Source: Megasphaera massiliensis (lineage in GTDB: Bacteria; Bacillota; Negativicutes; Veillonellales; Megasphaeraceae). Taken from it: DNA of 52,202 bases. The notes under the pieces were generated by a model. That model ran no database searches and was not told where the DNA came from. It was given only the letters and a program-made list of their open reading frames with translations. Of the stretch, positions 1 to 52,202 are shown one piece after another. The position numbers and the translations under genes were made by a program. The number at the start of each line of letters is the position of its first letter. Within the stretch, counting starts at the first letter, position 1. The stretch covers positions 1,073,408-1,125,609 of the forward strand of contig NZ_HF954537.1 of the NCBI RefSeq assembly GCF_000455225.1, given 5' to 3'.

Positions 1-43
1 AAAAATCCCCCTAAAGTTGGATTTTTAGTCCAACTTTAGGGGG
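1..43 (-). terminator. Intrinsic terminator of the XRE/ImmA operon
   Basis: A perfect 15-bp inverted repeat (7-21 with 29-43) with a 7-base loop is followed on the minus strand by a run of five T (positions 5-1). It lies 44 bases past the stop of the 87-1226 gene. Its arm sequence is closely related to the plus-strand terminator at 23921-23965. Confidence 0.8.
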
Positions 44-86
44 AAGCAGTTCAACATCATGAGCACTCTTTACATCATTTTTAAAA

Positions 87-1226
87 TTACTTTATTAATC
101 GTAATTTAGGCTGATATAATTTTATATTCTTATCAAATACATGACTAGATATATTACATAATTCACAAAAATCCTCTTTAGGTAACGCTATTTTTTGGAG
201 TATTTCTTCAGCTGAAACAACACCAGATTCCATCAGTATTTCTACGGCATCATGTAACAAAGTAGGCTTTTCGGGAATAAATTTCTCGTCATATGGCTCA
301 TTTTTTTTCATGCCACGTGCGGCCAATTGTCTCCACAAATAACTTGTCTGATTTTCAGACAATATGCCTAATTCCTTACATCTATATATCATCGCTGCAA
401 TAGACACTTTCCATTCTTTCTTTAATTGTATAAAATAGTCCAAAGAGGTAGAAACAATCTGATTCCCAAATGTTTCTCTTGGTAATAAAAATGCGCCAGC
501 AAAATAATTAGCTTCTTTCTCAATTTTTTTTAATAACTCCTTATTCATCATATCTTCTGTAATATGATGTAAAATTAAATGTCCCAATTCATGAGCCAAA
601 TCAAAACGTGATCGCACAGCAACATTTTTATCTGCTGTCAAAAAAATATATGGCCGATTTTCAGACCATTTAGAGCATCCATCTGATTTTGAAACTTTAA
701 TTTTTGTACGAGCAATGAAACAGCCTTTATTTTGCAATAGAGCTGTCAAATTTGAAATCGGTCCTAACCCCAAATTCCAATGTTGTCGCAACAATTTACT
801 CAAATTTTCAATTTCTTCAGCCGAATAGTTTTGATTGATTGTTTGCTGTTTAATTGTAACTTCAGGAAATTCTAAATATTGAGAGAAATATCTTACTATT
901 CGTTTTATCCACTCAGCACGAATAGATATTTTTTCTCTTTCCATTTTTGAAGCCGTTGCTAATGAACGAAATAATATTGCCGTATCCGATGATTCATAAT
1001 CAAGAGTTGAATTATAAAAATAATATAACGGAAAATTCAATAATTCCACGTACTTATTGAAAATTTCTGCTTTAGGGAACATGCATCCTTCTTCATATTT
1101 GCTAATAGTTTGCCGGCTTACTCCAAACAAGTTTCCTAATTTAGATTGGCTATACCCTCTAGCTATTCTTGCTTCTTTTAGCCTAACAGAATTTATTTTT
1201 TGTATAGGAGTGATATTACTTTTCAT
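87..1226 (-). CDS. XRE-family regulator fused to ImmA/IrrE metallopeptidase
   Basis: 379 residues. Residues about 15-55 form an XRE-type helix-turn-helix. The C-terminal half is an ImmA/IrrE (COG2856) zinc peptidase: HELGH sits at 212-216 and a downstream glutamate in the EKEANYFAGAFLLP stretch near 238 is the likely third ligand. Family members such as ImmA cleave a cognate repressor, and IrrE/DdrO pairs work similarly; fused HTH-peptidases also occur as single regulators or in toxin-antitoxin-like loci. It is the last gene of a three-gene minus-strand cassette, 13 bp after the 89-residue gene. The islet is clearly more AT-rich than the flanking core genes, which suggests horizontal transfer. 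The domain call is firm. The biological role (stress switch, TA or phage-related control) is not shown by the sequence. Confidence 0.88.
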   Translation of the reverse strand: MKSNITPIQKINSVRLKEARIARGYSQSKLGNLFGVSRQTISKYEEGCMFPKAEIFNKYVELLNFPLYYFYNSTLDYESSDTAILFRSLATASKMEREKISIRAEWIKRIVRYFSQYLEFPEVTIKQQTINQNYSAEEIENLSKLLRQHWNLGLGPISNLTALLQNKGCFIARTKIKVSKSDGCSKWSENRPYIFLTADKNVAVRSRFDLAHELGHLILHHITEDMMNKELLKKIEKEANYFAGAFLLPRETFGNQIVSTSLDYFIQLKKEWKVSIAAMIYRCKELGILSENQTSYLWRQLAARGMKKNEPYDEKFIPEKPTLLHDAVEILMESGVVSAEEILQKIALPKEDFCELCNISSHVFDKNIKLYQPKLRLIK

Positions 1227-1239
1227 TACAACTGCCTTC

Positions 1240-1509
1240 CTATTTTATTTTTTCGCCCAATATATTTTCAATATTTTTTAACTTAGGTCGAGCAATTTCA
1301 ATAACTGCACTTTCACTTTTAGGTATTAACACAAGGTTTTGTGTACGATCAAACAAATACACTTGATTTCCTATCCAAGATTTCGTATCTTTCCTAGGAA
1401 ATCCCATTCTTGCAAAACTCATTTTGTTACCATTCCCACCATGCGTCAAAATAGCATACGCTATTCCATCTATGTCTGTCATCTCTAACTCAGGAAATAA
1501 AGAAATCAT
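1240..1509 (-). CDS. Hypothetical protein, middle gene of XRE/ImmA cassette
   Basis: 89 residues, no recognised family. It is predicted soluble and mixed alpha/beta, with no signal peptide or membrane segment. Its ATG overlaps the stop of the upstream 121-residue gene in an ATGA arrangement, so translation is probably coupled. An alternative reading is that this and the 121-residue gene are two halves of one ancestral protein of about 210 residues split by a frameshift. The clean ATGA overlap favours two coupled genes, but sequence alone does not decide. AT-rich codon use matches its cassette partners. Confidence 0.65.
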   Translation of the reverse strand: MISLFPELEMTDIDGIAYAILTHGGNGNKMSFARMGFPRKDTKSWIGNQVYLFDRTQNLVLIPKSESAVIEIARPKLKNIENILGEKIK

Positions 1510-1871
1510 ATCGTTATTCTGTGCATAATTTTTTCTAAAAATAGCATCTCGTGGAAAGCTATTTTTTTTGACACTTTAGAAACGGTAAATTCTATGCCAT
1601 CTCCTCTAAATAAGTAGTAATAACTATTTCTAGCTTTATTCATACATTCTTCTACAGAAAATGGAATTTCTCCAGCATCACACAAACTTTTAATGTTATA
1701 GTCATATAATACGTTTACTAAATGTGGATGCAAGCTACGTCCTCGCTCAGACATCCCCAATGAAGTGGTTTCTAATAACTCTGCTCCATATTGATAAGCT
1801 TGTATTCCAGCTTGAGCTAAGAAGTTACGACACGAAGCACTAAAATGATGACTCAAAATTAAATTACGCAT
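1506..1871 (-). CDS. Hypothetical protein, first gene of XRE/ImmA cassette
   Basis: 121 residues, no family recognised. It is the promoter-proximal gene of the cassette, with a GAAAGGA-type ribosome binding site upstream of its ATG. It is soluble by composition, with a cysteine/histidine-containing N-terminus and a charged C-terminus. A TTGACA-17-TAAAAT promoter sits about 50 bases upstream. Two unknown small proteins co-transcribed with an XRE/ImmA regulator fit a stress-response, toxin-antitoxin or phage-related cassette. That is inference from context only. Confidence 0.65.
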   Translation of the reverse strand: MRNLILSHHFSASCRNFLAQAGIQAYQYGAELLETTSLGMSERGRSLHPHLVNVLYDYNIKSLCDAGEIPFSVEECMNKARNSYYYLFRGDGIEFTVSKVSKKIAFHEMLFLEKIMHRITI

Positions 1872-1921
1872 TTTTTCATTTCCTTTCTATAAGCCTTTTC
1901 GAACATTTATTCTATGCACCT

Positions 1922-1975
1922 ATTTTACATTTTTAAATATATTTTGTCAACTAAAAAATTACTATTTTCTAGTAA
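1922..1975 (-). promoter_or_regulatory. Sigma-A promoter and operator-like palindrome of XRE/ImmA cassette
   Basis: On the minus strand TTGACA (1950-1945) and TAAAAT (1927-1922) are separated by 17 bp. Just upstream of the -35 box is an inverted repeat TTACTA-5-TAGTAA (1959-1975), suited to an HTH dimer. Autoregulation by the cassette XRE protein is inferred. Confidence 0.7.
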
Positions 1976-2032
1976 ACTACTACCCGTAAAGTAGTCACTT
2001 GAAAAAATATAATAGGGCTGATTGTATAATGA

Positions 2033-2275
2033 ATTCAGACATATAAAAAGTACGGTGTTTCCTACCAACAGGCACGCAGCTATACGCTGAAATATGAGGC
2101 TGGTGGTCTTGATGCCTTGCAGGATAATCGCGAGAAAAGGAAATTAGAAGACTCACTAACGGAAATAGAAAAATTACATGCCGAGCTCAAACTGGAAAGA
2201 GCTAAGCGAAAACAGTCGGAAATGGAGATTTCTTTCTTAAAAAAATTGGACAAAATAGAGAGGAGGCGGGACTGA
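2033..2275 (+). pseudogene. IS3-family OrfA, 5'-truncated
   Basis: Open frame of about 80 codons from just after a TGA at 2030-2032 to TGA at 2273-2275. It encodes the second half of an IS150-type OrfA: a KYGVSYQQARSY helix followed by the basic/acidic coiled region before the OrfA-OrfB junction. No start codon or N-terminal HTH is present, because only about 20 bases separate it from the left IS end. An internal deletion of roughly 200-250 bp is the simplest explanation. Confidence 0.8.
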
Positions 2276-2277
2276 AC

Positions 2278-3173
2278 CGACTGAAAAAACTTCATATTTA
2301 CTTAGCCATTAAGGAAGAACACGAGGAGCATCACTATCCTATTTCAGCCTTATGCAAATTAGGAAGCGTGACCAGAGCCACTTATTACAAATGGCTTCAT
2401 CGTCGACTGCCTGCAAATGAGCAAGAAAACCGGCTGGCTGCCGAAAGAATAGAAGAAATTCACCGGGCTTATCCGGACAAAGGCTACCGCCGAATTCGAG
2501 ACGATATGGAACGGTATTATGGCATGCACCTCAATGACAAACGCGTACTCCGGATTTGTCGTGAAGAAAACATCAAGTCCACCATTAAGTATCGCAGCCA
2601 CGGATGTACTCGTCGGGCTTCAACTCCGCAATTTATAGCAGAAAATATTCTGGGCAGAGACTTTATGGTGGAAGCCCTAATGAAAAATGGCTTACAGATG
2701 TTACCGAATTTAAGTATTATCTTGGAAATGAAGTTCATAAAATATATCTGAGCGCTATCCTTGATTTGTATGACCGAAGAATTGTCTCTTTCGTAATTCG
2801 TAATAGAAATGACAATTTCTTAGTATTCGATACCTTCCATCAAGCCATTGCTTGCAATCCAGAGGCCCATCCGCTATTTCATAGCGACCGAGGCTTTCAA
2901 TATACAAACAGAAGTTTCCATGCCAAACTGAAGGCCGCAGGAATGGTACAAAGCATGTCCCGAGTGGGAAAATGTATTGACAATAGCCCTGTGGAAGGGT
3001 TTTGGAGAATCTTAAAGCGCGAACGTTACTATGGTCATCGTTTTACAGATAGAGAAACACTGATTAAAGCGATAGAAGAATATATTGAATACTACAATAA
3101 CAAACGATTACAGAGAAATCTGGGAGTATTAACTCCAATGGAAAAACATGCCAGCTATTGGCTGGCAGCATAA
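2278..3173 (+). pseudogene. IS3-family OrfB transposase (rve/DDE), frameshifted
   Basis: Integrase-core transposase with all three catalytic acidic residues in recognisable context: TDVTEF, FHSDRGFQYT and the E of VEGFWRILKRE. The N-terminal HTH_21-like part (KGYRRIRDDM) reads in one frame to about 2661, and the DDE core continues in the -1 frame. Restoring one T in the TTT at 2662-2664 gives a continuous D-F-Y-G-G-S-P-N-E-K-W junction, so a single-base deletion is the likely lesion. The shift is inside OrfB and not at the OrfA/OrfB boundary, so it is not the programmed frameshift typical of the family. Confidence 0.88.
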
Positions 3174-3177
3174 AAAA

Positions 3178-3200
3178 CTGCCACCGGAAACCGGTGGCAG
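3178..3200 (+). repeat. Subterminal hairpin of the IS
   Basis: Perfect 10-bp inverted repeat with an AAA loop (CTGCCACCGG / CCGGTGGCAG), starting a few bases after the OrfB stop. A decayed version (GCCGGTTTCCG) survives at the same place in the remnant near 36144-36155, so it belongs to the element and not to the host. Confidence 0.75.
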
Positions 3201-3290
3201 AAACAAAACCTATTTATGTTTTTCCGAGTGTCTACTTGACGAGTAGCAGTTCATTCCTCTGAATGAGGCAATGGCGCTGTTTTACTTGTT

Positions 3291-4025
3291 TTATTCTTCG
3301 TCTTCCGGAAGTTCTGCGTTGTGGTAAACGTCCTGGACGTCGTCGATGTCATCGAGGGCGTCGATGAAGCGTTCCATTTTTTCGGCATCTTCACCGGTCA
3401 GTTTGATCGTGTTTTCCGGAATCATGGTAATGGACGCATGATCCGTTTCGATGTTGTTGTCAGCCAAGGCTTTTTCAACGGCATCGAAGGCTTCCGGCGT
3501 AGTGATGATTTCGTAGTCTTCGTCGGAGACTTTTACGTCATCGGCACCGGCTTCGATAGCGACTTCCATGATCTGATCTTCGTCAGCCTTATCGCGGGCG
3601 ACGACGAAGAGACCCGTGTTGTGGAACATCCAGCTGACGCAGCCTGTAGCACCGAGGTTGCCGCCGGATTTAGAAAATTCGTGGCGAACGTCGGCAGCGG
3701 CGCGGTTGCGGTTATCCGTGAGGACGTTGACCGTAACGGCAACGCCTGCCGGGCCGTAGCCTTCATATACGATTTCTTCGTAGTTCTGGCCTTCCGTAGC
3801 GCCGGCGCCTTTTTGGATAGCCCGCTTAATGTTATCTTTCGGGATGTTGTTTTCTTTTGCTTTTTGGAGGGCCAATTTCAGACGCATATTGCCGACCGGA
3901 TCGGGACCGCCCATGCGGACAGCAATCGTAATTTCACGGCCGATCTTGGTCGTAATCTTGCCGCGGATGGCGTCGTTTTTCCCTTTTTTACGTTTAATAT
4001 TTGCCCATTTAGAATGTCCAGACAT
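3291..4025 (-). CDS. yebC: YebC/PmpR-family protein (TACO1 family)
   Basis: 244 residues, full length for the family. It opens with the diagnostic MSGHSKWANIKRKKG and has the acidic C-terminus. Family members bind DNA as regulators or associate with ribosomes to relieve stalling at proline-rich sequences. It is the last gene of the ylxM-ffh-trmD transcription unit, 14 bp after the SPOUT methyltransferase, which agrees with a translation-related role. The dead IS begins just downstream on the other strand. Confidence 0.95.
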   Translation of the reverse strand: MSGHSKWANIKRKKGKNDAIRGKITTKIGREITIAVRMGGPDPVGNMRLKLALQKAKENNIPKDNIKRAIQKGAGATEGQNYEEIVYEGYGPAGVAVTVNVLTDNRNRAAADVRHEFSKSGGNLGATGCVSWMFHNTGLFVVARDKADEDQIMEVAIEAGADDVKVSDEDYEIITTPEAFDAVEKALADNNIETDHASITMIPENTIKLTGEDAEKMERFIDALDDIDDVQDVYHNAELPEDEE

Positions 4026-4039
4026 TCAAATGCCTCCCT

Positions 4040-4615
4040 TTATGTCCACCAATCCTCGCCGGCCAGGCGGTCTAAGATGATCGCCGCTGCCGAGCGGACG
4101 GATAAGTGATTATATTCCCCAGCGCCGTAAATTGGTTCCAGGATAAAATCGAATTTTTCCATCGTTTCTTTCGTCATGCCATAACCCGTGCCAAAGAGCA
4201 GGAGAATCGGCGTGTCCTCTTCTTCCCGTTTTTGGCGCAGTGCCTTATAGGAAATGGTGTTGGAATAGGTCCGGGCATCGGTCGTAACGACGTAAGGCTT
4301 CTTGCCTTCTGCCTCGGTTACGGCTTCGACAGCCGCTCCGATGGAAGGGCGGATATCGACGATGTCGAAGGCCTGAGTGCGATAGCCGTTGTAATTACGG
4401 CCGGTATCACTTTCCCAAAAGCCCATGATTTTGTGAACCATGTCCAGCTGTCCCGGCACATCATGGATGATGAAATATTTTTTTATGCCATAGGTCTTTG
4501 CCGACCGCGAAATATCATGCAGGTCGTAGTTGGTAATGGCCGTCGTAATGACGTTAAAGTTCTTATCGTATATGGGATAATGAACCAATCCTACATATAA
4601 AGGGGATTTTTTCAT
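4040..4615 (-). CDS. SPOUT-type RNA methyltransferase (Methyltrn_RNA_4 family)
   Basis: 191 residues from the ATG at 4615, which overlaps the trmD stop in an ATGA. The frame is open further upstream but that part lies inside trmD and lacks family similarity, so the shorter start is chosen. The protein starts KKSPLYVGLVHYP and contains a C-terminal LLFGTGYGMTKE loop resembling the trefoil-knot SAM site of TrmD-like enzymes. The RNA substrate is not known from sequence. Its position next to trmD and rimM is common in Firmicutes and suggests tRNA or rRNA modification. Confidence 0.85.
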   Translation of the reverse strand: MKKSPLYVGLVHYPIYDKNFNVITTAITNYDLHDISRSAKTYGIKKYFIIHDVPGQLDMVHKIMGFWESDTGRNYNGYRTQAFDIVDIRPSIGAAVEAVTEAEGKKPYVVTTDARTYSNTISYKALRQKREEEDTPILLLFGTGYGMTKETMEKFDFILEPIYGAGEYNHLSVRSAAAIILDRLAGEDWWT

Positions 4616-5346
4616 CGCTTGTCTCCCTTTAATTTGTTCAGTATTTCCACATCTTTCGGTGACAACTCGCAGTGTTCGAGAAGGTCCGGCCGAAGGTCCA
4701 GGGTCCTTGAAAGGGACGCCTTTCGGCGCCACGTTTCAATCTTGGCGTGATCGCCGTTTCGCAGAACTTCCGGCACGGCCATACCGCGAAAGACGGCAGG
4801 CTTCGTATACTGCGGGCATTCGAGAAGGGACGAGTAAAAGGAATCGTCAGCCGCTCCCGAGGCGGCACCGAGAACGCCCGGAATCATGCGGGCTACGGCA
4901 TCGGTGACGGTCATGGCCGGCAGTTCGCCGCCGGTCAGGATATAGTCGCCAACGGAAATGGTTTCATCGGCCAGGTCTTCTTCGACACGGTAGTCGACAC
5001 CTTCATAGTGGCCACATAGCAAAATAAGCTGGTCGTATGTCGCCAGCTCGCGTGCTTTCGCCTGATCAAAGGGCTTTCCAGCGGGACCCATGAAAATGAT
5101 GCGCCGCCGCGGAACCTCTCTCCGCACGGCTTCGACGGCCGCATAGAGCGGAGCCGCCTTCATGAGCATACCGCAGCCGCCGCCGTAGATGGTATCGTCG
5201 ACCATGTGGTGGCGGTCATACGTGAAGTTACGAGGATTGGTCACATCCAGATCCAACAGACCGGCTGCCCGGGCTCTGCCGATGATGCTGTGCTGAAAAA
5301 AGGCTTCGATCAACTCCGGAAAGAGTGAGATAATGTCGATTCTCAT
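4612..5346 (-). CDS. trmD: tRNA (guanine-N1)-methyltransferase
   Basis: TrmD methylates G37 of tRNAs next to the anticodon with SAM, preventing +1 frameshifting. MRIDIISLFPE opens the protein. The knot region has LLCGHYEGVD and SVGDYILTGGELP, the SAM-binding signature, and the TTG-like YDRHHMVDDTIYGGGCGM stretch is typical. The ATG at 5346 overlaps the rimM stop (ATGA), so it is preferred over an upstream in-frame ATG four codons earlier. 244 residues, normal length. Confidence 0.97.
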   Translation of the reverse strand: MRIDIISLFPELIEAFFQHSIIGRARAAGLLDLDVTNPRNFTYDRHHMVDDTIYGGGCGMLMKAAPLYAAVEAVRREVPRRRIIFMGPAGKPFDQAKARELATYDQLILLCGHYEGVDYRVEEDLADETISVGDYILTGGELPAMTVTDAVARMIPGVLGAASGAADDSFYSSLLECPQYTKPAVFRGMAVPEVLRNGDHAKIETWRRKASLSRTLDLRPDLLEHCELSPKDVEILNKLKGDKR

Positions 5347-5846
5347 TCGTCCACCCACTCCGGCGGATCGACGACGATTCGCTTCGCTTCAGTATCAACG
5401 GATTTGACGACGTCGGGGATAGCCGCAAAAAGGGTTTCCCTGCCGTCATCAGCAGTGACGACGTAGACATCGTTGCTGCCCGTGCGCAGGACGTCTGTAA
5501 GTTTTCCCAGTTCATGGTCTTCAAGATCGTATACGACAGAGCCGATGATATCGTAGATGTAATGCTGCCCTTTTTTAAGGGGTACCAAATCTTCCCGCGG
5601 TACCTGAAGGTCTTTTTTGAGGAGCCTTTCAGCGGCATTGCGATCATCGACGCCGACAAATTTCATGAGGACGACCCGCTTATGAAGACGAGCGGACTCT
5701 ACTTCATACTTCTTGCCGTCGATATAGCCGTATTTCATCTTGAGGAATCGGTTCGGAAAGTCCGTATCGGGATAAATACGAACATCACCCCGCACGCCGT
5801 GCGGGGCAACGATTTGACCGATTGTAAAAAAATCTAAGTCAGCCAT
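5343..5846 (-). CDS. rimM: Ribosome maturation factor RimM
   Basis: 167 residues. RimM binds S19 and assists maturation of the 30S head. The N-terminal barrel begins FTIGQIVAPHGVRGDVRI (the family hallmark GQI...HGVRG) and the C-terminal PRC-barrel covers about 95-167. It sits 6 bp after ylqD and overlaps trmD by 4 bp, giving tight coupling in the ribosome-assembly operon. Confidence 0.96.
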   Translation of the reverse strand: MADLDFFTIGQIVAPHGVRGDVRIYPDTDFPNRFLKMKYGYIDGKKYEVESARLHKRVVLMKFVGVDDRNAAERLLKKDLQVPREDLVPLKKGQHYIYDIIGSVVYDLEDHELGKLTDVLRTGSNDVYVVTADDGRETLFAAIPDVVKSVDTEAKRIVVDPPEWVDE

Positions 5847-5852
5847 CGTATT

Positions 5853-6260
5853 CTATTGGCGGATAGAAATGATCTTGCCGTCTTCAAGCAAGATTTCAGT
5901 TCCCATCAATTTTTCCAAATCATCGCCGACATTGACAACGACAGTCTGTTCGAGTGTACCTTGTCTGATTTCGGAATCGATTGTAAGGTGTTCTGCTTCT
6001 TCGCGGTCGTGCTGAGCTTTAGCTCGAGCCGAGACGAGACGCTGTTTCTGTTCTTCTACTTGCGCACGCAGGGAAATAAGTCCCTGGGCATCGATTTTGG
6101 CCTGTTCGGTCATCATGCGTTTAGCCTGGAATTCCAGGTTCTGCATTTCCCGATCGATATCACTCAGGGCCTGATCGGCATTCTTGAGGATACGGTCCTT
6201 AAGGGACTGTGTGACTTTTGCCTTAACGGCAACGGGAATGCGCAATGTAATCTGATCCAT
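5853..6260 (-). CDS. ylqD: YlqD family protein
   Basis: 135 residues, similar in layout to Bacillus YlqD. A short beta N-terminus (DQITLRIPVAVKAKVT) is followed by a long charged helix at about 20-90, probably a coiled coil, and a beta C-terminus ending in a hydrophobic/acidic tail. No enzymatic motif is visible. The function of the family is unknown. Its fixed place between khpA and rimM supports the call and suggests a link to RNA or the ribosome. Confidence 0.85.
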   Translation of the reverse strand: MDQITLRIPVAVKAKVTQSLKDRILKNADQALSDIDREMQNLEFQAKRMMTEQAKIDAQGLISLRAQVEEQKQRLVSARAKAQHDREEAEHLTIDSEIRQGTLEQTVVVNVGDDLEKLMGTEILLEDGKIISIRQ

Positions 6261-6268
6261 GGTACCTC

Positions 6269-6496
6269 CTATACGATATCCACTGATACTTTCTTATTCG
6301 CCTTCACTGCCGCAGCCTTGACAACAAGGCGCAATGCTTTCGCAATTTTACCTTGCTTGCCAATGACTTTGCCCATATCTTCGGGTGCGACATGAAGCTG
6401 ATAGACTTCGAGGCCTTTTTTTTGAATCTTGGTAACTGTAACCGCTTCCGGATTCTTTACCAGAGACCGGGCGATACACGCAATCAATTCTTCCAT
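6269..6496 (-). CDS. khpA: KH-domain RNA-binding protein KhpA
   Basis: 75 residues from the ATG at 6496. A GTG five codons upstream is possible, but an AGTGAGG sequence 9 bases before the ATG supports the shorter form. It is a single KH domain with the GKVIGKQGKIAKALR loop, a variant GxxG nucleic-acid clamp. KhpA pairs with KhpB/Jag in other Firmicutes to bind RNAs affecting cell elongation and division. It lies 15 bp after rpsP, the standard location (ylqC). Confidence 0.95.
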   Translation of the reverse strand: MEELIACIARSLVKNPEAVTVTKIQKKGLEVYQLHVAPEDMGKVIGKQGKIAKALRLVVKAAAVKANKKVSVDIV

Positions 6497-6511
6497 AGTA
6501 TCCAGCCTCAC

Positions 6512-6781
6512 TTACTTTTTGGATGCTTCAAACTGGGCCATGATGCCAGCTTTCTTGAAGATAGAACGGATCGTATCTGTCGGCTGTGCGCCTTTACCGA
6601 GCCAAGCTACAGCAGCTTCTGCATCGACGGTCAGACGAGTATCCATGTCTTTGGACGGATCGTACATGCCGAGGGTTGCAACGGGACGACCGTTGTTACG
6701 AGCATTGCGGGAATCAGCAACGACGACGCGGTAGATCGGTTTCTTTTTAGCACCTAAACGGGCCAAACGAATTTTAATCAT
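6512..6781 (-). CDS. rpsP: 30S ribosomal protein S16
   Basis: 89 residues, normal length. MIKIRLARLGAKKKPIYRVVVADSR is the S16 signature at the N-terminus. It is a structural component of the 30S subunit. A good AAGGAGGTG ribosome binding site precedes the ATG. It is placed between ffh and khpA as in Bacillus. Confidence 0.98.
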   Translation of the reverse strand: MIKIRLARLGAKKKPIYRVVVADSRNARNNGRPVATLGMYDPSKDMDTRLTVDAEAAVAWLGKGAQPTDTIRSIFKKAGIMAQFEASKK

Positions 6782-6837
6782 TGAAAATCACCTCCTTGTC
6801 AGAATATCTTATTTCCACGATAAATCGGGAAATCCAT

Positions 6838-8190
6838 TTAAAAAGGCAGACGCGGCATAAAACCCCGTCGTTTACTCTTTTGTGCTTTCTTGGCCTGCTT
6901 CATCATCTTCTGCATTTCCATGAACTGCTTGATGAGGCGGTTGACGTCTTGGACACGAGTACCGCTGCCCTTAGCGATGCGGCGCTTACGGCTGTCCTTA
7001 ATCAGCATTTTAGGGTTGGTACTCGACCGTTCTTGAGCCGTCATGGACGTGATGATGGCTTCGATTCGCTTGAATTCCTTGCCGTCCATGTCGACCTTGT
7101 CGAGTTCTTTCTTGTACTTCCCGATGCCGGGAATGAGGCTAAGTAAGCTGCCCATGTTGCCCATCTTCTTAATCATCTGAAGCTGGGAGAGGAAATCATC
7201 GAAGGTGAAAGACCCGCTCTTCATGGTCTTCTTCATGTTTTCCATGGACTCTTCATCGAAAGCAGCCTGGGCTTTTTCGATGATTGTTTCGACGTCGCCT
7301 AAATCGAGGATACGCGACGCGTAACGATTGGGATGAAATTCTTCGATGCCGTCGAGTTTTTCGCTGACACCGATGAATTTGATAGGTTTGCCCGTGACGG
7401 CCTTGATGGACAAGGCGGCCCCGCCGCGGGCATCGCCGTCGAGCTTGGTCATAATCATGCCATCGATACCGAGGGCTTTATCGAAGGCAGAAGCTGCCGT
7501 CACGGCATCCTGACCGGTCATGGCGTCGACGACTAAGAGAATTTCATGAGGATGAACATTTTCTTTAATGTGAATCAATTCATCCATCAAGGTTTCGTTG
7601 ATATGAAGCCGCCCGGCCGTATCGATGATGACGACGTCGCGCAAATGGCTGGTCGCATAGGGAATAGCATGCTGGGCAATGGCGACAGGGTCCTTACTGC
7701 CGTCTTCGGTATAAACGGGCATATCCAGTTCCTGGCCGAGAACCTGCAGCTGGGTGATAGCTGCAGGACGATAGACGTCGGCTGCTACCATGAGCGGGCT
7801 CTTGCCTTGAGACTTTAGTTTTTTGGCGAGTTTCGCTGCCGTCGTCGTCTTACCGGCACCTTGGAGACCGACGAGCATGATGACTGTCGGCGGCTTCGGC
7901 GCAATGGTAATCCGGCTCTGGGTCCCGCCGAGGAGTTCCGTCAATTCATCGCGGACGATTTTGATGACCGTCTGCGACGCATTCAAGCTGCCGAAGACTT
8001 CTTCACCGACGGCTTTTTCTTTGACCTTCTTGATGAAGTCTTTGGTGACGGCAAAGTTGACGTCCGCTTCCAGCAAGGCGCGGCGCATCTCTTTCAGCGC
8101 TTCACTGACATCCTCTTCAGAAAGCTTCCCTTTGCCTCGAAGCTTTTTAAAGGCCGCCTGGAATCGTTCGGACAGACTTTCAAATGGCAT
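6838..8190 (-). CDS. ffh: Signal recognition particle protein Ffh
   Basis: 450 residues. N-terminal four-helix bundle at 1-85, GTPase G domain with P-loop GLQGAGKTTTAAKL near 110-120, DTAGRL and TKLDGDARGG motifs, then a methionine-rich M domain with the GSGTRVQDVNRLIKQF helix that binds 4.5S RNA. Ffh delivers nascent membrane and secretory proteins to FtsY/SecYEG. It follows ylxM by 13 bp, the conserved pair in Firmicutes. The start has an AAAGGAGG ribosome binding site. Confidence 0.98.
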   Translation of the reverse strand: MPFESLSERFQAAFKKLRGKGKLSEEDVSEALKEMRRALLEADVNFAVTKDFIKKVKEKAVGEEVFGSLNASQTVIKIVRDELTELLGGTQSRITIAPKPPTVIMLVGLQGAGKTTTAAKLAKKLKSQGKSPLMVAADVYRPAAITQLQVLGQELDMPVYTEDGSKDPVAIAQHAIPYATSHLRDVVIIDTAGRLHINETLMDELIHIKENVHPHEILLVVDAMTGQDAVTAASAFDKALGIDGMIMTKLDGDARGGAALSIKAVTGKPIKFIGVSEKLDGIEEFHPNRYASRILDLGDVETIIEKAQAAFDEESMENMKKTMKSGSFTFDDFLSQLQMIKKMGNMGSLLSLIPGIGKYKKELDKVDMDGKEFKRIEAIITSMTAQERSSTNPKMLIKDSRKRRIAKGSGTRVQDVNRLIKQFMEMQKMMKQAKKAQKSKRRGFMPRLPF

Positions 8191-8203
8191 GAGGGGCCTC
8201 CTT

Positions 8204-8533
8204 TTATAAATCTATTTCGTGTAAAAGTTGTTTAGCTCTTTCAATATCGCTGGGCCCTTGACCTTCAAGCAGGCCCTGGACTTCATCGATCTGTTCCCGG
8301 ACCGCATCGAAGCGGGCCAGCAACTGAAGCCGCTGTTCATAGCTTTCCAGCGAATGGGAAGCGCGCTTGAGCATGTCGTAAGCGCCTTGACGGGAAATCT
8401 GCAGTTCTTCCCCGATTTCACTCAAGGACAGGTCCATATCGAAATACATTTCCATACAGCGCCGCTGCTTCTCCGTCAATAACGGCCCGTACAGATCGAG
8501 GAGCCGTCCCTTACGGACTACGTCTTCAAGCAT
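8204..8533 (-). CDS. ylxM: YlxM/p13-like SRP-associated DNA-binding protein
   Basis: 109 residues from the ATG at 8533, which has AGGCGGTG six bases upstream; the in-frame ATG six codons earlier lacks a site. It has a sigma-70 region-4-like helix-turn-helix (LTEKQRRCMEMYFDMDLSLSEIG then ISRQGAYDMLKRA). YlxM homologues stimulate SRP GTPase activity in some streptococci. It is the first gene of the ffh-trmD operon, with a consensus promoter immediately upstream. Confidence 0.93.
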   Translation of the reverse strand: MLEDVVRKGRLLDLYGPLLTEKQRRCMEMYFDMDLSLSEIGEELQISRQGAYDMLKRASHSLESYEQRLQLLARFDAVREQIDEVQGLLEGQGPSDIERAKQLLHEIDL

Positions 8534-8566
8534 GGCTTCACCGCCTTTCAAACAGCGTACTTTGAT

Positions 8567-8595
8567 AGTATACCGGAATCGGTCTGCGCTGTCAA
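8567..8595 (-). promoter_or_regulatory. Sigma-A promoter of ylxM-ffh-rpsP-trmD operon
   Basis: Consensus TTGACA (8595-8590) and TATACT (8572-8567) with exactly 17 bp between. The TGA stop of the upstream molybdoenzyme (8594-8592) is embedded in the -35 hexamer, so the two transcription units abut. Confidence 0.88.
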
Positions 8596-10592
8596 GTATT
8601 TTTACTTGTCAGGTCGACGCGAACGTCATAAAAGGTACTGCCCCGCCCTTCATCGGTCAGGCGCTGGCTGGTGAGGACGTTGACCGAGGCGCCGCCGTCT
8701 TTGACCCGTTCACGCCACCATACGCCTTCGCTGACGACCCGGCCCGGTACGGTGCGGTCACTGATGCGGACGGTAAAATCGGCCTGTCCCCTTTTATTAC
8801 TAAGGGTCACGGACTCGCCGTCAGCGATACCGTATCGGCTGGCGTCATCGGGATGGACGAAGAGGTCCATCGTATGGCTGGCCGTCAATTCATCCCGTTC
8901 ATTAAAGGATGAATCGAGGATGCGCATATCGGCGCCGTTGACGAAGGCCAGTTTTCCCTCATCGGGATCAAGGGGCATATAATCGGGAAGGGCCGGTGTC
9001 AGGGCATCGTTGCGAATTTCGATCTTCCCCGACGGCGTCGCAAAGGTCGTCTGATAGTCTTCCGGCATGGGAAGGGGCGTCGGCCGGCCTGAGCGCAGGC
9101 AGTCCTGATCGACGGGAAGGGGCCATTTTACCGTCGAGGTGATGAGTTTATCGACAAGGTCCCGTTCGGACTGGTCGTAAAAGGGGTCGGTAATGCCGAG
9201 AGCCTTGGCCAAATCACAGGCAACGCGCCAATTAGATCGACTTTCGCCGAGAGGCTTGATGACGGCATAGCCGCACTGGATCGTGTAATTGCCGTAGGAA
9301 TAATAGGCGTCGTCGTGCTCCAAGGACGTCGTCGCCGGCAGGACGATGTCGGCGTATCGGGCCGTATCGGTCATGAAGCGTTCGTGGACGACGGTAAACA
9401 GATCGTCCCGAGAAAGGCCGGCGAGAACTTTATTTTGATCCGGCGCCGTACAGGCCGGGTTGGACGAATAGACGAAGAGGCTCTGGATGCTGTCGTCTTC
9501 CGTAAGGGCCTGACCGATGCAGCACATATTGACCAGTCGTGTTCCCTTCTTCTTCCAGTCCGACCGGATGACGATATCCTTGTCATAAGCCTTAGAGGCG
9601 CCGGCTGAGGTCAAGATTCCCCCGCCTCGTTTTCCCCAGGCGCCGACGACGGCCGGAAGGCAGGTGATGATGCGCGTCGTCATGGCGCCGTTGCGGTAGC
9701 GGGACTGGCCGCTTCCCAGACGAATGAAGGGCGCCCGCGCCTTGCCGTAGGCCTGAGCCAATTCTTCGACGACAGCTTTCGGGACGCCGGTAATTTTTTC
9801 CGTTTCTTCCGGCGTATAGCGAGGAATGACTTTTTCTTTCAGCTCATCCCAACCGAGGACTTTTTCAGACAGAAAGGCTTCGTCGGTCAGCCCGTCTCTA
9901 ACCAAGACGTGCATCATACCGAGAGCCAGTGCCCCATCGGTACCAGGCCGAATGGCGACGAAGTGATCGGCCAAATCGGCCGTCTTGGTGCGGTACGTAT
10001 CGATGCACCAAATAGCAGCCCCTTTTTCACGAGCAGCATCGACGTCGTGTTTGAAATGAATATTGGTGGCCATCATGTGAATGCTCCACAAGAAGATGGC
10101 GTCGCTGTTTTGCGCTTCCTGGGGCGCCGTCGGCAAGGTACCGCCCATGATGTCTTTGAACCCCTGCCCCTTGGCCGGTGCGCAAATCGTCCGGTCGAGT
10201 TCCGACGCACCTAGCCGATAAAACAAGCCATGCAGAGCATCGTGCTGGACGATGCCCATGGTGCCGGCGTAGGAGTACGGCAAGATGGCTTCTGGTCCCT
10301 CTTCGGCAATAATTTTTTTCCACGAAGCTGCGATTTCAGCTAGGGCCTGATCCCACGAGATGGGCTCAAATTTCCCGCTCCCCTTCGGTCCCGTCCGCTT
10401 GAGCGGCGTCGTCAGCCGCCGCGGCGAATAGACCGTCCGTTCATAGTGAGCCATCTTCGGGCATATCGTCCCCCGCGTAAAGGGATGGCTTTCATCGCCC
10501 TTCACCGAGACGACGCGACCGTCTTCAACGTCGACCAAGAGGCCGCAGGCGTCGGGACAGTCATAGGGGCAGACCGACCTATATTGTGTCAT
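8592..10592 (-). CDS. Molybdopterin-dependent oxidoreductase (DMSO reductase/formate dehydrogenase superfamily)
   Basis: 666 residues. The N-terminus has a 4Fe-4S motif with Cys8, Cys12, Cys16 and Cys44, followed by the bis-MGD catalytic domains and a C-terminal MGD-binding domain (about 550-660). There is no Tat signal, so a cytoplasmic enzyme is expected. Cys137 in the DRTICAPAKGQG stretch lies where formate dehydrogenase H has selenocysteine, so it may be the molybdenum or tungsten ligand (inference). No FeS, membrane or accessory subunit is adjacent, so its electron partner and substrate cannot be read from context. It has its own TTGCCA-17-TATAAT promoter and an AAGGAGGG ribosome binding site. 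Confidence 0.88.
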   Translation of the reverse strand: MTQYRSVCPYDCPDACGLLVDVEDGRVVSVKGDESHPFTRGTICPKMAHYERTVYSPRRLTTPLKRTGPKGSGKFEPISWDQALAEIAASWKKIIAEEGPEAILPYSYAGTMGIVQHDALHGLFYRLGASELDRTICAPAKGQGFKDIMGGTLPTAPQEAQNSDAIFLWSIHMMATNIHFKHDVDAAREKGAAIWCIDTYRTKTADLADHFVAIRPGTDGALALGMMHVLVRDGLTDEAFLSEKVLGWDELKEKVIPRYTPEETEKITGVPKAVVEELAQAYGKARAPFIRLGSGQSRYRNGAMTTRIITCLPAVVGAWGKRGGGILTSAGASKAYDKDIVIRSDWKKKGTRLVNMCCIGQALTEDDSIQSLFVYSSNPACTAPDQNKVLAGLSRDDLFTVVHERFMTDTARYADIVLPATTSLEHDDAYYSYGNYTIQCGYAVIKPLGESRSNWRVACDLAKALGITDPFYDQSERDLVDKLITSTVKWPLPVDQDCLRSGRPTPLPMPEDYQTTFATPSGKIEIRNDALTPALPDYMPLDPDEGKLAFVNGADMRILDSSFNERDELTASHTMDLFVHPDDASRYGIADGESVTLSNKRGQADFTVRISDRTVPGRVVSEGVWWRERVKDGGASVNVLTSQRLTDEGRGSTFYDVRVDLTSKNT

Positions 10593-10629
10593 AGAATTCC
10601 CTCCTTATTTATCTATATAATATATGTTC

Positions 10630-10658
10630 ATTATATCGCCGCAGAGGAACCTTGGCAA
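10630..10658 (-). promoter_or_regulatory. Promoter of the molybdoenzyme gene
   Basis: TTGCCA (10658-10653), 17 bp spacer, TATAAT (10635-10630), about 40 bases before the ATG at 10592. Confidence 0.7.
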
Positions 10659-10720
10659 AATTATCTAAAAAAATGCGATCCCCCCTTCTTCATCATCGAG
10701 CATAATGGTACATACAGCAA

Positions 10721-10758
10721 GGGCCCACGATGACGACGGGAAGTCTCACCATGGGCCC
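10721..10758 (-). terminator. Hairpin downstream of the AICAR formyltransferase gene
   Basis: GGGCCCA...TGGGCCC inverted repeat, about 13 bp with two wobble pairs, 45 bases past the stop. No clear T run follows, so it could be a weak terminator or an mRNA 3'-end stabiliser. The 211-base interval to the molybdoenzyme otherwise holds only that gene's promoter. Confidence 0.45.
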
Positions 10759-10803
10759 AAATCTGCGAAAACCTATCTTACAGTTGCCGCAAGGGTATTT
10801 TGT

Positions 10804-11979
10804 TTAATGATGGAAGAGGCGCAGGCCGGTCATAGCCATGGCAATTCCATATTTATCGCACGTTTCGATGACATTGTCGTCGCGGATCGAACCACCGGCC
10901 TGGGCGATGTAATCGACGCCGCTGCGATGAGCCCGTTCGATGTTATCGCCAAAGGGGAAGAAAGCATCACTGCCAAGGGCTACGCCGTGGAGCTGGGCAA
11001 TCCAGGCTTTCTTTTCTTCCCGCGTAAGGGGCTGCGGTTTTTCCGTAAAGAGATCCTGCCAGATACCGTCAGCCAAGACGTCTTCGTAATCGTCGGAGAT
11101 GTAGACGTCGATGGCATTGTCCCGGTTCGGACGACGGACGTCGTCGCGGAAGGGCAGGTTCAAGACTTTCGGGTTCTGACGGAGCCACCATACGTCGGCC
11201 TTATTGCCGGCCAGACGGGTGCAGTGGACGCGGGACTGCTGACCAGCGCCGACACCGATGGTCATGCCGTCTTTTACGTAGCAGACGGAGTTGGACTGGG
11301 TGTATTTTAAGGTAATGAGGGCGATGATGAGATCGCGCTGAGCGGCCGCCGGGATGTCCTTGTTCTGCGTCGGGATGTTCTGCAGCATATCGGCCGTGAT
11401 CTTGGCTTCATTTCGTTCCTGTTCAAAGGTGACGCCGTAGACTTCTTTCGATTCGACAGGCTGGGGCTTGTAATCGGCATTGATCTGAAGGACGCAGTAA
11501 TTGCCCTTTTTCTTAGTCTTTAAAATAGCCAGGGCTTCGTCGCTGTAGCCGGGCGCAATGACGCCGTCCGATACTTCGCGCTTCAAGAGGGTTGCCGTTT
11601 CGACGTCGCAGACATCGGAGAGGGCAACGAAATCGCCGTAAGAACTCATGCGATCGGCACCGCGGGCGCAGGCATAGGCCGTAGCCAAGGGCGACAAGGG
11701 CAGATCATCGACCCAATATATCTTCTTCAGGGTATCACTCATCTCCGTGGCAACGGCGGCGCCGGCCGGGCTGACGTGCTTGAAGGAAGCCGCTGCCGGA
11801 AGGCCTGTCGCTTCTTTCAATTCCTTGACCAACTGATAGCTGTTAAAGGCGTCGAGCAAATTAATATAGCCGGGACGGCCGCAAAGGACCGTAAAAGGAA
11901 GGGCGCTGCCATCCTTCATATAGACCCGGGACGACGACTGGTTCGGGTTGCAGCCGTATTTTAATTTCAGTTCGTTCAT
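10804..11979 (-). CDS. Stand-alone AICAR formyltransferase (PurH transformylase domain only)
   Basis: 391 residues from the ATG at 11979 (AGGAGG ribosome binding site nine bases upstream). It matches the transformylase half of PurH: NELKLKYGCNPNQ at the start, the KHVSPAGAA catalytic loop, and a C-terminus ending in GGSIRDDNVIETCDKYGIAMAMTG. It transfers a formyl group from 10-formyl-THF to AICAR (ZMP) in purine synthesis. The N-terminal IMP cyclohydrolase domain of bifunctional PurH is absent, so cyclohydrolase activity must come from another gene. A ZTP riboswitch in its leader senses the same substrate family, which supports the assignment. Confidence 0.92.
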   Translation of the reverse strand: MNELKLKYGCNPNQSSSRVYMKDGSALPFTVLCGRPGYINLLDAFNSYQLVKELKEATGLPAAASFKHVSPAGAAVATEMSDTLKKIYWVDDLPLSPLATAYACARGADRMSSYGDFVALSDVCDVETATLLKREVSDGVIAPGYSDEALAILKTKKKGNYCVLQINADYKPQPVESKEVYGVTFEQERNEAKITADMLQNIPTQNKDIPAAAQRDLIIALITLKYTQSNSVCYVKDGMTIGVGAGQQSRVHCTRLAGNKADVWWLRQNPKVLNLPFRDDVRRPNRDNAIDVYISDDYEDVLADGIWQDLFTEKPQPLTREEKKAWIAQLHGVALGSDAFFPFGDNIERAHRSGVDYIAQAGGSIRDDNVIETCDKYGIAMAMTGLRLFHH

Positions 11980-12002
11980 CGTGATACCTCCTGATAGACC
12001 CA

Positions 12003-12105
12003 AAATAAAAAAATACCGACACTTCTGGAACGTTTCGCCCAGACGGTCGGCTCTTATGAATCATGCTCCCCGTGGTAACTCCACTTCCGTCAGTCACATG
12101 CTTCA
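12003..12105 (-). promoter_or_regulatory. ZTP (pfl) riboswitch with expression-platform terminator
   Basis: The minus-strand leader contains the pfl-motif landmarks in order: GTGACTGACGG, GGAGTTACCACGGGGAGCATG, then CCGACCGTCTGGGC. The last element also forms an alternative hairpin, CCGAC-N2-TCTGG paired with CCAGA-N3-GTCGG, followed by seven T at about 12013. Aptamer and terminator therefore compete for the same bases. ZTP/ZMP binding would switch the downstream formyltransferase on. This matches the known association of pfl riboswitches with purH and folate genes. Confidence 0.9.
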
Positions 12106-12109
12106 CCTT

Positions 12110-12139
12110 ATTATACCGTCCGCCGATTCAGGCTGTCAA
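12110..12139 (-). promoter_or_regulatory. Promoter of the riboswitch-controlled formyltransferase
   Basis: TTGACA (12139-12134), 18 bp spacer, TATAAT (12115-12110). Transcription would begin just before the ZTP aptamer. Confidence 0.8.
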
Positions 12140-12169
12140 GAAAAAGGAGCTGCCGTCAGCAGCCCCTTT
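12139..12169 (-). terminator. Terminator of the pepA-PHP-ATPase operon
   Basis: Stem of GAAAGGGGCTGC with GCAGCTCCTTTTTC on the minus strand around a 5-base loop, ending in a T run just before the next promoter's -35 box. Confidence 0.8.
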
Positions 12170-12182
12170 CAGGTCGTACCCT

Positions 12183-13028
12183 CTATGATTCCTCTTCCGG
12201 AGGCTGCGGCGAAATGTCGCGCACGGTAATCTTGAGGATTTCCACAGCCATGCCCGTCGTATATTCCACTTCGTGCTGGATATCGCGGCGGATACGGCTC
12301 ATGAGTTTCTTTATATTTTCTCCGTAGGCAATGGTCAGGGACAAGATAATAGCCAGACCGTTGCGCGTCGAGTTATAGTTGATAGCCACCTTCAGTCGGT
12401 TGATCTTGGTCACGCCTTCATTTTGACTCAAAGCATGGCGGACCAGGCTTTCAAGGACGTCGTTGGAAAACGTCAGTTTCCCATAATAACTGAAGATGGG
12501 ACGAACGACGGAACGCTCGAAGGGCGACAATTTCTTGCCGTTGTTGTCATAAAAGAAAGAACGGATCGAATCCAGCAGATAGCCGCGAAAATGGGGTTTC
12601 AGCTCCATCGTCGGCACGGGGATGATATGCGTTCCCTCTTTGATGCGGATACTTTGAGCCTTTTCGATTTCCTCCGAGCACGAGACGTCTTCGATACGGA
12701 TGAACCGCGCCGGTTCCGGAAGCTCGAGGGCTTCGCAGATGCGGTGAATCATGTGCCGCGACGTTCCCAGGATGAGCAGTTTTTCAGGAGCTGCTTTGGC
12801 TAAGGCTGCCTTCATGGCAGCGGCGTCGTCCGGGTTATTGAATACGGCGCGGCGCACGGCCTTGAGGCGATTCGTTTCGTCCTTGGCCGACCGGCCGGCA
12901 ACGATGCGGTTGTGATCGATAAGGAGTCCGTCATCAATGATGGTCTGAATATCGTGATCGTAGGCGACGACCAGGGCATGGTGGCTCTTCCCCGTCCCGC
13001 TGGCGCCGATAAAACCGACAACTTCCAT
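12183..13028 (-). CDS. P-loop ATPase fused to an Asp23/Gls24-like domain
   Basis: 281 residues from the ATG at 13028; a GTG three codons upstream is also possible. Walker A GASGTGKS lies at 8-15 of this form, within an N-terminal kinase-like nucleotide-binding domain (to about 110). The C-terminal ~100 residues, from YYGKLTFSNDVLESLVRHAL to VEILKITVRDI, follow the Asp23/Gls24 (PF03780) pattern, a family linked to envelope stress and membrane-anchored complexes. No membrane segment is visible. It is the last gene after pepA and the PHP phosphoesterase. The role is unknown. The fusion suggests an NTP-dependent envelope or stress factor (inference). Confidence 0.75.
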   Translation of the reverse strand: MEVVGFIGASGTGKSHHALVVAYDHDIQTIIDDGLLIDHNRIVAGRSAKDETNRLKAVRRAVFNNPDDAAAMKAALAKAAPEKLLILGTSRHMIHRICEALELPEPARFIRIEDVSCSEEIEKAQSIRIKEGTHIIPVPTMELKPHFRGYLLDSIRSFFYDNNGKKLSPFERSVVRPIFSYYGKLTFSNDVLESLVRHALSQNEGVTKINRLKVAINYNSTRNGLAIILSLTIAYGENIKKLMSRIRRDIQHEVEYTTGMAVEILKITVRDISPQPPEEES

Positions 13029-13046
13029 GTCTGTCACCTGCCTTTA

Positions 13047-13850
13047 TTAGGGTACGTGAGACAACAAAGCCTGTACCTTTTCCCCATCGACGGTAAAGAT
13101 ACCGAGCTTTTCCGGGAAACGGCCGACGGTCCCGTGAAAATCGGAGCCGCCGCTGATATACCAATTGCGTTTTTGGGCTAATTCCAAAAATTCGTCGAAA
13201 CGGCCGCGGTTCTTGGGATGGTATACTTCCACGCCGTCGAAATCGTGGGTCAGGACTTCATCCAAGGTCCGCTTCAAGAGGCCCGGATGGGCTAAGACGG
13301 CCAGTCCCCCGACCTTGCGGATGAGGGCCACACATTCATCGATGGTCCGCCGCGTATAGGGCACGTAGAGGGGGCCGCCGTGGTAAAGGACCTTGTCAAA
13401 GACGGTCTTTACATCAGGGAAATAGCCCTTTTCGACGAGCATGCGGGCAATATGGGGACGGCCGACGGTGCCGCCCTTATGAACCATGTCTTCGACGACC
13501 TTGCGGTCGATGTCATAGCCGTTTGCCAGGCAGCGGTCGACGATTTCCATGGCCCGGTCGAAGCGCCGCTGCTTGAACTCGCGGCAGTATTCCTGCATGG
13601 CTTCATCGTCGGGATTGATCCCGTAGCCTAAAATATGGACATCTTCGCCGTCGTATTCAGAGCTTATTTCAATGGCCCGAATGATGCGGACGCCCGGATT
13701 CAGCTCATGACTGCCGTCGTAGGCAGCCACCGTATCGTGGTCCGAAATAGCGATGACGTCGAGCCCGGCATCGACGGCCATCTTGGTCAGCTGTTCCGGC
13801 GTATAGACACCGTCCGAGCAGGTTGTATGCATATGGAGATCGACTATCAC
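13047..13850 (-). CDS. PHP-domain phosphoesterase (TrpH/YciV, RNase AM-like)
   Basis: 267 residues. Metal-binding motifs of the PHP superfamily: DLHMHTTCSDG at the N-terminus, ISDHDTV near 36-42, a late GSDFHG. It is closest in layout to COG0613 proteins, which act on 3',5'-bisphosphonucleotides or as 5'-3' exoribonucleases trimming rRNA 5' ends. Its start overlaps the pepA stop in an ATGA. It precedes the P-loop/Asp23 gene by 18 bp, so it belongs to a three-gene operon. Confidence 0.9.
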   Translation of the reverse strand: MIVDLHMHTTCSDGVYTPEQLTKMAVDAGLDVIAISDHDTVAAYDGSHELNPGVRIIRAIEISSEYDGEDVHILGYGINPDDEAMQEYCREFKQRRFDRAMEIVDRCLANGYDIDRKVVEDMVHKGGTVGRPHIARMLVEKGYFPDVKTVFDKVLYHGGPLYVPYTRRTIDECVALIRKVGGLAVLAHPGLLKRTLDEVLTHDFDGVEVYHPKNRGRFDEFLELAQKRNWYISGGSDFHGTVGRFPEKLGIFTVDGEKVQALLSHVP

Positions 13851-15304
13851 TGTACACCTCCCTGCAGTAAGTGCAGAATCGATTTAATGCCGACGCCCGT
13901 GGCGCCGATAAATCCCGTTTCATCGGCCTTTTCCCGGAAAGCAGGACCGGCGATGTCGAGGTGGATCCACGGCGTCCCGTCCTTTACGAACTGCTTCAAG
14001 AAGAGACCTGCCGTAATCGCCCCGGCTTCAGGACCGCCGACGTTCTTCATGTCGGCTACACTGCTTTTCAAAAGGCTTTCATATTCTTCATCAGCCGGCA
14101 GCTGCCAAATCTTTTCATGGGCTTCCGTCGCGACTTTAAAGAAGCGGTTCATCCATTCCTGGTCATTGCCGACCATGCCCGTCCGCACCGATCCCAAGGC
14201 CGTCACACAAGCCCCGGTCAGGGTCGCCAGGTCGATGAGGCGCGTCGCCCCTTTTTCCTGAGCATAGGTCAAGGCGTCGGCCAAAATGAGCCGCCCTTCG
14301 GCATCGGTATTCTTGACTTCAACGGTCTTGCCGTTATACATGGTCAAGATGTCGTCGACATGATAAGCCATGCCGGAAGGAATATTTTCAACGAGGGGCA
14401 AAACGGCCAGCACATTGACGGGATAGCGAAGCAGCATGAGGGCCCGAATGACACCGACAGCAGCAGCCGCCCCGGCCATATCGCTTTTCATAAATTCCAG
14501 GCCCTTGTGGCTCTTTAAGGAGAGACCGCCGCTGTCATAGGTAACGCCCTTGCCGACGATGCCCAGGACTTCCCGGCTGTTAGGATCGCCCTGATAGGCA
14601 ATGGATACCAGCTGGGGCGGATTCATGCTGCCCTTGCCGACGGCGACGATACCGCCCATGTGGCGTTTTTCCAAGGCCCATTTATTCAGCGATTCAATGA
14701 GGATGTGATCGCCCTTCAGCGTATCGGCCACGATATCGGCAAACTTCCTCGGCGTCAAATCGTTAGACGGCATATTGATCAAGTCGCGGGCTTCATAGAC
14801 GCCTTCATACATCGACGTGTAGCGATAGCACATGGAATTGAATTCCTGAGCTCTCATGCTGCGCGACAGAATATTGATACTGCTGACGGTTCGGCTGTGT
14901 TTATCGCTCTTATAATGGGTAAATTCATAATTGCGGTACAAAAGCCCGTCGAGAAGAGACGCCATATCCATTTCCAGGGTATCGGCCATGATGGCCAGCT
15001 CGCGGACGCCTTCTTTCATGGCCGCCGCCATCAGCCGCTGGGCCATGCGGAAATCTTCATACGTCGAATAACGGACCGGTTTCCCCTCCAGACCGATGAG
15101 GAAGTACGTTTTCGGCTCCCCGTCTGACAGGCAGTGAAATACGTGGAGAGACGTATACTGTAAAAGTTCCGGGTGTTGCTCCGTATAGGCCCGGATCAGG
15201 ACGACGTCATCCTGGGGCAGCTGACGCAGGGTCGACAGCCTCTTATCGAGGCCGACTGCCAGCGTATTCAGACCGCCTTTGCCATTATAACTAATCATGC
15301 ACAT
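13847..15304 (-). CDS. pepA: Leucyl aminopeptidase, M17 family
   Basis: 485 residues. The C-terminal catalytic domain carries the M17 signature NTDAEGRLILADAL, the lysine/aspartate-rich GKGVTYDSGGLSLK stretch that binds two metal ions, and the SDMAGAA motif. M17 enzymes release N-terminal residues from peptides in the cytosol as hexamers. The N-terminal macro-like domain is divergent, as is usual. Starts at the first ATG or two codons later are both possible. A TTGATT-18-TATAAT promoter lies upstream. Confidence 0.95.
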   Translation of the reverse strand: MCMISYNGKGGLNTLAVGLDKRLSTLRQLPQDDVVLIRAYTEQHPELLQYTSLHVFHCLSDGEPKTYFLIGLEGKPVRYSTYEDFRMAQRLMAAAMKEGVRELAIMADTLEMDMASLLDGLLYRNYEFTHYKSDKHSRTVSSINILSRSMRAQEFNSMCYRYTSMYEGVYEARDLINMPSNDLTPRKFADIVADTLKGDHILIESLNKWALEKRHMGGIVAVGKGSMNPPQLVSIAYQGDPNSREVLGIVGKGVTYDSGGLSLKSHKGLEFMKSDMAGAAAAVGVIRALMLLRYPVNVLAVLPLVENIPSGMAYHVDDILTMYNGKTVEVKNTDAEGRLILADALTYAQEKGATRLIDLATLTGACVTALGSVRTGMVGNDQEWMNRFFKVATEAHEKIWQLPADEEYESLLKSSVADMKNVGGPEAGAITAGLFLKQFVKDGTPWIHLDIAGPAFREKADETGFIGATGVGIKSILHLLQGGVQ

Positions 15305-15376
15305 CGCTCACTTTCACACTACTCTAAGTCACCATATATTAAAGAATTAATCATAATGATATTATTAGCCACTATT

Positions 15377-15406
15377 ATTATACAATCGCCCTATTGACAA
15401 AATCAA
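15377..15406 (-). promoter_or_regulatory. Promoter of pepA operon
   Basis: TTGATT (15406-15401), 18 bp, TATAAT (15382-15377), about 73 bases upstream of the pepA start. Confidence 0.6.
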
Positions 15407-15428
15407 GAATTCGTAAAAACAATAAAAA

Positions 15429-15484
15429 TTAAGTACATTGCTTGGTCAGAATCATAACGTCGACGATTCCTGCAATGTACTTAA
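15429..15484 (-). terminator. Long-arm hairpin terminator
   Basis: Perfect 13-bp arms (TTAAGTACATTGC / GCAATGTACTTAA) enclose an inner GAATC/GATTC stem. On the minus strand a TTTTTATTGTTTTT tract follows. It lies 46 bases after the stop of the 15531-16676 gene and is the probable end of that transcript. Confidence 0.8.
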
Positions 15485-15530
15485 AATATTTCTCCTTATT
15501 AAATTCAGGCCTTCTATGAAGATGTAAAGA

Positions 15531-16676
15531 TTACTCCGGTGCCAGGAGCTGTCCTTCCAGTATACTGCGCCACCGCGACTTCTTTGTATACCGATAGAGA
15601 ACCCGTTCATTATTCCTGGCATAGCGGGCTAAGGACCGGTAAGCAGCATACTTTTTAGCACCGTGACGATTGGCAAGGCGCAGGCCGACAGACGTCACCG
15701 GAATAAGCCACCACGTATGGGTAAAAGCGCCGACGGTCACGCCCAATACATGACAGACGTAAGAAAGGAGCGAGCGGCGGCCAAATTCTTTTCCCTTCTT
15801 GTACTCAGACAGATCTTTTTGTTTAGCCACTGAATAGGCGATGATGGCATAGGGAATGATGGACGGCAGGAAACTTTCATGACTGACATCGGCACCGACC
15901 ATGACCGTATCCTGAACGTACTGGGTCAATTCCTCATTGGATATGCCGCTGTTGATGACGTGTTCGGCCATATCGCCCATGGTCACTTCGCTGTACACTT
16001 CCTCTGTCGAGACGATATCGATGTAAGGATACCGTTCCAGCGCATGACCGATGTATTCGGCAGACTCCGTCGCCTTCAGCTGCAGCACCTCATCGACATT
16101 GCCGTCGGCGTCGCGAATGGCAATATCCCATCCGGGTTCAGTCGCCGACTGCGCCATTTCCGCATGGTACCCTGCCGGTAGCCTCCCGTCATTGAGGTAA
16201 TCGGTGTACTTGATTTCAAAGAGCTTGCCCTTGACGCCACTGATAAAGCCATCCAGCTGGTCTTCATCGAGATCGTTCACGGCCTCCTTAAAATCCATGG
16301 CCGCCGCCTTTTGCGGATACGCCATTTCATAGGCCTGCTGTACATCAGAAGGCACATGCCAGCCCATGAGGCGGCTCAAGATACTGCCCGTGGCCAGCCC
16401 CAGAGAATCGAGGAATAGGATTTTTCTCGTTTCCACCGATAACTCAGCCGCTGCCAACGCCTCTCGAACCTTCGCATAAGCCACAGCCTGCTGCTCAATG
16501 CCGGTCAGCAAAGCTTCAAAATCTTTCTGACGATAAAAGACGCCGCGGGTATTTTTGAATAAATCCACTCCGCTCTGCGCCGCTCCCACCGATACGCCGG
16601 CCACGGTCTTCGCAGCCTTCTCGGCCATTTCCATCTTCTTACCCTTACTCCAGCCCTTCACCATATGTCGCTCCAT
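15531..16676 (-). CDS. Unrecognised membrane protein with PD-(D/E)XK-like motif
   Basis: 381 residues from the first ATG (16676); the ATG at 16664 has GGAG six bases upstream and may be the true start. No family recognised. The middle shows a possible restriction-endonuclease-like core: Glu154 in KLFEIKYTDYL, Asp184 in PGWDIAI and Gln199-x-Lys201 in VLQLKAT, the E-D-QxK order seen in some PD-(D/E)XK nucleases. Hydrophobic stretches at about 269-285 and 303-332 look membrane-embedded, and the last 40 residues are strongly basic. The N-terminal ~100 residues are helical and alanine-rich. It may form a unit with the TPR-like gene 115 bp upstream. Nuclease activity is a hypothesis from motif spacing only. 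Confidence 0.7.
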   Translation of the reverse strand: MERHMVKGWSKGKKMEMAEKAAKTVAGVSVGAAQSGVDLFKNTRGVFYRQKDFEALLTGIEQQAVAYAKVREALAAAELSVETRKILFLDSLGLATGSILSRLMGWHVPSDVQQAYEMAYPQKAAAMDFKEAVNDLDEDQLDGFISGVKGKLFEIKYTDYLNDGRLPAGYHAEMAQSATEPGWDIAIRDADGNVDEVLQLKATESAEYIGHALERYPYIDIVSTEEVYSEVTMGDMAEHVINSGISNEELTQYVQDTVMVGADVSHESFLPSIIPYAIIAYSVAKQKDLSEYKKGKEFGRRSLLSYVCHVLGVTVGAFTHTWWLIPVTSVGLRLANRHGAKKYAAYRSLARYARNNERVLYRYTKKSRWRSILEGQLLAPE

Positions 16677-16790
16677 TCCCGGTTAAACAGGCCTGAAAAA
16701 GGCTCGTTCAACCGACAGTTTTTTTACGAACACACGCCCTGTTCCGGTATACAAGACAGACAATCCACCAGCGATGCCACACCATCTTTC

Positions 16791-17420
16791 CTATTCAGCC
16801 TTATCGGCCGCCATGACCAACTTTTTAACGACATCAAAAATATCGGCGATCCATTGTTTCATTTCTTCAGTCGTGCCGTCCCGATCATCGATCATGTTTT
16901 GGAAATCATGAAAAATGAGGTCATAGCCGATTTTCCGGCACTCCAGCAGATACTGGCTGTATGAAAGCTTCTCGCCATTTGACAGCGAGTCTTCCTCCCG
17001 TTTTCCCATCAAAAGGTCCCGATACAGCTGCTCATTATTTCCATTCAGGGACTGACTCTTTTCATCCATTTGCGCCTTAGACTCACTCCAGCCCCAATCG
17101 GCTGCCAAATAGGAACACCGGGCCAGTAAACGGTCTTTAGCCTCTGTGTCGCCCTTCAGCATGGCCTGATAATCCTGCAGAATCTCCGGAATACTTAGGG
17201 CCGCAAACCTACTGCAAACGGCATAGCACTTGATAGCCATCGAAACATCTCCTTTCAAGTAAAAGGTGATTCCCATGGCATTGTAGCCCTTCATCGAACC
17301 ATAGACATCCTCGTCGTGCATAGACAAGGCATATAATTTTAAAGCCTCGTCAAAATCTCCGGCACAAAGCTTTTCCGTAGCCTCCTCATATAACTTTAAA
17401 TTTCTATCTGAACTTTCCAT
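16791..17420 (-). CDS. Hypothetical TPR-like protein
   Basis: 209 residues from the ATG at 17420, which has GAAAGG nine bases upstream; an ATG three codons earlier lacks spacing. The first ~75 residues form two or three helix pairs of tetratricopeptide type (EEATEKLCAGDFDEALKLYA, then YNAMGITFYLKGDVSMAIKCYA). The rest is helical and acidic without known motifs. TPRs mediate protein-protein contacts. It lies upstream of, and in the same direction as, the PD-(D/E)XK-like membrane protein, so the two may be co-transcribed. No function can be assigned. Confidence 0.7.
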   Translation of the reverse strand: MESSDRNLKLYEEATEKLCAGDFDEALKLYALSMHDEDVYGSMKGYNAMGITFYLKGDVSMAIKCYAVCSRFAALSIPEILQDYQAMLKGDTEAKDRLLARCSYLAADWGWSESKAQMDEKSQSLNGNNEQLYRDLLMGKREEDSLSNGEKLSYSQYLLECRKIGYDLIFHDFQNMIDDRDGTTEEMKQWIADIFDVVKKLVMAADKAE

Positions 17421-17795
17421 TACGCTCATCCTTTCATCACTTTATATATCTATAATAATGCCAGACATCCGTCGAACACGAAGACTGGGAAATAGCCCTT
17501 AGCCCCCTGTTTCACGCCGCTTCCGATGTCAAAACGTATTTATGAACACGAATCCATTTTTTATCTTACATTACAACCGATACTTATATATTTCGCTGTA
17601 AAACAGAATTATCCTGCCAACTGAGAGGTCCTTCTCAGAAAGTTTTAATAAATGCCCTATTGCGGAAGGCTTCGACATATTTATCACGGCTTTCGGCCTC
17701 TTTGGAAAAATTCACAAAAAAAAGCTTGCAATTATTTTACATTTGGTGTATTATAACAAATGTGCTCACGAGGTCAGCACACCAACAACAAACAT
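17421..17795. other. Intergenic region upstream of tRNA-Lys
   Basis: About 375 bases without a confident gene. It contains the promoter region of the TPR-like gene (AT-rich near 17440-17460), a small CTGAGA/TTCTCAG-type inverted repeat at 17621-17638, a 26-codon minus-strand frame (17635-17715, GTG start) whose translation looks protein-like and could be a decayed gene tail, and the tRNA-Lys promoter. Confidence 0.5.
17726..17754 (+). promoter_or_regulatory. Promoter of tRNA-Lys
   Basis: TTGCAA (17726-17731), 17 bp spacer, TATTAT (17749-17754), about 40 bases before the mature tRNA. Confidence 0.8.
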
Positions 17796-17871
17796 GGACC
17801 ATTAGCTCAGCTGGCAGAGCACCTGACTCTTAATCAGGGTGTCCAGGGTTCGATCCCCTGATGGTCCACCA
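17796..17871 (+). tRNA. tRNA-Lys (anticodon CTT)
   Basis: 76-base cloverleaf with encoded CCA. Acceptor stem GGACCAT/ATGGTCC, D-loop AGCTCAGCTGGCAGAGC, anticodon stem CCTGA/TCAGG with loop CTCTTAA (anticodon CTT), T-arm with GGTTCGATCCC. It is flanked by its own promoter and terminator. Confidence 0.97.
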
Positions 17872-17884
17872 TATGAGAAAGCTG

Positions 17885-17917
17885 ATAGCCATCGCATTTG
17901 TGCGGTGGCTATTTTTA
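17885..17917 (+). terminator. Terminator of tRNA-Lys
   Basis: 12-bp stem ATAGCCATCGCA / TGCGGTGGCTAT with one wobble and a four-base loop, followed by TTTTT, 14 bases past the CCA end. Confidence 0.85.
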
Positions 17918-18157
17918 TGTGACCCCCAAAAGTCAGATGCCTTTGACCCCTTTTTGACCCCCTGAATAAAAATTATTCCCCACCATTTACGACGGTGCTG
18001 TAAGGAATATGAGCTGGATAAGGATTCAGTTGTAAAATACCATTTTATAACTGAATAGGATAATAATAATCACAAAAACGCATTCTGCAATCTTGAAGCT
18101 ATTTTAACTGTCAGCATTTGCAAAAAAAGAATACCTGTTCTATATTTTTCCCAACGA
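17918..18157. other. Gene-free region beside tRNA-Lys with repeated TGACCCC, possible integration scar
   Basis: No gene is supported. The first 55 bases contain repeated TGACCCC-type words. On the minus strand they read GVKKGSKASDF in one frame, resembling the tails of tyrosine integrases of elements that insert at tRNA 3' ends (inference). The remainder is AT-rich and featureless to a candidate promoter at 18158. Confidence 0.35.
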
Positions 18158-18186
18158 TTGACAACTAACTCGTCCTATTTTATACT
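18158..18186 (+). promoter_or_regulatory. Perfect-consensus promoter of candidate small RNA
   Basis: TTGACA (18158-18163), 17 bp, TATACT (18181-18186). No convincing coding sequence follows; a terminator follows about 40 bases after the predicted start. Confidence 0.75.
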
Positions 18187-18192
18187 ACAATC

Positions 18193-18256
18193 AACTTGAA
18201 AATCATATTATATATGGTTTTGGATGGGACGTGTTACGACATGTCCCTTATTTTTT
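18193..18256 (+). ncRNA. Candidate small RNA, about 64 nt
   Basis: The predicted transcript starts about 7 bases after the TATACT box and ends at an intrinsic terminator: 9-bp stem GGGACGTGT/ACATGTCCC with a TACG tetraloop (18226-18247), then TTATTTTTT. The 30-base AU-rich 5' part is unstructured and could be a seed. It matches no RNA family I can recognise. Confidence 0.5.
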
Positions 18257-18272
18257 ATCTTTTTTCATATTC

Positions 18273-18308
18273 AAAAAAAGTGGTTGTTGCAAAAATCGCA
18301 ACAGCCAC
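18273..18308 (-). terminator. Minus-strand intrinsic terminator
   Basis: 11-bp stem (18280-18290 with 18298-18308, one wobble) followed on the minus strand by seven T. No gene clearly ends here. It may terminate an unidentified short minus-strand transcript or act as a back-up for rlmH. Confidence 0.6.
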
Positions 18309-18347
18309 TCATCATGACGCTATGCCTCAGAAAACGCAGAAGAAAAG

Positions 18348-18401
18348 CGTTTTATACTACAACTTAGCGGATATTATTTCCGCTGGATATCCGATAAAAC
18401 G
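18348..18401. other. Nested inverted repeats, possible structured RNA
   Basis: Outer arms CGTTTTAT/ATAAAACG (18348-18355, 18394-18401) enclose AGCGGA/TCCGCT (18366-18371, 18379-18384). No gene or known RNA family recognised. The rest of 18257-18463 holds only the two terminators. Confidence 0.35.
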
Positions 18402-18412
18402 ATTTTAAACGC

Positions 18413-18450
18413 AAAAACATCCCTCACTACTCAAACGGTAGTGAGGGATG
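18413..18450 (-). terminator. Terminator of rlmH operon
   Basis: Perfect 13-bp stem CATCCCTCACTAC/GTAGTGAGGGATG with a 7-base loop, followed on the minus strand by TTTTT, 14 bases past the rlmH stop. Confidence 0.9.
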
Positions 18451-18463
18451 TTTGCTTTTCACA

Positions 18464-18943
18464 TTACAAGTGATACGGTTCATGTCGGGATATTTTAATA
18501 GCCCGGTAGATTTGTTCAATCAGGATCAGGCGTATCATCTGATGGGTCAAGGTGATGCGGCCAAAGGAGATGCATTTGTCGGCTTTTCTGCGGACGATGT
18601 CGCTGAGGCCGAAGGGACCGCCGATGATGAAGGAGATTTCACTGCAGCCGTAAAGGGCCAGTTCTGAAAAGGATTCTGCCAGTTCTTCCGACGATACGAG
18701 CTTGCCGCCTACGTCGAGGGCCATGAGGTGCGATCCTTCCCGGACGTGGCGCAGCATCTTTTCCCCTTCTTTATCGAGGACCTGTGCCTTTTGGGCCGGC
18801 GATGGGTTGTCAGGCATCTTTTCTTCGGGCAGGACAGTCACGGTGACGTCGCCGTAAGGACGGAGGCGCTTCAAGAATTCATCGATTCCGGCCGTAAGGT
18901 ACTTCTCCTTGATTTTTCCGATGGTGATGAGATGGTATTTCAT
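18464..18943 (-). CDS. rlmH: 23S rRNA (pseudouridine1915-N3)-methyltransferase RlmH
   Basis: 159 residues, normal length. It starts KYHLITIGKIKEKYL and ends with the SPOUT knot signature (FIIGGPFGLSDIVRRKAD, then ISFGRITLTHQMIRLILIEQIYRA). RlmH methylates pseudouridine 1915 in helix 69 of assembled 70S ribosomes. Its ATG overlaps the htrA stop by one base (TGATG). The walJ-htrA-rlmH order is the same as in Bacillus (yycJ-htrC-rlmH). Confidence 0.97.
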   Translation of the reverse strand: MKYHLITIGKIKEKYLTAGIDEFLKRLRPYGDVTVTVLPEEKMPDNPSPAQKAQVLDKEGEKMLRHVREGSHLMALDVGGKLVSSEELAESFSELALYGCSEISFIIGGPFGLSDIVRRKADKCISFGRITLTHQMIRLILIEQIYRAIKISRHEPYHL

Positions 18944-20073
18944 CAGTTGCCGCTCACATCGTCGTCAGCCGAATCGGTCTGCGGGCTTTCCTGGAGAACG
19001 ATGGTGGCTTCACGGTTCATGCCGTTCCGCGTGTAGTCAACAGTGACGGAATCACCGACTTTATGCTTATCCATGACGCTCTGGAGGGATGCAAAGTCCT
19101 TCACGTCCGTGCCGTCCAACTTAACGATGACGTCACCGTGCTGGAGTCCGGCCTGATCGAGAGGACCACCGGGAACGACGCGGTAGACGTAGATGCCCTG
19201 AGCATTAAGCTGCATGCCGAAGCGAGCTGCCATCTGCTGGTCAAGGCCGTAGAGACCGAGGTACGGGCGGACAACTTTACCGTTGGTGATGAGGTCCTGT
19301 AAGATCGGACGAGCTGCATTGATCGGAATGGCAAAGCCTAAGCCTTCGACGCCTTCCTGAGAAATCTTGGCACTGTTGATACCGATGACCTTGCCGTCAG
19401 CATCGACTAAGGCGCCGCCGGAGTTGCCGGGGTTAATGGCTGCGTCAGTCTGGATGAGCTTCATGCTCTGGCCTTCCGCACCGATGGTCCGGTTGAGGGA
19501 GCTGATGACGCCGACCGTAACCGTTCCCTGGAATTCAAGACCCAAGGGGTTGCCGATGGCAATGGCCGGTTCGCCGACCTGAAGGGAGTCACTGTCGCCA
19601 AATTCAGCGACCGGCAGATTATCCATGTTGATTTTTACGACGGCTAAGTCCGTTCTGGCATCGCGGCCGACGACGGTACCTTCCGTGCTCTGTCCGTCAG
19701 CCAGGGAGACGATGACCGTCTTAGCCGTGCCGACGACGTGATTATTGGTAACGATGTAACCGGCCTTATCGAAGATGACACCGGAGCCGACGCCTTCGCC
19801 GACGAGGACTTTACGGTTGAACATGTCGCGGTTATAGACCTTGGTCGTAATGCCGACAACAGCCGGGCTTACTTTCTTAGCCGCCTGAACGACAGCCGTA
19901 TTGCGGGCATTCGAAATGGATTCCGACTTTTCCGGTTCCTGAAGCTGGTTCGTCGTCCCCTGGTAGGTCCCGCTCGGTGAAAAAAAGGTATCGCGAAGCT
20001 TAAAGCCCCCAAAGACGCCGCCGGCGATGAGGATTACGGCAACGATGGCCGTAAGGATACGTTTGTGCTGCAT
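18943..20073 (-). CDS. htrA: Membrane-anchored HtrA/DegP-like serine protease
   Basis: 376 residues. Residues about 6-24 are a hydrophobic signal anchor, so the protease domain lies outside the membrane. The catalytic triad is visible: His112 (NNHVV), Asp142 (DARTDLAV), Ser218 (NPGNSGGAL). A single PDZ domain spans about 280-365. It degrades or chaperones misfolded exported proteins. It follows walJ by two bases and overlaps rlmH by one. Confidence 0.95.
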   Translation of the reverse strand: MQHKRILTAIVAVILIAGGVFGGFKLRDTFFSPSGTYQGTTNQLQEPEKSESISNARNTAVVQAAKKVSPAVVGITTKVYNRDMFNRKVLVGEGVGSGVIFDKAGYIVTNNHVVGTAKTVIVSLADGQSTEGTVVGRDARTDLAVVKINMDNLPVAEFGDSDSLQVGEPAIAIGNPLGLEFQGTVTVGVISSLNRTIGAEGQSMKLIQTDAAINPGNSGGALVDADGKVIGINSAKISQEGVEGLGFAIPINAARPILQDLITNGKVVRPYLGLYGLDQQMAARFGMQLNAQGIYVYRVVPGGPLDQAGLQHGDVIVKLDGTDVKDFASLQSVMDKHKVGDSVTVDYTRNGMNREATIVLQESPQTDSADDDVSGN

Positions 20074-20075
20074 AC

Positions 20076-21011
20076 TTAGTCACTACTCCTTTCCTGAAAG
20101 CGGACGCTGCCGTCTTGGCAGGCCAGCCGCAATAAAATATCTTGACCCATGACGCGGCCGGACTGAGCGAGCACCGTGCGCATCGTATGGAGAGCCAGAG
20201 ACGGGGTGTTGTTCTTCTCACTGCGGTGAGCCAGAAGGACCCGCATGAGGCCTTTCGTCGGAAGGGATGCCAAAAAGGCTGCCGCCGTCTTGTTGGACAG
20301 GTGGCCCCAGCGTCCGAGTATCCGCTGCTGAAGGGCATAGGGATAAGGACCGTTTCGGACCATCTCTTCATCGTGATTGGATTCTAACACCAGGATGTCG
20401 GCATAAGCCGCAGCCGCTGCCACATCGGGGCTGACATACCCCAAATCCGTCGCCAAGGTGATTTTGGCATCGCCGTGGCGAAGGCTGTAGCCGACGGGAC
20501 GGGCCGCATCATGGGAGATGGCAAAAGGCGTCACCTCTATATCTTTCAAGGCCACGCGCCGCGTCAGGCGGACAAAGCGATGGTCAAAGCCATCGGTCTT
20601 CCGTCCCATAGCCTGCCACGTTTCGGCCGTCGTGTAGACTGGCATATCAGTCCGCTTTAACAGCGTCGCCAATCCTCCCACGTGGTCTGAGTGTTCATGC
20701 GTAATAAAAACAGCATCGAGGTCACCGAGAGCGCAGCCGTAACGCTTGAGACCTTTCTCAATACGGCGGCAGCTGATACCGGCATCGATGAGGATATTCG
20801 TCTTTCCGCAGCGAATATAAGCCGCATTGCCCTTGCTGCCGCTGGCCAGCATACTGACCAGGCAGTCGCCGGACCTCGCTTCGCCGCCGAGGTTGGGGAT
20901 GGCATCCATCGACGGTTCCGGCACCGTTACTTTTGTTTCACAGCCGGCTTCCCGCCTTGCCTCCTGAATGGACAAGGCCATTTCCTGGAGCTGCCGTTCA
21001 CATTCAGTCAT
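20076..21011 (-). CDS. walJ: MBL-fold hydrolase, WalJ/YycJ (VicX) family
   Basis: 311 residues from the ATG at 21011; AAGGAGGG lies directly before it, so the in-frame upstream start is rejected. The metallo-beta-lactamase fold has THEHSDHVGGL as its zinc motif and a LATDLGY strand. In other Firmicutes this gene follows walRK and affects cell-wall signalling and DNA repair coordination. An N-terminal extension of about 50 residues with a helical start precedes the MBL domain, longer than in Bacillus YycJ. walRK are not adjacent here; two tRNA-Ile genes are. Confidence 0.9.
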   Translation of the reverse strand: MTECERQLQEMALSIQEARREAGCETKVTVPEPSMDAIPNLGGEARSGDCLVSMLASGSKGNAAYIRCGKTNILIDAGISCRRIEKGLKRYGCALGDLDAVFITHEHSDHVGGLATLLKRTDMPVYTTAETWQAMGRKTDGFDHRFVRLTRRVALKDIEVTPFAISHDAARPVGYSLRHGDAKITLATDLGYVSPDVAAAAAYADILVLESNHDEEMVRNGPYPYALQQRILGRWGHLSNKTAAAFLASLPTKGLMRVLLAHRSEKNNTPSLALHTMRTVLAQSGRVMGQDILLRLACQDGSVRFQERSSD

Positions 21012-21033
21012 TAAGTCCCTCCTTCCCATGATT

Positions 21034-21073
21034 CAAAAAAAACCATCGTTCCGGAATAATTCCAAACGATGGT
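21034..21073 (-). terminator. Terminator of tRNA-Ile pair
   Basis: 9-bp stem ACCATCGTT/AACGATGGT followed on the minus strand by a run of eight T, a few bases past the second tRNA. Confidence 0.88.
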
Positions 21074-21078
21074 CTGTG

Positions 21079-21155
<77 letters not shown>

Positions 21156-21203
21156 ATGTATGGGATGACGTTTCCTTATCCCCGATTGTCAGTCATAAAG
21201 AAA

Positions 21204-21280
<77 letters not shown>

Positions 21281-21299
21281 ATTTCCTAACGACTTGTTT

Positions 21300-21327
21300 A
21301 GTATACCACAGATACAGAACGTGTCAA
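21300..21327 (-). promoter_or_regulatory. Promoter of tandem tRNA-Ile genes
   Basis: TTGACA (21327-21322), 16 bp, TATACT (21305-21300), 20 bases before the first tRNA. Confidence 0.8.
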
Positions 21328-21406
21328 GAAAATTATTCCAAATCCTTTACATTTTATTTATCCTATGCAGTCAAACGGCCCTCTCCCTTTAGATAACCGG
21401 CCGTCT

Positions 21407-22594
21407 TCAGCGATACTGGGCCATGAGCTTTTCAAAGGCCGCAAAGGAACGCCGAATCATATCGGGATCGACGCAGTAAGAAATGCGGACGTAGCCCGGG
21501 CAGCCGAAGCTGTCTGCCGGCACGATGAGAAGGTTCAGTTTCTTGGCCTTATCGGAAAAGGCCTTGGCATCCGGTTCCGGCGATTTGACGAAGAGATAAA
21601 AGGCACCGCTGGGATAGACGCAGTCATAACCCATTTCTTTTAAACCATTATACAATAACTTCCGGTTTTGGTCATAGACGTCGACGTCGCTCGTTTGGCC
21701 CATACATTTCAAGATGACGTCCTGGAACAGATGGGGTGCGCAGACAAAGCCCATGAAGCGGCCGGCACCGCAGACTGCCGTATATACCTCTTTAGAAACG
21801 GTGACGCAGTCGGGAACGAGGATGTAGCCAATGCGTTCGCCCGGAAGGCTGAGGGACTTGCTGTAGGAATAGCAAATGATCGTGTCGCGGTAAAACTTCG
21901 GTACATAGAGAATGGGAAGGCCATCGTAAATGATTTCACGGTACGGTTCATCGGAAATGAGGTAAATGGGATGGCCGATTTCCTTCGATTTTCGTTCGAG
22001 GAGGGCGGCCAACTTTTCATACGTTTCGGCCGAATAGACGACGCCTGACGGATTGTTGGGCGAATTGACGATAATGGCCCGCGTCTTCGGCGTAATGGCC
22101 TGTTCCATGGCATCGAGAGAAATCTGGAAATGCTCCGTATCAGGCGGCAAAATGACCGATTTAGCCCCGGCATTCTGCACAAAAACTGTGTATTCCGGGA
22201 AGAACGGAGCCACCAAGATGACTTCATCAGAAGGGTCTTCGACGATGGCCTTGAGACTGATGACCAAAGAGGCCGCCGCCCCGCAGGTCATATAGAAATT
22301 GTCGGCCCGTACATCGGCGCCGTAGGTCTTATTCATAAAATCAGCCAAGCCCTGACGGACGGGGCCGTCGCCGGCTGCCGCCGTATAGCCGTGGATAGCT
22401 GCCGATTCGCGCTCGCGCAAAATATCTTCAATCGCTTCACGGACACAGGACGGAGCCGGAACGGTGGGATTTCCGATACTGAAGTCAAAGACATTGTCCT
22501 TGCCGACGACGGCTGCCTGTTCCTGGCCATAGGCAAAGAGGTCGCGGATGACCGAAGCCTGAGAACCGAGGGCGTACATTTCTTTTGATGCCAT
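21407..22594 (-). CDS. Class I/II pyridoxal-phosphate aminotransferase
   Basis: 395 residues from the ATG at 22594 (AAGGAG ten bases upstream). Fold-type I aminotransferase: FDFSIGNPTVPAP at the start, SPNNPSG, ISDEPYREI and the PLP lysine in YSYSKSLSLPGERIGY, plus a C-terminal YVRISYCVD arginine. It resembles aspartate-type aminotransferases. The amino-acid substrate cannot be fixed from sequence. It is divergent from fsr with about 100 bp between. Confidence 0.92.
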   Translation of the reverse strand: MASKEMYALGSQASVIRDLFAYGQEQAAVVGKDNVFDFSIGNPTVPAPSCVREAIEDILRERESAAIHGYTAAAGDGPVRQGLADFMNKTYGADVRADNFYMTCGAAASLVISLKAIVEDPSDEVILVAPFFPEYTVFVQNAGAKSVILPPDTEHFQISLDAMEQAITPKTRAIIVNSPNNPSGVVYSAETYEKLAALLERKSKEIGHPIYLISDEPYREIIYDGLPILYVPKFYRDTIICYSYSKSLSLPGERIGYILVPDCVTVSKEVYTAVCGAGRFMGFVCAPHLFQDVILKCMGQTSDVDVYDQNRKLLYNGLKEMGYDCVYPSGAFYLFVKSPEPDAKAFSDKAKKLNLLIVPADSFGCPGYVRISYCVDPDMIRRSFAAFEKLMAQYR

Positions 22595-22628
22595 ACTCAC
22601 ACAACTCCTTTAGCAATAAATATATTCT

Positions 22629-22657
22629 ATTATATATCGCCCAAAAAAAGAAAACAA
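22629..22657 (-). promoter_or_regulatory. Promoter of the aminotransferase gene
   Basis: TTGTTT (22657-22652), 17 bp, TATAAT (22634-22629). The divergent fsr gene has its own TATAAT-like box near 22665. Confidence 0.6.
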
Positions 22658-22703
22658 TCTTGTGTTATAATAATAACGATAAAAAAACGAAAGGAAGACC
22701 TTC

Positions 22704-23882
22704 ATGAAAAAACAAAGTCCCTACGTCTATCTCTTTACGATGGGCCATTTTTCCGTCGACTGGGCACAAGGCGCCATTCCGGCCCTCCTGCCCTACTTCA
22801 TTACGACCTGCAACCTCAGTTACCAAGACGGCGCGACACTCATTTTTGCCAACATGCTCTTATCCTCGGTGTCGCAGCCGATCTTCGGATATTACTCCGA
22901 TAAGATTTCAAAACCCTGGTTCGTTCCCTTAGGGCCCATCCTCTGCGGGATCTGCCTGACCCTTCTCGGTTTTACGCAGAACTACTGGCTCATCTTCCTC
23001 TTCTCCATGTTCAGCGGCTTCGGCTCCTCCATCTATCATCCCGAAGCAGCCCGCATGGTCAACAACATCGCCGGCGATCAAAAAGGCAAGGCCTTAGGAT
23101 CCTTTTCCGTCGGCGGCAATGCCGGCTTTGCCGTAGGACCGATCGTCGCCGGTGCCTGTGCCTATGCCTTTGACATCCGCGGTCTTGCCATCTTCGGCGT
23201 CGTCAACACCATCCTGGCCCTCATCATCTACAACCGTATGCCTCACATCCTGTCCCTCGTACAGGAATCCAAAAAAGCAGAACAAAAAGCCCATCCCGGC
23301 GAAGTCAAGGAAAACGAATGGGGTGCCTTCAGCCGTCTGTCGGTCATCATCTTCGTCCGTTCCATCGGCTTTACACTCTGCAACGCCTTCATTCCCCTCT
23401 TTTGGATCAACGTCCTCCACGCTGCCCCGACGACAGGGAGTCTCGCCTTATCAATCCTCTTCTCCATGGGCGTCGTCATCACCTTCCTCGGCGGCATCCT
23501 GGCCGATCGCTTCGGCTTCATCCGCATTCTGCGCGGGGCCATGCTGCTCATGATTCCGTCCATGTTCTTCCTGGTCAACAGCACCAATATCGTCACGGCG
23601 ACATTACTGCTCCTGCCCGTCGCCTTCTCCCTCTTTGCCGCCTACAGCCCTATCGTCGTCTTAGGACAGACCTACCTTGGGAAAAATGTCGGCTTTGCTT
23701 CCGGCATCACCCTGGGCCTTACGACGACCATCGGCGGACTGGTCTCACCCCTTGTCGGCTGGGGTGCCGACCAATGGGGCCTGACAACAGCCCTGCAAAT
23801 CCTCTGGATTGCCGCCGTCATCGGCTCCATCTTCGCCTTCCTCATCCCCGTACCAAAGGCTTGGAAAAATCTGCACAGTTAA
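22704..23882 (+). CDS. fsr: MFS exporter, fosmidomycin-resistance (Fsr) type
   Basis: 392 residues, about 12 membrane helices. The N-terminus MGHFSVDWAQGAIPALLPY and the YHPEAARM loop are characteristic of Fsr-like major facilitator proteins, proton-driven exporters that confer fosmidomycin resistance in E. coli. The real substrate here may differ. Codon use is C-rich on the plus strand, as in tex. GAAAGGAAG ribosome binding site; monocistronic with its own terminator. Confidence 0.9.
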   Translation: MKKQSPYVYLFTMGHFSVDWAQGAIPALLPYFITTCNLSYQDGATLIFANMLLSSVSQPIFGYYSDKISKPWFVPLGPILCGICLTLLGFTQNYWLIFLFSMFSGFGSSIYHPEAARMVNNIAGDQKGKALGSFSVGGNAGFAVGPIVAGACAYAFDIRGLAIFGVVNTILALIIYNRMPHILSLVQESKKAEQKAHPGEVKENEWGAFSRLSVIIFVRSIGFTLCNAFIPLFWINVLHAAPTTGSLALSILFSMGVVITFLGGILADRFGFIRILRGAMLLMIPSMFFLVNSTNIVTATLLLLPVAFSLFAAYSPIVVLGQTYLGKNVGFASGITLGLTTTIGGLVSPLVGWGADQWGLTTALQILWIAAVIGSIFAFLIPVPKAWKNLHS

Positions 23883-23920
23883 GAAAACCATTGAAGCTGT
23901 CCCTTTAAGCAACAGATTAT

Positions 23921-23965
23921 CCCCCTGACATTGGACAAAAAATCCAAAGTTTAGGGGGATTTTTA
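23921..23965 (+). terminator. Terminator of fsr
   Basis: CCCCCT-N4-TTGGA pairs with TCCAA-N5-AGGGGG, followed by ATTTTT. Arms are closely related to the minus-strand terminator at 1-43. Confidence 0.85.
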
Positions 23966-23983
23966 TAGTATATGCCCTTTTAA

Positions 23984-24068
23984 GGCTAAGCTTCATGCAG
24001 CTCAACCGATACGTAAGCACCCGAGGAAACACACGGCGGATTCAGTCCGGCAACCTACGTACTTAGCC
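23984..24068. other. Possible structured element between two terminators
   Basis: Outer GGCTAAG/CTTAGCC (23984-23990, 24062-24068), two TACGTA words (24010-24015, 24056-24061) and a CGGA-TTCAG-TCCG hairpin (24037-24049). It lies between the fsr terminator and the HAD-gene terminator, in 261 bases without a gene. It matches no RNA family I recognise. Confidence 0.3.
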
Positions 24069-24082
24069 ATGCCGCTGCATAG

Positions 24083-24114
24083 AAAAACCACCGCAGCCTG
24101 TTTGCTGCAGTGGT
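24083..24114 (-). terminator. Terminator of HAD hydrolase gene
   Basis: 10-bp stem ACCACTGCAG/CTGCGGTGGT (one wobble) followed on the minus strand by TTTTT, about 30 bases past the stop. Confidence 0.85.
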
Positions 24115-24143
24115 TATGTCTAACTTTTTGGGGTATATCATTT

Positions 24144-24824
24144 TTAGCCGTTCATATGCGTCTTACCATAGTTTGGTTCCAGCCGGGCCGGTACTTCATC
24201 CAACCGTTGGCAGCATTGCCAAGCCAACTGCTGCACCTCTTCGGGAATCGTCACAAGGTCCGGGATCCATACGGACGGGATTCCTGCGGCATGAGCTGCC
24301 AGGATGCCGCTTTCTGAATCTTCCAGAACCAGGGCATCTTCCGGTGCAATGCCGGCCTTGTCACAAGCCATGAGAAAGATATCGGGTTCCGGTTTTCCAT
24401 GGGCTGCTTCTTCTCCGCTTTGGACGACGGTGAAGAAGGAATCGATAGCTGTCTTTTTCAGCAGATACTCAATGAGTTTCCGCGGTGACGACGAGGCAAC
24501 AGCACAGAGGATGCCCTGTTCTTTCGCGTATTCCAAGATATGGAGTAATCCCGGTTTCATAGGAATATCATGGGTGCGGTAGTACTCCAGCTGCAGTTCT
24601 ATCTTCTCCTTGCACACCCGGTCATAGGGATAAGTCGGCCCAAAGGCATTTTCACAGGTAGAGCGGACGCGCAGGTTGTCACGGCCCAACATGAGATCAA
24701 ATACATCACGTCCCATTTTGAATCCGTAACGGGCCGATACGTCCCGCCAACACTGATAGGAAATAATTTCCGTATCGAACATAGTTCCATCCAGGTCAAA
24801 CACAAACAGCTTTCGTCTATCCAT
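24144..24824 (-). CDS. HAD-superfamily phosphatase/phosphomutase, beta-PGM-like
   Basis: 226 residues. Motif I FDLDGTMFDTE (nucleophile and acid aspartates), motif II SSSP, motif III lysine in GKPEPD, motif IV LEDSESG, with a helical cap after motif I: subfamily I HAD like beta-phosphoglucomutase and sugar-phosphate phosphatases. It lies after ptsI and may be the end of the polyol PTS locus, removing toxic sugar phosphates (inference), though a large hairpin separates the two. GGAGG ribosome binding site. Confidence 0.88.
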   Translation of the reverse strand: MDRRKLFVFDLDGTMFDTEIISYQCWRDVSARYGFKMGRDVFDLMLGRDNLRVRSTCENAFGPTYPYDRVCKEKIELQLEYYRTHDIPMKPGLLHILEYAKEQGILCAVASSSPRKLIEYLLKKTAIDSFFTVVQSGEEAAHGKPEPDIFLMACDKAGIAPEDALVLEDSESGILAAHAAGIPSVWIPDLVTIPEEVQQLAWQCCQRLDEVPARLEPNYGKTHMNG

Positions 24825-24866
24825 ATATCCTCCTCAGCCACGATACCCTGGGGCATCGAAATTACG

Positions 24867-24910
24867 AAGAGCCTGTATACAATGAGTAATCTCACGTTGT
24901 ACAGACTCTT
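24867..24910. terminator. Long hairpin between ptsI and the HAD gene
   Basis: An AAGAGNCTGTA...ACAA stem continues through TGAG/CTCA to a TAAT tetraloop, about 20 bp in total with a bulge. The T-rich side (CTTTCTT) is on the plus strand, so for the minus-strand operon it may be a partial terminator or processing site. Confidence 0.5.
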
Positions 24911-24931
24911 TCTTACTGTACAATGGACAAT

Positions 24932-26563
24932 TTATTTTGTCAAATCAAGGGAACGTATTTTTTCACGCAGGCCCAGCACAGCCGATGGACTTACAGAAAG
25001 CTCATCGACACCCATGCGAAGAAACAGTTCTGTCAAGGTAAGATCTGCGCCTAATTCACCGCAGATACCAACCCAGATGCCAGCCTTATGGCCGTTTTGA
25101 ATGGTCTGTTCAATGAGACGCAGTACCGCCGGATGATGGGCATCAAAGAAGGAATCGAGTGTCGTCTGCTGACGGTCGATAGCCAGTGTGTACTGAGTCA
25201 GGTCATTGGAGCCGATGCTGAAGAAATCGACTTCCTTTGCCAGCTCGTCACTCATGACCGCTGCCGCCGGCGTTTCAATCATGATGCCCACTTCCATATG
25301 GCGATCATAGGGTAGTCCCTGTTCATCCAGTTCTGCCCGAACGTCTTGTAAAAGGGCCTTACAGCGCTTCACTTCATCTACCGAGATAATCATCGGGAAC
25401 ATGATGGCAATTTTTCCGAAGGCGGACGCCCGGCAGAGGGCTCGGAGCTGAGTTTTAAAGAGATTAGGCCGTGTCAGACAGATGCGGATGGCCCGCATGC
25501 CCATGGCCGGGTTTTCTTCCGGCGCCAAGTTAAAATAATCCACCTTTTTATCAGCGCCAATATCGAGCGTCCGGATGACAACCGTTTTGCCCTCCAAGGT
25601 CCGGGCTGTCTTTTTGTAGGCTTCGAATTGTTCTTCTTCCGTCGGATAATCCTTGCGGCCGAGATAGAGAAATTCGCTACGGAACAGCCCGATGCCTTCC
25701 GCATCATTTTGGAGCACTTGCGGCAGGTTTTCCGTATTGCCGATATTGGCAAAGACATTGATTTTTTTGCCATCAAGGGTCACCGATTCAAGTCCCCGTA
25801 CTTGTTCTAATTTAGCATGCCGTTCGTCTTCTTCAGCCTTCTTCGCCTTCATCTTTTCCAGGGTGTCGTCATCGGGATCGATATAAACCATGCCCGTAGT
25901 CCCGTCGATGATTGCCAACATGCCGTCTACGTCCTGATGAAGCTGTGTTCCCGTGCCTACGACAGAAGCAATACCCAGTGTACGGGCCAGGATAGCCGTA
26001 TGCGAGCTCGTGCTTCCGCCGGAGGTGACGAAGCCAATAAGCTTATCCGTATCGAGCTGGAGCGTTTCGCTCGGTACGAGGTCATCGGCTGCAATAATGA
26101 CTTCACCATACTTACTGAAATCGACGCCCTGACCGCCGCACAATTCCATCTGCACGCGACGGGAAATATCGAGGACATCGGCCGCACGGCCCTGCATGTA
26201 GGCATCCTCCATAGATCGGAACATTTCGGCAAACAACCGGGCCGTCTGTTCTACCGCAGCTTCGGCATTCATATTTTTATCCTGAATCAGTCCTTCAATG
26301 GATTCGATATAGTCGTCATCTTCCAGCATCATTTGATGGACTTCAAAGACGGCAGCCTGCTCTTCGCCTACCTTTTGAACGGCCTTATCATAGAGCATGC
26401 GCAGTTGTTCCACAGCCTTTTCTCTAGCTCCATGAAAGCGTTTGACTTCGTCTTCAACACTTTCTATTTCATGGACAGCTGTAGATATCGTGTTTCGATG
26501 AAAAAGTGCCAGCGGTCCAATGGTGATGCCGCGAAAGACGCTTTTCCCCATTAACGTAATCAT
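24932..26563 (-). CDS. ptsI: PTS Enzyme I (phosphoenolpyruvate-protein phosphotransferase)
   Basis: 543 residues, slightly short of the usual 570. The phosphorylated histidine is His188 in GGSTSSHTAILARTLG. The C-terminal PEP-binding barrel has RTLDIGADK, ENPAMGMRAIR and a late ICGELGAD. EI takes phosphate from PEP and passes it to HPr. It lies inside a polyol PTS locus after pfkA; no ptsH is in the window. AGGAGG ribosome binding site. Confidence 0.96.
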   Translation of the reverse strand: MITLMGKSVFRGITIGPLALFHRNTISTAVHEIESVEDEVKRFHGAREKAVEQLRMLYDKAVQKVGEEQAAVFEVHQMMLEDDDYIESIEGLIQDKNMNAEAAVEQTARLFAEMFRSMEDAYMQGRAADVLDISRRVQMELCGGQGVDFSKYGEVIIAADDLVPSETLQLDTDKLIGFVTSGGSTSSHTAILARTLGIASVVGTGTQLHQDVDGMLAIIDGTTGMVYIDPDDDTLEKMKAKKAEEDERHAKLEQVRGLESVTLDGKKINVFANIGNTENLPQVLQNDAEGIGLFRSEFLYLGRKDYPTEEEQFEAYKKTARTLEGKTVVIRTLDIGADKKVDYFNLAPEENPAMGMRAIRICLTRPNLFKTQLRALCRASAFGKIAIMFPMIISVDEVKRCKALLQDVRAELDEQGLPYDRHMEVGIMIETPAAAVMSDELAKEVDFFSIGSNDLTQYTLAIDRQQTTLDSFFDAHHPAVLRLIEQTIQNGHKAGIWVGICGELGADLTLTELFLRMGVDELSVSPSAVLGLREKIRSLDLTK

Positions 26564-26591
26564 ACGAAATTACCTCCTCCAAGGGGTACAT

Positions 26592-26629
26592 AAAAAGAAG
26601 AGGAGACCTATACAACAAGGCTCCTCTTG
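26592..26629 (-). terminator. Terminator between pfkA and ptsI
   Basis: AAGAGGAG-C/A-CCT stem (26598-26609 with 26618-26628) followed on the minus strand by CTTTTTATG. A second palindromic stem around AAGAAGGG (26645-26682) directly follows the pfkA stop. ptsI may thus be partly uncoupled from pfkA. Confidence 0.65.
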
Positions 26630-26687
26630 TTCGTTACTTTGAGAGGTTTGCCTTAAAAGAAGGGCCCCTTCTTAGTAAACCTTCCTA

Positions 26688-27653
26688 TTACATTCCCAGT
26701 GCATGGACCAATTCATATTCGTTTTCATCGATACCGAACTGAAATTGGCCAGCTTCCTCATAAGGCGTGGCAACGATGTTGTCGTGGATAAGACCGACGA
26801 CGGCCCCCGTACCGCCAGACAGCAGATATTCTACAGCCTTCTGTCCAAAAAGGCTGGCCATCTTCGCATCGCGGGCACTCGGTGCGCCTCCGCGCTGGAG
26901 ATAGCCCAAAACGGTCAGGCTGGGATTCATTTCCGGATGATGCGCCTTCATATACTGAAGGACCTCGGCTCCGCTCACAGCGCCTTCCGCCGTAATGATG
27001 ATGCTGTTCTTTTTCCACTGCTTATGAGATGCTTCCAGATGGTGGGACACTTCTTCCATGGACATCTTCTTTTCCGGTATCAAGACGATTTCAGCCCCAC
27101 AGGACAGTCCCGATTCCAAGGCGATGAAGCCTGCATGGCGCCCCATGACTTCGATGATGGCCACGCGGTCATGAGAAACAGCCGTATCCCGGATTCGGTT
27201 CACTGCCTCTAATACGGTGTTGACAGCCGTATCATAGCCCAAGGTATATTGCGTTCCTGCCATATCGTTATCGATAGTGCCGGGAATCGTAACCGTCGGC
27301 AGCCCCATTTCACTCAGCTTTTCAGCGCCTTTCATGGAGCCGTTGCCGCCGATGACGACAAGGGCATCGATGTGATTCTGCACGAGCCAGTTATAGCCTT
27401 TCAGCCGCCCTTCTTGGGTCATGAATTCTTCAGAACGAGACGTCCGTAAATGCGTACCGCCGCGATGGATGATACCGCCTACAGAGCGACGATTCAAAGC
27501 CAAGCTTTCGCCGTGGATCAAGCCTTCATAGCCACGCTGTATGCCTTCCACCGTCAGGCCCTTATAGATGGCATACCGAGTCACGCTGCGGATGGCAGCA
27601 TTCATGCTGGGAGAATCGCCGCCGCTTGTTAATACTCCAATTTTATTAATCAC
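26688..27653 (-). CDS. pfkA: 6-phosphofructokinase, PfkA type
   Basis: 321 residues, GTG start at 27653 with an AAAGGA site. GGDSPSMN at 11-18 (nucleotide loop), PGTIDND at 125-130 with the catalytic aspartate, MGRHAGF substrate loop. At the phosphate loop the sequence is GGNGS (102-106): Asn104 replaces the magnesium-binding Asp103 of E. coli PFK, while the next residue is glycine, as in ATP-dependent enzymes. It converts fructose-6-phosphate to the bisphosphate, draining transketolase/transaldolase products in this locus. Confidence 0.93.
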   Translation of the reverse strand: MINKIGVLTSGGDSPSMNAAIRSVTRYAIYKGLTVEGIQRGYEGLIHGESLALNRRSVGGIIHRGGTHLRTSRSEEFMTQEGRLKGYNWLVQNHIDALVVIGGNGSMKGAEKLSEMGLPTVTIPGTIDNDMAGTQYTLGYDTAVNTVLEAVNRIRDTAVSHDRVAIIEVMGRHAGFIALESGLSCGAEIVLIPEKKMSMEEVSHHLEASHKQWKKNSIIITAEGAVSGAEVLQYMKAHHPEMNPSLTVLGYLQRGGAPSARDAKMASLFGQKAVEYLLSGGTGAVVGLIHDNIVATPYEEAGQFQFGIDENEYELVHALGM

Positions 27654-27667
27654 TGTCGTCAGATCCT

Positions 27668-28105
27668 TTACGTATCCATTTCCTTAACCATATTGAGCCG
27701 TTCTGCATGACGGCCGCCGTCGAAGCCGGTCGTGAGGAAAAGACGGACGATTTCGATGGCCAGTCCCGGACCGATGACACGACCGCCCATGGTGAGAATG
27801 TTGGCATCGTTGTGGCGCCGGCAGTATTCTGCAGAAAACATGTCGTGGCAAAGAGCCGCCCGGATTCCATGAACCTTGTTGGCTGCAATACCGATACCGA
27901 TGCCCGTTCCGCAAAGGAGGATACCTCTGTCGTATTCACCGGCGGCTACGGCTTCGGCTACTTTTTTTGCAATGACCGGATAGTCGCACCGTTCCGACGT
28001 GTGGGTACCTGCATCGGTATAGGCAATACCTTCTTTATCTAAATACTCTATAATTGATTTTTTTAATTCAAAACCGCCATGGTCGCTGCCAATGATGAGT
28101 TTCAC
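27668..28105 (-). CDS. rpiB: Ribose-5-phosphate isomerase B (RpiB/LacAB family)
   Basis: 145 residues from the GTG at 28105, preceded by AGGAGG at nine bases; the upstream ATG is rejected. KLIIGSDHGGFELK and GILLCGTGIGIGIAANK are the family signature, with the active cysteine in LLCGTG. It interconverts ribose- and ribulose-5-phosphate. LacA/LacB galactose-6-phosphate isomerase is the alternative, but it needs two subunits and a tagatose pathway that are not present. It lies between split transketolase and pfkA. Confidence 0.92.
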   Translation of the reverse strand: MKLIIGSDHGGFELKKSIIEYLDKEGIAYTDAGTHTSERCDYPVIAKKVAEAVAAGEYDRGILLCGTGIGIGIAANKVHGIRAALCHDMFSAEYCRRHNDANILTMGGRVIGPGLAIEIVRLFLTTGFDGGRHAERLNMVKEMDT

Positions 28106-28141
28106 CGCTATCTGCCTCCTAATCACATACGTAGTATTAAC

Positions 28142-29062
28142 TTATTTCGTTTCAGCCGCTTTTACGATGGCCGCTGCTGTAAGGCCATATTTTTCTAATA
28201 ATTCTGCCGGTTTACCGGACTGGCCAAAGCAATCGTCAACGCCGATAAAGTCCTGCTTGACCGGGCAATGGCGTACTAATACTTCACTGACAGCCGATCC
28301 CAGTCCACCGATGACGCTGTGTTCTTCGCAGGTAACGATATGGCCTGTCATCTTAGCCGTTTCTATGACGAGTTCTTCATCCAAGGGTTTCAGCGTATGG
28401 ATGTTGATGACCCGGGCATGGATTCCCTTGGCTTCCAAGGCATCTGCAGCTTCCAACGCTTTAGCAGCCATGATGCCCGTCGCGATGATGCCGACGTCAC
28501 TGCCTTCACGTAAAATTTCGCCTTTCCCCCACTGGAATTGATAGGAATCATCGTGGATATCAGGCACTTCGGCACGGCCGAGACGAATGTATACAGGGCC
28601 TTCATAGTCGACAGCGGCTTTCAAGGCTTCCTGCGCTTCTTTCGCATCGGCCGGATTGATGACAGTCATATTGGGCAGGCTGCGCATGAGTGAAAGGTCT
28701 TCAATCGCCTGATGGCTGCCACCGTCTTCACCGACGGTAAGGCCGGCATGGGTTGCAGCAATCTTAACATTTAACTTAGGATAGCAAATAGAATTGCGGA
28801 TCTGTTCAAAGGCACGGCCCGTTGCAAAGATAGCAAAAGTGCTGGCAATGGGAATCTTGCCGGCTGTCGCTAGTCCTGCTGCCGTCCCCATCATATCCGC
28901 TTCAGAAATGCCCATATTGAAATAGCGTTCTGGAGCTGCCTTCTTAAACGAAGCTGATTTCGTCGCATTCCCTAAGTCCGCGTCCAATACGACGACGCGG
29001 GGATTTTTATATAATTCAGTTTCCAGCAGCTTCCCATAGGCTGCCCGAGTTGCCATAGCCAT
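28142..29062 (-). CDS. Transketolase, C-terminal subunit
   Basis: 306 residues from the ATG at 29062, overlapping the stop of the N-terminal subunit by one base (TAATG). It contains the pyrimidine-binding domain with the GISEADMMGTAAGLA stretch (catalytic glutamate that activates thiamine) and the C-terminal ILIxTG-type domain. With the next gene it makes a two-chain transketolase, which moves two-carbon units from xylulose-5-phosphate. Confidence 0.93.
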   Translation of the reverse strand: MAMATRAAYGKLLETELYKNPRVVVLDADLGNATKSASFKKAAPERYFNMGISEADMMGTAAGLATAGKIPIASTFAIFATGRAFEQIRNSICYPKLNVKIAATHAGLTVGEDGGSHQAIEDLSLMRSLPNMTVINPADAKEAQEALKAAVDYEGPVYIRLGRAEVPDIHDDSYQFQWGKGEILREGSDVGIIATGIMAAKALEAADALEAKGIHARVINIHTLKPLDEELVIETAKMTGHIVTCEEHSVIGGLGSAVSEVLVRHCPVKQDFIGVDDCFGQSGKPAELLEKYGLTAAAIVKAAETK

Positions 29063-29904
29063 TACGCTTCGCCTCCTTCTCCCAGTTCTTTCAGAGCCTG
29101 GGCGCACTGTTCCGGTGATGGAGCCTTGCCGTGCCATCCCACTTGATTTTCCATGAACGAAACGCCTTTGCCCTTGACGCTGTGGCTGATGACAGCCGTC
29201 GGTTTATCCTTGACGCTCTTGCCGGCAGCAATAGCTCCGCGGATTGCCTCGTAATCATGACCGTTAATTTCGATGACATTCCAGCCAAAGGCCTTAAATT
29301 TGTCACTGACAGGATTGACGGTCATGACTTCGTCGTTGGTACCATCGATCTGAAGTCCGTTGCAGTCGACGAAAAGCATGACATTGTCGAGATGATAATG
29401 GGCTGCGCTCATGGCAGCTTCCCAAATCTGACCTTCCTGGATTTCACCGTCGCCGGCAATGACATAGACCTGCCATGGGGCCTTATCCAGTTTTGCTGCC
29501 AGTGCCATTCCGTTAGCTGCTGAAAGGCCTTGCCCCAGCGATCCTGTTGACATGTCGACGCCAGGAACCTTTTTCATATCCGGGTGGCCCTGCAGCATGG
29601 CACCGGTCTTACGAAGCTTCCAGAGCTCTTCTTCGGCAAAATAGCCGCGTGCCTGGAGCGCTGCATACAACGCCGGTGCTGCATGGCCCTTGGAGAGGAC
29701 GAAGCGGTCGCGGTCCGCCATTTTCGGCTGTGCCGGATCGATATGCATCGTTTCAAAATAGAGGACGTTCAAAATATCGATGATGGAAAGGGATCCGCCG
29801 GGATGACCGGATCCGGCCTCGGTCAGCATGCGCACGATGTTGCGGCGCAACTGACGAGCGCGTTTTTCCGTTTCCATTTTCACGGTATTGCAATCTATGT
29901 TCAT
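29062..29904 (-). CDS. Transketolase, N-terminal subunit
   Basis: 280 residues. It contains the thiamine-diphosphate/Mg binding motif GDGEIQEGQIWEA, followed by the usual DNxxLQIDG segment, and an early GHPGGSLS. It binds the diphosphate half of ThDP. A GC-rich hairpin (29938-29961) lies just upstream. Confidence 0.94.
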   Translation of the reverse strand: MNIDCNTVKMETEKRARQLRRNIVRMLTEAGSGHPGGSLSIIDILNVLYFETMHIDPAQPKMADRDRFVLSKGHAAPALYAALQARGYFAEEELWKLRKTGAMLQGHPDMKKVPGVDMSTGSLGQGLSAANGMALAAKLDKAPWQVYVIAGDGEIQEGQIWEAAMSAAHYHLDNVMLFVDCNGLQIDGTNDEVMTVNPVSDKFKAFGWNVIEINGHDYEAIRGAIAAGKSVKDKPTAVISHSVKGKGVSFMENQVGWHGKAPSPEQCAQALKELGEGGEA

Positions 29905-29937
29905 ACGAAAACCTCCTGAATGGGATATTACGTCATA

Positions 29938-29961
29938 ACACGCCGGCCCAGACCGGCGTGT
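29938..29961 (-). repeat. GC-rich hairpin between dehydrogenase and transketolase genes
   Basis: Perfect 9-bp stem ACACGCCGG/CCGGCGTGT, 6-base loop, no T run after it on the minus strand. It is more likely an mRNA-stability or processing element than a terminator. Confidence 0.55.
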
Positions 29962-29980
29962 CTACGACTACTTTTTTCTA

Positions 29981-31018
29981 TTAGCCAATCGGATGCATGA
30001 CGATTTTTGTGGCTTCGCCGCTCTTCAGCATTTGATAGGCTTTATCCCATTCGTCGATACCTACTTCATGGGTAATCATCTTATCAGCGTTGATTTTGCC
30101 TTCGCTCATGAGCTGCAGCGTCGGTTCCCAATCGTGCGTATTCTGGCTGCGGCTTCCGTATACGACCAATTCTTTTTGAATGATCTTGGAGAAGTCTACG
30201 GGTACTTCGTCTTTGGCAAATAAGCCAATCTGTACGTACTGCCCTTTCTTACGGAGCAAATCCATGCCGGACTGCATGGAGGGAACGGCACCGGTGCAGT
30301 CATAGCAGACATCAGCGCCATAACCGTTGGTCAGTTCATTGACAAGAGCTTTGACGTCATCTTTCTGTACATCGACGATGTATTCTACGCCAAATTTTTC
30401 CTTGGCAATCTTCAAACGGCCCATATCTGAAGTAAGGCCGGTCATGATGACACGGCCGCCGCGGGCCATGACGACTTGTGCCGTCAAGAGACCGATCGGC
30501 CCGGGACCCAGGACGAGGACGATATCTCCCGGTTTTATATCGGCTTTATGTACGCCATGGTAAGCGCAGCAGGCAGCTTCCGTAATCGAGGCCTGACGAG
30601 TGGTTACATTTTCCGGCAGGATGTGGCAGCTCTGGGCACGGGCCAGGATATACTGTGCCATGGCACCGTCCTGCTGTGTCCCAAGGCCTTTGCGGTGAGA
30701 ACAAAGGTTGTATTCGCCAGCCTGGCAATATTCGCAGGTACCGCAGACTTCAAAGGTCGTTTCACTGGTAACCCGGTCGCCTACCTTGACGTTGGTCACG
30801 CCGGGGCCTACTTCTGCAACGACGCCGGCAAATTCGTGACCGATAGTGAGGCCTTTGGCGTTGACGTTGTAGTGACCTTCATACGTGTGAATATCACTGC
30901 CGCAAATGCCGATATATTCTACCTTAATTTTTACCTGGCCTTCGCCGGGATTCGGTTCCGGTTTATCGATAACAGCCCAATTACCTGCGCCTTCTTGCAT
31001 CTTAACGAGTGCTTTCAT
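29981..31018 (-). CDS. Zinc-dependent polyol dehydrogenase (MDR family)
   Basis: 345 residues. Medium-chain dehydrogenase: catalytic zinc ligands in GICGSDIH and GHEFAG, four structural-zinc cysteines in the CGTCEYCQAGEYNLC segment, and the Rossmann motif GPGPIGLL. Closest to sorbitol, xylitol and galactitol-1-phosphate dehydrogenases. In this locus it would oxidise the polyol phosphate delivered by the PTS to a ketose phosphate with NAD. The exact substrate is inferred. TAGGAGG ribosome binding site. Confidence 0.92.
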   Translation of the reverse strand: MKALVKMQEGAGNWAVIDKPEPNPGEGQVKIKVEYIGICGSDIHTYEGHYNVNAKGLTIGHEFAGVVAEVGPGVTNVKVGDRVTSETTFEVCGTCEYCQAGEYNLCSHRKGLGTQQDGAMAQYILARAQSCHILPENVTTRQASITEAACCAYHGVHKADIKPGDIVLVLGPGPIGLLTAQVVMARGGRVIMTGLTSDMGRLKIAKEKFGVEYIVDVQKDDVKALVNELTNGYGADVCYDCTGAVPSMQSGMDLLRKKGQYVQIGLFAKDEVPVDFSKIIQKELVVYGSRSQNTHDWEPTLQLMSEGKINADKMITHEVGIDEWDKAYQMLKSGEATKIVMHPIG

Positions 31019-31093
31019 GATAACTACCTCCTATAAAAATACACTTTTATGAATTTAAATTCTAATTTTAGTGGAAAATATCTTAAAAATAGT

Positions 31094-31130
31094 CAAAAAA
31101 ATAGATGCAGGGCGGTTTTACGCCCTGCAC
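31094..31130 (-). terminator. Terminator after the IIC gene
   Basis: 9-bp stem TGCAGGGCG/CGCCCTGCA with a 6-base loop, then TCTATTTTTTT on the minus strand. It would give higher levels of transporter than enzyme transcripts, or mark a separate unit starting at the dehydrogenase. Confidence 0.75.
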
Positions 31131-31140
31131 GGGCATATAA

Positions 31141-32415
31141 TTATGCAAACAATGCAAAGATCTGGAAGATGATGAAGTTGACGAAGTTACCTGCCTGGTC
31201 AATGGAAGAAATGAGAGCGGCGCCGTCAGGCATCTTAAACTGTGCCATGAGGCCCATGGACGTCTGGAATTCAGCCATAAACGAAGCAATGAGTAAGGAT
31301 ATGCTGATAACAACGACGCCGGCGATGACGGAGTGAATGATGTTGCCGCGGGCTGCAGCTACGATCATCGCAACGAAGAAGGGAATGGTCGCCAAGTCGC
31401 CAAAGGGCAGTACGATGTTTCCGGGAAGGATGACCGCCATTAACAAGGTAAGCGGGACGAGAATCAGGGCCGTTGCGATAACAGCAGGATGGCCGGTCGT
31501 AACCGCTGCGTCGAGACCGATGTAAATCTTAGCATTTTCCGAGTCTTCGCCAAAGCGTTTCTGTAAAAATTCACGAGCCCCTTCCGAGATGGGAATCAAG
31601 CCTTCCATAAGAAGCTTAACCATACGCGGCATGAGAACCATGACGCCGGCCATAGCCATGCCGACCTGGATGATTTTACCGGGATTATAGCCGGCAAGCG
31701 CACCGATGATGATACCTAAGAACAAGCCCATGAAAATCGGTTCGCCGAAGATACCGAAGCGTTTCTGAATAGAAGCCGGGTCCGCTTTGAGGTCTTTGAT
31801 GAAAGGAATCTTCTGGATAAGCCAGATAAGCGGAACGCCGAGGGTGGCATAGGAAGCTGCCGAACCGGTCGGAACGGAAATCCCTTCGAGGCCGAAGTAT
31901 GTTTCCATATACGGTGCCGTCCAGTCAGCAATTTTCAAGATGGCGATTTCGAAGAGAACAGCGGCAAGGATAGCCATGATGAAGCTGTTCGACAAGGCAT
32001 AAACGCAAGCACCGCAGAAAGTGAAGTGCCAGTAGTTCCAAATATCGACGTCCATCGTCTTCGTCGTCTTGGTGACGAGCATGACGAAGTTTACTAACAA
32101 GCCGATTGGGAGAATCGCCGCTGCAATCGGCGATGCCCAAGCAATACTTGCCGATCCCGGCCAACCGACATCGATAGCCGTCAGCTGGATGCCGAAATTG
32201 GCAACCATAGCCTGTGCTGCCGGTCCCAAGTTATCAACTAACAAGGCGACAACTAAATTGATTCCTACAAAACCAACGCCGATAGTCAGGCCGGAGCGGA
32301 AGGATTCTGCCGGTTTAACACGGAACAGTAAGCCGATGAAGAAAATGAATACTGGTAAAATAACGGTAGGCCCAAGAGCTAAGAATGCTTGTACCATGGG
32401 TGTTAATTGTTCCAT
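31141..32415 (-). CDS. PTS galactitol-family transporter, IIC subunit
   Basis: 424 residues with about ten hydrophobic segments. It resembles GatC/EIIC-Gat, the membrane channel that imports polyols with phosphorylation. The long cytoplasmic-type loop has the RFGIFGEPIFMGL segment and the end carries hydrophobic helices. It follows IIB by 31 bp. The family includes galactitol and pentitol (arabitol, ribitol) transporters. Downstream enzymes favour a pentitol. Confidence 0.92.
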   Translation of the reverse strand: MEQLTPMVQAFLALGPTVILPVFIFFIGLLFRVKPAESFRSGLTIGVGFVGINLVVALLVDNLGPAAQAMVANFGIQLTAIDVGWPGSASIAWASPIAAAILPIGLLVNFVMLVTKTTKTMDVDIWNYWHFTFCGACVYALSNSFIMAILAAVLFEIAILKIADWTAPYMETYFGLEGISVPTGSAASYATLGVPLIWLIQKIPFIKDLKADPASIQKRFGIFGEPIFMGLFLGIIIGALAGYNPGKIIQVGMAMAGVMVLMPRMVKLLMEGLIPISEGAREFLQKRFGEDSENAKIYIGLDAAVTTGHPAVIATALILVPLTLLMAVILPGNIVLPFGDLATIPFFVAMIVAAARGNIIHSVIAGVVVISISLLIASFMAEFQTSMGLMAQFKMPDGAALISSIDQAGNFVNFIIFQIFALFA

Positions 32416-32446
32416 TTTATGAAACCGCCTTTATAAGACACCTCTA

Positions 32447-32737
32447 TTAACTTTTTAATTCTTCGATAATTTTTGCAATGGCTTTGTCTTTTCCAATTCC
32501 CGTAAGGAAGGGGCGGCCATCGATGACGGGGAATTTATACTGGTCCTTATCGACGACGGTCGTCGTGATCAAAAGATCAGCCCGATCGGCATAGCCGGGT
32601 ACTTCCATCATTTTGCACTGAATCATATTGATGTCTAAGTTGTGTTCCTTAGCAATTTTCTGTACGGCGCTGTTGACCACCGTAGAGGTAGCAATACCGG
32701 TACCACAAGCAATTAAAACTGTTTTTTTCGTATTCAT
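32447..32737 (-). CDS. PTS galactitol-family IIB subunit
   Basis: 96 residues from the ATG at 32737, with AAGGAGG upstream; the longer in-frame start is rejected. The phosphorylated residue is Cys11 in VLIACGTGIATSTVV. It relays phosphate from IIA to the incoming polyol. 79 of 96 residues match the second IIB at 33500-33790 by my count. Confidence 0.94.
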   Translation of the reverse strand: MNTKKTVLIACGTGIATSTVVNSAVQKIAKEHNLDINMIQCKMMEVPGYADRADLLITTTVVDKDQYKFPVIDGRPFLTGIGKDKAIAKIIEELKS

Positions 32738-32760
32738 GATAAGTTCCTCCTTATACACTA

Positions 32761-33234
32761 TTATTCTGCTGAGTTGTTAAAGACACGTTCTTTTATGAAG
32801 TTTACGATGCTCTGTTTATCATTTTGCGTTTTCAGATAGGTCAACGCATCTTCATCTTGGAAAACCCCCATGAGGTTCTGCAGGAGATCGATTTGTGCGT
32901 GCGGCTCTTTCATAGCTAACATGACAACGAGATCGACGGAAACCGTTTCTTCATCGTCACCCATGATGACAAAGTCGACGGGCTTCGTTAAACGCGCGAA
33001 ACAGATAGCCGGTTCATTTACGTGTTCGGCATCCGTATGGGGAATCGCTACCCCTCCTGCGATAGTCGGCAGGCCGGTAGCAAAGACTTTTTCCCGGGCA
33101 ATGACAGCGTCTTTATAACTATCCTTGACATACCCCAGTTTTTGCAAATGACATGCTAACTGTTCTAATAAATCAAATTTGTCTTTGGCTTCTACATTGA
33201 GGAGAACGAGCTCCTGCTGTATTGTACTATCCAT
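32761..33234 (-). CDS. PTS fructose/mannitol-type IIA subunit
   Basis: 157 residues from the ATG at 33234 (GAGG six bases upstream; an ATG two codons earlier overlaps that site). PF00359-type IIA with the phosphorylated histidine in GGVAIPHTDAEHV. It receives phosphate from HPr. First gene of the IIA-IIB-IIC set, with an activator-type promoter upstream. Confidence 0.93.
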   Translation of the reverse strand: MDSTIQQELVLLNVEAKDKFDLLEQLACHLQKLGYVKDSYKDAVIAREKVFATGLPTIAGGVAIPHTDAEHVNEPAICFARLTKPVDFVIMGDDEETVSVDLVVMLAMKEPHAQIDLLQNLMGVFQDEDALTYLKTQNDKQSIVNFIKERVFNNSAE

Positions 33235-33304
33235 ATGCATCCTCTTTTCTTTATGTGATAATTTTTATGGTTCTGTATTTGTGTCTTTCTCTTGAGCTGA
33301 CTAC

Positions 33305-33409
33305 AGTATACCAAGTGAGAACTTTCCCTCATAGTTATAGTTACTTCCACGCATGCGGAAATTTTTCATTCTTCATGGGCCGATTTATTTCCTAAATCGA
33401 ATTGCGGAA
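33305..33409 (-). promoter_or_regulatory. Activator-dependent promoter and operators of the PTS operon
   Basis: -10 TATACT (33310-33305) with a poor -35 (TATGAG, 33333-33328) at 17 bp. Upstream are two TTCC...GGAA palindromes: 33345-33360 (8-base spacer) and 33389-33409 (13-base spacer). The first starts 11 bp beyond the -35, exactly as at the regulator's own promoter. The 33241-33499 interval holds no gene. Confidence 0.65.
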
Positions 33410-33441
33410 AATTCTTACAAGTAATACCTTCCTGGAAAAAT

Positions 33442-33476
33442 AAAAAAGAGAGACGGTTTTAACACCATCTCTCTTT
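33442..33476 (-). terminator. Terminator of the second IIB gene
   Basis: 10-bp AGAGAGACGG/CCATCTCTCT stem (one mismatch), then TTTTTTATTTTT on the minus strand. It isolates the spare IIB gene from the main PTS operon. Confidence 0.88.
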
Positions 33477-33499
33477 TCAAAAAGTATTTCGCTATAAAA

Positions 33500-33790
33500 T
33501 TATGCTTTGAGGACTTCTACAATTTCCGCAATTACCTTGTCTTTTCCGATTCCCGTAAGGAAAGGTCGACCACCGATGACAGGGAACTTATATTGATCCT
33601 TATCGACGACCGTCGTCGTAATCAAGAGGTCGGCCCGGTCTGCATAGCCCGGAACTTCCATCATCTTGCACTGGATAATATCCACGTTCAAATCGTTTTC
33701 ATTGGCAATTTTCTGTACAACCGTGCTGACAACCGTAGAAGTGGCAATGCCGGTGCCACAGGCAATTAAAACAGTTTTTTTCGCATTCAT
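33500..33790 (-). CDS. Second, near-duplicate PTS IIB subunit
   Basis: 96 residues, Cys11 in the same CGTGIATSTVV loop. It differs from the operon IIB at about 17 positions, mostly in the helix after the phosphorylation loop and the C-terminal helix, while the central MMEVPGYADRADLL block is identical. It sits between the regulator and the PTS operon with its own terminator and likely its own promoter (TATAAT near 33817), so it can be expressed alone. It may serve as a phosphate sink or signal donor to the PRD regulator (inference), or be a simple spare. Confidence 0.92.
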   Translation of the reverse strand: MNAKKTVLIACGTGIATSTVVSTVVQKIANENDLNVDIIQCKMMEVPGYADRADLLITTTVVDKDQYKFPVIGGRPFLTGIGKDKVIAEIVEVLKA

Positions 33791-33864
33791 AGTAACATCT
33801 CCTTACGTTTTCAAATATTATAATTTATATAGGACGCAGCCCTGTAGCAGGAACTTCGTGATCC

Positions 33865-35790
33865 TTATGGTATCACCTCGGCAAAGAGGCTCATAAATTG
33901 TTCAAAATCCCGAATTTTCCGCATTTGCTCGGCACCATTTCCGTCTTTGATGAAATTATATAACCGCAAGAATACCTTTTCCCACAGTGCCGATTTTTCT
34001 TGTTCAATAGTCAACAAAAAGACGATCTGCACCTGCATGTCCCCCCAAGGAATGGGCTTTTGCAAGGTCAGCACGGAAATATTGGATTTGACATGTTCCG
34101 TATCCATGGCATGAGGCAAAGCAGCCAAGTTACCGACGGCCGTCGAGCTAAGTTGTTCCCGTTCAAAGACGGATTGCTTGCTCTGTTCATCCATATAGCC
34201 GCCTTGAACGGCTTGATCCGTGAGAAATTCCAAGCATTCTTCCCGTGTTTTAAAATCTTTATTAAGAAAGAAGGAGTCACCATGGAAAAAGCCTTTCATC
34301 AAATCATCACTGCCGACTTCATCTTGGCGATGGAAAACGACGCGTTGGATTTTTTCGATGTCTTCTTTTTGCAGCATGTGATTGACGCTTAAGATTTTCG
34401 GCGATTCCATCGGTAATGGTACCGTAGAGAAGATAAAGTCGGTATCATCGATGATATCCTGGGTCACCTTGTATGCAGGCAGGACATCGACGACTTGTAT
34501 GCTGTTGCGGAAATGTTCCCGAACCTTGGCCTTTAAGAGCATCGAAACCCCCAGTCCTGCAGAGCAGACGATATACACTCGTTTTACTTCATCGAGATCC
34601 ATCATGCTGTTCCGGCTCATGGCAGCCCCAAAATGGAGCGCAATATAACCGATTTCATTTTCATTAAACTGGACACCTTCGATATCGCTCACAATCTTTG
34701 CGGCATAGACGGAAATCTGGAAAGGCACGGGATAGTCATGCTTTACCGTTTCTAGAAGTTCATTCCGTATGGCCATGTGGAACTGGACGCGGGCAATAGC
34801 AATGCGCAGATGCAGCATGAGCCCTTCTTTCAAGTACGAATCGTCGCTAAAATCGAGACCGAACTTTTCATCTACCCTGTCCAGTATGGTTTCTACCAAT
34901 TGCCGGATGTGATCATCATTCAATCCCGATTCACCATCGTGGAACTTTTTCCCCGTCAAGAGGCACTGAGTCAGATAAAACACCTCGCTAAAGGGCAAAT
35001 CGATGGACAGCTTTTCGTTAATACTGTTGGCGATTTTCTTTGCCGTATCGTGTTCAAAGGAAACTTCCAGTTTTTGAGCCAGACTAGACGTAATAGCCAA
35101 GGTATGGCCCCGTTGTGACCGCAATACAGATAAGGCAACCTGTACGATAAGGTTATGCTGTGCCGTATCGGTAAAAGGCAGATTGCGAACTTCAGAAATA
35201 TTGAGCAAAATATCTTGATACTGTACATCAGACGTCTGTGAAAAAATCCGTTCTTTAACGAGGGGATTCTCTACTTCTTGAAGATAATCGACGATAAAGC
35301 TGCGGATATTTCCCTCTTCACCGGCGATTCGCAAGCCTTCTGTTTTGTACTGTTCCAGTGTCAGGTTCCATTCCTCTAGTTTCAGCCGCGTTTCGGCAAG
35401 GTATTTTTTTATCGTTGAAATACCAACATGCATCTCTTCAGAAAGATGCATCTGCGTAACCGAATCATCATCGAGACACGCTACGATAAACCGACCGATA
35501 ATATAATTCTGTTGTGATACAGACTGTAACATTCCTACCTGAGTTTTAGATTCATCGGAAAGTTGAAGAAGCACTTCTCTCGGTTCCTTCACTTCCAATC
35601 GATAGCCTTTATTGGGGGCAGCAATGATTTCGCTTTTAAAGGACTGCAACCGTTCCTGTAACTTTTTCATATCCGATCGGACAGTACGGGAAGAAACGCC
35701 GATCTGCGTGGCAATGTCTTCCCCAGTCATGCCTTCCGGACGGGTAATGAGAAGCTCTATAATTTTTTTCTTTCGTGACTTTTTGTCCAT
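33865..35790 (-). CDS. PRD-containing transcriptional activator (MtlR/LicR type)
   Basis: 641 residues from the ATG at 35790 (GGGGG site upstream); the in-frame ATG at 35847 falls in repeats and is rejected. Order: DeoR/HTH_11-type helix-turn-helix (about 5-45), second helical HTH (to 140), PRD1 (about 185-285), PRD2 (about 295-395), an EIIB-Gat-like domain with Cys409 in IVCSAGLGVSM, and an EIIA type 2 domain with His560 in ALPHAMDTEHV. Such activators are switched by PTS phosphorylation: HPr at PRDs, and IIA/IIB at the C-terminal domains. It is upstream of, and parallel to, the PTS operon, sharing an operator motif with it. Confidence 0.93.
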   Translation of the reverse strand: MDKKSRKKKIIELLITRPEGMTGEDIATQIGVSSRTVRSDMKKLQERLQSFKSEIIAAPNKGYRLEVKEPREVLLQLSDESKTQVGMLQSVSQQNYIIGRFIVACLDDDSVTQMHLSEEMHVGISTIKKYLAETRLKLEEWNLTLEQYKTEGLRIAGEEGNIRSFIVDYLQEVENPLVKERIFSQTSDVQYQDILLNISEVRNLPFTDTAQHNLIVQVALSVLRSQRGHTLAITSSLAQKLEVSFEHDTAKKIANSINEKLSIDLPFSEVFYLTQCLLTGKKFHDGESGLNDDHIRQLVETILDRVDEKFGLDFSDDSYLKEGLMLHLRIAIARVQFHMAIRNELLETVKHDYPVPFQISVYAAKIVSDIEGVQFNENEIGYIALHFGAAMSRNSMMDLDEVKRVYIVCSAGLGVSMLLKAKVREHFRNSIQVVDVLPAYKVTQDIIDDTDFIFSTVPLPMESPKILSVNHMLQKEDIEKIQRVVFHRQDEVGSDDLMKGFFHGDSFFLNKDFKTREECLEFLTDQAVQGGYMDEQSKQSVFEREQLSSTAVGNLAALPHAMDTEHVKSNISVLTLQKPIPWGDMQVQIVFLLTIEQEKSALWEKVFLRLYNFIKDGNGAEQMRKIRDFEQFMSLFAEVIP

Positions 35791-35829
35791 ACAACTATTT
35801 CCCCCTTTTGTATGGAAGTTTCGTATCGG

Positions 35830-35897
35830 TATATACCGAAACAGCATATATACGGCAATATCGTATATACCGCAACGCTGTGTATACCGTAATATTA
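35830..35897 (-). repeat. Four tandem 17-bp repeats in the PRD-regulator leader
   Basis: Units start at 35830, 35847, 35864 and 35881, exactly 17 bp apart. Core TATATACCG-N-AA on the plus strand, with one GG variant and one TGTATACCG variant. They lie between the predicted -10 box (35927-35932) and the start codon at 35790, so they would be in the 5' untranslated RNA. They could be protein sites or an RNA feature. Confidence 0.75.
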
Positions 35898-35926
35898 TGA
35901 TATATATGCATAATATTGTTCACTTT

Positions 35927-35984
35927 ATTATAACAGTTTCCGTATTTACATCATAGACGGATTTATTTCCGCAATTTACGGAAA
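35927..35984 (-). promoter_or_regulatory. Promoter and operator of the PRD regulator
   Basis: -10 TATAAT (35932-35927), poor -35 TATGAT (35955-35950) at 17 bp, and the palindrome TTTCCGCAATTTACGGAAA at 35966-35984. A half-site TTTCCGTA lies at 35937. The layout matches the PTS promoter, so positive autoregulation is inferred. Confidence 0.6.
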
Positions 35985-36098
35985 CGGCGGTCATCGAAAC
36001 GCATAGGATTTTCACTTTCAATAAATCATGAAAACCTTTGCCGCATCTGCTTTAGGATGCTGAAAAAAATACAAAGCCACTGTATCGTGACCGGTTAA

Positions 36099-36358
36099 TC
36101 GTCAAGTATACACTTGAAAAAATATAATACGCATTATTTTTGATGCCGGTTTCCGATGATATCTTTTATACGGCCAACCAATCGCCGGCCTGCCCTTTCA
36201 GAGACGTGAATACTCCCGGAGCCGTATTCAACAGATTCTTCTATGGTGTCAATCAAGAAGGCTCGGTCTGTAACACGACGACCATTGTAACCTTCGCCCT
36301 TCAAGATTCTCCAAAGACCTCCCAGAGCCCTTGTCGCTACGGTCACACCGGCCATCAT
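36099..36358 (-). mobile_element. Degraded remnant of an IS3-family element (3' end)
   Basis: Minus-strand remains of the same element type as 1986-3245. The transposase C-terminus reads GGLWRILKGEGYNGRRVTDRA to about 36240; after a frameshift and small deletion GVFTSLKGQAGDWLAV ends at TAA (36168-36166), matching GVLTPMEKHASYWLAA of the first copy. It is followed by a decayed GCCGGTTTCCG hairpin and a terminal repeat (CGTCAAGTATACACTTG with A-rich tail, 36100-36128). Everything upstream of the last DDE glutamate is lost or scrambled. Confidence 0.85.
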
Positions 36359-36422
36359 TCGTATCCCTCCGACGGTCTTCCGTGGGTATATAGAAAGCCT
36401 TTCCTTGTTTCACATAAAACAA

Positions 36423-36480
36423 GCTCTCCGTTAGGTCTGCATGAGATATTATCCCATTTCATGCAGACCTAACGGAGAGC
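36423..36480 (-). terminator. 22-bp perfect hairpin, probable terminator of EamA gene
   Basis: Arms GCTCTCCGTTAGGTCTGCATGA and complement (36423-36444, 36459-36480) with a 14-base loop, followed on the minus strand by TTGTTTT. It is unusually long for a terminator and lies beside the IS remnant, so a mobile-element end is an alternative. No gene lies in 36359-36592. Confidence 0.6.
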
Positions 36481-36592
36481 CTGTCAACATCTATTTTTCT
36501 CCCGATTTAAGATCTATACGGTTATGCTTCCAATCGGTTTGCCAGTCCATCGGTCTCAAGAAAGGTAATCACGTTGTCTCCAGGCGCAGCGA

Positions 36593-37468
36593 TTATTGGC
36601 GGCTTTTCCCGATTAGCCACTGGGAAGCTATGATTAGGGCGATGCCGAGGAGATTCGTCAGGTTCAAGATGTCGCCGGTGAGATTCATGCCTAGGATAAC
36701 GGCAGCGGCCGTTTCTAAGGAGGCCAGGACGGGGACGCGGCTCAGGTCTTCGATTTGCTGGAGGCCCAGGTAATATAGGATATAGCCCAAGACGGTCGGG
36801 ATGAGTGCGTAGAAAAAGCCCATTCCTAAAACGGACGGCGTCATGACCATGGGCCCTCCTTGCCACAGAATCCAACCGAGAAGGCAGAGGGCAGCCCAAA
36901 AGAAGCTCCACAGGCTCATGACGAAGGCGTCGGTACCGTAACCAGCTACCTTGCCGATGATAGCTGTCAGGCCATAACAGAGACCGGCCATGATGCCCCA
37001 GCCAAGGCCCCACAGGGAAAGGGCCGTTAAGTCGAAGGTGCCGCCGGTAACGGCCAGGACGCAGCCGACGATGTTGATTACCAGCGCCAGCCCCTTCAAA
37101 GGTGTAATCTTTTCCTGAAAGAAGAGGGCTGAAAAGACGGCCGTAAAAACGGTGGCCACATTGAGCAGGACGGCGCTGAGGGACACGCCGATGGAGGTGA
37201 CGGCCAGGCTGTAAAAGATATTATAGATGCCGTGACAGATGAGGCCTAACAGGGCGCAGTAAGCCATGATTTCAGGCTTCACCTTCATCGAGGCCGGACC
37301 GTTTCGCCAGCAGACGAAGGCTACTAAGATGAGCCATGAAAAAAACACCCGTAAGAAGCTGATCCATTCGACGGATGCCCCGGCTCTTTCCATATACCAA
37401 ATGAAGATGCCGATGGTCCCCCACAGGATACCGGCCAGCATGACTTGTCCGTTTCCGTTGACCTTCAT
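36593..37468 (-). CDS. EamA/DMT-superfamily transporter
   Basis: 291 residues from the ATG at 37468 (AAAGGAGG upstream; the longer start is rejected). About ten membrane helices as two EamA repeats; typical pieces are LAGILWGTIGIFIWY at the start and LGYILYYLGLQQIE near the end. Family members export amino acids, metabolites or drugs. Divergent from a LysR gene with about 117 bp between, a usual regulator-target pair. Substrate unknown. Confidence 0.92.
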   Translation of the reverse strand: MKVNGNGQVMLAGILWGTIGIFIWYMERAGASVEWISFLRVFFSWLILVAFVCWRNGPASMKVKPEIMAYCALLGLICHGIYNIFYSLAVTSIGVSLSAVLLNVATVFTAVFSALFFQEKITPLKGLALVINIVGCVLAVTGGTFDLTALSLWGLGWGIMAGLCYGLTAIIGKVAGYGTDAFVMSLWSFFWAALCLLGWILWQGGPMVMTPSVLGMGFFYALIPTVLGYILYYLGLQQIEDLSRVPVLASLETAAAVILGMNLTGDILNLTNLLGIALIIASQWLIGKSRQ

Positions 37469-37585
37469 GACGATACCTCCTTTTCTGTACATTATTATAG
37501 TCATCGATTATACTTAAGTAAATCTATAATTCTTTTATATTTCATACAGTATTACTTAATGAATAAGGTACAGGGGGTAGGTACT

Positions 37586-38470
37586 ATGGATACGGCACGT
37601 TATAAAGCCTTTTTAGCAGCCGTCGAAACGGGAAGTTTTGCCGCTGCGGCCAAACAACTAGACTACACCGTATCCGGTGTCAGTCAACTCGTAGCGGCTC
37701 TTGAAAAGGAAGTCGGTTTTCCCTTATTGCTCCGCAGCCGCCATGGCGTCACCTTGTCGCCAAACGGCGAGCGCCTGCTAGTTCCCATCCGCCAGCTGCT
37801 CCGTGAAGAAGAGCGCGTGGAGGAACTGGCTTCAGACATACGCGGCCTATTGACGGGCAGCCTCAACATCGCCGCCTATTCGAGCGTGGCGACGCACTGG
37901 CTTCCCAAGGTCATCGGCCGCTTTCAAAGGGATTATCCCCAAATCAAGATTCATTTGAGGGAAGGCATCCGTCAGGAGGTCATGGCCTGGCTCGACGACG
38001 GCACGGCCGACATCGGTTTTCTCAGTTATCAGGAACCCATGCCTTACGACTGGATTCCCCTTTCTGACGATGAAATGGTGGCCGCCGTCCCACCCGACCA
38101 TGAATTGGCCCCCAATGGCCCCTATCCCCTTTCTCGCTGCCAAGAAGAAACGGTCATCATGCCGGCCCTCGGGAAGGACGACGACGTTTTGCATCTCCTA
38201 AAAAAAAATAATCTCCAGCCTCGTATCGGTTATACGACGCTGGAGAATGCAGCTGCTATTTCGATGGTCGAAGAAGGACTCGGCATCTGTATCATGAACC
38301 GCCTCATTACCCGGAAACGGGTGACGTCAGCCGTCATCCTGCCCCTCGATCCGCCGTCATCAATTACCCTCGGCATCGCCTTTCTTCCCGGCAATGCCGC
38401 CTCTCCGGCGGTTCGAAAGTTCGCCCATTACGCGACAAAAATTACAAAACGTCTACCAGGAGCTGAATGA
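37586..38470 (+). CDS. LysR-family transcriptional regulator
   Basis: 294 residues from the ATG at 37586 (GGGGG site); the frame is open upstream but those codons lie in the promoter region. N-terminal winged HTH (FLAAVETGSFAAAAKQLDYT, then SGVSQLVAALEKEVG), C-terminal periplasmic-binding-like effector domain. It likely controls the divergent EamA exporter and itself. Its last 29 bases overlap the 3' end of the convergent ThiF gene. Confidence 0.93.
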   Translation: MDTARYKAFLAAVETGSFAAAAKQLDYTVSGVSQLVAALEKEVGFPLLLRSRHGVTLSPNGERLLVPIRQLLREEERVEELASDIRGLLTGSLNIAAYSSVATHWLPKVIGRFQRDYPQIKIHLREGIRQEVMAWLDDGTADIGFLSYQEPMPYDWIPLSDDEMVAAVPPDHELAPNGPYPLSRCQEETVIMPALGKDDDVLHLLKKNNLQPRIGYTTLENAAAISMVEEGLGICIMNRLITRKRVTSAVILPLDPPSSITLGIAFLPGNAASPAVRKFAHYATKITKRLPGAE

Positions 38471-39239
38471 TGAGATTGGCTTCGTGGGCCGCACAGATGG
38501 CGACACGAGGTGCCATGAGTCCCCGGCCGGGTTTGGCATTTCGCGTCTGATCGCCGCATACGTAGAAACGGTCCATGATTTTCTTGGTCTGGATTTCATT
38601 GCTGTCGCCGTAGCCGGCCATGCCCGAGGCGGAGACGATATATTTATCGGGACACTGTTCCAACACGGTGTGAACCAACATCGTCTTAGCATCGGGGTTG
38701 TCAAAGGCTTCGCAGACGATCTGGTCATCTTGTAAGAGGTCGGCCGTATTGTCTTCGGTCATGCGCACGAAGTCCGTGCGGACGTCGATAAACGGATTGA
38801 TATCGGCAATCTGCCGAGCTAATGCATCGGTCTTACGCTGCCCCAAGTCGCGGACCATGTAGGACTGGCGGTTCAGGTTGCTGGCATCGACCGTATCGAA
38901 GTCGATGAGGTGCAGGTGCCCGACGCCGGTCCGTGCCAAATAGACGGCCGCATTAGAACCGAGTCCGCCGAGACCGCAGATGGCAACCCGGCCGGCACTG
39001 ACCTTTTCATGGACTTTCGGCGTGTGGCGGGAACACATCATAGCCTCCAAGGCTTCTTTCGGCGGCAGCCGGTCTTTAGGGATAAAATAGATTTCATCGC
39101 CGTCTTGTAAGGGTAAATTTTCTGTCGTCGCAAAACCGTTGACGATGGTGATTTCCTGGCCCTTACCGTGGGCATGTTTCAATTCTTCTAACGAAGACCA
39201 AGGGCCGTCGACGCGGGCCCCATTCAATAATAATTGCAT
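38442..39239 (-). CDS. thiF: ThiS-like/ThiF fusion adenylyltransferase (E1-like)
   Basis: 265 residues from the ATG at 39239. Residues 1-60 form a ThiS/MoaD-like ubiquitin fold without a terminal GlyGly; the rest is an E1-like Rossmann domain with AICGLGGLGSN, DFDTVDASNLNRQ and a C-terminal AHEANLIIQLLVD. ThiF adenylates the ThiS C-terminus for thiazole sulfur transfer. The CxxC zinc pairs of E. coli ThiF are not seen. No other thi genes are near. A terminator-type hairpin sits in its leader. Confidence 0.85.
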   Translation of the reverse strand: MQLLLNGARVDGPWSSLEELKHAHGKGQEITIVNGFATTENLPLQDGDEIYFIPKDRLPPKEALEAMMCSRHTPKVHEKVSAGRVAICGLGGLGSNAAVYLARTGVGHLHLIDFDTVDASNLNRQSYMVRDLGQRKTDALARQIADINPFIDVRTDFVRMTEDNTADLLQDDQIVCEAFDNPDAKTMLVHTVLEQCPDKYIVSASGMAGYGDSNEIQTKKIMDRFYVCGDQTRNAKPGRGLMAPRVAICAAHEANLIIQLLVDVL

Positions 39240-39261
39240 CGTATCCACCTCTCGTGAGCAA

Positions 39262-39313
39262 AATAAAAACGCACGACGATTGACACCTTGCGTGGTGCCC
39301 CCGTCGTGCGTTT
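39262..39313 (-). terminator. Terminator between the 57-residue gene and thiF
   Basis: Perfect 11-bp stem AACGCACGACG/CGTCGTGCGTT enclosing a small CACC/GGTG hairpin, then TTTTTATTTT on the minus strand, ending about 22 bases before the thiF start. It may end the small gene or attenuate thiF. Confidence 0.85.
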
Positions 39314-39353
39314 GCGTTCTATGACTGTAGTGTACTCGTTTTTATCGTACGTG

Positions 39354-39527
39354 TCAATCTTTCTTTTCAGCCTTATCGGCCTGTGCGCCCTCTTTCAGCC
39401 GTTTCAGTTCGCGCTGTTCTTCCGGCGGAAGGGACACGCCGCAGCATCCGCCTGTCGAATTGCTGGTATAGCCTTTCATAACTTCGCTGACGACATTTTT
39501 TAATTTTTTAACGGAATCGACTACCAT
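39354..39527 (-). CDS. Small protein with a CysCys motif, 57 residues
   Basis: ATG at 39527 with a GAGGGGGG site seven bases upstream, TGA at 39356-39354. The start (MVVDSVKKLKNVVSEVMKGY) is amphipathic, the centre is STGGCCGVSLPPEEQ with adjacent cysteines, and the C-terminus is highly charged with many lysines and glutamates. No family recognised. It has its own promoter (TTACAC-16-TATAAT) and terminator, good evidence of a real gene. The Gly-Gly-Cys-Cys-Gly motif could bind metal or an FeS cluster, or be a redox site (inference). Confidence 0.8.
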   Translation of the reverse strand: MVVDSVKKLKNVVSEVMKGYTSNSTGGCCGVSLPPEEQRELKRLKEGAQADKAEKKD

Positions 39528-39594
39528 AATAAGCCCCCCTCAACGTCTGTTTGACGTTACAAATGCAAGGAAATAAGAACGTCTATTTATACTT

Positions 39595-39622
39595 ATTATA
39601 TCAAGAAAGGCTTACGGTGTAA
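39595..39622 (-). promoter_or_regulatory. Promoter of the 57-residue gene
   Basis: TTACAC (39622-39617), 16 bp, TATAAT (39600-39595). An AACGTC-5-GACGTT inverted repeat (39542-39558) lies in the leader close to the ribosome binding site, and a third AACGTC is at 39579, possible regulatory sites. Confidence 0.6.
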
Positions 39623-39651
39623 ATCATATTAGCCAATACTCATTACTCTTT

Positions 39652-39678
39652 ACGGTAAAAATCCGGAAAAGGCGGATT
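39652..39678 (-). terminator. Terminator overlapping the nrdG stop
   Basis: AATCCG/CGGATT stem with a 7-base loop, then TTTTACC on the minus strand. It overlaps the end of nrdG. Confidence 0.6.
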
Positions 39679-40183
39679 ATCGTCCGTCAGGCCATACGAG
39701 AGTGATCTCGCCGGACTCACGCGTCTTCTGAAGGTCGATGATGCGCTGGTTCGACGAGCCTCTGAAATAGAGTCCCGGGTCTTTCAAAGCGTCGACGAAG
39801 GGGCCGTCGACGAGGACGTCGCACTGATCGAGGAGGGCCTTTTTTTGCGGATCCTGAATGATTTCATCGTAGGTGAAGCCGGAGTAGACCCAGACGGATT
39901 TGTCGGGCAAGACCGCTTTGATTTCCTGAATCAAAGGCGTCAGGCCGTCGGTATTTTCCATCGGTTCCCCGCCGAGGAGGGTCAGTCCGCTGTTGGTCGG
40001 TGCCTGCAGCCACGACAGGAGTTGTTTCGTTTCTTTGTCGGTCCATTCCTGGCCGAAGTTAGCATTTTGGTATTCCGGGTTGAAACAATTGAAGCAGTTT
40101 CGCGAGCAGCCCGTCACGAAGAGGGTCGAGCGAATGCCGGGCCCGTTAGCGATATCATATTGTCTCATCTGTGCATAATGCAA
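39677..40183 (-). CDS. nrdG: Anaerobic ribonucleotide reductase-activating protein NrdG
   Basis: 168 residues. Radical-SAM enzyme with CSRNCFNC (CxxxCxxC) near residue 26, preceded by YDIANGPGIRSTLFVTG. It generates the glycyl radical on NrdD. The start is a TTG at 40183, chosen because AGAGGTGA lies just upstream and the family N-terminus (HYAQMRQYDIANGPG) begins there; the next ATG is 24 bases from any site. It follows nrdD by 13 bp. Confidence 0.95.
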   Translation of the reverse strand: MHYAQMRQYDIANGPGIRSTLFVTGCSRNCFNCFNPEYQNANFGQEWTDKETKQLLSWLQAPTNSGLTLLGGEPMENTDGLTPLIQEIKAVLPDKSVWVYSGFTYDEIIQDPQKKALLDQCDVLVDGPFVDALKDPGLYFRGSSNQRIIDLQKTRESGEITLVWPDGR

Positions 40184-40196
40184 CGAAAGTCACCTC

Positions 40197-42347
40197 TTAT
40201 ATGTGGAGGACACGGTTATTGATTTCCTGTGTCCGCCCTTCATTCCAGAAATTTTCGCCCAAGTAGCCGCAGGTCCGGCGGATAACCGTCAGTTTGTTGC
40301 GGTCCTGATTATGACAGCGCGGGCATTCCCACTGGTTGTCGTCGTTGAGGATGATTTCGCCGTCAAAACCGCATTCGTGGCAGTAGTCGAGCTTGGTATT
40401 GAATTCGCCGTAGGCAATATGGTCGTAAATATACTGGATCATGGTAAGAACAGCCGGGATATTATGGGCCATATTGGGGATTTCGGCGTAGCTGATGCAG
40501 CCGCCCGTCGATTTGTCTTCAAAATCGGCTTCGAAGGAGAATTTATCGAAGACGTTGATCGGTTCGCGGACGTCGACGTGATAGCTGTTGGTGTAGTAAT
40601 CTTTGTCTGTAACGTTGGCAATGGAGCCGAAACGAGCCTTATCGATCTTGCAGAAACGGTTGGTCAGGTTTTCAGCCGGCGTACCGTAGAGGGCAAAGCC
40701 GATGTTCGTTTCCTTCTTCCACTTTTGGATATGGGCGTTGAGGTCGTCCATGATGCGCATGGCAAATTTCCGGCCTTCCGGCGTCGTATGCGAGCAGTGT
40801 TTGGTCAACATCGTCGCTTCGTACATGCCGATGTAGCCTAAGGATAAGGTAGCGTAGCCGCCATAAATGAATTTTTCGATCGTTTCACCGGGCTGGAGGC
40901 GGGCAATGGCACCGTACTGCCAGTGGATCGGCGAGACGTCAGACGTCACCTTCTTCAAGAGATTGACGCGAAGGAGGAGGGCTTTTTTGCACAGTTCCAA
41001 GCGCTTGTCGAGGATCTGGAAGAATTTTTCTTCATCGCCGTCGGCAAGAATCCCGATCTGAGGCAGGTTCAAGGAGACGACACCCATGTTGAAGCGGCCG
41101 TCGAATTTATAGTTGCCTTCGGCGTCTTTCCAGGGGCTTAAGAAGGAACGGCAGCCCATGGGACTGAAGACGTTGCCTTCATAGGATTCGCGCATCTTCT
41201 TGGCCGAAATGTAGTCGGGATACATCCGTTTGGCCGTGCATTCGGCAGCCAATTGGGTCAGGTAGAAGTAGGGGCTTCCTTCGCTGACGTTGTGTTCGTC
41301 GAGGACGTAGATCAGTTTCGGGAAGGCCGGTGTGACGTAGACGTTGGCGTCGTTCTTAATGCCCTGAATGCGCTGACGCAGGAGTTCTTCATCGATGAGG
41401 GCCGCTTCCTTAGCGTATTCGTAATCGGGCTTAAAGTACATGAACAAGGTCACAAACGGAGCCTGGCCGTTAGTCGTCATGAGGGTATTGATTTGATACT
41501 GGATCGTCTGGATGCCGTCTTTGATTTCTTTCTTCGTACGCTTCCAGGCGATTTCTTCGGCTTTTTCCATGTCCGGTTCAATGCCGTAGACTTCGCGCTG
41601 TTCTTCGACGACGGCGCTCATGTATTTTTTGAAGGACTTGCGGACGTAAGGAGCCAAGATGCGGTCGATGCCGTTGATGGACTGGCCGCCGTACTGGCCG
41701 CTGGCGACTTGGGCGATGATCTGGGTCGTAACCGTGCAGGCGACCTGGAAGGACTTCGGCGTGTCGATTTTCTTGCCGTTGATGACCGTACCGTTGGCCA
41801 GCATGTCTTCGAGGTTGATGAGACAGCAGTTGAACATGGGCTGAATGATGTAGTCCATGTCATGGAAATGGATGGCGCCGCTGTCATGGGCCTGGACGAT
41901 GTCGGCCGGAATCAATTTACGGCGGGCAATGTCTTTGGAAACTTCGCCGGCAATGAGGTCACGCTGGGTCGAAACGACGTGGCCGTTCTTATTGGAGTTT
42001 TCATTCAGGACTTCTAAGTTGGTGTTGTTCAACAGGCCAAAAACGTCGTTGTCCGTCGTATTGGTCTGGCGCTTAAAGGCCTGGATGGCTTTGTAGTTTT
42101 CATAAGCCCGGGCCGTGGCCGGATTGTTGTACTTCAAGAGGCGATAATAGACCTGATCTTCAATAGCGTAAATGGTCATGTCCTTATGAATGGATGCAGC
42201 ATATGCTTCGATTTCACCTGCAATCTTCGCAGCCTGGCCTTCTTCGTATACGCCGCTGCTGCTGTTCATGGCCTTTTCAATGGCGATGGTAATTTTGTCC
42301 CTGTCAAAAGGCACTTTTTGTCCGTTTCTCTTGATTACTTCCAGCAT
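40197..42347 (-). CDS. nrdD: Anaerobic ribonucleoside-triphosphate reductase NrdD
   Basis: 716 residues. N-terminal ATP-cone (KRNGQKVPFDRDKITIAIEKA) for allosteric control, a central ten-strand barrel, a C-terminal zinc site with CHEC and CPRC pairs, and the glycyl radical loop RRTCGYLG about 30 residues from the end. It makes dNTPs from NTPs without oxygen, using formate as reductant, and needs NrdG. The promoter has three NrdR-like boxes. Confidence 0.97.
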   Translation of the reverse strand: MLEVIKRNGQKVPFDRDKITIAIEKAMNSSSGVYEEGQAAKIAGEIEAYAASIHKDMTIYAIEDQVYYRLLKYNNPATARAYENYKAIQAFKRQTNTTDNDVFGLLNNTNLEVLNENSNKNGHVVSTQRDLIAGEVSKDIARRKLIPADIVQAHDSGAIHFHDMDYIIQPMFNCCLINLEDMLANGTVINGKKIDTPKSFQVACTVTTQIIAQVASGQYGGQSINGIDRILAPYVRKSFKKYMSAVVEEQREVYGIEPDMEKAEEIAWKRTKKEIKDGIQTIQYQINTLMTTNGQAPFVTLFMYFKPDYEYAKEAALIDEELLRQRIQGIKNDANVYVTPAFPKLIYVLDEHNVSEGSPYFYLTQLAAECTAKRMYPDYISAKKMRESYEGNVFSPMGCRSFLSPWKDAEGNYKFDGRFNMGVVSLNLPQIGILADGDEEKFFQILDKRLELCKKALLLRVNLLKKVTSDVSPIHWQYGAIARLQPGETIEKFIYGGYATLSLGYIGMYEATMLTKHCSHTTPEGRKFAMRIMDDLNAHIQKWKKETNIGFALYGTPAENLTNRFCKIDKARFGSIANVTDKDYYTNSYHVDVREPINVFDKFSFEADFEDKSTGGCISYAEIPNMAHNIPAVLTMIQYIYDHIAYGEFNTKLDYCHECGFDGEIILNDDNQWECPRCHNQDRNKLTVIRRTCGYLGENFWNEGRTQEINNRVLHI

Positions 42348-42359
42348 ATGTCTACCTCC

Positions 42360-42469
42360 ACAGTATATTGTATAAAAATGTCCACAAGTCCCGCGTATCC
42401 CACAATATATACGATTTCGGGGCCGATATTTACAAGATTTATGATACTATATATAGTAGGTCGTGTCAA
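42360..42469 (-). promoter_or_regulatory. nrdDG promoter with three NrdR-like boxes
   Basis: TTGACA (42469-42464) and TATCAT (42446-42441), 17 bp apart. NrdR-type palindromes: ACTATATATAGT (42446-42457, within the core promoter), ACAATATATACG (42402-42413) and ACAGTATATTGT (42360-42371). Centres are 44 and 42 bp apart, about four helical turns. NrdR itself is not in the window. Confidence 0.75.
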
Positions 42470-42548
42470 CGCGCAAATACTCTATCATGTTGTGGACAAG
42501 TATGCTCCGATACTTATCAAAATCGCCGAAATACCGTGAAAATATCGT

Positions 42549-42579
42549 AAAAAAAGACTGCGATTTTAGATCGCAGCCT
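42549..42579 (-). terminator. Terminator of the ybaK-gloA-tcdA unit
   Basis: 8-bp GACTGCGA/TCGCAGCC-type stem (one mismatch), followed on the minus strand by seven T, 30 bases past the tcdA stop. Confidence 0.85.
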
Positions 42580-42607
42580 TTGTGTATAAGATAGGTAAAA
42601 TTTTATT

Positions 42608-43321
42608 TTAATCTAAATCGAGGAGGTCGCGGATGACGGCACCGGCTAAAATCATACCGGCTGTGGCCGGCACGAAGGAGATGCTGCCCGGGCTGGGACG
42701 AAGTTCTTCGCTGTCCGAGATGGGCGTACGGGGTACTTCCGTCGAATAGGCGACTTTGATGCGGCGGATGCGGCGCTTCTTCAATTCATGGCGTATGATT
42801 TTAGCCAAGGGATCGACGGATGTCTTTTCGATGTAGTCGAGCTTGAAGTACTCCGGATGGAGCTTGTTGCCGGCCCCCATAGAGGAGACGACGGGAATTC
42901 CGCTGTGATAGGCTTCATCGATAATGGCGATCTTAGCACTGGTCGTATCGATGGCATCGACGACATAGTCGGCACCGGACTTGGCAATGAAGCCCTCATG
43001 GCTTTCTGGCAGATAGAAGGTGGCATGGGTTTCGACGTCGATGTCGGGATTGATGGTCAAGAGCCGTTCCTTCATGACCTCGACTTTCGGCCGGCCGATG
43101 GTTTCGACGGTCGCTCCTAACTGGCGGTTAAGGTTCGACGGATCGAAGACGTCGGCATCGACTAAGATGAGATGGCCGACGCCGGCTCGCCCTAAGGCTT
43201 CGACGACAGCCGATCCGACGCCGCCGACACCGAAGACGAGGACTTTCTTGGTATTGAGCTCATCGACTTTATCCTGACCGATGAGGCGGGCTGTCCGCTG
43301 GGTATATTCTTTCTTCATCAT
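42608..43321 (-). CDS. tcdA: tRNA threonylcarbamoyladenosine dehydratase
   Basis: 237 residues. E1-like ATPase of the TcdA/CsdL group: VFGVGGVGSAVVEAL, DADVFDPSNLNRQ, and PRTPISDSEELRPSPGSISFVPATAGM. It cyclises t6A37 to ct6A in tRNAs decoding ANN codons. Its ATG overlaps the gloA stop; a second ATG follows directly. Normal length for the Gram-positive form. Confidence 0.95.
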   Translation of the reverse strand: MMKKEYTQRTARLIGQDKVDELNTKKVLVFGVGGVGSAVVEALGRAGVGHLILVDADVFDPSNLNRQLGATVETIGRPKVEVMKERLLTINPDIDVETHATFYLPESHEGFIAKSGADYVVDAIDTTSAKIAIIDEAYHSGIPVVSSMGAGNKLHPEYFKLDYIEKTSVDPLAKIIRHELKKRRIRRIKVAYSTEVPRTPISDSEELRPSPGSISFVPATAGMILAGAVIRDLLDLD

Positions 43322-43683
43322 CCACGCTCCGGAATGATTTCCAGCCAGTAGCCGTCGGGATCGACGATGAAGTAGATACCCATAGCCGGATTCTGATAGA
43401 CGACGCAGCCCATTTCCTTATGTTTGGCCAAGGCAGCATCCATATCCTTAACGGCAAAAGCCGTATGGAATTCGTTGTCGCCGAGGTTGTACGGTTCTTT
43501 ACGGTCTTTGAGCCACGTCAATTCCAGTTGAAATCCCGTAACGCCGTCACCGAGATAGACGATGGTGAAATCAGGATTTTCAATGCGGCGGACTTCCGTG
43601 AGGCCCAAAGCTTCTTTATAAAAGTCCATGCTGCGCTGGAGATCTAATACATTAAAATTGGTGTGTTTAAACGTAAACTGCAT
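43318..43683 (-). CDS. gloA: Glyoxalase I-like VOC-family protein
   Basis: 121 residues. Two beta-alpha-beta-beta-beta units typical of lactoylglutathione lyase: an N-terminal HTNFNVLDLQRSMDFYKEALGL, ELTWL, an FHTAFAV histidine, and a C-terminal DPDGYWLEIIPE with the metal glutamate. It likely detoxifies methylglyoxal adducts. Glutathione use is uncertain in this organism. Small VOC enzymes of other specificity are possible. Confidence 0.85.
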   Translation of the reverse strand: MQFTFKHTNFNVLDLQRSMDFYKEALGLTEVRRIENPDFTIVYLGDGVTGFQLELTWLKDRKEPYNLGDNEFHTAFAVKDMDAALAKHKEMGCVVYQNPAMGIYFIVDPDGYWLEIIPERG

Positions 43684-43699
43684 GGTGTAACCCCCTTTG

Positions 43700-44182
43700 T
43701 TAAATGCTTTCTTCCTGCCAGACCTTGGACACGTCGACCCATTCGAGAGCCTTCGAATAGGTCATCAGCTCATCCAGGGTCAATTCGATGGCGCTGTTGG
43801 CCGTGCCGCAGGCCGGAAAGACAGTGTGAAAACGCTTGAGTGATTCATCGAGATACACGTCGACGCCGGGATTGATGGCAAAGGGACAAACGCCGCCGAC
43901 GGGATGGCCGATGAGACCTTCGACGTCGTCCGCTTTGATCATGGACGCCTTTTTATGGAACCTCTCTTTGTACTTATGGTTATCGACGCGGGCATCGCCG
44001 GCAAAGACGATGAGGATCGGCTGGTCACCGACCAGAAACGACATGGTCTTGGCAATGCGCCGACCTTCCGTATGAAGGGCTGCTGCCGCTTCTTCAACGG
44101 TGGCACTGGACTCGGTCAGTTCCATGACTTTGTCTGCCATTCCCCACTGAGAAAAATAGTCGCGTACTTTTTGAATGGACAT
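43700..44182 (-). CDS. YbaK/EbsC-family aminoacyl-tRNA deacylase
   Basis: 160 residues. YbaK/ProX editing fold: AKTMSFLVGDQPILIVFAGDARVD, the conserved substrate lysine region, HPVGGVCPFA and the GTANSAIELT end. It hydrolyses mischarged Cys- or Ala-tRNA(Pro), or similar species. First gene of a three-gene unit with a glyoxalase-like protein and tcdA. Confidence 0.92.
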   Translation of the reverse strand: MSIQKVRDYFSQWGMADKVMELTESSATVEEAAAALHTEGRRIAKTMSFLVGDQPILIVFAGDARVDNHKYKERFHKKASMIKADDVEGLIGHPVGGVCPFAINPGVDVYLDESLKRFHTVFPACGTANSAIELTLDELMTYSKALEWVDVSKVWQEESI

Positions 44183-44210
44183 TCCGTCCCTCCTCTCTCG
44201 ATTATGCCTT

Positions 44211-44239
44211 ATTATATACTTTTTCCGTCAATTCAACAA
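44211..44239 (-). promoter_or_regulatory. Promoter of the ybaK-gloA-tcdA unit
   Basis: TTGTTG (44239-44234), 17 bp, TATAAT (44216-44211), about 28 bases before the ATG. Confidence 0.65.
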
Positions 44240-44252
44240 TATAGAGACGAGC

Positions 44253-47200
44253 TTAGGAAAATTCAAAGGACGACGTACTGCCTCGATCGGTTTTATGAAT
44301 GGCCAGGCGGGCGTCGATGCGCTCTTTTAATTCCGGCACGTGGGAAATGATGCCGACCAGGCGGCCGCCGCTCTTAAGCGACGCCAGGGTCTTTAAGGCA
44401 TAGTCCAAAGTCTCACTGTCGAGGGTGCCGAAGCCTTCGTCGATGAAGATGGCATCGAGGTGGATGCCGCCGGAATAAGCCTGGACGACGTCGGCCAGCC
44501 CAAGAGCCAAGGACAGGGACGACAAGAAGGTCTCGCCGCCGGACAGGGTGTTGGCCGGCCGGGCATAGCCCGTATAGTTGTCGTAGACTTCGATGTCGAG
44601 GCCGATCTGTTTAACCCTTTTATCATCCCAACTTTGGGAACGCTGCAGGGTATAGCGCTGACGGCTCATGGCCTGGAGCCGTTCATTAGCGGCGGCCAAG
44701 ACGTCGTCGAGGAGGGCCCCTAAGACGTAGCGCTCGAAGTTGATGCCCGTCTGTTTGCCAGCAATGAGGTCGTAGACGGCACCGACGGTCTTATAGGCTT
44801 CGACGAGATCCGCTTCGTCCTGACCGAGGGCCAGTAGCTTCTTCTTTTCCTGCTGCCATTGGGAGAAGGTCGCCGACAGACGTCCCCTTTCTTCGGCAAG
44901 GTCGCGGCTCGTCTTTTCAGCTTCAGCCAAGTTTTTTTCCAAAGCCGGGACATCGGGACGTGGCTTACCGTCGATGGCTGATTTTTCCTGTTCGAGCTGG
45001 CCTCGTACTTGCTGCAGCTTGGTCTCATATTGACGGACTTCGGCTTCCAGGACGGGAATATCCTTTACGGACGGCTGCATGTCCCGGCAGGCACGAACGG
45101 AGGCAAAGCCCGCTGCCAGTACCCGTTGGCCGAGGTCGTTATAGTCCTGTTTGAATCGACTGCGCAGGGTCAGGACCTGCTGGGTGAGGCTTCTGGCTTC
45201 TTCCTGGCGCTGAGCTCCCTGACGTTCACAGCTTACCAGATGATCCCGGCTTTTCTGAAGAGCTTCTTCATAGTCTTTAAGGTGCTGCGTCAACTCGGCC
45301 AGACGGCGGCTGAGTTCCTTGGGATTGCGATAGGCCTCGGGCAGTTCCGCTTCCAAATGGGCCTGGGTCTCGCCGGCCTTGACGGCTCTCGTTTTGGCCT
45401 CTTCTAAGGCCTTTCTTGCCGCTTCTTCGGCCGCTTCCCATTGGCTGAGTTTCGTCTCGCCATCGGAAACGGCCTTGCGAAGATTTCCCCCTTGGGCCAG
45501 GGCCTTTTCAAGGTCTGCCTGTGTCTTTTGCGCCGCTTTCAATTCAGCTTCCAGTTCTTTCAAGGAGACGTCTTGCGGATACTGCTGACGGAGATGATCG
45601 TATTGACCTTCTAAGGCTTTATAAGCCGTTTCGGCAGCCTTGGTATCAACTTCCAGCTTTTGCCGCTCCTGTTCGCTCGTTTCGGCTGCTTTTTGCCGCC
45701 GTTCGACGTCGTCCCGCGTCGGTAAATCCTCGGGCGGAATGGCAGGCGTAGGATGATCCGTCGCCCCGCAGACCGGGCACGGCTTCCCGTCGATAAGTTC
45801 CGATGCCAAGACGGCAGCCTGGGCTTGTAAGAAGGAGGTCCGGACGCTTTCATAGTCGACGCGGTCGTTCCGTGCCTTTTGAGCGGCTTTTTCTAACGAC
45901 TGCTGAAGCTGCTGCCACTGTTTCTGACTGTCTGACTTCTGAAAGGCCAGGGCAGCTGCTTCTTTTTCTCGCGCTACCCTTTCTTCCAAGGTCCGGCACT
46001 GCTGCTTCACCTGTTCAGCAAGAACGGCCTTTTCAGACAGGGCCGACAAGGCGACGCGGGCTTTCTCTAAATCCTTTTTCCCCGATTCTGTTTCGCCCTT
46101 AGCCTTCTTCCAGGCCTGTTCGGCAGCCATTGCTTCTGACCGAAGCTTTTGGACCTGTTGGCACTGGTCGTAGTAAGAATCGGCTTTGCCCTTGAGATTG
46201 GTCAGCTTGATTCGTTCTTCTCCGGCCGCCTTATAGGCTCCTTCCTGCTTAGAAAGTTTTTCCATCTTCTCGTTAGCGGCCTTCAAGTCGACAGCCGCCT
46301 GCTGTGCCGCTTCATTGGCTTTGTCAGCAGCCTTGGCGGCAGCCTTCCCTTCCCGTTCCAGCTCATCGAGGTGGCGGCAGGGTTCGGCTAAGACCTCGGC
46401 TTTTCTCAAGACGTCAATCTTATTCCGCTTATCCTGAAAAACCCCTGCTTGGCCATCGAGATTGGCTGCTTCCTGCCGTTTCTGCTCCCACAGTTTCCAG
46501 TGGGCTTCCAAGGCCTGGGCTGCCTGAAAGTCTTTCTGCCGAGCACTGCGCTCAGCTTCGGCTTTGTGCCACTTTTCGGACACGGAAACTTCCTGATCCC
46601 GAAATTCCTGCTCTCGTTCCGAAAGTTTCCCTTCATCGTCGACGCCGAGATTGAGCAAACATTGTTCCCGATCGCGGGCCACCTGTTCATGGCGTTTTTC
46701 CAGTTCGTCATGGCGTTCTTTAGCCAGGGCCTGGAGTCTGGCATAGGACTGGGTATGAAACAGGGTCTGCATGATCTGCTGACGCTCGCCGGAGTTTGCC
46801 AATAAGAGTTTTCGAAAGTCGCCCTGCGGCAGGAGGACGACCTGGCGGAACTGATCGGCTTTAAATCCCAACAGCCCTTCGACGGCGGCGTTGACGTTTT
46901 TAGCGGCCAAGAGTTTTTCATCAGCCCCGTCTTCATCGGTTTCGTACAAGGCAGCCTGGGCCGAGGCCTTCTTCAGCCCGTCGCCTCTTTTTTTGGCGAT
47001 CTGTTGTTCCGGACTGCGGTCGATGCGGTAATATTTCTGGCCGATGGCAAAGCGGAACGAGACCGACGTCGGCTCATCCGGCGTGGCATATTCGCTGCGC
47101 ATATAGGAGCCGGTGCGGATGTCGCCGCTGGTACTGCCGTAGAGGGCGTAGCAGATGGCATCGAGAATCGTCGTCTTACCGGAGCCGGTCGGTCCGTAGA

Positions 47201-47297
47201 TGAGAAATAATTTATGATCCTTCAACCGGCGAAAGTCGACGATTTCCACCCCGGCATAGGGGCCAAAGGCTTTCATCTCTAAGTAAATGGGAATCAT
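44253..47297 (-). CDS. sbcC: Exonuclease SbcC, SMC-like ATPase
   Basis: 1014 residues. Walker A in IYGPTGSGKTTILDAIC near the N-terminus, long coiled-coil arms rich in Ala, Glu, Lys and Gln, the zinc hook CPVCGATDHP at mid-protein, and the C-terminal LSGGETFLSSLSLALGLADV signature with DAIFIDEGFGTLD Walker B. With SbcD it cleaves DNA hairpins and protein-blocked ends. It overlaps sbcD by four bases. Confidence 0.96.
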   Translation of the reverse strand: MIPIYLEMKAFGPYAGVEIVDFRRLKDHKLFLIYGPTGSGKTTILDAICYALYGSTSGDIRTGSYMRSEYATPDEPTSVSFRFAIGQKYYRIDRSPEQQIAKKRGDGLKKASAQAALYETDEDGADEKLLAAKNVNAAVEGLLGFKADQFRQVVLLPQGDFRKLLLANSGERQQIMQTLFHTQSYARLQALAKERHDELEKRHEQVARDREQCLLNLGVDDEGKLSEREQEFRDQEVSVSEKWHKAEAERSARQKDFQAAQALEAHWKLWEQKRQEAANLDGQAGVFQDKRNKIDVLRKAEVLAEPCRHLDELEREGKAAAKAADKANEAAQQAAVDLKAANEKMEKLSKQEGAYKAAGEERIKLTNLKGKADSYYDQCQQVQKLRSEAMAAEQAWKKAKGETESGKKDLEKARVALSALSEKAVLAEQVKQQCRTLEERVAREKEAAALAFQKSDSQKQWQQLQQSLEKAAQKARNDRVDYESVRTSFLQAQAAVLASELIDGKPCPVCGATDHPTPAIPPEDLPTRDDVERRQKAAETSEQERQKLEVDTKAAETAYKALEGQYDHLRQQYPQDVSLKELEAELKAAQKTQADLEKALAQGGNLRKAVSDGETKLSQWEAAEEAARKALEEAKTRAVKAGETQAHLEAELPEAYRNPKELSRRLAELTQHLKDYEEALQKSRDHLVSCERQGAQRQEEARSLTQQVLTLRSRFKQDYNDLGQRVLAAGFASVRACRDMQPSVKDIPVLEAEVRQYETKLQQVRGQLEQEKSAIDGKPRPDVPALEKNLAEAEKTSRDLAEERGRLSATFSQWQQEKKKLLALGQDEADLVEAYKTVGAVYDLIAGKQTGINFERYVLGALLDDVLAAANERLQAMSRQRYTLQRSQSWDDKRVKQIGLDIEVYDNYTGYARPANTLSGGETFLSSLSLALGLADVVQAYSGGIHLDAIFIDEGFGTLDSETLDYALKTLASLKSGGRLVGIISHVPELKERIDARLAIHKTDRGSTSSFEFS

Positions 47298-48445
47298 GAT
47301 AAGCCCCCTTGTTCACGTTTTTCTAACTCGCTCCACAACTGGCGGACGCATTCTTCTTCGGCTTCGGTCAAGGGCTGGTCGGGCCGCATGGCCTTGGAGA
47401 AGCTGTCAAAGAGTTCCTGTCCCGTCGACTGCCTGAGGTTAAAGTCCCGCTGCCCGCCACCTTCTGTATTGCGGTTTGGCATTTCAAGGGCCATGGCGTT
47501 GGGGTATTTTCGCCGCAGTTTGGCCATGCCGTCGAGAATCGGCTGTTGATCCGACAGGCGTACCAAGATAAAATCGTCGGGCCGATCGTCGGAAGCTGCC
47601 ATGACGTCTTCAAAGGATCCGCTGACGATGCGTACGTCATGACGGGGCGTAAATTCATGGAAAACGGGACTTGCCTTGCCTTTTCCATCGAGGTCGACGA
47701 CGACGGCGCCTTTCTTCTGGCGGGCTTCGCCGAAGGAATATTTCAGCAAACTTCCGGCATAGCGGATGGTCGGCAGCGTAATCTGCTGCGGTCCGTGAAG
47801 ATGGCCCAGAGCCGTATAGGAAAAATCGGTGAACAAGTCGCTTCCGACCTGGTCGCTGCCACCGATGGACAAGGGCCGCTCTGAGTCGCCGGCAAGGCCG
47901 CCGGCTACAAAAGCATGGGCTGCGCAAACGGTCCGCATGCCGCGGGGAATCTTTTCCTGCTGCCACGAAAGAAGGGCGCAAAGGGCCGCCTCATGGCTGC
48001 GCAGGCTGTCGTCACCCAAGAAATGGCGGACGACGGCCGGTTCTGCATAAGGGGCCAATAGAAAGGCGACGGGGCCGTATTTATCGTCTAACACCACAGG
48101 ATCCATCATGCGGTCTAATTCGCCGGCGATATAAAGGCCCTGGGAGGCCAGAAGGCGGCTGGCAAAGGACAGGCGTGCGGCGCTGTCATGATTGCCGCTG
48201 ATGACGAGAAACGGGACCTTTAGTTCGGCCGTGATTTTGGTCGCCATTTCATCAAAGAGGGCGACCGCCTCCGTCGGCGGAAGGCTCCGGTCATAGACGT
48301 CACCGGAAAGGACAACGGCGTCGATTTCTTCGTCTTTAATGAGAGGCAGGAGCTGAGTTTTTAATACATAGTCCTGTTCTTCCGTCAAATACGATCCATA
48401 AAATAGTTTTCCTAAATGCCAGTCGGCAGTATGTAGTATACGCAT
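47294..48445 (-). CDS. sbcD: Exonuclease subunit SbcD
   Basis: 383 residues, Mre11-type metallophosphoesterase: MRILHTADWHLGK, LSGDVYDRS, ISGNHDSAARL and a GHLHGPQ motif. It is the nuclease partner of SbcC. ATGA overlap with sbcC gives coupled translation. nfo lies 22 bp upstream in the same direction, so a DNA-repair operon nfo-sbcD-sbcC is likely. Confidence 0.97.
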   Translation of the reverse strand: MRILHTADWHLGKLFYGSYLTEEQDYVLKTQLLPLIKDEEIDAVVLSGDVYDRSLPPTEAVALFDEMATKITAELKVPFLVISGNHDSAARLSFASRLLASQGLYIAGELDRMMDPVVLDDKYGPVAFLLAPYAEPAVVRHFLGDDSLRSHEAALCALLSWQQEKIPRGMRTVCAAHAFVAGGLAGDSERPLSIGGSDQVGSDLFTDFSYTALGHLHGPQQITLPTIRYAGSLLKYSFGEARQKKGAVVVDLDGKGKASPVFHEFTPRHDVRIVSGSFEDVMAASDDRPDDFILVRLSDQQPILDGMAKLRRKYPNAMALEMPNRNTEGGGQRDFNLRQSTGQELFDSFSKAMRPDQPLTEAEEECVRQLWSELEKREQGGLS

Positions 48446-48467
48446 AAAAAGTCCCCTTTATCTACGT

Positions 48468-49304
48468 TTATTCCGATCGTTGTAAGGAGCGAAGCAGTGC
48501 AATTTCCCGCGCATAGCCGTCGAGTTCATTGGGCGTCTCTAAATAAAACGGCAGGGCCCGCAGGGCCGGATGATTGACGATGGCATCAAAGGCGGCAATA
48601 CCGATATGGCCCTCACCGATTTTCTCGTGGCGGTCTTTATGGCTGGCCAGTTCGTTCTTGCTGTCGTTGATGTGGACGGCCTTCAGCCGGTCGAGACCGA
48701 TGACCTTATCGAAGGTCAAGAGGACGTCGTCGAGCTCATGGACGATGTCGTAGCCGCCGTCAAAGACGTGGCATGTATCGAGGCAGACGCCGATTTTATC
48801 ATTCATAACGGCCTTATCGATGATGGCCGCCAATTCTTCAAAGGTCCGCCCGACTTCCGTCCCCTTGCCGGCCATGGTTTCTAAGAGGACTGTCGTCTTC
48901 TGACCGGCAAACATGCAGGTATTGAGCATGTCGGCAATGAGGTCGATGCCCTTTTCCGGCCCTTGGCCGACGTGGCTGCCGGGATGGAAATTATAACGGC
49001 AGTTATCGAGGTATTCCAGGCGGCGCAGGTCATCGGCCATGGCCTGACGGGCAAATTCCCGTGTCTTTTCGGTCTGGGAACAGCCGTTTAAGGTATAAGG
49101 AGCGTGGGCTAAGATCGGGGCAAAATGGTGTTTCTTCATGAGTTCATTCAAGGCTTCCATATCATCGATATCGAGCTTTCGCACCTTGCTTCCCCGCGGA
49201 TTGCGCGAAAAAAATTGGAACGTATCGGCTCCTATAGATAAAGCTTCGTCACCCATATGCAAAAATCCTTGTGACACCGACAGGTGACAACCAATATGCA
49301 GCAT
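48468..49304 (-). CDS. nfo: Deoxyribonuclease IV (AP endonuclease)
   Basis: 278 residues from the ATG at 49304, preceded by AAAGGAAATGTT; longer in-frame starts are rejected. TIM-barrel of the Nfo family: [12 protein letters not shown] start, [29 protein letters not shown] and [17 protein letters not shown] hold the three-zinc ligands. It cuts abasic sites in base-excision repair. Confidence 0.96.
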
Positions 49305-49349
49305 AACATTTCCTTTCTTCTCGTTGAGACGTATACTATCATTATATAT

Positions 49350-49390
49350 AAAAATACTGCCGCACAAAACCGACAGGTCTCGTGCGACAG
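49350..49390 (-). terminator. Terminator of the Fur-family gene
   Basis: 9-bp CTGTCGCAC/GTGCGGCAG stem (one wobble), then TATTTTTATA on the minus strand, shortly past the stop at 49416. Confidence 0.82.
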
Positions 49391-49415
49391 CAGCGAAAAC
49401 AGACGTTACAACCTA

Positions 49416-49826
49416 TTACGATTTTTCCCGACATTTCGGGCACACACCGACAAACGAAACACTTACACCATTGACCGTAAAACCAGTCTGTTCGGCAGCC
49501 AACTGACTCAGATGCTTCTGATCCAAGTCGATATCCATGACGCGGTTGCACTTCTCACAGCGAATGTGAGCGTGAGGGTTCGTGTTATAATCATAACGAT
49601 GGGCATCTTCTGCACATTGCAAGACTTGTACGACACCTATTTTAGCAAAAATTTCCATGGTTTTATATACCGTGGCCATACTCATAGACGGGTAGTTCGG
49701 CTGTAAGGTTTTGTAAATAGCTTCGGCATTGGGATGCATCGGGTTGTGAATGATCGCATCATAGACAGCCAGCCGCTGCGGTGTGACTTTATAACCGTTT
49801 TTTCGCAAAACTTCAGCAATTTCCAT
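49416..49826 (-). CDS. Fur/PerR-family metalloregulator
   Basis: 136 residues from the ATG at 49826 (AAAGGGGG site); longer in-frame starts are rejected. N-terminal winged helix (KVTPQRLAVYDAII, then SMATVYKTMEIF), a dimer domain with HAHIRCEKC and CPKC zinc pairs. The HRYDYNTNPHAH region carries the regulatory metal ligands, in a PerR-like spacing. Fur (iron), PerR (peroxide) and Zur cannot be separated firmly here. PerR is favoured in an anaerobe (inference). Repeats TTACATG-6-TTACATG lie upstream. Confidence 0.9.
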   Translation of the reverse strand: MEIAEVLRKNGYKVTPQRLAVYDAIIHNPMHPNAEAIYKTLQPNYPSMSMATVYKTMEIFAKIGVVQVLQCAEDAHRYDYNTNPHAHIRCEKCNRVMDIDLDQKHLSQLAAEQTGFTVNGVSVSFVGVCPKCREKS

Positions 49827-49890
49827 TTTTATCCCCCTTTCTTTGAAAAATATGGTATAATAAGACATTATAGCTTTATTCCACATGGAC

Positions 49891-49910
49891 TTACATGAGT
49901 AATTTACATG
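49891..49910. promoter_or_regulatory. Direct TTACATG repeats upstream of the Fur-family gene
   Basis: TTACATG at 49891-49897 and 49904-49910, 13 bp apart, between the divergent Fur-family and tex genes. A possible operator; not a classical Fur or Per box. Confidence 0.4.
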
Positions 49911-50032
49911 GTCAAAAAATAGAATATCCTTATTATATTGTAACGGTTATTAAGAGAAAATTCAATGACTTGTGTAAAGTTTCTCTTACAAAATAAGCAA
50001 TCTTAACTATACATTATGGAGGGAATGAATTC

Positions 50033-52198
50033 ATGACTGACGAAACGATGATTATTGAAATTGCCCGTACCCTCGGCGTTCGTCCTCAGCAGGTGCAGGC
50101 TGCCCTCTCCCTTCTCGACGAAGGAAATACGATTCCCTTCATCGCCCGCTATCGAAAAGAAGCGACGGGAACACTGGATGAAGTCCAGCTGCGCTGTATC
50201 CAGGAACAGTACGCCTATGAACAGGCTCTGGCCAGCCGCAAAGAAACGGTACGCCAATCGATTGAAGACCAGGGCTGCTGGAATGCCGAACTGGAAAAGG
50301 CCCTTTCCAAAGCCCGTCAGCTCCAAGAAGTCGAAGACATCTATCTTCCTTATAAACCAAAGAAGCGTACCAAGGCATCCATGGCCTGTGACGCCGGCCT
50401 CGAACCCCTGGCCAAGCTCTTTGCTGAGCAAAATCCCAAAGGACCGTCTCCGGAAGAAGCGGCCAAGGCCTTTCTTAATGATGATGTCCCGACAATCGAA
50501 GACGCCATCCAAGGGGCGGCCAATATCTTAGCCGAACGGTTCTCCGAACGGGCTGACTTCCGTCAAAAACTGCGCCGCAGCCTCTGGCAGGAGGCCCGCT
50601 TAACCTGCAGCCTCCAAGTCGAAGAAAAAGACGCCGGCCCCATGCTGACCTACGCCGATTTTAGCGAACGCATCACCCGTCTTCCGAGCTACCGCATCTT
50701 GGCCATCAACCGCGGCGAAAATGAAAAGAAACTAAAGGTCACGATCAAGGAACCGACAGACAAGCACATCGACATGCTGTGCCGATTAGTCATGGAGCGC
50801 CATTCGCCGTATGAAGCCATCATCAAGAGTGCCGCTGCTGATAGCTATAAGCGGTTAATCTTCCCGCAAATGGATCGGGAAATCCGCAATGAACTGACGG
50901 CCCAGGCCGAAAAGCAGGCCATCGACGTCTTTGCCGAAAATCTCCGCCACCTCCTCTTGCAGCCGCCCTTTGAAGGACAAATCATCTTGGGCCTCGACCC
51001 CGGATTTCGCACGGGCTGCAAGGCCGCTGTCATCAGTGCCACCGGTCGGGTCCTCGACTACGGGACCTATTACCTGACCCATTCGGAGGCGCAGAAGAAA
51101 AAGAGCGCCAAGGATTTGGCCAATATGATCCGCCGCCACGGCGTCACCCTCATTTCCATCGGCAATGGGACGGCCTCTTATGAAACGGAACAATTCGTCT
51201 CCCAGCTCATCGAGAATTACAACCTGAGCTGCCGCTACGTCATCACCAATGAAGCCGGCGCTTCGGTCTACTCGGCATCGGAATTGGCTCGGGAAGAACT
51301 GCCCGACTTGGACGTCACCATCCGCGGCGCCGTCTCCATCGCCCGCCGCATCCAGGATCCCTTGGCCGAATCGGTAAAAATCGATCCCTCTTCGATCGGC
51401 GTTGGCCAGTATCAGCACGACGTCAACCAAAAAGATCTGGCGACGGCCCTCGATCAGACCGTAACCTCTGTCGTCAACTACGTCGGCGTCGACCTCAATA
51501 CGGCCTCAGCCGCCCTCCTCCAGCACATCGCCGGTCTCACCACTTCGACGGCCGGCAACATCGTCACCTACCGCAACGAAAACGGTCCCTTTAAAAACCG
51601 TCAGGAACTTCTAAACGTTCCCCGCCTGGGACCGGCTACCTTTACCCAATGCGCCGGCTTCCTGCGCATCAAAGACGGCGAAGAGCCCCTCGACAATACG
51701 TCGGTCCATCCCGAATCGTATGACCTGGCCGCTCAAATTGCCGGTCAGTACGGCCTGACCCGCGACGATTTGAAGGAACCGGAAAAAATGGCAGGCCTAC
51801 GCGATAAGATCCAGTGCAACGCCGCCCCGAAACTGGCGGCCTCCCTCGGTGCCGGCGAGCCGACCATCAAGGATATTCTGGAAGAACTCCGTAAGCCCGG
51901 CCGCGACGTCCGCAGCGAGTTCCCAAAACCCCTTACCCGCCAGCACGTCATGTCCCTCGCCGATCTCAAGGTCGGTACCGTCGTTCGCGGCACGGTCCAG
52001 AACGTCGTCGATTTCGGTGCCTTCGTCGACTTCGGCATCAAGACGCCGGGACTGGTCCACCGATCCCAGCTCAGCAACCATCCCTTCCGTCATCCCACGG
52101 ACATCGTCCACACCGGCGACATCATAAACGCAGAAATCATCAGTGTCGATGCCGACCGCGGTCGCATCGGACTTTCGATGAAAAAAGTAAAACAATAA
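50033..52198 (+). CDS. tex: Tex-family S1 RNA-binding transcription accessory protein
   Basis: 721 residues, complete. Order: N-terminal helical Tex_N (about 1-190), YqgF/RNase H-like domain with LGLDPGFRTGCKAAVI (about 320-450), tandem helix-hairpin-helix (about 490-560, with NVPRLGPATFTQCAGFLRI), and a C-terminal S1 domain (KVGTVVRGTVQNVVDFGAFVDFG, about 645-718). Tex binds nucleic acids and affects transcription and stress survival. GGAGGGAATG ribosome binding site. Codon use is C-rich, like fsr. The stop is four bases before the window end. Confidence 0.97.
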   Translation: MTDETMIIEIARTLGVRPQQVQAALSLLDEGNTIPFIARYRKEATGTLDEVQLRCIQEQYAYEQALASRKETVRQSIEDQGCWNAELEKALSKARQLQEVEDIYLPYKPKKRTKASMACDAGLEPLAKLFAEQNPKGPSPEEAAKAFLNDDVPTIEDAIQGAANILAERFSERADFRQKLRRSLWQEARLTCSLQVEEKDAGPMLTYADFSERITRLPSYRILAINRGENEKKLKVTIKEPTDKHIDMLCRLVMERHSPYEAIIKSAAADSYKRLIFPQMDREIRNELTAQAEKQAIDVFAENLRHLLLQPPFEGQIILGLDPGFRTGCKAAVISATGRVLDYGTYYLTHSEAQKKKSAKDLANMIRRHGVTLISIGNGTASYETEQFVSQLIENYNLSCRYVITNEAGASVYSASELAREELPDLDVTIRGAVSIARRIQDPLAESVKIDPSSIGVGQYQHDVNQKDLATALDQTVTSVVNYVGVDLNTASAALLQHIAGLTTSTAGNIVTYRNENGPFKNRQELLNVPRLGPATFTQCAGFLRIKDGEEPLDNTSVHPESYDLAAQIAGQYGLTRDDLKEPEKMAGLRDKIQCNAAPKLAASLGAGEPTIKDILEELRKPGRDVRSEFPKPLTRQHVMSLADLKVGTVVRGTVQNVVDFGAFVDFGIKTPGLVHRSQLSNHPFRHPTDIVHTGDIINAEIISVDADRGRIGLSMKKVKQ

Positions 52199-52202
52199 AA
52201 AG

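Follow-up and report, generated by a model that had tools for sequence, protein, structure and literature searches.

A broken RosmerTA toxin–antitoxin operon in Megasphaera massiliensis and a clamp-binding-like motif in its toxin family

The three apparent genes at positions 87-1871 (minus strand) of the 52,202-nucleotide stretch of Megasphaera massiliensis DNA analysed here (the window) are a two-gene RosmerTA toxin–antitoxin operon, a known type of anti-phage system that is broken in this copy; the part worth following is a motif, found at the level of the toxin family, that is like a clamp-binding peptide. We propose, as the probable reading, that the broken operon lies on an acquired insert and that the toxin RmrT, when intact, docks on the replication clamp DnaN, with RmrA as its repressor or neutraliser. 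The first-pass annotation of this DNA had suggested an undescribed toxin–antitoxin or defence module; PADLOC matches to RmrA and RmrT bear out the module, which is of the known RosmerTA kind and not a new one, its intact relatives having a single toxin ORF. The features of the locus are as follows.

6-44, minus strand: terminator-like stem-loop followed by T5, which may be a mobile-element end (from its fold and the repeat of one arm)
87-1226, minus strand: third ORF, 379 aa, predicted antitoxin RmrA with an XRE-type HTH and an ImmA/M78 metalloprotease domain (profile matches)
579-593, minus strand: HELGH codons of RmrA; H212, E213 and H216 are invariant in alignment A2
1240-1509, minus strand: second small ORF, 89 aa, predicted C-terminal part of RmrT (PADLOC PDLC03933)
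1495-1509, minus strand: M-I-S-L-F codons, at the position of the clamp-binding-like motif in intact relatives, with the Q missing
1506-1871, minus strand: first small ORF, 121 aa, predicted N-terminal part of RmrT (PADLOC PDLC03933)
1562-1569, minus strand: A8 run, read as T8 on the plus strand, where the toxin frame changes (from the frames and the alignment with intact relatives)
1922-1950, minus strand: promoter-like TTGACA-17-TAAAAT, 5' of the toxin gene, with 11/12 consensus matches
1981-3246 (about), plus strand: damaged, presumably IS3-type element at the right border of the cassette (from its ORFs; one full copy in the genome)

Profile searches identified the 379-aa protein as the antitoxin RmrA by its sequence. 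It carries an XRE-type HTH and a Peptidase_M78/ImmA domain with HELGH, as the first-pass annotation of a fused HTH/HELGH peptidase had it, and 14 RmrA models were among the PADLOC matches listed for it (best 1.2e-135). It also matched the phage regulator family phrog_2439 (8.2e-107) and NCBIfam NF052239, the spr1629 antitoxin family, at 7.4e-72, with a score of 242.5 bits that lies below the cut-off of 335.

The two small ORFs upstream overlap through ATGA, as first described, and had been taken for two unknown, separate proteins; judged by their sequence, they are two parts of one RmrT toxin that is split at the A8 run. A profile search of both, which the first-pass annotation had suggested, placed them on consecutive parts of the 212-position PADLOC RmrT model PDLC03933, the 121-aa ORF at 9-107 (4.2e-10) and the 89-aa ORF at 136-205 (1.2e-6), and fragments of a known single protein were what that annotation had itself named as the finding that would count against it. 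The 121-aa ORF ends with about 18 out-of-frame residues, and the family sequence runs on past 1562-1569 in the -1 frame. The protein obtained by reading through the break matched PDLC03933 over residues 5-200 at 4.7e-28 and aligned without any gap at the break to six intact relatives (L004-L007, Ligilactobacillus salivarius plasmid pMP118 and Lacticaseibacillus phage R24.2), each of which has a single toxin ORF directly upstream of RmrA. Other collections gave the toxin no convincing name: PHROG matches to the small ORFs were weak (0.027 and 0.23), Pfam and NCBIfam searches with the two halves yielded nothing convincing, and the read-through protein had no Pfam or NCBIfam match at E <= 0.1. 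Two matches of relatives, that of L006 to the UpxY antiterminator model (4.2e-4, far below the cut-off) and that of L005 to the spr1630 toxin model (0.051), were given no weight. Of the features that define RosmerTA, the locus has an antitoxin with an XRE-type HTH and an ImmA/M78 domain, and an adjacent RmrT-family toxin, matched by both halves and by the read-through; the frame change leaves the toxin gene as something other than one ORF, and the locus is therefore filed as a broken member.

Another interpretation of the two small ORFs is that they encode two genuine proteins acting together with RmrA; their ATGA overlap would permit translational coupling, and the second ORF starts inside a natural loop of the toxin. 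We regard this as very improbable, as the two ORFs fall on successive stretches of a single family, the helix between the halves is encoded in the frame of neither, and the two-ORF form at this place occurred in none of the sampled relatives.

The RmrA alignment A2 led to 80 genome loci (the best 80 of at least 519 relatives) and 31 viral loci, in which RmrT was called by an iterated profile at E < 1e-4 and RmrA ORFs were counted from 250 aa upwards. Such an ORF was present in 80/80 genome loci of this best-80 set and in 28/31 viral loci, and was absent from the other three viral loci. RmrT lay beside RmrA in 65/80 of these best genome loci and 23/28 viral loci, so that the co-occurrence outside this genome on which the first-pass annotation had staked its module does hold, with RmrT in place of the two small genes. 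The end of RmrT overlapped the start of RmrA, or lay within 60 bases of it, in 64/65 genome and 23/23 viral loci. RmrA stood without RmrT at 20 loci; at 13 of these an ORF of 187 aa or more lying upstream was taken as the partner and the other 7 were not used. The toxin model is rare nearer home, PDLC03933 being matched in 5/398 whole genomes of the phylum, this one included, and the first toxin half in 1/61 genomes of the order, which is this genome. The first half was not found in plasmids, the cassette DNA was not found in plasmids or phages, and neither a single-protein RmrA query nor an exact pattern found further copies of the cassette in viral contigs. We note that Paenibacillus phage Dash (L011, 2462-3529) carries an RmrA-like gene, 42% identical, with no RmrT detectable within the stretch; a solitary RmrA-like antitoxin of this kind could be an anti-defence device.

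The split of the toxin gene is not conserved among relatives. Of the 88 loci with both genes (not de-duplicated), 86 had a toxin ORF of 180 aa or longer; the exceptions were L058 (133 aa) and L036 (135 and 83 aa), and the indels of L036 relative to its own relatives fall at places other than the break in the window. One explanation for the break that does not involve decay is that the ribosome or RNA polymerase slips by -1 at the A8 run to give full-length toxin, the split being a form of dose control. The run reads A-AAA-AAA in the frame of the first ORF, which is a classical slippery heptamer, and the -1 frame leads into the C-terminal part. However, the unconserved split and the different breaks of L036 make this improbable, as does the RNA 3' of the run, which folded no better than shuffles (z +0.62), and the adjoining IS looks frame-broken too. 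A programmed frameshift was rejected as a candidate because the split is unconserved and the RNA fold ordinary. Another possibility, which we consider unlikely, is that a homopolymer error in sequencing or assembly has broken a gene that is whole in the living strain. The break does sit in a homopolymer and near an assembly gap of 676 N, and no second copy of the cassette was found for comparison in genomes of the order, plasmids or phages; against this, two other T8 runs inside rmrA (301 and 524) are in frame, and the neighbouring ORFs, which we take to be yebC-, trmD- and rimM-like, are open. We prefer to see the cassette as a defence module that is most likely in decay, and the split is read as decay because it is unconserved, because the RNA is not folded beyond chance and because the neighbouring IS is frame-broken. 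The toxin of the window itself would then be inactive or made in traces only. More generally, the locus is a caution that what looks like a pair of unknown coupled genes can be a single toxin gene that has broken.

The cassette differs in composition from its surroundings, the GC content of 87-1871 being 0.320, while 472 overlapping windows of equal length, taken from 3291 onwards, went no lower than 0.415, which agrees with the first-pass description of a stretch far more AT-rich than its neighbours. That description had also credited the cassette with a dedicated promoter and terminator. The promoter-like site upstream of the toxin gene is present, at the 11/12 matches listed above, and sites of this kind are at chance level in so AT-rich a stretch (12 found against 10.6 expected). 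The terminator is uncertain and perhaps belongs to a mobile element, because one arm of the stem-loop at 6-44 recurs at 23931-23964 (91% over 34 columns) and because an assembly gap abuts the first base of the window, position 1 being the first base after a 676-base N run in the genome. The whole palindrome at 1-50 is unique in the genome and may mark the end of an IS hidden in the gap. Elsewhere in the window, GC was also low at 33001-36000 (0.41-0.46) and at 49001-50000 (0.43), against about 0.52.

The bordering IS of the first-pass annotation was recovered on the right, at about 1981-3246, as an IS-like element with transposase ORFs that we take to be of IS3 type. Its transposase looks broken, with overlapping ORFs in different frames (2368-2751 and 2604-3173), and the genome holds one full copy of the element and four short partial matches. 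On the left, beyond the 676-base gap, lies another transposase ORF, presumably of IS200/IS605 type. A composite transposon was rejected as a candidate, the right-hand IS having no second copy on the left. Six stretches of sister species were fetched, of which two (G021 and G022) show an empty site and four match yebC only and are uninformative. G021 and G022 are without an IS-rich insert of about 5.3 kb that holds the cassette, and in both the DNA beside yebC joins, within a few bases, to DNA that in this genome lies about 5.3 kb off; the junction corresponds to L003 11362-11366 and window 3251-3253, and its left match covers no more than 52-54 bases at 83-87%. The segment that they lack comprises the left transposase ORF, the gap, the RosmerTA operon and the damaged right IS, and the best explanation is that the operon sits on a horizontally acquired, IS-rich insert. 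A 400-aa ORF further to the left in the same genome (L003 10076-11278) is also missing at this place from G021 and G022 and is presumably Fic-like, judging from an HPFYDGNGR stretch; the RmrTA pair of pMP118 also adjoins a Fic gene.

The bacterial clamp-binding pentapeptide is given as QL(S/D)LF in a review (PMC9690074), and a motif like Q-L-[S/D/T]-L-F occurs in many RmrT proteins, in some other partners of RmrA and in the RipA family. The window's own copy reads M-I-S-L-F, keeping I-S-L-F and lacking Q. For RmrT we used 87 distinct sequences of the 90 aligned, identical ones having been removed; the read-through protein, L003 (the window again), toxins shorter than 180 aa, and L005 and L007 (the same places as the duplicates L017 and L015) were left out of the counts. 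Over whole proteins, Q..[LIM][FLW] was found in 49/87 RmrT sequences, where shuffling gave 18.7 and no more than 33 in any of 300 rounds; the control RmrA gave 42/109 against 43.1. A strict form of the motif was present in 15/87 RmrT sequences against 1.86 expected, and in 8/297 unrelated ORFs of the same loci against 5.13 expected; the hexapeptide Q..[LIM].F showed no excess in RmrT (4/87 against 5.9 expected). The matches are also concentrated in position, with 35/87 sequences in one 10-column bin and at most four in any other, a count that takes the first of four motif classes, the looser of which match partly by chance. The other 52/87 show no Q..[LIM][FLWM] in this bin, some of them being clearly motif-free there. 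In L095 numbering the best conserved columns include N122 (79/87), L126 (L/M/F in 71/87) and F127 (F/L/W in 77/87); variants include QLSIF, QLDMF, QISLF, QFDLF, QRDLF and QYELF. Of 38 regex matches, at least one of which (L006) lies outside the loop, 27 have D, T, E or S at the third position.

In the AlphaFold models of two RmrT proteins, L095 (mean pLDDT 89.4) and L041 (85.2), the motif residues (123-127 and 131-135 respectively) begin a coil that links a helix to a strand, and the motif blocks are of lower model confidence (means 67 and 71). In these models both the placement in a coil and the lower confidence are as expected of a docking peptide. A different function for the fold would be that of a working nuclease of PD-(D/E)XK type, which the clamp might recruit to DNA, with toxicity due to DNA cutting. 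In structure the L095 model does match restriction endonucleases of EcoRV type best, over 125 residues at an rmsd of 4.0 and a Z of 6.5, which, being below 8, may reflect a common arrangement only. There are many nucleases in the Foldseek list, and among the 50 structural matches listed we take all to be nucleases or nuclease-fold proteins apart from three Rep15 and one SuhB. Foldseek with the RmrT model, however, gave no match at E <= 0.001, nor did a viral structure library at the same threshold, and over the 87 sequences the core strands (residues 74-101 of L095) hold no conserved acidic column. An active nuclease is thus a doubtful reading, and docking on DnaN is favoured over DNA cutting because the core strands are without conserved acidic residues.

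In the mechanism that we propose, the operon would be read in the order promoter, rmrT, rmrA, and intact RmrT would be a growth-arrest toxin. Its loop would present the clamp-binding-like motif Q-x-[S/D/T]-L-F, with which the toxin may occupy the hydrophobic pocket of its presumed target DnaN and block the partners of the clamp, so that replication of host and phage alike would stop. RmrA would hold the system in check at two levels, repressing the operon via its HTH and restraining RmrT via its ImmA-like domain; infection or replication stress would be the likely signals that release the toxin. Counting against this mechanism are the RmrT sequences that miss the motif in the main bin, the absent Q of the window's copy, the hexapeptide that shows no excess, the undetectable homology of RmrT and RipA, and the RipA-like proteins that miss the pentapeptide (see below). 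That DnaN is the target is something we infer from the motif by sequence comparison.

The closest comparison is RosmerTA itself, to which the locus is alike in its toxin and antitoxin families by PADLOC and in the order of toxin then antitoxin; RosmerTA relatives also have overlapping or nearly overlapping genes and occur on phages and plasmids. It differs in that the toxin gene of the window is split by a frame change. RipAB of Streptococcus pneumoniae (Spr1630-Spr1629) has an antitoxin of the same wider family, and RipA-family toxins also carry a QLSLF-like motif, but homology between RmrT and RipA is undetectable (hhalign E 0.18; 0.086 with one sequence), and NF052238, the RipAB toxin model, had no match to the read-through protein at E <= 0.1 and none in this genome. 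As described in PMC12795458, RipB antagonises RipA, and suppressors of RipA fall in the hydrophobic pocket of DnaN and weaken the RipA-DnaN interaction; the word 'motif' is absent from the main text of that paper. SocB of the Caulobacter crescentus SocAB system binds the clamp via a motif, which is the way proposed for RmrT (PMC9690074 for SocB), and RipA and SocB showed no homology with each other, nor did their antitoxins, in PMC12795458. The Rosmer system of Gordonia phage Kita, likened here by description, also pairs an ImmA-type antitoxin with a toxin named RmrT (RmrTD5); this toxin depolarises membranes (PMC10440598), which differs from what is proposed here and counts against the clamp model. 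In the literature as far as its text was available, no stated target of Rosmer toxins was found besides those of RipA and this one membrane toxin, and a search with most subscription papers and all bioRxiv preprints outside its reach did not bring up a clamp-binding motif reported for a Rosmer toxin.

The motif of the RipA family was counted in 24 distinct proteins of one bacterial family and L013 (n = 25), a set outside which pneumococcal RipA itself falls. QL[SAT][LFW] was found in 24/25 and the strict QL[SD]LF in 8/25 against 0.61 expected; the 25 proteins, being closely related, are not independent. The pentapeptide regex matched none of four further RipA-like proteins (three from plasmids, one from a phage record); inspection by eye showed QLELNF in L176 and QLVLNL in L177, and these two were left uncounted. 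Among the 13 RmrA partners outside the RmrT profile, five had the strict form against 0.37 expected (L078 QLSLF, L119 QLDLF, L089 QLTLF, L080 QMSMF and L085 QLSIL) and two a looser one (L092 QLLLF and L084 QQELF). The chances are about even, in our view, that RosmerTA systems are largely sliding-clamp poisons, in which toxins without detectable sequence relationship (RmrT, RipA-like ones and further small families) share an ImmA-type antitoxin and each bears a DnaN-docking peptide. If this is true, the class of antitoxin goes with a common target and not with a common toxin fold, and a motif common to several toxin families would tie a group of ImmA-type toxin–antitoxin systems to replication arrest. 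On their sequences, the partners at L078 193-933, L119 2303-2953 and L120 2314-2982 are possible further families of clamp-docking toxins, and the last of these, which also lies outside the RmrT profile, reads QLSLPF by eye.
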